Source of the DNA: Halichondria panicea
Lineage: Eukaryota > Porifera > Demospongiae > Suberitida > Halichondriidae
Assembly: GCF_963675165.1 (NCBI RefSeq)
Contig: NC_087377.1
Span: 6,465,122-6,529,121, forward strand
DNA length: 64,000 bases
Reading direction: 5' to 3'
Positions 1-64,000 of the stretch are shown here, piece by piece; position 1 is the first letter of the stretch, and each line of letters opens with the position of its first letter. Position numbers and translations under genes: made by a program. Below the pieces are notes generated by a model. It saw only the letters and a program-made list of their open reading frames with translations, was not told the origin of the DNA and did not search any database.

Positions 1-557
1 TTGATTTGTTAAATATTTTTGCCGACCACAAATATACAATGAAAATTTGACGCATGCGCAGACAACTAGTACCAGGCCCAGTTGTTCGCCTAACCGTTAT
101 AAAAGCGAAAACTCGGCCTGGGATCGAGGCTAGTCCCTCCTACGACTTCATAGTAAAGGCTATTTCTTCTTGCATAGCATTTATTTGTCTAGTAATAGTG
201 GCTGCATGGCTTAGTCGACTTTTTAGAGTTAAATTCTCTTTACTTTTTAGAAAAATCAACATTAAAAATGATCAATTTCACTGTTTCTATGTACAGCACA
301 TTGTAGAGCAGTCAAGACTGGTAATGAGCATGCTGACTATAAATATAATCCTTTGTAGTTTTAGCCACGCCCTATAACGCGGAATGCTTCACGCAAAAAT
401 TTCGTAAAAATTTCGTTTCCAATCCCCTTTCTTTTGTATCTCTGCTAGTAATAAGAACTCATGCGCATGTACAATTAAACAGTAAACATTACAACACAGG
501 AAACATTAAGAACAGGAAATGACTAAGTGAATAACTAACTAGCAAAGTCATTACACA

Positions 558-690
558 TGCACATTGTAATGTGCATGCATATGCATTTTGACATGCATAT
601 TGTAACGTGCATATGCATGTTGGCATGCATATTGTAACGTGCAATATGCATGTTGGCATGCATATTGTAATGTGCATATGAATGCACGCG
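558..690. repeat. 32-33 bp tandem repeat
   Basis: About three to four copies of a 32-33 base unit built from alternating 'gcatgcatattgtaa' and 'gtgcatatgcatg' segments. The unit is itself nearly palindromic, and the copies differ by single substitutions or a two-base insertion. Confidence 0.8.
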
Positions 691-1100
691 TGTGTACATT
701 GTCATAGTCATTTTGACACAGATAACACCCCATACCGTATATGTGAAATTCGAGGCGAGCTAGCAGGGCAGAGCAGTTAAAGCGAAAATTAAAACTGGGA
801 GAAACTCCCACGCACCGGTATTTCACATGCAAAGCTCTAGCTTGGTGGATGTGGTTTAATAACGCAAACATTTAATCTGGGCTCTCGAGCCAAATAGTGA
901 ACATTTCGATCTAATTCCCGGGTACATGTACACACAAATTATAGAGTCTACCAATTAATGGAATAAACACCAGGGAATTTCCCAGCATAATTATCATAAA
1001 TTTGGGCACGTCACATTCCTTATTCCCAGAACACAATAGGATCTCATTACATGCACAAAACACACAAACCGTGCAATATTAGAGTCTACCACTAATACGA

Positions 1101-1106
1101 TTTATT
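1101..1106 (-). terminator. Polyadenylation signal of RLR gene
   Basis: TTTATT on the plus strand reads AATAAA on the minus strand, about 86 bases past the helicase stop codon, a plausible 3' end signal. Confidence 0.5.
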
Positions 1107-1191
1107 TTCCTGACTCAGGCAAATTCTAGTTAACAAATTAAAAGATCGAGACACTAATTGTCTGTCACTAGCAACGCTAAATACCTACGTA

Positions 1192-4139
1192 TTAGTCAGT
1201 GTCGGAATCGGGGCTCGGAAAATGTTCAGCAATCCATACGTCAAGAGGCAATGGCTCAAATGGGGCTTTGGACCATTGTGCAACAGGGAACAAGCTACCT
1301 GTGGTTCCATTTTGGAACACAAAGCTTTTACATTTCAAGACTGGAAACTCAAACCCTTCTACTGGCCAAATGCACATTATTCCCCAGTCAGCATCACAAG
1401 CCTTGCAGTAGATCTTGTGTGTTTTGATCACAGATTCATCGAGTTTGCCAGGCTTGTGATGTGGTTTCTTGACCAGCTTATCTTTTATTTCTTCACCTGG
1501 AACAACGTGGTGTGATGAGCCTTCAGCTGTATATATGTCTGAACCAAAGCAAGCTATTGTTTTGCACTTCCTGCACCGCAACTTGATTCGTTCCCTATCA
1601 CCAGATCGACTTTGCAGACGTTGTTGACGTAAAAGTTTTTTTATGTTCATTTGGCGCATTACGAGTGTCTGTTGCGTTCTTAGCTTCTCATGAAGTATTT
1701 TGCCTTTTGGGAACCAATTGTTTGTAATGATTTTGTTGACAAGCTCGAGGCGCTCTGAATTCTGAATTTCCTTCATGTTCATTGATGAATCACTTGACAG
1801 AATAGTAATCACCTCACTTTCTTCGGCCCGAGCTCGCCCCTGAGTTTGGGCTGTAGCAATTTCATTGGAGACATGTTGAAATCGGATGACAAAATTACAC
1901 GCAGGAACGTCTAGTCCTTCTTCAGCAACTGAAGTTGCCACTAAGATGTTGCTATCTCCACTCCGGAAATTTTCCATGGCAACATGTTGATCAGCTTGTG
2001 TCATTCCATTGCCACCCTGTCCTGTAATGACTATTGGCTTCAAAAAATTATATTGGAGGCTCTGCAGCCATTCGCAAACAGCATAAGCATGACGTTTTTT
2101 CTGTACAAAGAATACTCCACGTGATTTCGTGTTGTTTTGAAATTGCTCATTGATGCATTCTTTAGCTCTTTGTAGGAGTGGATTCTCTACAGGCTGGAGT
2201 GTTTTCAGATGAGATGTCAGGGTGTGGAGACCTATCTTTAATGTTTGCTCATGCTTTGTTGAATTGTGGTCCTCATCAGGTAGGTCCTTGAAATCTTCTA
2301 GAACCTTGATGGCATCTTCTTGTCTTAAGTCCATATAGATGTTCAGAGCTTGGCAATAGCAAACCAGTAGTCTGAGGGTAGAAATCTTATCCCTGAACGT
2401 TGGATTATTGCTAAGTTCTAGTGGCTGCTTGGTTTCACAAGCGACAGTTTCGTATTTCTGAGACCATTTGGGAAACGAAGTCTTTAAAGGTGTATGTCGC
2501 TCAAGTTTAACCATTTCTTCTTTGATCAAGCACACAAATGTTTCGCTTTGACCTCGATTCGAAACAATTTCTCGGCTAAGTGTTGGTTTCCTAACAAACC
2601 GTTCCAAATCGGCCACATTCTGTTGAACAGTGACTATTCCAGCTGAAGCATCTAACAAAGCACAGAGGTTGACTAAATGGTCAATTGTTTTTGTCGTGTC
2701 CAAGTTTGGATTATCACCTGCACCAGGTGAAGCTGTAAGACCAACAATTTGAGGCAGCTGTGCTGAAGGATCTTCGAGCTTGCGACGAATGTAGTGGAAC
2801 ATAAGCTGTGCTTGTAATGATGACTTCCGTGCATGGTGACACTCATCCATTATGACTAAGGTAATTTTGGTTTCGTCGGCTTGAGCTTCTGACGGTAAAG
2901 CTAATCTGACCATGTCGCGATTTAGCTCATCGAGGAATTTCCCGGTCGTACAAACCACAATTTCACATTGGATAAGTGCATCTTTTATTGTGCCGATACT
3001 GTCCCCCACAATGCATTCTACCTGAGCCCCATGGACACACGATTGCAGACTTGCACATTGCTGATCGGCTAGTGGCTTTGTGTGGACCAAGAAAACCACT
3101 TTAGCGATATCACCCGATGCTTGTACCTTTTTCAGATGCTCCGTAATAATAATAGCTGTTACAAGTGTTTTCCCGCTACCAGTTGGAGCTACAAAGATGT
3201 AATTCTCACCCCTAATTCCAGGCTCAGCAAGCTCCTGTTGATAATCTCGAATCTCATGTCCTTCTGGGAGTTTTAGTTGATAACCAGTAGGGATTGGCTC
3301 ACAGCTAGGAGCTTCACAGTCCATGCTAGAGGAATAACCAGCTGAGCTAGCAGATACAGATTCAGGTGGATTTGAAACAGCTATTTGGGGGACCATTTGT
3401 GTTACTTCAATGCACATGGGAATCAGTGGAACATTGACAGATGTGTTGAGTGTTCGGGACGTTTGAGTAGAGCTAGTATTCGTTTGCATGTCAACTTGGC
3501 TGTCTTGTTCCTGCTGGGTAGCCATTGTATTGCCAACGACTTCTGTTATTGTGCCAGGTGGCTGAGTAGCTGACACTGCACAGAAAACAGTATAGTACCA
3601 TATATAGGTAATAATGCTTTTTACTATAATTATAAGAAAGTGAGTGATTCAAAGTTAATTCCCGACTGTACGCTGAATGGGTAATTCCCAGGGACTATAT
3701 AATAATTATTTATACAACACAGCTCAATATCAAAGGAATTCAGTTGTGGCCTATTAGCAAAAACCACTCACCTTGGATTTTACTTTCAAGTGAGGCTACT
3801 GCTTCCTGCAATTCAAGTTCTCTCAAGCATTGTAGGAGAGTCTTCCAAGATACACTTGTCAAACCAGAGCGTACCCACACAGTTATCATTTCCAAGAAGC
3901 AGTCTAGGTCATTTCTGTCGTTCCTTTTCTTTATGTCATCCAGCAACTTTCCCTCGTCATCTCCTACCTCTAGCTCTATCCCAATGTCGTACCACCTTTC
4001 TTTGGCATATGGCCTCACATACTTATTTATGTCTTTCAGTCTCGGTTTTGCATCTGCATTAGAATAAAAAAACATTATGCCATCTATCCATATAGAATAA
4101 GCCAACCAAAATACCTGGGTTCAACAGAATCTCTGACAT
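1192..4139 (-). CDS. RIG-I-like receptor helicase with N-terminal Death-type domain
   Basis: Three exons, 4139-4115, 4053-3772 and 3575-1192, join in frame to 896 codons. The short first exon encodes MSEILLNP. Exon 2 (about residues 9-102) has the pattern of a Death-fold domain, with a conserved W-x2-[IL]-G helix, a 'DLDCFLEMI' segment and an 'SWKTLLQCLRELEL' segment. A Ser/Thr/Gln-rich linker of roughly 100 residues follows. The SF2 helicase core shows Walker A PTGSGKT (about 233-239), motif II DECHH (about 346-350), TASPG and GRARAEES. The tail has two CxxC pairs (CRKC, CKAC), as in the zinc-binding RIG-I regulatory domain that reads RNA 5' ends. Vertebrate RLRs carry CARDs instead. By family, a cytosolic sensor of non-self RNA. 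Dicer is less likely because no RNase III or PAZ follows. Confidence 0.9.
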
Positions 4140-4343
4140 TATGGAGAACACTTAAGGGTCTCACATCAACGTACTCTGAATTGAAACTTACAAGGTAGTA
4201 AACAGTACAAGCCCCTCCCTTCTTTAACCGTTGGACAGGACGTGTCATGTGATAATTATGGGCGTAGCTATAGACCCCAGATTACCACACAAGTACATGC
4301 ACAAAGCAAGCAAACAACTCTAATAAGTATTACAAGACTCTCA
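4140..4343. promoter_or_regulatory. Divergent intergenic promoter region
   Basis: Only 204 bases separate the start codons of the minus-strand RIG-I-like gene and the plus-strand LRMDA-like gene, so the two probably share one bidirectional promoter. I see no clear TATA box. The promoter role is inferred from the arrangement. Confidence 0.55.
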
Positions 4344-5571
4344 ATGGCTACTGCAGAGTCTTTACTTTCAAAAAAGAGTGCCCGTACCAGTGACAATGGA
4401 GGGGCATCCACAGAAACGTGAGCTGATCTGGTCAGGTCATGTTAATAGTTATTGCCATTGATTCACTGCACGTAGGTACCTGTACTGTACTGTACTGTAC
4501 CTATGATGCATATTTATGTATTAGCTGCTTTTTGGCTAGATCTATTCTTTAATAAGTATTTAGCTGTTTGTTCGTACATCTATATTATATTTATGTGTGC
4601 TTCATGTACATGACTCGACTCTACATCATCATCTCTATCTCTTCCTCAGATCCAAACCTCTGATTCGAGAGAGCTCCTCAGACAACCCATCGTCACCAAA
4701 CACTGTGAGTGTAGCCCCATCATCAATGTCTGGGTTAACAACTGCCTGACAGTAGTTAAACGACTATACATGCACAAAATTCCAGCGCTTTTCCTCTTTT
4801 CTTTGCCAAAGTTATGGTAACAAAACTCTCTTCATGGAAGTAATGCATTGTTGCCAGAAGGAATTTTTATTACATACCTGATCACACATTTCTAGTAAAA
4901 GTGTGTGATTGTGAGCTACGTGGGAGAATTTTTATGTACAGCTAGACCACACATAGTGTGTGGGTTTTTTATGCTGGCTGGAAAATTATATTCGTCTATT
5001 ATTATAATTATGTGAAGCCAGTTGTAATGATCATAAATGTACTACGCACTGCATGAATTGACAGTCATGTACATGCATTAGAACCCCTATAGATTCAATC
5101 ATTGTGACTGGATTTTCGAATGTCTTCGCTTGAATTGCTAACCTCTGGCCATTTGATTGTGACTTTTTACCTCATTCGTCCCCCACACTCTTCAACCATT
5201 CCCCACCCTCACACCCCCATACCCCCCACATGCACACACAGCTCACACCCTCACAGGTGGCATACGTTGGTGAGGATGTGGAGTGCATACCTGGGCATCT
5301 GATAGTCGAAAAGTCTCACATTGCTCAAAGACTGGACGTCAGCTACAACAGACTCAAGTACTAATAATGATACAAATCATGTTTACCCATAGCTACAAAA
5401 AGGGTGCCCTTCATGCATCGTTATTTGACCTCTGTTTGCTGTATATATAGCTAGTAATACACATTATGTAGGCCATTGATTGTTAACTGGACACAATATG
5501 TGTGTTGTACGTATGTAAGTGAGTTTACTGGTCACCTTAGTTTCATAAACACGCACACACACACACACACG

Positions 5572-5606
<35 letters not shown>

Positions 5607-7381
5607 TACTCTAGTACACTGGATGGCTTAGATCAATTCACACTGTTAGAAGAGCTAGTTTTGGACAACAACCTGCTAACAGACGAGAGCCTCAGAAGAC
5701 TACCAAAACTCCCACGTCTCAAAACACTCACAGCTAACAAGAACAAGGTACTGTATGTGTGAGAATAATACTCTGGGTGAAATGTATGCTTTTCATACGC
5801 ATGAATGGGTACATATGTGTACCAGTAGTGCACTTTGCAGCAGTGGAAGCCTTATGTGTGAATGTACTGAGTCTTGATGATAAAATGAATGTGCACCTAC
5901 TGTAAGCATGACGTTTTTCCAACCTTAAACAGGCACTTTCAATATAATAGGTCCCGAAATGTCTGTATTAATGTTCACTAACTAAAGGCACATTGTATGG
6001 TGGAACTCATGTGTGCAAATTGTTAGTTGCATGCATACACATAATTATGTATGCAATGGAGTACATAATGAAGTCAAATCATGTGACGGCTACGCTTTAC
6101 AGTATACTGATGTTTTTGTTTCTAGATCACTGATACTGAACAGTTATTGGGTATTCTCGTGAAAAACACTCCTAATCTACGCTATTTGAGTCTCCTGGGC
6201 AACCACGCATGCCCAAACGAGTTACTGGGTGATGATCATGATGACAAGGACTATCAACGATACAGGTGCGTGAATGAACAGTTATACACAATGTACATGT
6301 ACAGGGTAGCTACATGTACATGTACATGCGTGTACAGGTGTACACAGTGACCAAACTGTAGCGAGAGGTTGTATATCGTAGAATGGTCGCACGTTTGGTG
6401 CTTGTGATGATTGAAACATGGTTTTCAAGTTCTGAGAAAAGCTTTAGTTTTAGTGTTCAGTTCCTGAAGCCACTCTATGATAACATACCATATTAATAGG
6501 GGGTAATTCCGAGTTCATGGCTGAGTAATAATTATTAGTCAGTTCGTAGGATACATTTTCGTGGCTTCGTACTACAGGTAATCATTCGTGGGTCAGGAAG
6601 TCAACCACGAAAACCACAAAATGTTGCCTTTCCCAAAAATTATCCGCTATACGATACATTCCATCGTTCCTGTTTGTACGTGTACAGTTCTTTTGCAAAT
6701 GTAGGTATTATGTGCTGTACAAGCTTCCTCAACTGACATTCCTCGACTCGCGACCAGTAAGCTCTGAGGAGAGGAAGGAGGCAAAGAGAGTGGGGCAGTT
6801 CATGAGGGTTGTCAAGCCTCCATCAGATGTGGTATGTGTGCATGTGCTTACTTTTGTTGGTTCTCAACAATGTACATGTATGTCGCAGCTGCATGTTATA
6901 TTTTTCCCAGTGGAAAACCGGCTTACTTTTTGTGTATTTACTGGCCACCTCATTAAGGTGAATAAAGACAATGTGCCTCTCTGGTAGTAGCACTTTCGCT
7001 AAGGTAGTCTAGAGTAGGCTGAGAAACAGTCTCTTGCTTAAGTACTACATAAATTAGTATACAAGCATGTACATGTACAATCTACCCCTCCCCCCACACC
7101 AGCTGGAGGCGCGAGACAAACGACGTAGGGCAGAAGAATCTCAATACACACCACTACCTCAGTCAGCAGATATGGCTGGACAACACAAAGGTCAGTCATG
7201 ACTCTAGTAGTTTTTTGAATTTTTGGGATTTCACTTTCTAAAGTTTTGTGACTTTTGATCACGTCTAGCTAGCATTACAGTGTTATGCTATTCTCCCCCA
7301 GGAGTATTTGGTCAGTGCAAGTACGTGTACTATGGGAAGCACTCAGAGGGCAACCGATTTATCAGGAACAACCAGTTATAG
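4344..7381 (+). CDS. LRMDA: Leucine-rich repeat protein, LRMDA (C10orf11) type
   Basis: Eight exons (4344-4417, 4650-4704, 5257-5357, 5615-5747, 6126-6265, 6705-6831, 7103-7190, 7302-7381) join in frame to 265 residues. The first ~42 residues are Ser-rich and low in complexity. Leucine-rich repeats follow ('RLDVSYNRL', '[11 protein letters not shown]', '[11 protein letters not shown]', 'LRYLSLLGN'), then an LRR-cap-like end with '[16 protein letters not shown]' and the C-terminal signature '[17 protein letters not shown]'. These two signatures are what I recognise from the vertebrate melanocyte-differentiation LRR protein LRMDA. The molecular function is poorly known; vertebrate LRMDA is linked to pigment-cell differentiation, so a sponge copy implies an older role. 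CA repeats lie next to the exon 3 and 4 acceptors. Confidence 0.85.
6480..6660. mobile_element. Degenerate inverted-repeat element
   Basis: Left edge 'accatattaatagggggtaatt' region and right edge 'aattatccgctatacga' resemble the ends of the better-preserved element at 33701-33902. It lies in intron 5 of the LRMDA-like gene and has no coding capacity. Confidence 0.35.
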
Positions 7382-9002
7382 TTTTTGTGTCCACATGTGT
7401 GTTTGCGACCTGTTCAGAGCTATTTTAATCCAAGCTTTAGCTTACCTGTCCTTGTCTTCACGTTGTATCAGTATACTTAATTAGTGTTTCTACTATAATT
7501 TTAATTTGTATATAATAATGGTGTGTGTAATTTACATTTTATCACATTAATGGCAGTTAGTTGCTGACTAGCAGTGCTTGTGTTCAATGATCATAATTGT
7601 GCCATAAGCTATTAACTCGAGTTCTACTTTAGTTTGTGTTCAATGATCATAATTGTGCCATAAGCTATTAACTCGAGTTCTACTTTAGTTTGTGTTCAAT
7701 GATCATAATTGTGCCATAAGCTATTAACTCGAGTTCTACTTTAGTTTGTGTTCAATGATTATAATTGTGCCATAAGCTATTAACTCAAGTTCTACTTTAG
7801 AACGTCTGTGCATACAAGTAATTATGTGTAGCATAAAATTAGTAGAAACATGCACGTACATGTTATAAACTCATCTCTCTGTACATCAATAATGTACTAT
7901 TATTTGCCTGTATAATTATAATAGTTGGTTAACGAAAGTTGTGATAAACAAGTGACCGCAAGAAAAGGCTGGTGGCTGGTATTATATTAGTGGAGTGCAT
8001 GGAGCAATTAAAGGGCAGCAGTATCTGCATGGTGCACTCAGATAGGGTTTATGCTCGAAATAATTACCTGCTATTCTTATATATAATAATTATGCTCAAG
8101 TTAAAAATTTTTCAATAGCCTTAATATTGATTCAAGGCTGATTAACGGCCTGGAATCGAGGCTAATTAACTAGCTACTATTCTTTTCAAATCGCCTAATT
8201 AAAGCACAACATAATAGACTCCTGTCGTCGCACAAATATTAAATAATATTATTATATAGTGGTCACATGACTCAATATACATTATTATGTATTTTCGCAG
8301 AAAGACCGTTAAAACGTTTTCGCAGATTTCACAGGAAGAAAATCTATACTATATCAGGATAGTGCAACATAATTTCTGTACACTTTCCTTTACACGTCCT
8401 ACACATGTTTAGTGAATGAAAGCTTACGCGACATTTTAATGGACTATTATATAATAATTATCTTACTTTACATGTAATTAATTAATTTTGTATAATAATA
8501 TAGTACGTAATTTGCAGGAAACACGAAATTTCTCAGGAAGGGCGTGCGTATATCACTGTAGCAGGAAATTTCGCAGAATAGCAACTAGCCTTTTTTCAGC
8601 ATGCATGTGATATTAAATTCAGGGATATAACTTAATGTTCGCGTTACATGCTTAACTAGCGAAAGCCGAAGCTATAATTATTACATGAGAAATCCCCAGT
8701 CTCGATCATAATTATCACATTATAATTGGTTTTTCACATCTCCCAAATGTACACATGATTACTGGTATGTACAATTTATAAGCCGTAATTATAATTAGCA
8801 TAATAATTTACAAAAAATGTGTTATGCAATAATAGCCATGTTTAATTGAAAGTAATGTACTGGGGTATAACCACTAGCTACAAGGCTACAAACATCAAAA
8901 TGGTACAAAGAGACGAGCGTGTACTATCAAAGGGTGTAAAATACTAGGAGTGTAGCTAGGTACATGCACATATAAGAGGTTCAGTGGTCAAGTGGTCGGA
9001 GT
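7382..9002. other. Convergent 3' spacer, repeats only
   Basis: No gene is visible between the ends of the LRMDA-like gene (plus) and H2A.Z (minus). The stretch is AT-rich, with many 'ataattat' strings. It contains the 56-base tandem array at 7581-7801 and a solo fragment 'cggcctggaatcgaggct' near 8148 related to one near position 110. Confidence 0.6.
7581..7801. repeat. 56 bp tandem repeat, 4 copies
   Basis: Unit starts 'tgttcaatgatcataatt' at 7581, 7637, 7693 and 7749, an exact 56-base period. The first three copies look identical and the fourth has two substitutions, so the array is young or homogenised. Confidence 0.92.
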
Positions 9003-10218
9003 TCACTGTTGCTTTGTTTGCTTTTTGGCGACAAGACTCTTGTGGATGTACGGGATAACACCTGCAGTGGGGAAAGTGGTGGCTTAAGCGTTGTTCAGTA
9101 TAATAATTAAAGTGAAACCAACGACGACACATGCTTCTTTGTTCTGAAAATTACTCCGATATTAGGGAGTTAGACATACCGGTAGCATGTAAGGAAACCC
9201 CTTTTAATTCTCACACCTAAAGAGGGGCACAAAGACTAACATGCAGCACTACATAAATACCACTTTTTCCTTTCGGCTCTAACTGTGCACTACTATAATA
9301 GTAGCCATACACTGACTATGTCTTACCTCCACCAGCAATGGTGGCTTTGATCAGAGAGTCCAATTCTTCGTCACCGCGAATGGCCAGTTGCAAATGTCGG
9401 GGAGTAATTCTCTTTACTTTCAAATCTTTTGAGCAGTTACCTGCCAACTCTAGCACCTATAGATAGAACAAAACATATTATGTGAACAGGTACATTTACA
9501 AGAAGCTACAACAGAACCAACATAAAAAAGAAACAAGGTACATGTATGAGAAAAGGGGGAAATACGAATTATATCTGTGATAATGCTCTCAGACCAGTAC
9601 TACAGCTTTCGGCTAAACACTAGAAACGGATACTGAATAGTTCATGTACGATTATTGGTGTCAACTGACCTCAGCAGTGAGATATTCGAGGATAGCTGCA
9701 CTGTACACTGCTGCAGTGGCACCAACTCTACCATGACTGGTGGAGCGTTCCTTCAAGTGACGATGGATCCTACCCACAGGGAACTGAAGTCCTGTGTGTA
9801 TGTGTGTGTTGACTTAAAAATTAGTATGTGCTTTAAATGTACAGTACAGAGTGAACACATTTACATGGTGCAGCAAAAATGTATGTGTGCGACCGGTACA
9901 AAGTACAGTAGAATCTCGATTATCCGGCTTGGCAATTTTCTTTTTAGAAAATGGGCGTGTCCATTAAATGCGCCTGCGCATTACAGATGTTACCATTGGA
10001 TTAAGGCGTGGTTTATCTATTCGATTATCCGGCCTGCCTCTGGAACCAAGCTGTCTGGATAGTCGAGGTTCTACTGTAACGTACATGATGAAAATTTCCT
10101 CAATTCATTAACAGACATAGGGTACTAACGCACCTGCTCTTGTTGACCTTGACACTGCTTTCGCCTTTACTTTGGCATCTTTACCAGCTTTACCTCCTGC
10201 CTGGGTGTGTGTGGCCAT
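9003..10218 (-). CDS. H2AZ: Histone variant H2A.Z
   Basis: Four exons (10218-10134, 9791-9670, 9456-9327, 9061-9003) join in frame to 131 residues, the usual H2A.Z length. The fold contains '[16 protein letters not shown]', '[19 protein letters not shown]' and '[18 protein letters not shown]'. The extended acidic-patch region '[16 protein letters not shown]' and the docking segment 'VIPYIHKSL' mark H2A.Z rather than canonical H2A. The N-terminal tail is Lys/Gly-rich with acetylatable 'GGKAGKD' repeats. The protein replaces H2A in nucleosomes around promoters. Being split by introns also fits a replication-independent variant. The exon 2 acceptor lies behind a CA-rich tract instead of a pyrimidine tract. 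A pogo-like element sits in intron 1. Confidence 0.97.
9906..10076. mobile_element. MITE, pogo/Tc1-like ends
   Basis: About 171 bases with inverted ends 'cagtagaatctcgattatcc' and 'ggatagtcgaggttctactg', flanked by a TA duplication at 9904-9905 and 10077-10078. No ORF of its own. It lies in H2A.Z intron 1. Ends of this kind are typical of non-autonomous elements moved by Tc1/mariner-pogo transposases. Confidence 0.8.
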
Positions 10219-10965
10219 AGTAAATAGCTTAGAATGTACTTCTCAGCTTGATGCATATGGGGGGAAATTATGGTTTGTAGGTAGTACTAGTACAGTACAG
10301 TTACATAGCTACAGGTGGACACTCCTTAAGCTTTTAAGCTTTGAAAGGCTAAATGTAATAGGTTTGGGTATGAGCATTTACATATGTTACCGCTAAAAGC
10401 TTAGAAACAAGCTTAGCTTAGAAACAAGCTTTAAACAGTTTGATGAAAGCTATAAACATTACATTTATAGGGTTAATTACAAATAGGCACACAATAAACT
10501 CTACGGATAACTTTATCTGACCGCCAAAGCTTCCAATACCTTAGGCTTACCATTTCGATTCAGAAGAGTCTTTGTAGAGGTTATTTTGAAGATCCAAAGC
10601 TTAAAACTGATGCCACAAACCAAAATGGCGCGAGTTTGAAGAGCTCAACTATTTACAGTACAAAGTAGTGAAAGAGAGAGGTAAAAATGGACCAATCACA
10701 TTGCAATATTAACCAACATTAGGATGACGCGGTGGTAATCAAGTTCTGCCAAGTCATCATTATTATATTATTTTTTTCTAGTTGTTGTCTGTGTGGCCGT
10801 GGGTACTACCTAATCCCAGAAGAAAAACTTAACAGGTATGTCAGCTATGGCTTAGTCTTAGATCACCTTTTTTATTTATCAGTCTAGTCGAGTCAGATCG
10901 ATCATAGACTCGCTCTAGCTAGTCTAGCACTGGTCGAATGATTTAATATAATTTTCTTGTGTAGA
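10219..10965. promoter_or_regulatory. Divergent H2A.Z / VTI1A promoter region
   Basis: The two genes are transcribed apart from this 747-base stretch. A CCAAT-type 'accaatcac' lies near 10690. A likely VTI1A 5' untranslated exon ends at 10835 (AACAG|GTATGT), and its acceptor (TTGTGTAG) is just before the VTI1A start codon. The splice reading is inferred from consensus only. Confidence 0.5.
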
Positions 10966-18663
<7,698 letters not shown>

Positions 18664-18885
18664 CATTATCTATAATTATAGTGTTCCTGTTTGTGTTTGT
18701 AGCTGTCAGTTCTATGTGTTGTGTTACCTATTTTATGCCAACAAATTTTTACTTGCATGCTGCATGCTGTAACTGTGAGACAATGCACTATAATACGCTA
18801 GCTCCGTTGTGCTACCTGAGTTGTTACATGTAATAATTGTACGTGACAATAATGGCATTCCATAATAATTATAATGTGAATTGAA

Positions 18886-18891
18886 AATAAA
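18886..18891 (+). terminator. VTI1A polyadenylation signal
   Basis: AATAAA lies 223 bases past the VTI1A stop codon and before any Tcf element. Confidence 0.5.
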
Positions 18892-18995
18892 CATGCATCT
18901 TCAATGTAAAACAGTATCATGAACATGCAGGTGTATGTAATAATGAATTAAAAATGCTTTTTTGTGGCGGAAGTGCGTGGGCGATGATAAGCATT

Positions 18996-19277
18996 CCTTT
19001 GAACTCTTCACACACCACAAGAAGATCAAAGACACCTGCGTAACAGAACACGTCATTCCACTCTTATGACGTCATATATGTTGACCAATCAGATTACACA
19101 TACGAGAGTAACTATGAATAAAATTTGACTAAGAAGAAAGGCTTTGAACTGCCTTTGATCTCAACAAGATCAGTAAGACTCTGATTACCGCAGTCAAACG
19201 CGTACAGCTGAGTGACTAACAAACGCTTGTGTGTCTGCGGTAATTATTCAAAGGTGTTTATGTGAGCGGATCAAAGG
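18996..19277. promoter_or_regulatory. Cluster of Tcf/Lef-type binding motifs
   Basis: Six matches to the Tcf/Lef core WWCAAAG on either strand: 18996-19003 (TTCAAAGG reversed), 19023-19031 (AGATCAAAG), 19142-19148 (TTCAAAG reversed), 19152-19161 (AGATCAAAGG reversed, a full consensus), 19247-19254 (TTCAAAGG) and 19269-19277 (GATCAAAGG). The last is 25 bases from the Tcf start codon. A CRE-type TGACGTCA (19067-19074) and a CCAAT box (19085-19089) lie between them. The motifs are seen; autoregulation is inferred. Confidence 0.65.
19067..19074. promoter_or_regulatory. CRE palindrome TGACGTCA
   Basis: Perfect CREB/ATF-type octamer about 230 bases before the Tcf start codon, with a CCAAT box 10 bases downstream. 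Confidence 0.5.
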
Positions 19278-19301
19278 CAGTGGTTATTTGAGCTTATCAG
19301 T

Positions 19302-22300
19302 ATGTCAAACGGTGGAGCCTCGACCAGTGGTGCAAGTAAGTCTTTGTGTTTCTTTGCTTCCATGATGTGTGTACACAGCAATCTACTCAGCTATGATATC
19401 TTCGTATGCATGCCACATTCTAAAGTATTGTGCTGTTGACAAAGTGTTGAGGAATTGTAAAGTTTAAGTTTGCTGTTCTTCATCACCTAATTGTGTTAGC
19501 ATTAAGTGAAAAATGCCAGGCCTTAATAGTGCAGTATAGCCGGTTTTACCTACGTACCTGTACCTAAATTCCTACCAATTTTTGTAGCTATAATTATACC
19601 AATATTGTACGTATATAAATACTATAGGGAAGGCTAAACAAAGGATGCCGGCAACTTGAATTAGCTCGTTTTATGGTACTATATACTGGGATGTAGTTGT
19701 TTGCTGTTGTGTGTGTGTGTGTGTGTTTTAAATGTCTGGGAAAAACCTGCTTATCTTGACAGTTAGTATCTCTCTCCCATGTAAGGCCAACCTACACTTT
19801 AGCACCACACAGACAGGACATATTTTAGTATACACAGATTGTCAATACCTTGTCTGGCCTGTGCTAGTACATCACACCCTTTCTTGACTTTGGGAAGTTA
19901 TGAATTCATACTTGATGTAATTGAGGTTGATGTAATTATGCTAATGTTACAGTTCTGTGTAAACTGCAGCAGTAACACCCTCACACACATGTATGGGGCA
20001 CATAATGGGAAATAAGTACAGCCTGGTTAGCACTCCTCCATGACTTGAATTGTCCAGTGCATTCATCACATCCTGCTCTACTAATCCTATACCTAGCTGC
20101 TCTTAAAATTACATATCACCCACCCTCTAAACACACACTACACACACAGCTCCTGATGATTTTGACGATCACGGGGACACAGTGACAGTGTTTCAACATG
20201 AGGGCGATGGAGAGAACACAGAGCACCTTCAGTCCATGGACCTCCACGATGTCAAGACCGCCCTTGAGAAAGATGCCGAATTGGACGAGGTACGTACTAA
20301 AGCAGACCTCCTGCTGTTGATTTGCCCGTCAGGTTTAGGAGAATACACCTACACTGTACATGTAGTAGTCTGATACAACAATGTAGTTTGCTGAAGTGCT
20401 ATGTCCTGTCACCAGCTAATGTATGTGTGGGATGTGGCACTTCCTCTGATGTGGCTAGCTGTTGGTAGCAAAACCTTTGAAGTTGTGGTGGTGGCTTGAC
20501 CACAGGGGGCACTAATCTTGCTTTCTGAAGGACTGCTATTATCACTAGCTAAAGTAGTAAAGATTGTTCTCCCAGCTACACTGCAAAAGAACACTGGTCT
20601 AATACTCTCAAGCAGTAGCAAAACAAGAAGTGTGGGCACTAGAGATAATGGTTACCTGTTTAGACAGTGAGATATGTGCTTTTTAGTGTTGTGAATTGTG
20701 GCCTATGCTTGTTGCCATTGTTTGTTGTGGTATTGTGCCCTGGTCATTGTTAATGCTGAGGTCTAGACTAATTCAATTACCTGGCCCCACACACTAAATC
20801 CTTGGTGTGCAGCTGGACCTATTTTAGCACTACCTCAGTGGCTAAAATGCCACTTTATAATAGGATCAGCTGCTTGTGTGTGGTTGTGCCTCTATGCTCA
20901 TGCACCTCATCATTCACCATCAACTAGATGCGAGCACTTACATGACAACTAGTACATGTGTATAATTAATTTACATTGCAATCTACTGTACAATTTGTGG
21001 TGCAGTCTGATGTACACTTAGTTGCTGCAATCCACACACACAAACACACAGCCTGGATCAGCAGGCAAGGCGGCTACCTCCCCAACGTCAGCAGGTGAGT
21101 CTCATTCAGGTTAGCTCATTCCCTGTATGGTTAATTGCTTGTGAGTGTTGGCGGTGATTCAAATCTCTCCTCTCCCCCATTGTTCTGCCTAATGTAACTG
21201 CCAACACTTACACTGGGCTGGAACAAAGTATAATAAATAAAGATGCAGTGGTTGCCTGGTATTATGGACTGGTACAGTTTGGGGACATACATGTAGGGCC
21301 TCTAGTGTATCCCGTGTTGTACCAGGTTTGTACTTACAGCCTGTGCATACTTACAGCCTGTGCATCCTAATGGATCAGAATTTAATAGTTCACTGTTTAT
21401 TACGATGATAGCATTTTTAATAAGCACTGTGCTAGTTGTATTGTATTACAGAACTATTTGGGTGGTCTGTAACAATGCTTACAGGTTTTCTGGTAACCAT
21501 TGGAGCTTGTCTTGCTGTGGGAATTGTCATTGGGGAAGGTTGATAGGTTCAACCGGAGTAGTGTAGAGACAATGACACTGTGTATATGTATCCATGTATA
21601 CTGTTCCCAAATGCTATGTCTTATTGACTCTTCTCTCCCTTTTATGCACTAGCTGGCAGTGCTAGTCTTCAGCAAACCACCATTCGTCCCATCATACAAC
21701 CAATGGTGAGTGTGTGTGTGAGAATTTGATTAATTTACACGGAAAGCTTGATTCCATAGATCTAATTTACATTGTTTGTAGAGCCTGATTTAAGTTCATT
21801 TAGTAGAGCTTGTATTATAATTATAGTAACAGCCTTTTGGGAGTGTCATGTACATGTATTGAATAATTATTCTGCAGGTATGTTGTTTCTAGCTTTTGAA
21901 AAGTCCACTATCTCAGTGTGGCCTACCAACAAACACTTCATCACTACTATTGGTTGTAATTTGTCATAAAAGCAATTATGCACTACCTTCAAAGGTTTGG
22001 CTAGTTTGCCTTTGTTTGAAGTACCTGCATGTTGCTTTGAGTGGTAATTGATCACTAGACCCTGGAATGCTTTTAAGTGGGGGGCAATAAATTGCACATT
22101 CCTTCTAAATATAGGATTACAGTTCAGCCATCAACACCCCCTCACACACACTCCTAATGTACTTTCATTCATGCATACACTACTGTACAGCTCTATGCGA
22201 ATGGTTTCATGGTTCCACCCTTTGCTGCTGGAACCTCAATCTTCTCTGCTGGAATAAGACCCATTAAGATGGAGGGATCCGAATGGTAAGTTGTTTAGCT

Positions 22301-25300
22301 TGCAAATAATATCGCATAGCTGGTAATTTTCGGGGTTGACCTCAAACCTCAAACTTGTAATGCCTCGAAAAATAATGGTGATACATGTACCAGGAGTGCA
22401 TGATATTCCTACACTCTTGGTAGTACCCATGATGTTTCCCTGCTGTGTACAAGACTGTTTCTCTGAGTACATGTCTATTGTTCAGGGCTGGCTTATCCAA
22501 TTAAAGTTGTTTATGTTGTGACCCTCAATGTGCAGTTAACTAATTTCATCAACACTCTTAGACAGAACTACAACAACTCTAATGTTTGGAAACTTACAGT
22601 ATAAACTCAGTGCTGTGGATGAGATTTAAACATGTACATGTACGTACTGGCGTGGCAAATACGTACACACAGGTTGCTAAGTGAAGCACTCTGCAACAAA
22701 ATGAATATACAGTGTACATGAATTGTTATGGTAGCAGAGCTTACAAAGTAGAACTAGTGCACCTGTAAGTAGATTTGCCTGGCTTGTATGGCCTTGTTAA
22801 TATTATTGGATTAAGCCTACATGTGCATGTTGTTATAATAAGCAGATTCCCTCCAACCACAACCATGAACAGTTTGTACATGCCCTCACAAGCACACATG
22901 TGCATGCACACCCATAATTTTATAGGAAAGTTTCGCAAGCACCCACAGTAACTGGTATACCGTATAGATACCCAACTGCTGGTTTCCTACCAGTTGACCA
23001 ATCAGGTTTTAGACCTGCCGCTGGCTACCCCTTTATGATTCCCGGGCAGTATGCAGTGGCTACTCGTTATCAACAGGTGAGCAGTCTACATTGTATGTGA
23101 TATATACATGTACGATCATGTATATACTGTAGCTACCGTTTTAATTTCTTGGAACAAGTACCTCAAAAGTTCATTCAAGAACTTGGCACACAGAAGCCAC
23201 TGCATGAATGTTAAGTGCTGTATAATTGTACTCAATTAGTGAATGTTTTCAGTTGTTCGAAGCCAAAAATAGCCACGAACCTTCATGGCTCGAAAGCATT
23301 GCCGTGTTTGCACATTGGTACTGTATAATAAGGTTAGAGCAGCTGTGCTTGCATACCTTACAAGTGGCTCTGAAATGAGTCTCACTGTAGTTTCCTCTCC
23401 CTCCCTCTTTAGTTTACTACCTTCGGACAGCCAGCCCCTAATGCAGCAGTACAACCCAACTCAGGCCTTGTACAACCACAGGTGCGCATGACAGTCAAAG
23501 TCTGTAGTATGAAAATTGTATGGTGCCCTATATTAATAGAGGCAGTGTACGTGTACAGTATGTGTGATCAGTGTGATTCTGACCACAGGTGAAAGAGAAG
23601 AAGCCGCACATCAAAAAACCACTAAATGCATTCATGATCTTCATGAAAACCAAGAGAGCGGAAGTTATAAAGGAGTGCACGTTGAAAGAGTCTGCAGCCA
23701 TTAACCAGATACTCGGCAAAATGGTGAGTGAGTATTATTCTATTCAGTGATTCGTATATAATTATTATATACATTGTAGATTCCTTTGCCTCTTGTCATG
23801 GTGGTTACTATCTTTGATTCCATAACAGTGGCACGCGCTGGATCGCAGTGAACAAGCCACGTACTATGAAATGGCAAGAGAAGAGAGAGCGAGACATATG
23901 CAGGTAGTTACAACAGACTAAAACAATTAATGCATTAATTACTATAATAATTACACATGCAGGCATGTAATTACTTTATTTGGCGGATATGTATAGGAAT
24001 TGATACCCGCATACCTGTACTTGAGACTTGTTTGTGTACGTGTCCATACAACAACACTGTTTATGATTGCCCTATATGAATACATTCCTTGTACATGTAG
24101 TATAGATACAAGCAATCACGTACACACTAAAACTTTTATCAGAAGCTTTTTGTTGCACGTTACACTGTACTTAAATGTCTGCATTAATGCCGTCCTCTAA
24201 CAGATGTACCCTGGCTGGTCAGCACGCGACAACTATGCTGTTCACAAGAAGAGGAAAAAGAGAAAAGCCAAATCTGAGAAGGGGAATGACGAAGGTATGG
24301 ACAGTATCACTAACTATGACAGTCAGGGTTTCATGCAGAGGGGGAGGGCCATGCAAGCATGGGATTCCCCCTGGAATTATGTCATAACAACAACAAAAAA
24401 TTTAATATGGTTGACTTAACGGCTTGAAGCACACAAAACAAATTACAATCATTCCTCAAGATTTTTTACTGGGTGGAGGGGCTACTCAATATCTCCAGGG
24501 CCTTACGCCCATCGTTATCCCCCCGCGCTAAGAGTCCTGTATGAAACCCTGAGTCAATCAAATACATATATTTGCTAAGCCCTTTGCACATTGGTCCTTA
24601 TTATTTTGACCTATACATGTACAAGTCATGTAGCAATACTCAATACGCGTTGGATAAAATTAAAACTGCTTGTGAAGAAACGAGTTAGGTAGCTCACAGT
24701 CATTGTACTTGGGGTGTCCAAATCACTTGTACTTTGTTGTTCCAGTTGAGGGTTCGACTGACAGCTGTGCCCTGGGTGAGAGTGAAGGAGAGAGGTGTCC
24801 TGATAAACATCCAGACAACTCCTCTAACTGGTGTGCACTTTGCAGGTGAGTAAGACTGTAACCCATGCATGCAGGCCCTCGCATAATTACTGTGATGTAT
24901 ACAATCTTGCATCACCTACGTACCACCACACATGCATGATGATTTACACCTTGTACCACAACTCAGAAGAGAATAAGTATACATCCATGAACTTATAATT
25001 ATAACCACTATGATAATCCTCATTATGCATGTACAGTGGCATTACACTACTATATCACTTTTGTGCAGACGTAAAAGAAAGTGTGTCAAACGAAATAACG
25101 ACGATGAGCTAGATATCTCGGATGTCACTAAAAATGGAAAAGTTGCTTCTATTTTGGGAACTGTTGGACAGGATCGCAATGAAGACAGTACATATGTCAC
25201 TACAGAATGCCGGGAGGATGTCATTGTGTTGTCAGAAACTAACCAATCAGAATGCAGTATCATCCAAGCTCCAATCACATTACAAACAATCCCAACATAA
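19302..25300 (+). CDS. TCF/LEF: Tcf/Lef HMG-box transcription factor with C-clamp
   Basis: Twelve exons (19302-19335, 20150-20289, 21052-21094, 21653-21705, 22191-22285, 22926-23076, 23413-23481, 23589-23723, 23829-23903, 24204-24294, 24746-24845, 25069-25300) join in frame to 405 residues. The acidic N terminus '[19 protein letters not shown]' fits the beta-catenin-binding region. A Pro/Gly/Gln-rich middle follows. The HMG box covers about residues 202-272 ('[19 protein letters not shown]', '[17 protein letters not shown]', '[19 protein letters not shown]'), then a basic tail [11 protein letters not shown]-clamp has Cys 313, 325, 328 and 334 ('[12 protein letters not shown]'). It is the nuclear effector of Wnt/beta-catenin signalling. 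The acceptors of exons 2 and 3 are CA-rich. Motifs upstream suggest autoregulation. Confidence 0.95.
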
Positions 25301-25971
25301 AACTACTGAGTGTATACATGTATTTTGTTTCCATGGCGATTGCTGTAGTCTCAATTCGAATGGTTGTTTTCTGTGTCATGAAAGCTCTCAGTCACTTGAC
25401 AGGATATTTTCATACCTCACACACATGCATGCATGCTTTCCAAATCTTCAATTTATTTTCAGCCACATCAAAAAGGATTAAACAACGTATGCTATAACTA
25501 GAATAAATTGATGAACTGAATAATTTGTATATGGAATGCATGCCAGACATAGCCTTATATAATTTAAATGGAACTGCAAGACAATACGTACTCTATAGAT
25601 CTACATGTATATATCAATGATGAAGTTAATTGGTGCTATAACTGTAGCATAATATAATTATGCACCCTCGATTAGCCAAATACATGCAGTCTCAAACCTG
25701 CCAAAAACAAGACGAACCCCAGTTAAGGGGAATTTTGTGTCCCCTTACCTTTTCCATACATGTTTGGGATTCGAGGCATGCCCAAATACGGGAAAAAATT
25801 ACATGCCTCAATTAACTATTAGCAACTTCGTGTGCTGTTGATGGCATTTCTGATGGACGCAGTGCGGGGCACCGTTTATGCGTCAATGGCAGGTAGAGGG
25901 TACAAGATGTGTCTAATTTTTATGTATGTACACGTAGACGTTACTTATGAGATAATGCTATTGTCTTTCCA
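25301..25971. other. Convergent spacer Tcf / DNAI1
   Basis: 671 bases between the ends of two converging genes. AATAAA at 25502-25507 is a plausible Tcf polyadenylation signal. I see no further gene or clear repeat. Confidence 0.6.
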
Positions 25972-28900
25972 TCAGTTTTCCCGTTGCTTCTCGAGTAGTG
26001 GTTCACGCACAAACGAGATAAGTTTCTCAATCCTTGCCACCTCTGTGTCTTTGGTTCGATTCTTCTCCTGTGAGGACATGCAAACTACATGACTTTGTAT
26101 AACAATAGATTCGGAAGAAACGAGGGGCTGGCAACAAGTGAAATCTTGTAATTAATAAGAAATATACTAGAAATACGCCTGTACGATATTAATACTAGGA
26201 GGTATTCCCCCATTACAAGAGCCCACAAGGAACCACGCCTTCTTAGGGAAAAGGGTGTGATCTCCAGTATTGCGGTGCGTACATGAATGAGGAGACTACA
26301 CACTTTCCCTGAACCACAGTGATAGCCTCGAATCCAGCAGTTTCTACGGACAGACAGACACACAAACACACTACCATATATATACCTCGCTGCGCATGTG
26401 CACACCGAGGAATAACATTAAGCCCATGTGATTTTCATACAGTAGTAGGTTATACATATAACTCACCGTGAGGTTCTTCCGGAGGTTAGGAGAGAGTTTG
26501 AGACAGATGACGGTGCCCCTATCATCACCAATGATGACTATCGGATAGACAGGGTTGAAGCACACATGAGTCAGTTTAGTGCGCTTTTTCTGAATCACTG
26601 TGGGATTGAGTACGTGCACATGTAGAAAACAGATAATAATGTACACATAATACAGGTAAATGTTCATGAATGACATTGTACTGCTGCATGTGTCGAATTG
26701 AAGTACATGATACATTTACCTACTACTCTAGAGTGGAGATTTGAAGGGTGAGTACAAACAATGAAACACAAATTCAAAGTACAAGCTGGACACTAGAATC
26801 TAATTTAAAACTATAACTACTTCTGGGACGCCGTGTTCTCATCTTTCACAGCTACATGTATGTCACTCTAGCTCTCACCTGATTGGACGCAGAGTGGCTC
26901 GTACTTGTTGATACTGAGGTCAAACACATACGCCTTGCCACCTGCAGTTACAGCAGCAAATACAGTAGAGCAATATGGCGACCATGCCACGTCTCCAACA
27001 ACATTGTTGAGGTCAAAGGAGAACATTGGATTCCTGTAGAGATATTACAGACAAAATTGATGCAAGTAGATCTAACATTAGGAGGCAAACATTATTGAGA
27101 CTGACACACACATCACATTGCATGCAGTACCTTAAACGTACAGTCTGTATAAAATACGTTGTCAAGGTAACAAGGATGTAATAAAGGTCATACAGTCCCT
27201 TCCGTGTTATATTAGCCTCGAGGCATTACTTGGTAAGGGATCGTTGTGATATAAAACACATAATTTATAGCATGAGAATCCTCCCACCACTTATCAGGGG
27301 CATAACTAGCAATGAGGCAGAGGAGGCCCTTGCCTCCTGTACTATTGAACTTCAAGTGCCATGTGACTCAGCTTTTAATAGCTCTGGCTAGCTAACTTCT
27401 GGATAACTAGCCAACTAGGTATATAGAATGAGCAGAAAATGAGCTCTGTCACCGTCTTGTTGACGAAAAAAGGAGAAGAAGAGCAGGTAAATAGCAGTTA
27501 TACTGCCATTTATCTGCATTCTAGCGATAATTAGTGGGTGTGGTTTTCGGTTAAACATTTTGCGGGGGCGTTGCCTCCTTCCTGTAAAATTTCTAGTTAC
27601 TCCCCTGCTTATTATACAGCATGCTTAGTTACTTTCTAGTGTGGTCCCATATTTTGACTGTCCAGTCAGCTCCACAAGAGGCAAAAACATTTTGATGGAA
27701 AGGGTTCCAGCTGATGGAGTGTACTGCCATGTGATGGGCCTGTGAGATGTGTGGAGGAGGGTTGTGATGGCATACATCTACACACATGATATGTACACAA
27801 TATAATTTCCTTGTATGTTTGTCCTAACCAAGTACCAACATGTAGTCAGGCTGTACACGTGTAGCTACGTACAGTACGTACATGTACATGTGCGCACACG
27901 CTTTATTTGTTTTACGCATTAATAATGATCATACATGTACCGTATTTACTTGATTAAACGCCCGGGCGTTTATTTCAGATCAAAGTCTTTAGAGGGGGCG
28001 TTTAAACGAGGAGGGCATTTAATCCAGGAGGACGTTTATTGTTATGTCTACTCGAAAACTCTTGCACAGCAGCAGTTATTGTGCTCTTTTTGGGCTGCTG
28101 TCTCAGCTTAAATCTATTTCTCAGCTTAAAAGTCATAGGAGTGCCCTCTGTGTCGGTAACTCTCTCTCTCCATCGATTCATCATAAAAAGTATTATTATT
28201 CTATGCTGCCATGCTTGCAACTGGGTTTCACATGCTATTTCAGCTCCACCCACAGTGCCACGCCCCATATATGGGTGATTATTTAAGATGGGCGTTTACA
28301 GAGCTTTTATCCTGGGCGTTTAAACGAGATGGGCGTTTATTCAAGGAGGGCGTTTAATCAAGTAAATACGGTATGTACTTGTAGGTGCCGGTAATTTTGT
28401 ATTACAAAAATGTGTACCTTGTACACGTCGAGGTAGTGGGTAGTGTAGGCTTTAGAGCACTTGTAAATCTGGCCCTCTTCAGAGCCAACTAAGAACAAGT
28501 GGTCAACAAATGGACTGAATCCAATCGCTGTACCAGAGCCTGTGTATAGGGTGGACACAATAATTATTATACAGTACGTGCATGTATAAATAATACTTGG
28601 GATTAACTAGGAAACTGCCGTATACCAGGTTTCGAATGTGAGACTCTTTTGAATGCGAATTGCGAGTTTTTGCATAGGAGGCAAACGAAAGACCCGCAAA
28701 GGAGAGAGAATGCGCATACAGTTACTAAAATTGCAACAGTTGAAAACGCAATCAGGCTTGTACAAATGTTATTCGCAATGACAACTACGTTGTCAAAACT
28801 GGATATATGGTAGTATGTACATGTACATGAACTTCACTTGCTGTACATGTATAATATAGAATGCACAAATTGCAGAGAGTGCTTACTGAGTGTGAAATCC

Positions 28901-30108
28901 TTCTGCCCCTCGACACTGTTCTTGAGTGTAAGAGCATCTTGGAATTGAAGCTCATTTTTGACCAGTTTCCATGTGACCACTCGACCGTCAGCAGACACAG
29001 AGTAGAAGTTGAGGTTGCCATCCATATCATTTTTCTGCCAGCTCACCTACGCCATAAATAGAGTGTCCAATTTATCAAGTTACATGCATTGAAAAACAGT
29101 ACTATACTGGGGGAATTCAAGGCCTAAAATGTAGCGTTTTGTGTGCAACCCCTCAAACAAACGCCACCTCTGTATAGTAACCCATAGCTTTGTTCCATAA
29201 CAGTGTTTGTAACACAGCTAGAAATCGAGTGCCAACACTTTTTTGGGGGTGATAATTACATGCATACGAACACACCGTAGTGACTTGCATACCTGCCAGA
29301 CAGGGTCTGAATGTTTCCCGGTGTTAGCGGTGGCCTTGTAGATGGCCTCTTTAGAGTTCTCTTGAAGGTCATAGACGAGCACAGTGCCATCATAGAGCCC
29401 TGCGGCCACTAGGTAGGGGTGCTCAGGGTGTATGTCCAAACACATCACTCCACTGGGGGTCTCAAAGATATACCTGGAGGGGGGGGGGGGGTAACATTGC
29501 ATGTTATAAAAGTACATGTGTTCAGACTATTGTTACAGGTAAAAAGATCCTTATGTGTGCTCATTAAAATCGTACACTTGTACACAAAGCAATCATTGGT
29601 AACTGGCATTGAAACAGGAAATACCACGAGAAGACACATGCACTTTGCATGCTGGTGACAACGTACTCAGGATAGGTTGGGTTCTTCAGAGAATGGAAGC
29701 AAATCAACCCTCCACTGCCTTGATCAGTGAACTCATCTGAAACAAAAGGAGGCATGCTAAGCAAGGCACAGCTACATGTAGTACAGTGATAGTGGTCACC
29801 CCAACAGTGGTGCTGTAATAAAGAGGTGGCATGCTAACACACGTCAAAACACACGCTATGAAGACTTTTGGACTCATTAACCTAGCTACATGTAGGTGAC
29901 CTGATTACAGGATTACAACAATAGACAGTGTTCACTGTACTCACAAGAACCACGACCCACAGCAAACAGGTCACTGTACAGAGGGTTCCATGACAGTGCT
30001 GTAATAGCTGCTTTTCGAGCCGCCTTGTCAAATTTGAACCGCCAGAGGGGAAGCATTGAGCCCACATTATCTCTAAACTGGTCTCCAGGGTCATCATAAT
30101 ACTTGAAA

Positions 30109-30188
<80 letters not shown>

Positions 30189-33100
30189 TGTGCGTGTGTT
30201 TGCGTGCATGCGTGCATATGTGTGTGATGTTCCTACAGTAGGGTCCCTAGCAGAGGAGGTTGGACGCGATCACTGGACACGATCACTGGACACGATCACG
30301 TGCATTACTTTTTGCTGAACTAACAATTTTATGTAAACTTCTAACTGGTTATGCACGCGGTCATTGTCAACTGAAGGCAATATTTCTGTGACTATCAGTA
30401 GTCTACCGTCATAAAAGTTATATGGCGATCACCTTTGGGTTCTTTGCTCACCTTACCATACATGTACAAATGTCATGTACATGTAGGTACTAAACAACTA
30501 TAAAAAAAGTTATGCCTACCTCTGGCTTTACTGAGCTTATAACAGTCACCTGACTAGCTGTAAACTATGTAAATGTACATGTATGGTAAGGTGAGCAAAG
30601 AACCCAAAGGTGATCGCCATATGCTCGTTAGGAGTGGCACGTGAATGATCATGTAACCTCCTCTGGGTCCCTATAGCTAGTAGTGGAACTTTTATGACGG
30701 TAGACTACATGTATGTACAGTATGTACATGTATGTGCATTTATACACATGTACATGTGTTGCTTGAGCAGGAAAATTATGAATTGTGATGATGCGTGCTG
30801 GCGTGCCTAACCACTACCTGCAACTCTCAAATAATGTACTGTATGAAGTGAGTATTCACTTCGTAGCTAATTACCTTGGGCAATTTCATCGAATGTGTTC
30901 TGATTGACCATTCGCTCCATGATCTTGGCGGCAGTCTTCACTCGTGTAATGTCATCACTTGATATCTCAGAGCTTGAAGACTTCGTCTCCTTTTTAACTT
31001 CCTCACCTACATGTGTAGAAAATATGCAAGATTCTATTAACACAATTTACTGTACACTGTACATGTATGCTTACTTTAATTGTGCATAAATTATACATAA
31101 ATAGCAAAATACAGTAATGAGATCCTCCATGCTTCATGTGTTACACATTTATTACAATAGCCATTGTTGTTCCTTGTTTGCTTGTACATTTGTTGTAGAC
31201 ATGCAAACACAAGGAACAAGAATGGCTATGGCAATACGTACGAAACTATGTGACTGACCTTTGCCCTTTTTCTCTTTGGCCTTGTCTTGCTTGATGAGAT
31301 CTTCCACGTAGGCATCGAATATCTCCATCTGAGGTCGATCATAGTTAGTGAATATGTACGGGCATATGCACCAACTACACTACGTACGTACATGTTAGTA
31401 TAACTACATATCTACATAATTATGTACATGATCGTAAAAGTACAACCGGTCTATACCTGGTTAGCATTGACTGAGAAGTCAGCTCTTGGAGGTGGCTCAG
31501 TTGCAGTACCCCTGTCCTGCATAAATGCAAGAACATACAACTGTCACATTGGGTTGTACAGCACGTTACAGTGTTTTATCGGCTACATGCTGGTAAGCTT
31601 GAATACGTAACACATGTATAAACACCGCGAGCACACTCTTTATGTGCTCCTGATCATCGATACACAGTAGACTAAGATGTAATACACTGTAGCTCCCTCA
31701 ATGCTTTCTATGGTATCATTCATTGATCTCAGAAAAGTTTACGTACTTGTACATGTATGTGATAATTTGTTCCAGTGTTGTTAGTACATTGGTTTACATG
31801 TCCCAATAATTATTATTCATACTCAAACGGAGTAGAAGGATGAACGCAAAGCTTTTATTACAGAAGATAGTGGAACAAAAAGCCTACTCTAATTTTCTAA
31901 GCAATCTTGAAGCAGACACAAGGCACTTGGGGCACAGGTACATTATCTCATTGTCTCGTTGCTCAAAGGAACACAGTTTTCAGAGAAGCAGAAAATAGAC
32001 GAGTTCAAGGAACTAGGGCAACAAATCAAAAAACACATGTCTCTAGTTCCAGAACTGCTAGACATTAAAGACAAGAATGCTTACTGTCAGTTTTCTCACA
32101 AAATAATGATGAGTTTGAAGAGCTGCAAAGTGGTTTTTGGTCTGATTACACATTTTGCATGCATAACTGCACAGAAATGTGTGTACTTGTTACGTTGACC
32201 ATCATTAAATGAAGCTTTACTTACATGTGTGTGGAAATATATTATGGCAATATTTACTTACTCTGAATGGGTTATTGAGAGTTTGTGAAGCTCTCTCAGA
32301 GTAATTAAACTGGTTTCTCAATTGCTTCTGCTCTCCACCAGACTGCTTGTCTCCAGACTCTGGCCCCTCCTCCTCCTCCTACAGTGTAAACATGGGGACG
32401 TACAGTTGTACACAAAATTGACGATGTGCTAACACTGAATCATATAATGTACGTAAATAGGCCTAAATACAGTACAAACAGGTAATGTAAACTGCAAAAG
32501 GTCTTGTCCAAGTACAGTACACGCACAACACACAGTACATTATACTCAAGTAGTCTGTATGTATTATAAGTACTGTTGTACGTACGTACGTACCAATGTG
32601 CAGTACATATTGATGCCCACTAACTATTAATGTACGATAGACACTGTACCCCATCATCTTCGACCTCGCTTTCATCTGATTGGTCAGCATCCTTGTTAAG
32701 CTGACGCTGAGCCTCGTCACTGTCCTTATGCAGAAGATTGCTTTCCATGGCAAAGTGGATGGCTAGCTGATCAATGGCCGCTACCTGCACATTTGTGGAG
32801 TGTGTTAATTACTATCCACTACTAATTCACTGCACCAACGTTACCAGGTACATGTAATGTAGATGTGAATCATTTGATGCTTGAGTATACAGTACAGTAT
32901 ACATGTACATGCATGTACAAATACAATGTAGTAGGAAATGGCAGTGCATTAGTGATGTGTATAATTATTTAAGCGGGTGTTTTGCGTATAATGGGGAAAA
33001 ACTGACTGTTAGTATATAATTAAACTAAGGTCGCATAATGCTTTGAGTGCCACTGCGTAGTTAGTCATTACTCCAATAACTCCTGACTTACGCATTAATA

Positions 33101-34578
33101 TTTTGATAAATGGACCAAATTTTACGGTGTAAACGCAAGACAAGGTACCTGTTTGAAATGCTTGTCCTTGAAGTTGTAGCGAACAATGTTAGCCGGGGCA
33201 TGTGGATTATCAGCAGTGAGCACTCGAGTGAACTCTTCCTTGAGCTCTTTCTCACCCAGCTCTATCTGGTCCTGTGTGTGTGTGTGGGGGAGGGGGGGGA
33301 GAGGGGTTAACACGAATAGTCAAAAGTACCATACAAATTATTGATGAAGTTTGCATTTATTGTACAGTTAATTATCACATGTATGTAATCAGTTAGAGAA
33401 CTCGCAGTACATGTAAGTGTACAAGCATTTAATTGCCTGCTTAGGCAATGTCTAGCCAATAACAAAGTATATCTACATTGTACCTCTGGTCTGATGAGTT
33501 CCTTGGGTCCACCCCAATCCCCGTCAGCATCATCATACTCATCACGAAAACCATCCTCATCCTGAGGGGGAGGGGCAACTTTCAAATCTCATTTGTGCAT
33601 ACAATGTAAAATGTCCACAGTAGAAACTTGTACCAATTGAATAATAATGAGACCCTTCGGTTTTGCCCTTAGTACATGTACTTGTTTAAGTCACAGGTGT
33701 TACCGTATAGCTGATAATTTTCGTGGGGTAAAAATTCGTTCAACTCGAAAACGGTGGTTTTCGTGAGTAAAAATTTCTCTCATTGTCTGCACTGCATTCA
33801 TACGATCCGGTAAGCCACGCCTACGTTAAAGTTTCATGGAAGTCAGATTGCCCACGAAAATAACGAATATTTTACCCCACGAAAATGACCCGCTATACGG
33901 TGAATCTTAATGTCATAGGGTCTTACATTTGATGCATGGCACAAGAATTGTTTATATGAGCACAGTACTATATGGAAGTCTGCACAGCGTTGCATTCCAT
34001 ATACTGTACAAATGTATAGTGATTAAATTTGGCGAATGAGGCAATTGAACTACATGTATTATTGGCGATTTTTAATTTAATGATCATGCAGCATAATCGT
34101 CGACATACTGGGACTGAGTGTCAAGCTAAACATTGGATTCGTCGTCCCGTCAAATTTTCCCGCAATACGGTATTATCTTACCTTTCTTCGTGGTGCTCTA
34201 GAAGGATTGTGCAGCCTTGCTTTGGACTCCATGATGCTCCTGCTCATGACCTGGCTTGCTCGTCGGAAGCTCGGGTTCCCAAGCTGAGTGAGTGTGCATG
34301 TGTGGATCGAAATGTGAAGAAAACACACACTTGGTGGAGTACAGACTACTAAAAATACCACAATGAGCTGTACATGCTATGCTAGTACACTCACAGCAGA
34401 TGAGGATCCTTTCCTCAGTGTGGATGGTGGCTGAGGCTGCAATGAAAAGTATCATAACTAGCCCTTTTTTAATACACCAAGAGCGAGATCAAGAGCATGC
34501 ACTTACACCGACATGGTGACTGTGCATTAATAAGAAACCTACCTTGGGGCCACCTTTACCAGCTTTTACTTTGCTCAT
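25972..34578 (-). CDS. DNAI1: Axonemal dynein intermediate chain 1 (outer arm)
   Basis: Nineteen exons, 5' to 3': 34578-34543, 34436-34395, 34283-34182, 33561-33484, 33271-33149, 32784-32650, 32378-32262, 31516-31457, 31328-31259, 31006-30875, 30109-29945, 29736-29667, 29473-29293, 29046-28887, 28539-28418, 27739-27633, 27033-26879, 26597-26467, 26067-25972. They join in frame to 693 residues, near the family's ~699. The N-terminal half is acidic and charged. The C-terminal half is a WD40 propeller with '[17 protein letters not shown]', '[19 protein letters not shown]', '[17 protein letters not shown]', '[17 protein letters not shown]' and '[19 protein letters not shown]', all typical of DNAI1. 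It belongs to the outer dynein arm of motile cilia, in a sponge the choanocyte flagella and larval cilia. The exon 12 donor is GTACGT. Introns carry several MITEs and one long hairpin. Confidence 0.97.
26378..26413. mobile_element. Element end fragment
   Basis: 'tatacctcgctgcgcatgtg' with the following 'caccgagg' matches the palindromic terminus of the 12120 element family. It sits in intron 18 of DNAI1 next to a short CA tract. The rest of an element is not evident. Confidence 0.45.
27297..27609. mobile_element. Inverted-repeat element
   Basis: Ends 'caggggcataactagcaa' and 'ttctagttactcccctg' are inverted; a second inverted pair lies inside ('ggcccttgcctcct' and 'gcgttgcctcct' text). About 310 bases, no ORF, in DNAI1 intron 16. 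Confidence 0.65.
27938..28373. mobile_element. MITE with 24 bp terminal inverted repeats
   Basis: Left end 'taccgtatttacttgattaa' and right end 'ttaatcaagtaaatacggta' are a perfect inverted pair extending into GGGCG runs, with TA at the outer edges. About 436 bases without a credible ORF. Related sequence forms the right part of 14133-14473. Inside DNAI1 intron 15. Confidence 0.85.
30110..30197. repeat. GT/CA microsatellite abutting a splice acceptor
   Basis: About 70-88 bases of GT on the plus strand, CA in the DNAI1 transcript, running directly into the exon 11 acceptor (CACACACAG|AT), which takes the place of a polypyrimidine tract. Confidence 0.9.
30231..30710. mobile_element. Foldback element with long perfect hairpin
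   Basis: Perfect 47-base inverted arms 30420-30466 and 30576-30622, with 20-base outer arms 30400-30419 and 30687-30706, around a 109-base loop. The left flank 'gagggtccctagcag'-type text and the right flank 'cctctgggtccctatag' are also inverted relative to each other. A relative without the hairpin lies at 35945-36115. Lies in DNAI1 intron 10. Confidence 0.75.
33701..33902. mobile_element. MITE with ~40 bp terminal inverted repeats
   Basis: Left end 'taccgtatagctgataattt' and right end 'aaaatgacccgctatacggt', each continuing into 'cgtggggtaaa' and its complement. About 200 bases, in DNAI1 intron 3. Relatives at 36560-36732 and 50563-50762, and more decayed ones at 6480-6660, about 16330-16550 and 18330-18505. 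Confidence 0.8.
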
Positions 34579-34925
34579 GTTTCTTTTCCAGGTCAACACC
34601 GACTGCTTAGCAACACAGACCTTAACTTTTTAAGCTAACTGAATGAAAGCTAAGTATTCTTCTAAAAAAAACTGAGCAGTTAGCGGTTACTATAGAAACA
34701 AGAATGTTGACCTCTGACCTCTCCTCCCCTGTTTTTTAACTAAGTGGCATGAATCGTCAAAGTCATCTGTCCAATAGACATTACTTCAATGATTCGTTTC
34801 AAATCTGTCAAGAGTAGTGTTGCAGAGAGCAGATCAGATCAGAGAGCTAGAGATCAAGGTTTGTCATCTGAATCTACACTAGCCTTTTCAGCTTAGCTCA
34901 CACATGCACCTTTCTTTGTTACAGG
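34579..34925. promoter_or_regulatory. Divergent DNAI1 / MPST promoter
   Basis: 347 bases separate the two start codons. It contains the X-box at 34686-34699 and an RFX half-site 'tagcaac' at 34608-34614. MPST may have a 5' untranslated exon, since 'tttgttacag' directly precedes its start codon. Confidence 0.6.
34686..34699. promoter_or_regulatory. RFX X-box motif
   Basis: GTTACTATAGAAAC fits the X-box consensus RYYNYYATRRNRAC at every position and lies 107 bases before the DNAI1 start codon. RFX factors drive ciliary genes across animals through such sites. Binding itself is inferred. Confidence 0.65.
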
Positions 34926-37900
34926 ATGGTATCTACACTGGTGTCTTCTCTCTGGCTGCGTCAACAGATCACAAATGGTCTCAGGCACATCAAAATACTC
35001 AATGGTAAAGATTTAGTTGGGCGTAGTCCAACCCTCTGCGAGTGGTTGGGTATCATGACAATGTACGTTTTTGTTCCACTGGTACTTGAGGCAGAGTATG
35101 AATATCGTTTATTCTTAAGTGGCTGACAACCGCATGGCTCAGGGGTGCGATATAAAGAAATAACTTGACTACATCTAGCTATAACTGTTTTAGTAGCATA
35201 GATAGTAAAGGAAAGGGATTGGAAACGCATTACGTCATATGGCTCAATCCTACTTACTGACCTTAACCTCGATTACAGGCCCTTCATTGCGGCGTAAATT
35301 TGAGACCACATTGATATTGAGCATAATGAGTGTGTGCCACAAGCTCAAGCTCAGGCTGTGGAGTACCTCAAGAAGCTCATACTGTGCACAGTGTAGTTAA
35401 AGCATAGATTGAACTCTTTAATCTATGGTTAAAGGATAAAGGCTTCATGATGGCATCCATATCAGCAAAAAAGCTAGATTTATTTTATTCACGACAAAAA
35501 CGTATTTATTATCTTACTGAACTTAAGTCTTGACACTAATCATAAGCATGATAAGTGTATTGTACTCTAAGAATGTCATAATTATAATATTAAAGCGGTT
35601 GCAGAGAGAATAAAAACAAAAACAGTGTATACACACACAAGCAAAAATAAACATGTACATGTATACTTAGTATGAGGTGAGGTTACTACATGTCTTATGG
35701 ATGACATTGTTGAATTCATGTCTTCCTAGATGCTTTTCTTTTGTTGAGAGAGAGTGGGATCTGGTTGAGGAGGACTTGCACCTTTTCTTATGAGGTTTTT
35801 GCTTCACATCCTAAAAAGACAATAATTAATCACTTTAAAAAACATGATATAACAGTTGTTGTAAATCACGATTGGATGCCCTGATCACTCCAAAATCAGT
35901 TGCATACTACATTCTAGCATGAGTACTAGGATTACTGCAGATCCTAATCAGAGGAGGTTGGACACGATCACGTGCACTATTTTTTGTTGATTTTAATTGG
36001 CACAGCTTATTTGCACTATTTTTTGTTGATTTTAATTTGCACAGCTTATTAACTCCACGTAAACTTTTAGCTGGTGTTGCACGGTCATAGGAGACCGAAG
36101 GCAAAATTTCAGTGACTCCTGTAGCTTCTTTCAATACATTAATTAACCAACCTGCATTCTGAGTTATCAGTGCATAGGGGTGTCCAGTATATAAGCTACA
36201 TATGACATAAGCTTGCTATCACATCAAACCTCAGCTAGCAAAGTTGATCATTATGGTAAATTTTAGACACAGTACTGCAACAGTTGAACCTCGATAATCC
36301 GGACCCTTTGTCCTAGATCCAGGCCAGATAACTGAATATGCCGGTAGTGCCATGTTAGCTAGGGCACGTGATTATAATTATATGCACAGTCGCAGATGAT
36401 GAACACGTCTATCCTCCTTTTATTTACGCATGCGCAGTTTAAGGATACGCATGTTTCTTAATTACTGGTTGAACTTTGACCCTGTTGCACATAAATGTGC
36501 CCTACCTGATAATCTAGGTATCCAAATAATAGGAGGTCCAGCTAATCAAGGTTCTACAACCGTACATTTGCGGGGAAAAAATCATTCAACAAAACCGGTG
36601 ATTTTCAAAAATGTCATTGCATGCATTCCGGTAAACCATGCCTATGTTTTCGTGGGGAAAAAATTTGTGGAACAGCTTGCCCACGAAAATAACGAATGTT
36701 TTACCCCACGAAAGTTACCTGCTATACGGTATAATGATTATATAGACAACATTTAAACTGTGATCCTAGTTCTACACTACATAATTACATGTATAGTCTT
36801 AACCCCACTTCCATCCCCCAGCTTCTTCTCAGAGTGACAAAGCACACCAGGAGTTTCTAGAAGAGAGGCTCCCAAACTCAGCATTCTTTGATATCTCAGC
36901 CATCAGTGACCAGAGCTCCCGCTATCCTGACATGCTGCCCAGAGCAGAGGAGTTTGCCAATCATGTCATGGAGGTGGGCCGATTACTATACTTATTAGAC
37001 TGGCGGCGACAGCCCCTCGCGTGCGTAGCCCAAGGGACTGGCAAACTGCCTTTCCGTCACTCGTCTCAGCTGCAATGAGCATTGCAGCCTATCAGATTGC
37101 TCAACGTCATATTAGCCCTGTAATTGTAACCGCGCTTACAATTCAGGGGATTCAGTGCATTCCATAGTATAGCTAAATCTCATAGCAAAATTTAACCACA
37201 TTATCTATAATGATATTCATGTTTGGTAGTGTCATACGATCTATACACTTCCGCTGAGACGAGTGACTGATAGGCAGTTGGCCAGTCGCTCGCACTACGC
37301 GCAGTCTATATGCTTATACTGTTAGCATGCTACTTCTGAGTGGCGATTTGGCTAACATGATGATCTATGGTTTTTTTACTGTCAGTGGTGTGTGAAATTA
37401 AATGATACTCCAGTATATTACACTCTAGCCACAAGCTGCATGTGCTCTTTGAACATTCTATCATTAGATATGAACACTCATGAATACATATTTGATGTAT
37501 ACGTACCATGTCAAGAGCACAGCTAGACTTGCTAATTCTTGTCTAATGAATCTGACACAGTTAGGAGTGAGCAACGATAGTCATGTGGTGGTCTATGACA
37601 ACAATGAGAAGTTTGGACTGTTTACTGCCCCTAGAGTCTGGTGGATGTTTAGGGTGAGCTACATGTACATACGGTAGCTATACTTAATCTGTAGGTAGTT
37701 TGTACACATTTTGATCTTAGTTCCTAGAGTGCCATCAATGGGTATATCAATCACTTAATCTTAACTATATAGTCATATAGTAGGGTACATGACTGTATAC
37801 TTCTCAACTACCCACATCCACAGGCGTTTGGGCATCCCCATATCTCAGTGCTAGATGGTGGCCTCCTCCACTGGAAGACTCAGGGCTATCCAATCGAACA

Positions 37901-38868
37901 GGGACCCTCTGATGAGGTTGGTAAGGGTAATTTCGAAGCAGAGCTGAATGGTGATTTGGTGAGGAGCTTTGAGCAGATGAGAGAGATACTGGCAGCAAAT
38001 TCTAGTCAGGTTAGTATAACTTTGAACTTGACTTTTACCATGTATTCTAAGAGAGTATGCAGATCGATTTTATGAAAGCTGTGTGTAAAGCTGACAATTA
38101 ATTATCTTTGCTTTAATCTACGCTGCAGGTATTAGATGCTCGTAGTGGTGGGAGGTTTGGAGGTACTGAACCAGAGCCACGCCCAGAGCTCCCCTCGGGT
38201 CACATGATCGGTGCACTCAATATCCCTTTCAAAGACCTCATCAATGAAGACACCAAACTTTTTAAAAGCAAGGAACAACTACAGGAAGGTACATGTACAG
38301 TTAATATAGGTGTTTGCAATTTTAATACTGTACAGTAGTTTGTTGGTTCTTATCCCATTGCGCATTAAATGTACCTCCCTTATCTCAGTGTTTCAGGCTG
38401 CTGGTGTCAATACTCATGAACCGATGGTGTCTACCTGTGGCAGTGGGATCACTGCAGGGATAATTGCCATGGCAGCACACATTGCTTTAAACAAGAACAT
38501 CCCAGTTTATGATGTAAGTATAATCTGATTTAGCCACGTCAGTATAATAATTATACGTAGTATAAAATAGCATCCATAATTATTGTGGGTTTGGTAGCAA
38601 GTAAACAATAAACTTTATTCCCCCGGGTTGGTCCCTTTCGTCTAATCCTGTATATTGTGTGGTCCATGTTGGCTATTCATTGCTTTCCTGTAGACATTGC
38701 TTTCCTGTAGACGATACAGGAAGACACCCAAAGCCTTGCATCAGCAAACTTAAGATGTTGATAATTATTATTATTATTATACAATCCTTGTACCTTGTGC
38801 AGGGCTCATGGACAGAGTGGGTGCAGAGGGCACCAGGGGAGACTCTATTTAAAGCAAAAGAAGAGTAA
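34926..38868 (+). CDS. MPST: 3-mercaptopyruvate / thiosulfate sulfurtransferase
   Basis: Seven exons (34926-35004, 36822-36973, 37561-37653, 37824-38009, 38129-38288, 38389-38513, 38803-38868) join in frame to 286 residues. There are two rhodanese domains. The inactive N-terminal one has '[20 protein letters not shown]'. The catalytic C-terminal one has '[18 protein letters not shown]', '[12 protein letters not shown]', the active-site loop 'TCGSGITAG' with Cys240, and 'VYDGSWTEWV'. The CGSG loop is the mercaptopyruvate type; rhodanese proper has CRKG. The enzyme moves sulfur from 3-mercaptopyruvate to thiol acceptors in cysteine catabolism and H2S production, in cytosol or mitochondria. Intron 1 (about 1.8 kb) carries three element remnants. 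Confidence 0.95.
35945..36115. mobile_element. Repeat remnant related to 30231 foldback
   Basis: 'cagaggaggttggacacgat' and the following 'cacgtgcactattttttg' text matches the left part of 30231-30420. Here a 39-base piece 'ttgcactattttttgttg...' is tandemly duplicated, and no long hairpin is present. In MPST intron 1. Confidence 0.55.
36280..36560. mobile_element. Pogo-like MITE remnant
   Basis: Left end 'gttgaacctcgataatccgg' and right end 'ctaatcaaggttctacaac' resemble the ends of the element at 9906-10076. It is longer and more decayed. In MPST intron 1. Confidence 0.55.
36560..36732. mobile_element. MITE related to 33701 family
   Basis: Body 'cccacgaaaataacgaatgt' and right end 'acctgctatacggta' match the 33701-33902 element; the left end is eroded. 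It abuts the pogo-like remnant before it. Confidence 0.6.
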
Positions 38869-39008
38869 TTATTTTTTTGAGTAGACTTTCTTTTACTTAG
38901 ATTTTTAATCCGTTTGTCGATCACTTTGGGATGAATATCCACGTGACAACAAGTATATATATTTTTTGTAAGTTTCTGTTTCGTTTGTAACTGTCTCAGT
39001 AAACCCAC

Positions 39009-39563
39009 ATATTTGTAAACAATTATGCATATATACGGGTAAATTTTCCCCCTGGCTTTGTCCCTAAAATTAAAAGTACATATAGTCCTAATGGCTGAAA
39101 GATTTGGCATGCGCTGCAGCATAATTTGTAAACAATTATGCATATACAAGTAAATTTTGTCCCTAAAATTAAAAGGAGTCCTAATGGCTGAAGATTTGGC
39201 ATGCGCTGCAGCATATTTGTAAACAATTATGCATATACGGGTAAATTTTCCCCTTCGGCTTTGTCCCTAAAATTAAAAGTAATCCTAATGGCTGAAGATT
39301 TGGCATGCGCTGCAGCATATTTGTAAACAATTATGCATATACGGGTAAATTTTCCCCCTCGGCTTTGTCCCTAAAATTAAAAGTAGTCCTAATGGCTGAA
39401 GATTTGGCAATGCGCTGCAGCATATTTGTAAGCAATTATGCATATAATTTATATTACGGGTAAATTTTCCCCCTCGGCTTTGTCCCTAAAATTAAAAGTA
39501 GTCCTAATGGCATTATTTTTGAGTTGGTGGGAGGCAAGGATAGATTTGGCATGCGCTGCAGAG
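39009..39563. repeat. ~104 bp tandem repeat upstream of glutamine synthetase
   Basis: Five occurrences of the landmark 'gcgctgcag' at 39111, 39203, 39307, 39412 and 39553 give units of 92, 104, 105 and 141 bases. Each unit reads 'ttgtaaacaattatgcatat', 'ttttcccc', 'tttgtccctaaaattaaaag', 'cctaatggctga', 'atttggcatgcgctgcag'. The last unit has an insertion. Confidence 0.92.
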
Positions 39564-39651
39564 CACGTGAGTTGCCATGTGTAGCAAGAAGCCTTTCATG
39601 TTCAACATTGTTAAAACTTGTGTACCCTTCCCCAAGCACATAGCATCTCAG

Positions 39652-39660
39652 TATATAAAG
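39652..39660 (+). promoter_or_regulatory. TATA box of glutamine synthetase
   Basis: TATATAAAG lies 124 bases before the chosen start codon. Transcription about 30 bases downstream would give a ~100-base leader whose first ATG is the one at 39784. Confidence 0.6.
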
Positions 39661-39783
39661 GTCGCGGCTAGATTGCTTAGCACAAGAAGCGCTGCAATCA
39701 TCAGAGCCACAGCAATTACCATTTCTGCAGCTCCAAATCTCCCCAAAAATCGCTCTTACTCTACTGGAATAGCACAGGACATC

Positions 39784-42700
39784 ATGGCTTCACGACTGGA
39801 CTCCCTGGTGCATCAGCGCTACATGGAACTAGACACTAGTGGATCAGTGATGGTCACTTACATATGGATTGATGGGACTAATGTGAGTATAACATTTATT
39901 AATTGCACTGCTCAGTATTCAGTCCTACCATTGCTGCATTTGTAGTTTGAGCGTTTGCACTTGGGTTGTATATAGAATACGTTTTTCTTGTTGATTTAAT
40001 ATTAAAATGTGGGTATAAATGGTAGGTACGTACGGTAGATGGGTACTGTTCTGATTACTACCAAGGCGCAGAGTACATACGCCACAAAGTGTGCATCGCT
40101 GCATGTTTACTTAACAGTGGTGTATGACTGCATGTGTACACGTGGACTTTTTGATACGCTTGTGCTGCATGTGGAAGTATTCAAGGCTCCGTTGGCAAAT
40201 GTGTGGTGCATGGAGTGTGCATGGCATGGCATGGAGTGTGCATGTGCATGTGCTCAAATTACTCTAAACTTGGTCTCAGATGCTCCCACAAACCTATGAA
40301 TTACAATCCGTGGCATGCACACTCCAGGGAAGGTTAACTAGGTTCATTATTGTCATCTAAATTTTCGTTGTTGAGATTCATTATTATTTTAACAAGCACA
40401 ATTTAATAGTCTCAGTTACACACGTCATGTATATTGGAGCACCACCCCCACCCCCACCCACCCACCGAGTTTAATGAAAAGTATCATGCAGAAAGTATTG
40501 GATTTGTTTGAAAGATGAATTGCACTGTTGCATTAATTTTCTTGCATCCTTGCTAGTAGGATTGTATACATAGTTACAAGTATGCTAGTCGTCTACATAA
40601 GTTTCCCTGTAGTTTCACTTGATATAACAAGATGATGTAGTAATTCGCTGGCCCATTGTAAATCACATCTCCTGTAAATACACAATACATAGCATACAAG
40701 TTAGTAAGAAATAATATTTGTCTATAGTTTTCCTTGATGTAATTATTATGCCTTGAGGCGTAGCCGCACAAGGAATAATTATGGTAAAGCTGTCTGTGTG
40801 TGTCTATTTCAGCTGTAACTGCTCAATGGTTTCAGAATAACTACAGCTTCAATAGCTTTTAGTCAGATTATTGTATGAGAAAAATAAATCACCCTACCTA
40901 CCTACAGAGATTCGCAACTTCCTAGGTAGTCAGAAGGAACCTTATAAGAGTAGATCCTGTGGGTACCCATCTAACAGTAAGGAAATGCTCCCATCTAACA
41001 GTAAGGAAATGCTCATTTAGCAGTCCTGGGAGGATGTTTATCAATACCCAGCCAAAGGAAGGACATTGAATAGTGTAATGGTTTTCCTTACTTCTGTTTC
41101 CTTACTTCTGTTTATGTGTTAAAACATGGGATGTCCCTTACGTAGGCCTATAAACAATGTGTTTGGTTTAAGGCTACCCACAATAATATAAATGCTTGCC
41201 GGGCGTAGTCTCAGATAATAGGTTTCAGTATCTCCCTGTGGCGTAGCCGGTTGTCTTGTTTAAAATGTAATTAGGGATTGCACATGAAGTATTGTTGCAT
41301 ACACTTAATTCACTCGCTCTCTCTCTCTCTCTCGATCTCTCTTCTCTCTCAGGGCCTCCGCTCCAAGACGCGCACTCTCAAGTCCTACCCCACCTCTCCT
41401 GAGCAGCTGCCGGTATGGAACTTTGACGGCTCCAGTACAGCCCAATCACTCGGCCATGACAGTGATATCTACATAAGACCACAGTCAATATTCAAGTATG
41501 CACTGATTGTTTGGCATCATGCAACCTAATTTACAGTTATTTTCATGCCTAAAGTGTTAATTATGCTGTAAACAAGTATAATTTATGCACATTCTTCTGG
41601 TGCTTTATAATTACCTTACCCATAACAACAGAGACCCGTTTGTCCCTGGTAACAACTGCCTGGTCATGTGTGATACGTACGACAAGGATGACAAGCCACA
41701 CCCCACAAACTACCGATACTCATGCTATGAGGTATTTCAACTTGTGTTAAGTACAGTGTGTGTGTTGGTCAGGGCAGTAAGCATCGTAAACTGTTGTGTA
41801 GTGAGTTTGTCATAATTAAATAGAGAATTTGGTTGCTGTCTGCACTTAAGCAGCACTCTTTTAACACACAAACCCTTCCATACAGTCAATGAAGAAAGTT
41901 GATGCCCAGCACCCGTGGTTTGGTATAGAGCAGGAGTACACACTATTGGATCTCGATGGTTACCCCTTCGGCTGGCCTAAAGGTGGATTCCCCGGTGCTC
42001 AAGGCCCTTACTACTGCTCTGTAGGGAGTAACAGAGTGTTTGGACGACAGGTGAGTATCCCATCTAGAAAGTGTTGTAGTGTGGCCATGGATTCATGCTG
42101 TGCGTGTAGCTCGATCTCTACACTGTCGTGAAGTAAATTAATATTAATCTGTAAAAAATCTTTGCCAATGTTAATTGTACTGAGATGTAATAATGTTGTG
42201 TCAAGTGCTGATAATTAATAATAAAGAAGTGTGTATTGAAGTTTGTTGTACCTTTTGTACAGTGTGGCAATTATTTACTACTGTGTTAATGTTTGTTAAT
42301 TGCCGATAATTGGAGCCTAAGTCTTTGATCATCAGTAGAACTACTGTCGTTTTACGTTACTGTTGTGGTCCACTCACATGCACGTGCAGATTGTGGAGGC
42401 CCACTACAAGGCGTGTCTGTATGCTGGCATTGATGTGTCTGGAACTAATGCTGAAGTCATGCCAGGACAGTGGGAGTACCAAGTTGGCCCCACCGAGGGA
42501 ATCGCTATGGGAGACCAACTCTGGGTATCAAGGTATACACACAAAACTGTGTTCATACGAGTTAATGTTAACGTATTATGGGCTCTATAATTATGTCATA
42601 AACAATTATTACACCCAGTTACTTGTACACAATTTCTTCATATTTATAGGGCCTGACTTTTGTACTGCAATTTGCCTTTCTTTAGTACTTATACTGTATG

Positions 42701-43989
42701 CGTATTCTTGAAGTCCTCGTGCTCACGTGATGTATCTGTGTTTTTGCACATGCATGTACTGTAGGTATATTCTGGATCGTGTGTGTGAAGACTTTGGTGT
42801 CATCGCTTGTCTTGACCCTAAACCCATGCCAGGTATGGTGAAAGTCTGTACAGTCGTAATTATAGTGTCTCTTGTTTATTTCTAGAATTTTAGGTACAGT
42901 CTAATACAACTGTTTAATAGCTAAGGGGGCATTACCTATGTAGCTCACAATTCCTAGAAACTCCTATACCTATATAACCCCAGTGGCTAGTGTTTAACAC
43001 ATGCACATATACACTCAAATTCCATGATTATCATTCACTCTCTCAGGTGAATGGAACGGAGCTGGTGCTCACTGTAACTACAGTACACTGGCCATGCGTG
43101 AGGAGGGAGGCATTAAGGTCATCAATCAGGCCATTGAGAAACTCTCTAAAGAACACCATCGTCACATCAAGCTCTACGATCCAACTGGAGTGAGTCAGTT
43201 CATGTATGTTCTGTCGTATGCAAGTATTGATAATTAGCATAGTTGTATTACCCTCGTGGTTATATCCTGTCATGCAGTGTGTAACGAAGGTATTCGGTGA
43301 TTCCATCCATGTAATTGTATATGATTTCAGCTCGACCAATAAGTATGCCTGTAATTGCTGTAAACAGACACTTGCATGCCATTTGGTATCTTCGGCCACA
43401 TACATTTTTACCTTCTATTCATTTTTGTTGCAGGGTGAGGACAACAAGCGCCGATTGACGGGTCGCCATGAAACTGGTCACATTGACAGGTTCAACTCTG
43501 GAGTTGCCCACCGTGGTGCTAGTATCAGGATTCCTCGTCAAATCAACAAGGGTGAGTGTTATATAGTGTAAATATTATACAGTACAGTACGTATACGTCC
43601 TGGCATAATTATACACAATCATGTCTGCATTGCAAGTGAATCATTCCTGGCAGAATCTTTCACAACTAGCTCTTTCTGTCATATCAACTGATTCCTTTTA
43701 CTATCAATGCCTTTGACAAAGGTTCTTGTAGCTATACAGTCAACTAATCACCTCTTCCATATAAGCAAAACTAAACATACCCCGAGGCATTTAACACTCC
43801 CTTGAGCTTACATGCAAGCATGCATATTATAATAATTTTACCTACTCACATGCAGATGGCAAGGGCTATTTAGAAGACCGACGTCCCTCAAGTAACTGTG
43901 ACCCCTACCTTGTAACAGAGGCTCTCGTGAGATCTACCTGCCTCGATTGGGAAAACTTTGACATGGAGCGCTTCACCCCAAAAAACTGA
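39784..43989 (+). CDS. GLUL: Glutamine synthetase
   Basis: Nine exons (39784-39882, 41353-41495, 41632-41731, 41886-42050, 42390-42532, 42765-42832, 43047-43189, 43434-43551, 43856-43989) join in frame to 370 residues, like the animal type II enzyme (~373). Diagnostic segments are '[20 protein letters not shown]', '[11 protein letters not shown]', the metal-binding '[12 protein letters not shown]', '[13 protein letters not shown]', '[15 protein letters not shown]', '[13 protein letters not shown]' and '[15 protein letters not shown]'. It makes glutamine from glutamate, ammonia and ATP. The start was chosen by homology and by the TATA box at 39652. An upstream in-frame extension rich in Arg/Ser/Ala without acidic residues near the start ('NRSYSTGIAQDI') looks like a mitochondrial leader, but would need transcription from above the TATA box. 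Confidence 0.96.
40742..41250. mobile_element. Dispersed repeat ('gaggcgtagc' family)
   Basis: Starts 'ccttgaggcgtagccgcac', followed by 'tttcagctgtaactgctcaa', and ends 'gtggcgtagccggttg'. The first part recurs at 13276-13375 and inverted at about 47890-47965. In glutamine synthetase intron 1. Exact limits are uncertain. Confidence 0.45.
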
Positions 43990-44432
43990 ACCAAAATAAT
44001 TATAGGATATGTTATTTAATAGTATAATTATGATACAAGTAACACTTTCACTGATCAAACCCTTTAATATTTTTTATGCTACTGTTAAAATGAACATGAT
44101 TGTATTTACGATGAGTTCGATAATAGCTGCCTTTCCCTTGAGGCGGATATTATGGTGACTGCATAGTACAGTAGTAATGCGATTGAAGACAAATGTTCAT
44201 AAGATCACCGTCATAATTTAATATAATATAAAGATAAGCAAACACACGTATCTAGTCTATAGATTATGACATTAAGGGCGTCATAATTATATTATCTCAC
44301 GCAGAGCCATTGTGTCTTATCAGGAGTGCATGAATATCACTCCTGGTCTTATAAATAGTAAGTATACATGTACATATAATTATATTCGCCTTGCGTGAGT
44401 GATCACAAGATATCTAGTGACACTACCCAGTG
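43990..44432. other. Convergent spacer
   Basis: 443 AT-rich bases between converging glutamine synthetase and the ankyrin-Roco gene. No gene, repeat array or clear polyadenylation signal was recognised. Confidence 0.6.
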
Positions 44433-47400
44433 TTATAACAAAGTTTTAGACAAAGTGTTCTCAGAGAGACACTTACAAACACGGAGAGCCACATCACCTC
44501 TTCTTAAGTCCAGTACAATAACCAGCAGCGCTCTATAAGTTGCTGCAATAGGGTTAGGCTGACCCCACAGTTTGAGTGCTTTCGCCATAGCTATTTGTGT
44601 ACCACTGCGACAAGCCAGATCTTGGATATCAGTTTGCTGTCCAGGAAGCAGACCAAGATTGTAGATGTAAGTATCGACATCATTAAAACAGGCGGCAATG
44701 TTGTGAAGGTCATTTTCTTTGAGAAGTGCATTCAGCTGGTTGTCAGTGACTCCGGTTTTTCTCATTAGATTATCAATCGTTACGACTCCACCATCTGTGA
44801 CAATAATTCATGGGTTTGTGTTGTAAGTGCATATAGAAGTATACATGATTACCAAATACCAATCAAAGGGGCTTGAACTTTGACCACATACCTGTGCTTA
44901 TTGCTTGGGGCACCGGTAACACTGGCAATAAGTCCTCTTCAAACTCCTTAGGAGGGATATCAGCGATTTCCTGAACACAAGAATTCCGATAAAATGTCAT
45001 CTAATATTGATCATTATAGATTAGATATAACACAGGGGGTGGTCACGCACAAAGAAAGTCTACGAGGAAAGTTATACTGAAACAAAAATTGATGACAGAA
45101 CAGTAAGTCAGGTAACTTAGCTCACCATGGGGTTTTTTCCAGCAAAAATACTTAGAGGATCCAAAATATGTCTGAGTGAACTGTACGTGCCTTCACTTCT
45201 TTCCCTCCATGACGTAAGTACTTTTCGTAGACTTTCAACACCTAATTGTGGTGTGGTCACACATTCTGTGGTGGTAAGTGCGGAGTAGATGATCTTACTG
45301 ATTTGAGAATTCTTAGACCAAAAGGAAGAAACGGCTGAAATGTATCGATCAGATATTGTTGAATTGTAAATTGCATCGTTTTCGTTGAACAAAGATCGAA
45401 GAACGTTTTCACCAAGATGAACATACACGTCAAACAATTGGTTAAGTTGCACAGTACACTGACCATTATTCGAAACAACTCCTAGTTCACGATTAACAAT
45501 GCTCTGTGCGACTGTTTTAATACTGAATAGCTTTGCTATCGATAATTCAATAGGATAATTAACTGAAGCTGGTGCGAGAATTTGCTCAGCTGTGCTTACA
45601 GATGGACAGACATCACTAACAGCCTTGAGAACTTTCTTTATGACCACTGAGCGTAACGTTAAACATTCCAAAGATTGTTCGCGGGTCTGAAGCAGTACGA
45701 TAGTTTTATTGTGATCGATAACTTCAACAACAACTTTTGCACCTTGACTAATGCTCCAACAGATACCTGTTTTCCAGACTGAACATTGGTGCTGTAAAGT
45801 AGGAACATGAGACTTTATTTCGGGGGCAATAACTTGAGAGAAAGCCAGTCTGAGAATGAGAATTTGTTGAAACCTTGCATCAAAAAACTGATTCCTATCG
45901 ACACAAGACAGCATCCAGCCGAAAGAATGTTTCATATTCTCCCAAATTCCCCTTGGAGGATCTAATCGGATAAGTGCAGGACAGAATATGTGTTTGTTAT
46001 TCCTGTCTTGAGGAAAATGCTCTTTGTTAAGAAGTTCGAGGACTTCCCCATCTTCAATTGGTACAGCAAGTTCGAGATTAAATAAAAATCCGGTAAGCAC
46101 TTCAACCTCAACATCTGGAATATATGTGGAAAGTTTTGAGTTTGGAACCACACCAGTGCTTGTAGAGAGTTCACAGTGCTGTTTAAAGTTTTCAGGAGCG
46201 AAGATAGTACCGTTAACTTTACTCAAGAGTGCTGTCTTGTTGAGAACTATGAAACTCTTTTCAGGTGATGTATTATTGTGTAGAAAAAGAATGTGACTTT
46301 TGTCATTTAACTGGACACAGATCTCAACAAGATGAGGAATCGTATTTGGAATAAACGAAAGTATTTCTCTATCTCTTCTAGAAAGACTGCAATCAGCATC
46401 AGCATTAATTTTCTGTTGCACTTCTTCAAGTTGAACTGCAATCTCTTTAGCATACTTATCAAGAAGGAAAATGAGAAGCATATGAGAGTTCAATGTTACA
46501 GTCAGTTTAGATCGAATTACTGAACAGCTCGTTTCCAATGAACGTCGAAGCAACGTCAAACCTTCTGACTGTGGATAGCGGCAATCCATTGCAATGGTCT
46601 TAACCAGATCGAAAGTTGAATTGTTTGAAATTGATTGTGTGATGAGTCGCTTCTTTCTATCAATTGACGTTGTTTGCGCAACCTGGTCGACATGACTACC
46701 AACTACAATGAGAGGGGCTTTGCATTGCATATTGTCGCATTGATTGGAAATTAGACCTAACCAATACGATATTGAACGTATAATGGCGTCATCGTCTCTA
46801 TGAAGACCTAAAACGAGCAAAAAAATTGGGGGACATGTATTAACAACTGACTTGACGATCGCAGCATGACTGCTGTAGTACGTATCTTGCCCTGCAAAAT
46901 CAAACACTTCGACATCTCCAAACACCTGACTCTTGAAAAGTTTCGTAACAATACCAGCTGTTTGTTGGTTAACATCAGTGACCTGTTGCGGAGATCTAGA
47001 GGTGAACCACCGCTCAGTTAGATTTTGTAGGAAAGAAGGCTCTTGCTCCATCGATTTTACAAGTGTGCTTTTGCCTTCACCGCCACGACCAATGATGAAA
47101 AGTTTCACTGGATTGGTCAAGGGATCCAAGAATTTGCCTACTATTTTTGAGTAAGCATCTTTGCTGTGTGCTCCATATTGAAGTAGAACTCGAATGATCT
47201 CATTTTGGTGTGTCAAAGCCAATGGTGTCTGTCCGGATTTGGTTGCAGGGGCTGTAGAGGGAAAGGATCGTGGATCAACAAATCATTTTATTATTGTTAA
47301 TTATCAGCCCTTTATGTAATGATTACAGCCTCGCCTCTATACCCATTTAAGAAAAGTGTAAATTTTTTGCATTTCCTGTAATAAAAGGAGAGGGTTTTTG

Positions 47401-49138
47401 CAGAGAAGTCAATGTTCACAATGGCTGCATCTTTTGGATAGCTAACAAATTATTCTCACAAGCCAGACCCAAAAATAGAGTCGGGTCACTTCACAAAGTT
47501 GTGCTGATAGCGCCACAACTATAGTGGGGGTTCTGTCAAAGCTGTGAAAATTGTACCGCCATGCTTGCAGCTAAAATAAGGGTGGCAAATCTAAATATGT
47601 ATGGTTTCACATTGTTCCTATAACCACAACCAGCTACATATACAATGTAGCGTGTTTGCCAAACGTTTCCTATCCTCCCCTCCCCTCCCCTGGCCTTGTG
47701 ATAGTACTAAAAAAATAGCTAGCGCTTTAGTGCAAGGCTAACTCATAGATGATCTATGAATCTACGAACGATTCTGAAGAGACTGCAGCAGCCTTCACTG
47801 TTACCATAACTCGAGAAAGAAACTTCAGTTTTCTAATCTACTTATCAAAATCCACGAGAACGTGGCTAGAAACCTGTAGAAGCTGTTAGTATACAATCGT
47901 CGAGCAGTTACAGCTGGAATACACGTACACAGCTTTACCGTATTCCTCAAGGCATAAATATTCAACAAAGAGTGCTAATTTAGATGTATAGATCTACACA
48001 GTGCTAACTATAGAGACTATGATCACAAGACTATTGAATTGCACGTACAACCTGTAATTAACAAGAGTCCATAAAAAAAGAGAGCGGAAAGCAGAGGTGA
48101 CTTCCTGCTTGGTAACTGACTAACCCGAGCTCTAAAGCAGTGGACACTAAGTTGTTTATTTTTGCCGCCTTCCCTTCCTCATTCCATCATGGGGGAGGAG
48201 GTGTATATTTACTACATTGTTAGGCCAGGGGTCGACTGTGCATCTCTAGCCTTTGACTTGTTGGTAGAGAAGGTACCCCTTTCCGGTAGGGAGGCTCTCT
48301 TTTGAAACTACTAAATGTAACTCGTACCGCAAAATTATGCCAGAGGTAAAATAACTCACCATTAACATCAACATTAACAACAGAGACGAGAAACTTGACA
48401 ATTTCAAGCTTCCCTCCACGACTAGCAAATCCCAACGGAGTATCTCCTTGTTCGTTAACAGGACCTGCTCAAAGGATAAAGTCAACTAGTCAACCAGGCA
48501 TTCAGATTATGCATCATGTATATCACCTTTATGAGCATCCATGTCAAGCTTCTTGATCAAAAACTTGAATATCTTCGGGTTACCATGATAGATTGCTTCC
48601 CCTAACGGAGTTCTTCCAGATTTGTTCAAAATTCCTGGAGGAATAATTTATTACAAACATGCCAATGATCATTAGCGTGCAAGGAGCTAGCCTCATCACC
48701 AGGGAAAATTGTCTCTATTTATGATACGGTTTACGATCACGACTGGCGCTACACAACACCAGCCCTAGTTTTCGACTTATAGAACTGGAATGAGGCTAGC
48801 ATGGGCCCTGACGGGTATAATTGGGCTATTGATGATTACTTACCTAAGTCACACATCCCTGTGGCACGCAGTAAAGTGATACATTCCATTGCTCCCATAT
48901 AGAAGGCTTTGTGAAGGGGCGTGTCTCCTTCGCTGTCTTGTTGGTTAACATCAGCTTTATACTTTAACAGAAGCTTTGCAATGTCTGCTCTGTTGTTGAA
49001 ACACGCTTTGTGTAGAGCAATCCACCCATCACTTGCTCTGGAATTCACAGGAACACCTTCTTCCAGTATGCGAGTGATGTCTTCCACATTTCCACAGAGA
49101 ACGGCCAAGCCAAGGTCTAGCTGATCACCACCGCTCAT
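44433..49138 (-). CDS. Ankyrin-Roc-COR-Death domain protein (Roco family)
   Basis: Six exons, 5' to 3': 49138-48844, 48634-48527, 48464-48360, 47251-45126, 44970-44892, 44794-44433, joining in frame to 1024 residues. Residues about 1-200 are ankyrin repeats ('DGWIALHKACFNNRADIAKL', 'EGDTPLHKAF', 'SGRTPLGEAIYHGN', 'QGDTPLGFASRGGKLEIV', 'SGQTPLALTHQ'). A Roc GTPase follows: P-loop GRGGEGKST (about 224-232), G3 'DFAGQDTYYSSH' and a G4-like 'VVGSHVD'. A long COR-like region runs to about 870. The end, about 909-1005, is a Death domain ('LHNIAACFNDVDTYIYNLGL', 'NPIAATYRALL'). The layout is that of DAPK1 without its kinase. It is probably a nucleotide-regulated scaffold in cell-death or immune signalling. 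One giant exon encodes the GTPase part, while each ankyrin repeat after the first exon has its own exon. Confidence 0.88.
47890..47965 (-). mobile_element. Inverted copy of 'gaggcgtagc' family end
   Basis: 'gagcagttacagctggaata' and 'ttaccgtattcctcaaggca' are the reverse complement of the starts of repeats at 13276 and 40742. It lies in intron 3 of the ankyrin-Roco gene. Confidence 0.45.
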
Positions 49139-49489
49139 GACTGGTCGACTCTATACAATGAAGGTGGTGGCAGCAGCTTCAGTATTAGTATTTGTTATAG
49201 GGCCAGCAAAGAATAATCATAGAAGTTACTTCGCATTTCTATTTATAGGGTGGCGATGTAATTAAAGTGCCTACGGTTAATTGCTGTAATTTTTGGGGCG
49301 CATATAAAAAGGCATGTCAAGGCAAGTCGCCTTTTCTTTTTTGGCCTGTGCATGCATTAATTTTGATGCATACTTGTCACTTGTGTTATATAACTGTCTA
49401 GATGCAGATGTAGCATAGAGACCAAAAATCAAAACAGTAGACCCACCTGTTTTGTGTATACAAGAAACAGTCACACTACTCTAGATGCA

Positions 49490-49770
49490 GCGTAAGCACC
49501 ACCGTAAATTTAAACGCCGCTGGGCAGAACGCAATTTTGGGGTTCTAAAAGATGTGGCACTCAGAAATGGGAATTTTATTTTTTAACGTTCAACTACGGT
49601 TCCGCCGATTTAGTAAAGCGTAAAAGCGTGAGACCATAAGTAAATCGTGGGACTGATACTGTATTTATACAGTGCCAGAAAAATTAATTCAACTTCTGAG
49701 TGGTGCATGTTTTAAAACACAAAAAATTGCGTTCAGCCCAGCTGGCTCCTAAATTATGGTGGCGCTTATG
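49490..49770. mobile_element. Inverted-repeat element
   Basis: Left arm 'gtaagcaccaccgtaaattt' to 'gcagaacgcaatttt' pairs imperfectly with right arm 'aaaattgcgttcagcccagc' to 'attatggtggcgctta', about 48 bases at roughly three-quarters identity. No ORF of its own. Confidence 0.65.
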
Positions 49771-50562
49771 TTCTACAGCTAGTATAGAATTTGTAGAGAA
49801 AATGGGCGTGGTCTAGCTCACTTTTACTTGCTAAGCTGCATGCACCGTCGCGTCGAGAGTTGAGAGTGATTCGTGAACATTCATTGACTGTTAGACAACT
49901 GTTCAGAAGTGTGAGGAAGTCAAAGACGCAAGATGATTGTCTTGATGTCTCAAACAAGCCTTTTTATAAGCGCTAATTGTAGCAACGTAGGCGCTTCTTT
50001 TAGGACCTAAAAAATTATGCTGATGCTGACGTGGCGCTTAAATTAACATCAATTACGGCCCGGTACATGCAGTAAGTGGATTTTCATGTATAATTATTTA
50101 TAAACAAAGTAGTTTTGACACGAACAGCACCCCATGCTACCATGCTGCGACTATATATTGACTGTATTTATACTGGGAGGCACAGTCTAGAGATCTACTG
50201 TACCAGGAGTGTATGAAATAGATGCTATTTATTACCATGCACTATAGGTCTAGTTCTTGAACTCATGTATAGAACTTACCAACTGAGCCATGAACACAGC
50301 CTAGGTAGATGTACTTCAGTCTCCAGTCTAGCCAGAGAAGCTCTAGACAGTGTCAAGTTTTGATCAAAATTAATTTGTTCAAGGGTCACCAGATATCCAG
50401 TGATTTTAATATGAATACCATTAGAGCTAGTGTTCCTGCAGCAACCTTTTCACATGCATGAGCAGAGACAGCTTACTGTGTCATGCATGCTCAAGTCTTG
50501 CATGTGACAATTATAAGTAGGCTGAGTCAGTATGTCTCATGCATGGGATACACTTTGATTAC

Positions 50563-50762
50563 CATATTAATAAGGGTAATTTTCGTGGGGTAAATATTCG
50601 TTCAACTCGAATTAATATTAATACGGTGATTTTCATGAGTAAAAAATTTCATTGCCTGCACTGCATTGCATGCGTTCCGGTAAACCATGCACACCTACGT
50701 GCATGGAGGTCATGAAAATAACAAATAATTATTTTACCCTACGAAAATTAGCTAGCCTAATA
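50563..50762. mobile_element. MITE related to 33701 family
   Basis: 'gtaattttcgtggggtaaat' at the left and 'ttttaccctacgaaaatta' at the right are inverted and match the subterminal parts of the 33701-33902 element. The extreme ends are altered ('accatatta', 'cctaatag'). Confidence 0.6.
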
Positions 50763-50943
50763 GACTATTATATATAAAGGTATCATTACAGGTCTAGATC
50801 TAGATCTTACTAGGATTGGCAGAGTGTTTGCTTTTCTGAAATTACATATAGACGTCGATCGAATACCATGCATATTAAATCTACCAAGGACAAAATATTG
50901 AGTCAGTCGATAGTGCTATTGACTCTACATACTACACTGTCGG

Positions 50944-52453
50944 TCAGTTATAATTATTGCTAGGTCTTGATGATCTCAATCTACTCTTATCATCACAAGT
51001 TACAGCGCACTCCAAAAGCTTCCATCTTCTGTCACTGCATGACAATTATTAGCAATTAATTTGTAGAACTGATCCACACTTTTGTGAGACTTACTGAGGA
51101 GTATAATGGTTGGTGACAAATCCGGTGAAAGCTCTTGTTGCACGACATGTGGACTTGGAATGATGCATAAAGCGTTCTCCTTTCTTGTTTAGGAAGTCTG
51201 TCAAAGTACAACCTTCAGTATGATAACCTCGAACACTACAGCATTGGACCTATTAGTAAGGCAAATTACATTGACAACTATAATTGAAATATTATACTAT
51301 ACCTTCCACCTTCTGTCTTCACTAGCTTTTGTGTGTTTGCTGGACAATCCAGTTATCACCTGTATAATACAACCAACGGATAAGAGATGGATTCTCTTGC
51401 AGACATCATGCAGTCAGATCTACTATACATGTCGGAGATCGTATGCACAATTAGCTACATACTAAACATTGCAAATTCAAGGTACACATTAATTTTGATG
51501 ATGATTAATAATTTTATTCTGATAACTCTTGTTTATCATACAAGTCTAACAATTATATGACAGTTATTATATGACAGTTATTAAACAATTGCAAGGTATC
51601 ACTGTGCTAAAATGTGTATCAAGCTTGAATATTGAAAGTGCATGTATGTATAAATTGTACCTGGTTCATAGGACACATGAAAGAGATGGGTCCGTTCCAA
51701 TCATTGATTTTGTCCGTCCACTTGCAACTGGTTAGAGGAGTGTTAACAATTCTCTTGCAGCTCCACTTCCAAATACGATCATACTCCCCATCTACGTTAT
51801 ACAAGAAAAAGAATTGCATATATAAGAGTAGTCATAATTCAACAGAGGACAAATGAAAGAGAGATTGATAGTTACAAATGAGAATTACCAAATAGTTGAC
51901 ATATAAAGGTTCTGTATGGGTATAGATTTAGATCATGCAGATATATCAGACTAAAATTATTGCTCATTCGACAGCCTAAAGTATAATTATAATGATGAAA
52001 AATCAACTGACTAACGATTCTGTTCACTCTCTACTCTGTAGATGGCCTCTCCCTTTTTTGTGTTGCACTCAACCTTCATCGGCTTTCCATAGCCATTGTC
52101 AAATTTGCGTTGTTTCTCCTATAATCATTATAGTTACAAAAACATAAATATAGAGCCCTGATTATATGTAACAGTACAAACAAGATTAACTATAATAATT
52201 ATTGTAATAATACATGTAGTATGACCTGGGAATGTTTTACGATCATGCGAGTTAATGAGAGTACCGCCTATATAATATATATAACAATAATTTTGTATAC
52301 CATGTGATTGCTCACCCATTCTTCTTTAGGGATTTTGGCTCTGGATGCTTCCTCTACGGTAACGACATAATCTTGGCGGTTTGTCAAGCCACGACACAAA
52401 ACATTACTTACTGCTAGTAGGTATACACCAACTAGACACTGCAATAGCCTCAT
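50944..52453 (-). CDS. Secreted dermatopontin-like protein
   Basis: Six exons, 5' to 3': 52453-52316, 52118-52016, 51791-51661, 51359-51303, 51249-51095, 51034-50944, joining in frame to 224 residues. The first ~20 residues ('MRLLQCLVGVYLLAVSNVLC') form a signal peptide. The rest shows dermatopontin-type repeats: 'EYDRIWKWSCKRI', 'CKWTDKINDWNGPISFMCP', 'NQVITGLSSKH', 'EDRRWKVQCCSV' and 'HDRRWKLLECAV', with regularly spaced Cys and D-R-x2-W motifs. A short basic tail without cysteines follows. Dermatopontins are extracellular matrix proteins, and in sponges related proteins act in the matrix or in aggregation. An upstream in-frame ATG (52501) would spoil the signal peptide, so I chose 52453. 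Confidence 0.87.
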
Positions 52454-53167
52454 GATTTCTTTGTAGGTGGCTATAGCTTTAACCTCAACACATACAAGCA
52501 CTAACTATAGTCATTATAAATCAGTCTGTATAGTGTACAAATTATGAAAGCGGACAAAAGGATGCACATGTTTTCGTTCAATTTTATTTGCTTACAACTA
52601 ACAATAGTTGTGGTGGTTTCAGTTCATTTATATTCAATAGGCGAATGACACTACAACTTCCTCATGTATTACGAATACATTGAGTCAACTACCGTGCTCA
52701 ACTTGACACAGCAATGTTTAGAAGACAAGGAACTGTTATCATGATCTATACCACCCATAATTATATAGCAATTCAATGTGTTAATTGATTCAGAATAATT
52801 ATGCGCAAACAAATTGCCCAAAACAGATTCAATCCCCTCTTTTCTGTAAAGTGTTTAATCTGTTGCAAATAATTATTGTGATGCCATGTGTAGACCGCAC
52901 CATGCCAATATTAATAACCTGCCATCAAGTTCCATTGGGAATTAGAGTATACATATATCATTGATAAATGACCATGCATGCATGCAGAGAGACACTGACA
53001 CACAAAAGACGCATAGGGCCTCTGTATACAACTGTAGATCTAAAAGGGCTGCCACTGCCGGAATAGGGCCAATTCTAAAGATAGCTAATAGGCCTGTAAT
53101 AAAATACACTAATATAGCTATTAAGTCTTAAGTCTACAGTTTCAAGTACACGTGTATTGTTGACAGC
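52454..53167. other. Spacer, nothing recognised
   Basis: About 700 AT-rich bases between two minus-strand genes, upstream of the dermatopontin-like gene and 3' of Neverland copy A. A TTTATT near 52586 (AATAAA on the minus strand) is too far from the Neverland stop to assign. Confidence 0.55.
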
Positions 53168-56100
53168 TCAAAAATCAAGTTCGTCTTTGATAAAGGTAAA
53201 TTTGTTGCTGTTTTTGGAGTAAAACTGTGAGTACCAGCGCCTGTGCTTCAGTATGAGTTCATCTTCACGTACCAGGAGTGGCTTGAGGCTGTAACGCTTG
53301 TTGTTCCACACTATCATGTCCCGCTCCAACTATACAAACAGGAGAGCAGAAAAGCATGGATTAATGAGAGAAAGGTGTCTACGTAGTTTATCGATAGGGC
53401 AGGAAATTGATTAAAACCTCTAATGTATGAGCACACAGCAATAGGCAACATTTAATACTTCGAATTTTCAAAGCAATCCGAAAGCAATAAAAAAATCTAC
53501 ACAGTTCTCTAGCTGGAAATATAACCAAATTACACAGTCAAGCAGAGGACGAAGGACACACTTGACCTTATAGGCACTAATTATGATCTCAAACTACATC
53601 ATGACTAGTGTCCAACAGTGAGAATTTATAGAGAACGAAAACCTTCAATTACAAGGTATATATACCTAAGGTCAGGTGTGTCTCAAAGCCTCGAGGCATG
53701 CCTCGGTGCGCATGCGCCAGCGAGGTATATGGTAGTGTGTTTGTGTGTACAGTCTGTCTGTGCATGTGTGTGTGTAGACTGCTACAGCTGCTCAAGGATC
53801 AATGAAGTGCAAGTAAGAGTTTCTATAGGCAAGTTACGTGGTCAACTACGGCTTCATTTATGGTTTGTGTGGTTACCTTTAGTTGGTTGAAGCTTGAAGC
53901 CCTTTTTAACAAGGAATCCAATGGTATATGAAACTTTGAAAAAATAATTATTATGAAGGTCAACCTCAACACAAATACACTTTAATTTGTGGATTTGCAA
54001 AATAGTGCTTGGTTCTCGAGTTGTGCCTAGTTTGCTTACTTGGAATGCCATTGCAGCCTTTTCAGAAGAGTGCGTAGAAAAACTTGTCCATTGAGTCAAC
54101 CTAGCTCTGTACTAGAACGCTAGCTATTGGTAGCTGCAAGAGTGAGAAGAGAGCTGCATGCAAGGCTTTGCTGATGCAGCCATTAATCTTAGACTTTTGG
54201 CATCGATCCTTTTTAATAACAATCATAGTTGATCACTACATACTCTTTGAGTTTCTCTGTGATTCTGGATTCTGCCTGCCTGCAGCAAAATATTACTGCA
54301 AAAATGTTTATCATGATATAATGTGTGTATAAAAGCTATTGCTAATAGCTAGCAGCTTTCTTTGACACCTCCACCGAGGCATCAGCACCCGCGGTGCTTT
54401 CATTTGGTACGGTCATCGTGACATTGTTAAAGCCAGAATTGGCACTACGTCTGTAGCTTTTTCACATACCATTTGGTTTCATGCTCATGCTATATCTATT
54501 ACATGCAGTTGCTGCACACACCTGAACATCATAGGCCTGCACCAACCACTTGACGAGGAATGTAGGAATCCACCAATCAGAGTAGGCCACCACAGAATAT
54601 TTCTGCAGGAAGGGTTCCAATGGAGTCACAGTGTGCAGGAGCAGCACGGTGCCAAACTTGGACTTGAGAGTCAGGTACACCACTCCACATCCCATCTAAA
54701 AGAGAACAGCGACTGTTTGGTTACTGCGCTAGAGCACTACCGGTATAAGGTGCCAGCTAAACCCTTGGCTCAGTTGTATAGCACATCTAAAAAATAACTG
54801 TGAGTATAATTATTATAGTATACAATATACGTGCACAGGTCACTGTGGTATATAATAAATGATGAAGCACTGGGGACTAAGATCACAACAAAAAAAAACA
54901 ACTAAGTGATCACTACTAGACCGGGCTCGCAAGTTTGAATAAGCCGTGTATATATAGCTACTACAAGCAAAATAGTTATGTCGCAGCAAAGTGGCATTAA
55001 CTGACATAGAATACACAGACAGACAGATAGGCAGACAATCACACCAGCGAACTACTATAACCCGCGGCTGCCTACGTGCTTTGGGTTACATAATTATGTC
55101 ATACATCAATCTGTTATAAACAAGGCAAAATTACGTCTCCACCTAATCAATTGACTATGCTTGCTTGGCCAGGGCTATCGACTTTATTTGAGACAGGCCA
55201 CAAAATATGTATGTTATACGTATCATGTATAGCCACAAGTTTAACTGACCTCACGAAATTTAGGTTAAATTTGAGCATACCTGGTCAGCAATAGACGTAA
55301 TGTCCAATGACTTGAAATTCACTCCCAGTATACTGTTGGTCATGGTAAGAGTCATACGACCGACATAAGTAGATGGTTTGGGAAGAGATTCCCAGCGAGC
55401 TGTCCAACTGTGTGTGTGCAATTTCCCAGAGAGAAGCTCACGATAGTCCATGCCAGCGCCAGAGGAAACTCCTGCTCCGTGAAGGTATGTCAGGTGAGCT
55501 ACATCAGCACCATTCTCAGCAATGTCCTGTAAACAAACGAGATGGGAAGCATAAATCAGGACATAAAGCCATTGAGCCTTCTGTACCACATACATGTAAA
55601 TATTTTGAGTAGTGGGTATACGCAAAAGTATATATAAGGATTATATAAGATGCATTCACCACTGAGTTAATTGGCATCGACAGTTAAATAACTTACCTGT
55701 ATATGAGTCTTGATAAAATGAGTAGAAGAGAGTCGATACACAAAGCGACTGCCTATCCCCTCTAGATCCTTCAGGGACCAAAGTGGCTCCCTTCCCTCGG
55801 CATCATGCCACACGAGGATGGCACCATTGCACTCCAAGGTGGGCCAAGCCTTTACCTTGGCCTGGGCCGGAATCTTCCCCTTAGCATACGGGATCTTGGT
55901 GCACTGGCCTGTCTCACCATCAAACTGCCAGCCATGGAATGGACACTGAACGCACGAGCCATAGATCTATATAGGGGAAATTGGTCAAGGAGTGTAATCC
56001 ACAGACACTAGTCTGCGACAGTTCAATTGAAGGGATTATTTTCAAAACAAACAATACATTTGAAATCTGAAAGGTTGCAAATGTGTTGTTTATTTTATAT

Positions 56101-59100
56101 CATATACTATCATATACTATGTTACCCTTCATTTTACAGTTTAAAAAAACATTCATATTGACCAAGGACTGGAACAAATGGGATCTCATCTAGACTTGCA
56201 AGCCGTTACAGTTGACGGCAAACAGTAGCCTCGATCCCAGGCTGCACTTCCTCTGAAGAGGCCTGTGAAGGAGGCTAGGAGAACAGTAGACTGGTCAAAC
56301 TCTGTGTAGAATCTTGTGTTGCACAATCATCATATCAGATAATATTCCAAGTGGGGCTGTGGTTTTTGTGTGTCAGTGTATCAGTGTCAGTCTACTGTAC
56401 GTGATACTGATAGTTTTCTAGTGCTAGACCTCATCTATGTCTCACATTCTCTCAGGGTGATCAGACAAGGTAACAACGTGCCCAGAGAGTCTGATATCAC
56501 CAACTATATTATAGCTGCCATGCACTGCATGTGTATAGATAAACGAAATTAACTGAATCAATTCTGTACTAAATAGCGCTTCAATTCGAGTACAAAAACT
56601 TGCAAGTTGAGCATACGATTAAAATTAAAATACGCTTATAATCGAGTAAGCGCTAACAATCCGTTTCTACGGTATATATACGTATACGGTTAAAAGTGGC
56701 TTGTGTGTATGCTCATGACGCTTTCTTGTTTCCATGCCTTTGGCCGCACAATTACTGGAAATGTGTTTTTTGCTTTTTTGTGTGTGCATGCAAGAGCAGA
56801 GTAGGAGAGAGTACTGTGAGATGGTACACACTTTTATGCAGCGTTTTTTAAAGGAGTGCATGTCATTCATCTATTTTTTCTGCAATTAATTGTAGTAGTA
56901 TAATAGCACTATACTTGTACCTATACATCTACCTATCTACCAAAAGAAATTGTGCCAGAGATACCGTACACAATAGTTTGTTTAATACAGAATTTTAATT
57001 GGAGAAAACATAAAATTAAGTGGGTGTGAAATAATTTTATAGTATGGTATCTGTTACCACAAGAGTAACTGTTTTTGTAGACAGGAGAAGGTTGTCCAAA
57101 ACATACAAAACATGCTGATGCATAATAGCTCACATGTATAATAGGAACTCAAGAAGCAAGGAAGTTGTGGAAGCTCAAAAACAGAAGAAGACAGGACACT
57201 TTTAATATCAATGCAATTTTTCAAAGGCTGATTTCTGCATGTGCAAGTTTTTGGGCTACATAGAATTATATCATATGTAGGAAAGGCTAAAGAAACTACA
57301 TGTTACTGTGCAGCCAGTTTCCAGATCTGGTCTTTCTCTGTTGAACCTTTCTCTGTTGAACATAAGACCTATGTGTGAAATTATGGGCTAAAAAGCTGCA
57401 ATCCTATGCAACGAAACCTACAATATCATATGTCAGGAATGCACTCATTTTACTAGATTTACCACGTTCCATTTGTGATGAATACATTTAAAAGACATAT
57501 AACACCTGCATAGCCTCTACACAGGCTCTCCTTTTTCTGTTCTTTATCACAATCGTTCAGTAAGATAAAATACTGTATTATTCGTTCAACAAGATAAAAT
57601 ACGGTATTAATTGGAGGAATAAAGAAAGAAATAGAGGTAGAGTTAGGAAAAAGGAGAGCCTGTATCGGGAAGTCGCGTGAGGGTAGAAGGGTGAGGGTAG
57701 AAGGGTGGTAGAAGGGTGAAAAAATGAGCGTGAGCATGCAGAGCTAGAGATGTTGGACTGCCCACGTAGAGATCTATGACTAATAAAACTTTGCCTGCAG
57801 CAAGCTGGACATAGACTTGGAACTGGAAGTTTGCAAGCTGGACATGGACTTGGAACTGGAAGTTTGCAAGCTGTTTATACAAGCTAGCTAGCTATACCTA
57901 GATCGTGTGTTTAGATTCTCATAATTACGTGTCTCTCTAAATGCTAGATCTAAACTAATAGCTTAGTCATTATTATTTAGCTGGCCACGCTGGTTCCCTG
58001 ACTTGCAGTAGCTTGGTACCTTAGCAGTGTCTCAGTACAGTCTGAATGCGTGGGAGAGTACTTTACGTCACGATTGTGGGCTACATATCGCCCACATTCA
58101 TAAAAATCCTTGTGGATTACGCGATTTCCTAAACCAGGCCTTACTTTTTCTTAACTGTACGCCCATTTCATTCTTTGCTGCCTCATTATTTTTTTGCTAC
58201 CTTCTACGTATAGATAAACATTGACAACAGCAAGAAAAAGTAAGGCCTGAATTGGAACGAGGCTAACCTGTGCACACAATCTACATACCTTACCACCCAC
58301 GCCCAAGTTTGCACCCAAATGAGCACAGTAGGCATCTAGAACATGAGCATTCCCTTTGTCATCTCTAAACACAGCAAAGTTTTGGCCCAGTGCGTTCACA
58401 GCAGTGCTTTGCCCGGCTTTCAGTTCAGTAGAGCGGAGGAGGCCAAACCAACCATTCGGAAAAGGTGGTGGAATATCTCCCATCTTCCTTCTTTTTTGTA
58501 CTTCATTAACAAAATCTCGTTTTGTGACGAACCCTTTCATTTTTCTACTAGGGAAGTCAAACCCAGCCTTTGTTTCGGGACAGTACAACTCCACAACTCC
58601 AAAAATGGCCTGGTACAAGTTCCTGTGGGGGAGGTAGAGTTCGCATACATTTTAAATTTTTTGTACATGTACGTACAGTAGGGCAAAAAATTTGTACAGC
58701 TGTGCTCATTTCAAATTTCATCTCTAGATCTACATGTACGTTTGTTCAAGATTATTAATTTTCTTGAACACCCAAAGATAAACTAAAGTGACCTTTTGTG
58801 GTGTGTTGTGACTCTGTTTGTGGTTTTATAATGATTACCCATACCCATCAACATTTTAATCTAGAGCTAGCTAGAGAGGCTCACCTGCCAATATACAAGA
58901 TGTACACAGTTGCAGCTGAATACAACAGCATTCTGAGCAACCATCCCACGCTCACGACGTCAGAGCTGAATGGTAGGGCTGAAGACACAGTATCTAAGAC
59001 TCTTTCTAAAGTTCCAGTCACGTTGCCATTGAGGCTGTCATTAATTTGCTGCTCGTAGTTACCACTGAAGATGAATTGGGACACAGCAATCAGACCAGCA

Positions 59101-59132
59101 ATGTGGATGAGCAGGCTAATAGAAGGGGTCAT
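53168..59132 (-). CDS. nvd: Neverland-type Rieske oxygenase (sterol 7-desaturase), copy A
   Basis: Six exons, 5' to 3': 59132-58885, 58622-58289, 55966-55697, 55526-55281, 54695-54522, 53329-53168, joining in frame to 477 residues. The N terminus has two hydrophobic segments ('SISLLIHIAGLIAVSQFIF', 'WLLRMLLYSAATVYILYIG'), suggesting ER anchoring. The Rieske [2Fe-2S] ligands are C181-x-H183 ('CAHLG') and C201-x2-H204 ('CPFHGW'). The catalytic domain has the iron-ligand pattern D291-x2-H294-x4-H299 ('DVAHLTYLH'). The C-terminal exon ends 'FIKDELDF'. The family converts cholesterol to 7-dehydrocholesterol; the actual sponge substrate is unknown. Intron 2 (about 2.3 kb) and intron 5 hold dispersed elements. 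It is complete and paired head to head with copy B. Confidence 0.94.
53694..54404 (+). mobile_element. Non-autonomous element, copy of 12120 family
   Basis: Same order as 12120-12718: palindromic start 'cctcggtgcgcatgcgccag', a short GT-rich stretch, 'gactgctacagctgctcaag', 'ggttctcgagttgtgcctag', and end 'ctccaccgaggcatcagc'. About 150 bases (around 53832-53985) are inserted relative to the 12120 copy. In Neverland A intron 5. Confidence 0.7.
57640..58262 (-). mobile_element. Composite repeat in Neverland A intron 2
   Basis: Carries the inverted pair 'aggccttactttttctt' and 'aagaaaaagtaaggcct', one 131-base unit with 'gatccacaaggatttt' (read on the minus strand), and a duplicated 'cttggaactggaagtttgca' segment. 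The same material is at 60869-61684 in copy B and partly at 14845-15180 and 15745-15820. Confidence 0.65.
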
Positions 59133-59818
59133 CTTTTCATAGGTCCTTTAATAGGTGCACGTAGATCTACCACCATGCAGCTATAATTAATTACAGAGCT
59201 GGCTAAGCCTAACTTTATGCTAAAGGCTTTATGGCTTGTTGATATCTAATTGTCTGTCGCTATGCATACCATGTATCATAGCACATGTCAGCATGTATTT
59301 AATATGCGCACTGAAGCCATAAAACTTTATCTGTTACATAATGAAAGCCATAAAACTTTTATCTGTGCTGCACAAGTGACTAATGACTACCGTATATAAT
59401 GAAAACACCGCAGGTGATGCTGATGCCGCCTCGGTGGAGATGCCAAAGCTACATAACGTACATAAAGCGTATGATAAAGCATAAACGATCGACGCCAAAA
59501 GTTCAAGTCTAGCTAGGCTGCCGCGTCAGCAGAGCCTTGCAGCTGTAGCAGTCTACACAGACACACACACGTACACACACACACACGTTGATTCATACAC
59601 AGACACACCATAGATACTATAAATTTATAGTATTCTATATACCTCGCTTGCGCATGCGCACCGAGGCATAATTATTAGGTGGGTGATTTGACCTTGATCA
59701 GATTAGAAGGTCACCATGACTTGTGTGAAAATGTAGAGACGATCATTACGACTTGTTGCTGCTGCAGTAGTAATCTTGAGCTATATGAGGTATATACGTG
59801 CGTACATACTAAGAAAGA
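59133..59818. promoter_or_regulatory. Shared upstream region of the two Neverland genes
   Basis: 686 bases between the two divergent start codons. It includes a deleted element remnant (59395-59672), so the unique promoter sequence is shorter. No TATA box was recognised at either side. Confidence 0.5.
59395..59672 (-). mobile_element. Deleted copy of 12120-family element
   Basis: Left edge 'gccgcctcggtggagatgcc' and right edge 'cctcgcttgcgcatgcgcac' are the reverse complement of the two ends of the 12120 family. The centre is reduced to a CA-rich stretch, so most of the body is missing. Confidence 0.7.
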
Positions 59819-62800
59819 ATGACCCCTTCTATTAGCTTGCTCATCCACATTGCTGGTCTGATTGCTGTGTCACAGTTAATCTTCAGTGGTAACTATGGGC
59901 ATGTTAATGGCAGTCTCAATGGCAATGTGACTGGAGCTCTAGAAAAAGTCTTAGATACTGTGTCTTCATGGGGCCTACCATTCAGCTCTAGCTCTGACGG
60001 CGTGAGCGTGGGATGGCTGCTCAACATGTTGTTGTATTCAGCTGCAACTCTGTACATCTTGTATATTGGCAGGTCAGATTTATGTAATACATAGCTCAGA
60101 TCTACGTTCCGTAGTTGATGTATTAAACTAGATCTATGTACCGTAGTTGATGTATTAAATTACAGCGCCATGTGCCAGTTTATGAAATTCGAAATTGTTG
60201 GCCATAAAAAATTATTATTTGTTTTATGTACATAGTCTCGCAAATATTTTTCTGGCGCTGTAATTACATCAACTACGGTAGTAGTAGGTACGTTTATACG
60301 TCTGGTACATGGTATGAGCTCAGCTGTAAAATAAAGGTTGCCCCAAAATAATGGTAATAATGATGATAAACCAGGGCTAGTACGTAGTTCTAGTACAATA
60401 ATTATAGCTGTTTGATTTGTATGAGTTATAAATGAGGTTGGTTTTGTGACACGCATAATTATTGCTACTAATTTTGTGCTAGGTTTAAATAGATTTATGC
60501 TAGATGTTCCTCCCCTACAGGAACTTGTACCAGGCCTTCTTTGGAGTTGTGGAGTTGTACTGTCCCGAAACAAAGGCCGGCTTTGACTTCCCTGGTAGAA
60601 AAATGGAGGTCACGAAACGAGATTTCGTTAATGAAGTACGAAGAAGAAAGAAAATGGGAGATATTCCACCACCTTTTCCGAATGGTTGGTTTGCCCTCCT
60701 CCGCTCTACTGAACTGAAAGCTGGGCAAAGTACTGCTGTGAATGCACTGGGACAAAACTTTGCTGTGTTTAGAGATGACAAAGGGAATGCTCATGTTCTA
60801 GATGCCTACTGTGCTCATTTGGGTGCAAACTTGGGCGTGGGTGGTAAGGTATGTAGATTGTGTGCACAAGTTAGCCTCGTTCCAATGTAGCTAGGCCTTA
60901 CTTTTTCTTGCTGTTGTCATTTCATCCATACGTAGAAGGTAGCAAAAAAATAATAGACAAAATGAGTAGCAAAGAAAGAAATGGGCGTACAGTAGTAAGG
61001 CCTGGTTTGGGATATCGCGTGATCCACAAGGATTTTTATGAACGTGGGCGATATGTAGCCCACAATCGTGACGTAAGATATTCTCCTACGCATTCAGAGT
61101 GTACTGAGAGACTGCCAAGATGCCAAGCTACTGCAAGTCAGGGAATCGCGTGATCCACAAGGATTTTTATGAACGTGGGCGATATGTAGCCCACAATCGT
61201 GACGTAAGGTATTCTCCTACGCATTCAGAGTGTACTGAGACACTGCCAAGATGCCAAGCTACTGCAAGTCAGGGAATCGCGTGATCCACAAGGATTTTTA
61301 TGAACGTGGGTGATATGTAGCCCACAATCGTGACGTAAGGTATTCTCCTACGCATTCAGAGTGTACTGAGACACTGCCAAGATGCCAAGCTACTGCAAGT
61401 CAGGGAACCGGCGTGGCCAGCTAAATAATAATGACTAAGCTATTAGTTTAGATCTAGCATTTAGAGAGACACGTAATTATGAGAATCTAAACACACGATC
61501 TAGGTATAGCTAGCTAGCTTGTATAAACAGCTTGCAAACTTCCAGTTCCAAGTCCATGTCCAGCTTGCTGCAGACAAAGTTAGTCATAGATTTCTACGTG
61601 GGCAGTCCAACATCTCTAGCTCTGCATGCCCATGCTCATTTTCATTCTACCCTCATGCGACTTCCCGATACAGGCTCTCCTTTTGCAAACTTGGGTGTGG
61701 GTGGTAAGGTATGTAGATTGTGTGCACAGTGTCTATAACCAGGAGCATTTGGTACAACAGGGAATTGTTATGAATAAATCAGTGCATGTACCTAAACCTA
61801 TAACGAGTGCATATAAAGGCATATTCATTACATGTATAGACATAGTATGCCTTTAGCCCCCTTCGATTTGTGCTGTCACATGTACTGTACATGTATACAT
61901 TTCTTATACATGTAGATCTGTGGATTACGTTCTTCTACCAAAATTACTTTCCCCTGTATAGATCTATGGCTCGTGCATTCAGTGTCCATTCCATGGCTGG
62001 CAGTTTGATGGTGAGACAGGCCAGTGCACCAAGATCCCGTATGCTAAGGGGAAGATCCCGGCCCAGGCCAAGGTAAAGGCTTGGCCCACCTTGGAGTGCA
62101 ATGGTGCCATCCTCGTGTGGCATGATGCCGAGGGAAGAGAGCCATTTTGGTCCCTGAAGGATCTAGAGGGGATAGCCAACGGTCGCTTTGTGTATCGACT
62201 CTCTTCTACTCATTTTATCAATGCTCATATAGAGGTAACTAAATATCAATGCATAGAGTTACATGTAATCGTATCAATTAGTGGAGAGCACGTGTACTTG
62301 TCTACCATAACTATACCTATACCAAAAGTTAAATAGCCTCTAACCCTTTTCAACCTGAGCATATCTTCAAAAGCATAATTATCTTCAAATGCATGCCAAA
62401 ACTGTATGTTATAGCACTACTATAGTAATACAAATTTTTTTATGGTACATGTATCTTCGTCTTTACAGGACATCCCAGAGAATGGTGCTGATGTAGCTCA
62501 CCTGACATACCTTCACGGAGCAGGTGTTTCCTCTGGCTCTGGAATGAACTATCGTGAGCTTCTCTCTGGGAGACTGCACACACACAGTTGGACAGCTCGC
62601 TGGGAATCTCTTCCCGAACCATCTACTTATATCGGTCGTATGACTCTTACCATGACCAACAGTATACTGGGAGTGAATTTCAAGTCATTGGACATTACGT
62701 CTATTGCTGACCAGGTATGCTTGAAATGTGAGGGTGCGAAATTGTGGGTAAAGCAATAATTGTATCGCGGTCTTCGCCTGATTTTCAAAGGGGCTATCCA

Positions 62801-64000
62801 CGAAAATAGAATTCAAGCATAGCTAATTGATATAGGTAGAGACTTAGTGATTAAGTTAACAATCTGAACTCCCTCTGAAGTACTTATATAATTATAACTA
62901 GAGCACTAAAGTGCAAACCCTCGGCTGGTGACATGATTATAAAGAAACCAGTAGAGTGATATAATGCAGTGCATGTAGTGATGTATGACTGAGCTGTCTA
63001 GCACAGCAACTCAGGAGCAATAAAACTAAACCAGACAGAGGCATGCTGTGAGAACAGAGTTAGTGGTACATGAGGCATGCACAGTGGACTAGGTCCAGGA
63101 TCACAGCAAAGATGCCTGGAGTCTCCTGGGATCCTGATCCTGGAGTCAGCTAACAAAACAAGTCACAATTCTAGCTTTCTATTGTAGTGACCCTTTTCCA
63201 CTGTTTTTGGTACGGGATCACTTCAGCTGTAAATACGGATGGTAACTAGAATAAAGGCCGCGTGTAATTAGCTAGCTAGCTGCTTCAAGCTTCTTAGTTT
63301 ATGCTCACTTTTATTCGACAACAAAGCTCTAACATCGAAATCTACTATTGTTAAAACTAATAACTTATTGTGTGAAGGCTATCCATGCTATAAACGCAGT
63401 GCTGTGGCAGCCAGGTGAGCAGATCCTGAAATTACAAACAGACAGACAAACCAAACGACTACTATACCCGTGGCCGCCCACGCGCACCTCGGGTAATGAT
63501 AGCAGACTGTAACACATGACATGTATAATAATGTTGTCAGTAACCAAACAGTCGCTGTTCTCCTTTAGATGGGACCTGGAGTGGTGTACCTGTCTCTTAA
63601 GTCCAAGTTTGGCACTGTGCTGCTCCTGCACACTCTGACTCCATTGGAGCCCTTCTTGCAGAAATATTCTCTGGTGGCCTACTCTGATTGGTGGATTCCC
63701 ACATTCCTCGTCAAGTGGATGGTGCAGGGCTATGATATTCAGGTGTGTGTAGCATTGCCTTAATTGTGCATATATACAATGTACCTGTACATGTAGCACC
63801 TATAGTTTTCTTTCAAATTATTTGCTTGTTGCTCTGAAAATGTACTGCTCATAAATATTACAATAGAGGCCTTATACAATCCCTGCGCTGTTAGTGTACC
63901 TTAAGGTGACATATTTTCACAGGTAGATTTGTTTGCGTTTTTACACATTTTGCGGTATAATTTTTTGCGAAATGTCGATCTGGATACATTAAACAAGAGG
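59819..64000 (+). CDS. nvd: Neverland-type Rieske oxygenase, copy B (cut by window end)
   Basis: Five exons are visible (59819-60072, 60521-60848, 61962-62234, 62469-62714, 63569-63742), all in frame and with the same phases as copy A; the sixth exon must lie beyond 64000. The Rieske ligands ('YCAHLG', 'CIQCPFHGW') and the catalytic 'DVAHLTYLH' are intact. Differences from copy A include two residues more in exon 1, two fewer in exon 2 ('GRKMEVTK' against 'SRKMKGFVTK') and one more in exon 3 ('IANGRF' against 'IGSRF'). Nothing visible disables it, so it looks like a functional duplicate. Intron 2 carries a triplicated repeat and a duplicated exon 2 end. Confidence 0.92.
60869..61684 (+). mobile_element. 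Composite repeat in Neverland B intron 2
   Basis: Counterpart of 57640-58262 with the same order of segments, but its 131-base unit is present three times (61010-61402). It is flanked by 44-base direct repeats of the exon 2 end (60825-60868 and 61685-61728). Confidence 0.65.
61010..61402 (+). repeat. 131 bp tandem repeat, 3 copies
   Basis: 'gatccacaaggatttttatg' recurs at 61021, 61152 and 61283, an exact 131-base period. The copies are nearly identical. Copy A's intron and 14985-15150 each have only one unit. Confidence 0.93.
61685..61728 (+). pseudogene. Duplicated end of Neverland exon 2 with donor site
   Basis: 44 bases repeating 60825-60868 with one substitution. They include the last ~24 coding bases of exon 2 ('NLGVGGK' codons), its GTATGT donor and the start of intron 2. 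The fragment has no acceptor directly in front and is probably not an exon. Confidence 0.75.

Follow-up and report, generated by a model that had tools for sequence, protein, structure and literature searches.

Control of a Tcf/Lef gene by its own product is a known kind of regulatory loop, because mammalian Lef1 and Hydra tcf both provide precedents. The Lef1 promoter contains four consensus sites and responds to beta-catenin, and the arrangement is termed a positive feedback loop (excerpted text of PMC3502537); LEF1 also responds to Wnt3a in endothelial cells of human origin (excerpted text of PMC3269378). In Hydra, the induction of tcf is lowered by the TCF inhibitor iCRT14, for which the authors write of a potential autoregulatory relationship (excerpted text of PMC8049744). 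In fly and worm, as far as the available sections of PMC3916239 go, basal repression works through HMG sites alone and largely does not need the nearby helper sites that activation requires, and dense perfect clusters like that of TOPFLASH are absent from endogenous Wnt response elements. Among the matches listed in the literature searched, we found no Tcf-bound element from a sponge.

We analyzed a window of 64,000 bases from the sponge Halichondria panicea, that is, the whole stretch of DNA presented above, which sits in contig C1 of a 131-Mb genome of 39 contigs. A first-pass annotation had reported six WWCAAAG cores at positions 18996–19277 in front of a Tcf/Lef gene, and this count was exact. 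Each core recurs in a second copy of the locus (copy B), which is described below.

18997..19003, minus strand: core 1, TTCAAAG, in the context GAGTTCAAAGGAA; kept in copy B
19025..19031, plus strand: core 2, ATCAAAG, in the context AAGATCAAAGACA; kept in copy B
19142..19148, minus strand: core 3, TTCAAAG, in the context CAGTTCAAAGCCT; kept in copy B
19153..19159, minus strand: core 4, ATCAAAG, here forming the complete AGATCAAAGG; same orientation as core 3, at a distance of 11 bases; kept in copy B
19247..19253, plus strand: core 5, TTCAAAG, in the context TTATTCAAAGGTG; kept in copy B
19270..19276, plus strand: core 6, ATCAAAG, in the context CGGATCAAAGGCA; kept in copy B

The single complete AGATCAAAGG that had been claimed was recovered on the minus strand at the core starting at 19153, and the nearest core does lie 25 bases from the start codon, with its last base at 19276 and the ATG at 19302. 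All six cores are at most 305 bases upstream of this ATG, in the gene's own proximal promoter, and form three close pairs with start-to-start distances of 28, 11 and 23 bases and mixed orientation. The locus therefore resembles mammalian Lef1 as a Tcf/Lef gene with several consensus Tcf/Lef sites in its own promoter (excerpted text of PMC3502537), but here there are six sites within 282 bases beside the ATG, they belong to a Tcf with a C-clamp-like region, and they are predicted from sequence. It also recalls Hydra head regeneration, in which tcf induction requires Tcf activity, although the evidence in Hydra is at the transcript level with an inhibitor and that in the sponge consists of promoter sites (excerpted text of PMC8049744). 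With TOPFLASH and POPTOP the cluster shares a dense array of HMG sites (typically 4–7) without helpers, but it lies in a natural promoter, its orientation is mixed, its sites fall into three pairs and not all of them are perfect consensus.

The second position of the core was T in all six cases, giving WTCAAAG throughout. The flanking bases, which played no part in the core definition, leaned toward the consensus AGWTCAAAGG with a combined flank score P of 0.0002 against 137 background sites: G was found at -1 in five of the six cores (background 0.23, P 0.003), G at +1 in four (P 0.05) and A at -2 in four (P 0.08). The flanks were near consensus in four or five of the six sites, and the array is not uniformly perfect. 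CAAAG is also common to Sox and direct-repeat receptor motifs, and this sharing would allow the sites to serve another factor, either a member of the Sox family or a nuclear receptor with CAAAG-containing half-sites. However, the Sox-like AACAAAG did not occur in 18996–19277, the bases following CAAAG (GAA, ACA, CCT, GCA, GTG, GCA) contained no second half-site as judged by eye, and three of the six cores read ATCA rather than the GTCA or TTCA of a receptor site, likewise by eye. Both candidates were rejected on the missing AACAAAG and the missing second half-site, and we consider service to such a factor highly improbable.

The gene downstream of the cluster occupies 19302–25300 on the plus strand and was modeled as 12 exons encoding 405 residues without internal stops, with splice sites placed by eye.

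19302..19335, plus strand: Tcf exon 1 with the start codon (splice sites by eye)
20150..20289, plus strand: Tcf exon 2, acidic N-terminal region (likeness to the beta-catenin-binding part by eye)
21052..21094, 21653..21705, 22191..22285, 22926..23076 and 23413..23481, plus strand: Tcf exons 3–7
23589..23723, 23829..23903 and 24204..24294, plus strand: Tcf exons 8–10, HMG box and basic tail (PF00505, LEF1 2lef)
24746..24845 and 25069..25300, plus strand: Tcf exons 11–12, C-clamp-like stretch of 13 residues and C-terminal tail (by eye)

The predicted HMG box matched PF00505 at 2.3e-20 and, among solved structures, LEF1 (2lef) at 1.7e-36 with capicua as the runner-up at 4e-12, and on this basis we identify the predicted gene as Tcf/Lef with an HMG box of the LEF/TCF type. 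The N-terminus encoded by exon 2 (...DLHDVKTAL) resembles, as judged by eye, the beta-catenin-binding part of Tcf proteins; Pfam PF08347 had no match in the protein at E 0.1 nor in the genome search, in which the control genomes were also without a match. The C-clamp-like stretch spans exons 11–12 and is preceded by further cysteines (by eye), and a C-clamp downstream of the HMG box is typical of most invertebrate Tcfs. A genome search with the HMG region returned ten matches, six at the window locus and one other locus together and four at weaker places with at most 36% identity, and in the 131 Mb a LEF-type gene was found only at this locus and its own copy. With a 100-aa HMG-box query, viral contigs gave 16 pattern matches and prokaryote contigs 174, of which none was confirmed in either set, and no relative was found in them. 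Elsewhere in the window, an open frame of 818 aa at 1192–3648 on the minus strand contains a DEAD helicase and a RIG-I C-terminal domain (RIG-I-like receptor), and one of 721 aa at 45117–47282 on the minus strand contains a weak Roc domain, under Pfam's cut-off, and an ankyrin-like start as judged by eye.

Upstream of the Tcf gene, the frame of another plus-strand gene ends near 18660 with a hydrophobic tail and then a stop (end placed by eye), and the core cluster is positioned between the end of that gene and the Tcf ATG, together with the following elements.

18900..19301, plus strand: compact intergenic interval, taken as the proximal promoter of the Tcf gene and probably its 5' UTR, delimited from sequence
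19067..19074, no strand assigned: palindromic TGACGTCA, 0.003 expected in the interval
19085..19089, plus strand: CCAAT box, 0.5 expected by chance
19184..19244, no strand assigned: inverted repeat ATTACCGCAG / CTGCGGTAAT, kept in copy B
19260..19265, plus strand: ATG-TGA start-stop, 42 bases ahead of the Tcf start codon, which would make a very short upstream reading frame if it is transcribed

We take TGACGTCA at 19067..19074 to be a cAMP-response-type element, and a further ACGTCAT was found near it at 19050–19056. The TGCGGT contained in the ATTACCGCAG / CTGCGGTAAT repeat resembles the Runx core. The ATG-TGA start-stop, which is missing from copy B through a 10-base difference, could reduce translation if it is transcribed.

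We then compared the cluster with chance expectation. The first-pass figure of 0.14 cores expected in the interval is correct for uniform bases and too low for the composition of this DNA, for which the window's own rates give 0.30 for WWCAAAG and 0.15 for WTCAAAG. Over the entire window WWCAAAG is slightly in excess, with 70 occurrences against 56 in shuffles (s.d. 8; 70 or more in 6 of 100 shuffles). The comparison with shuffled sequence that had been proposed as a check came out in favor of the cluster, since dinucleotide shuffling of the interval never produced six cores in 20,000 trials and the maximum was 4 for either motif. When the whole window was shuffled (n = 300), the densest WTCAAAG cluster per 282 bases was 4, while WWCAAAG reached six in one shuffle and five in one. 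The motif was also recovered without prior choice, because WTCAAAG ranked first among the 10,131 one-degenerate 7-mers from the interval (n = 6, expected 0.137, Poisson P 8e-9), where 7-mers were drawn from both strands and motifs and reverse complements were counted as separate entries. Among 840 motif column permutations, only one, the true motif, reached 6, and the counts of 4 and 5 were its own shifted extensions.

Outside both Tcf promoters, no 282-base window held more than four WTCAAAG (1,947 half-overlapping windows, ∼275 kb, from 13 less redundant sequences; four in one window), and this maximum elsewhere in the sampled genome sequence was reached once, near a gene on contig C17. The looser WWCAAAG is less exclusive, with two further places (C1:6543607 and L046) at which a 282-base stretch contains five. 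A negative binomial fit, which allows for clumping, gave a P of 4.8e-6 per window for six or more, or ∼2 such windows per 131 Mb, and its Poisson counterpart gave 0.004 windows with six or more in 131 Mb; these rarity estimates derive from about 275–332 kb, mostly one region of contig C1, and the 332-kb set includes overlapping loci. The WTCAAAG cluster is statistically real and of Tcf type.

At the C17 place, four WTCAAAG were found in less than 160 bases (L047 45–203, corresponding to C17:232246–232404) near a gene with a DIX domain; the cluster lies past the 3' side of the matched DIX exons, which are on the minus strand, and outside any demonstrated promoter. Five nearly equal DIX-domain matches were also found within 280 kb at C3:7793044–8072323, which may reflect recent amplification of a gene resembling Axin or Dishevelled.

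A 19-base stretch of the core cluster had two occurrences in the genome, the second of which belongs to an inverted duplication.

Window 10089..30131, corresponding to C1:6798712–6777500: segment of ∼20 kb duplicated in inverted orientation 305 kb away, carrying the second Tcf copy

The duplication lies in a context of 120 kb without N, and the flanks on both sides were unrelated by BLAST. One of its edges falls in a GT repeat. Separately, a long GT and CT simple-repeat tract at 13360–13930 of the window produces spurious open frames in several frames. Over 17.5–26.7 kb of the window, alignment of the two copies covered 8,938 bases and showed about 175 substitutions (2.0%) in addition to indels. 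In copy B the Tcf frame is open over the aligned exons and the last exon is 126 bases shorter, so that a second, nearly complete Tcf gene is present. A single Tcf gene is ascribed to Porifera (excerpted text of PMC3916239), and copy B may therefore have arisen by recent duplication in this lineage or be a misplaced allele; a true duplication seems the likelier.

Copy B retains all six cores with altered spacing, 111 more bases lying between cores 4 and 5 and 10 fewer, about one helical turn, between cores 5 and 6, and its cores are more spread, with at most four per 282-base window. The substitution-free stretch at 19051–19316 was the fourth longest of 153 such runs. Retained cores with changed spacing would fit selection on the cores rather than on their spacing, which we offer as an illustration only. 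Conservation between the copies was rejected as proof of function, and it is a weak test because a divergence of 2.0% predicts less than one change in the 42 core bases.

The same comparison bears on whether the cluster is a product of chance or of repeats without function. In favor of such an origin are the roughly two clusters of this size anticipated genome-wide by the clumped fit and an exact 13-base inverted repeat that joins the region of core 4 to core 6, through which some sites may stem from local copying. On the other side, the cluster adjoins a LEF-type gene present only here and in its own copy, its flanks match the Tcf site, and copy B keeps the cores though their spacing changed. 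We regard a functionless cluster as very unlikely, and accidental placement of one of so few WTCAAAG clusters at the start of a Tcf gene as unlikely, the sample being small and regional.

A promoter packed with the site type of its own protein suggests self-control of the Tcf gene, and Tcf probably controls its own gene through the putative promoter sites, with either sign. As for that sign, the interval resembles the bipartite HMG-helper elements of fly and worm in offering HMG sites for a C-clamp type Tcf, but unlike them it is without an exact GCCGCCR, GCSGS or GCCRAnW helper. Within 411 bases GCCGCCR had no exact match and a single one-mismatch match at 18965–18971, 25 bases before core 1, where 0.58 were expected, and neither GCSGS nor GCCRANW was found in 18900–19310. 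In fly and worm, helpers and HMG sites are no more than about 10 bases apart, and no helper was so placed here, as judged with fly, vertebrate and worm consensus sequences that may not be those of the sponge Tcf.

Since no good C-clamp helper site was found, a positive Wnt loop is no more likely than repression or self-limitation. In a loop of the negative sign, Tcf with a co-repressor would keep the Tcf level low and steady, and the effect of Wnt would be small. Cores without helpers match the repression arm of the switch, whereas helper-free dense arrays activate in reporters such as TOPFLASH (both from excerpted text of PMC3916239). In Halisarca, TCF stays at baseline and is equal between regeneration stages (excerpted text of PMC8235796), and this flat level also speaks for negative autoregulation, which we tentatively hold to be possible.

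With the positive sign, beta-catenin/Tcf would directly raise Tcf transcription via the six sites, in a feedback inherited from the animal ancestor. The site cluster with its Tcf-like flanks and the Lef1 and Hydra tcf precedents argue for this, but good helpers, reported as required for activation in fly and worm (excerpted text of PMC3916239), were missing from the promoter, and in Ephydatia tcf mRNA is found in the choanosome, a different region from the periphery, where the wnt and beta-catenin transcripts occur (excerpted text of PMC5797367). The lack of a stage change in Halisarca TCF also counts against positive feedback; neither sponge dataset favors a simple positive loop, and both are compatible with autoregulation. 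The 13.0 kb fetched around four Wnt genes, a number obtained by grouping ten exon matches from three places, contained six WTCAAAG and no cluster, and Wnt genes without clusters count against a simple positive Wnt loop. Positive feedback inherited in this way thus appears doubtful. The first-pass proposal of an autoregulatory Wnt loop accordingly held for the Tcf/Lef identity, the Tcf-type cluster and its promoter position, while a simple positive loop was disfavored by the missing helpers, the Wnt genes and the sponge expression data. The further step to an ancestral loop already present in sponges gained no support from the present results.

Positive feedback and negative autoregulation are two signs of the same explanation, namely self-control by Tcf. 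Under this explanation, the six AGWTCAAAGG-like sites would be putative binding sites of Tcf/Lef-type HMG-box factors, the most likely of which is the protein encoded by the gene itself, and Tcf would occupy the cluster. Without beta-catenin, Tcf and a putative Groucho-type co-repressor would hold their own gene down; with beta-catenin present, this repression would be lifted or reversed, and the outcome would be an autoregulatory switch. A dense TOPFLASH-like array might also activate without helpers. Six sites with no good helper thus point either to a promoter that the gene's own protein represses or to a rare natural TOPFLASH-like array. As a bolder and distinctly unlikely extension, a natural helper-free array of the latter kind could mean that direct self-regulation of Tcf predates the sponge split, and that Wnt response elements originally relied on dense HMG sites and not on HMG-helper pairs like those known from fly and worm.

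If functional, the cluster would provide direct cis-regulatory evidence of Tcf self-control outside cnidarians and bilaterians. With a promoter of ∼400 bases available in two natural variants, the locus would also offer a compact test of Wnt/Tcf output in an early-branching animal.
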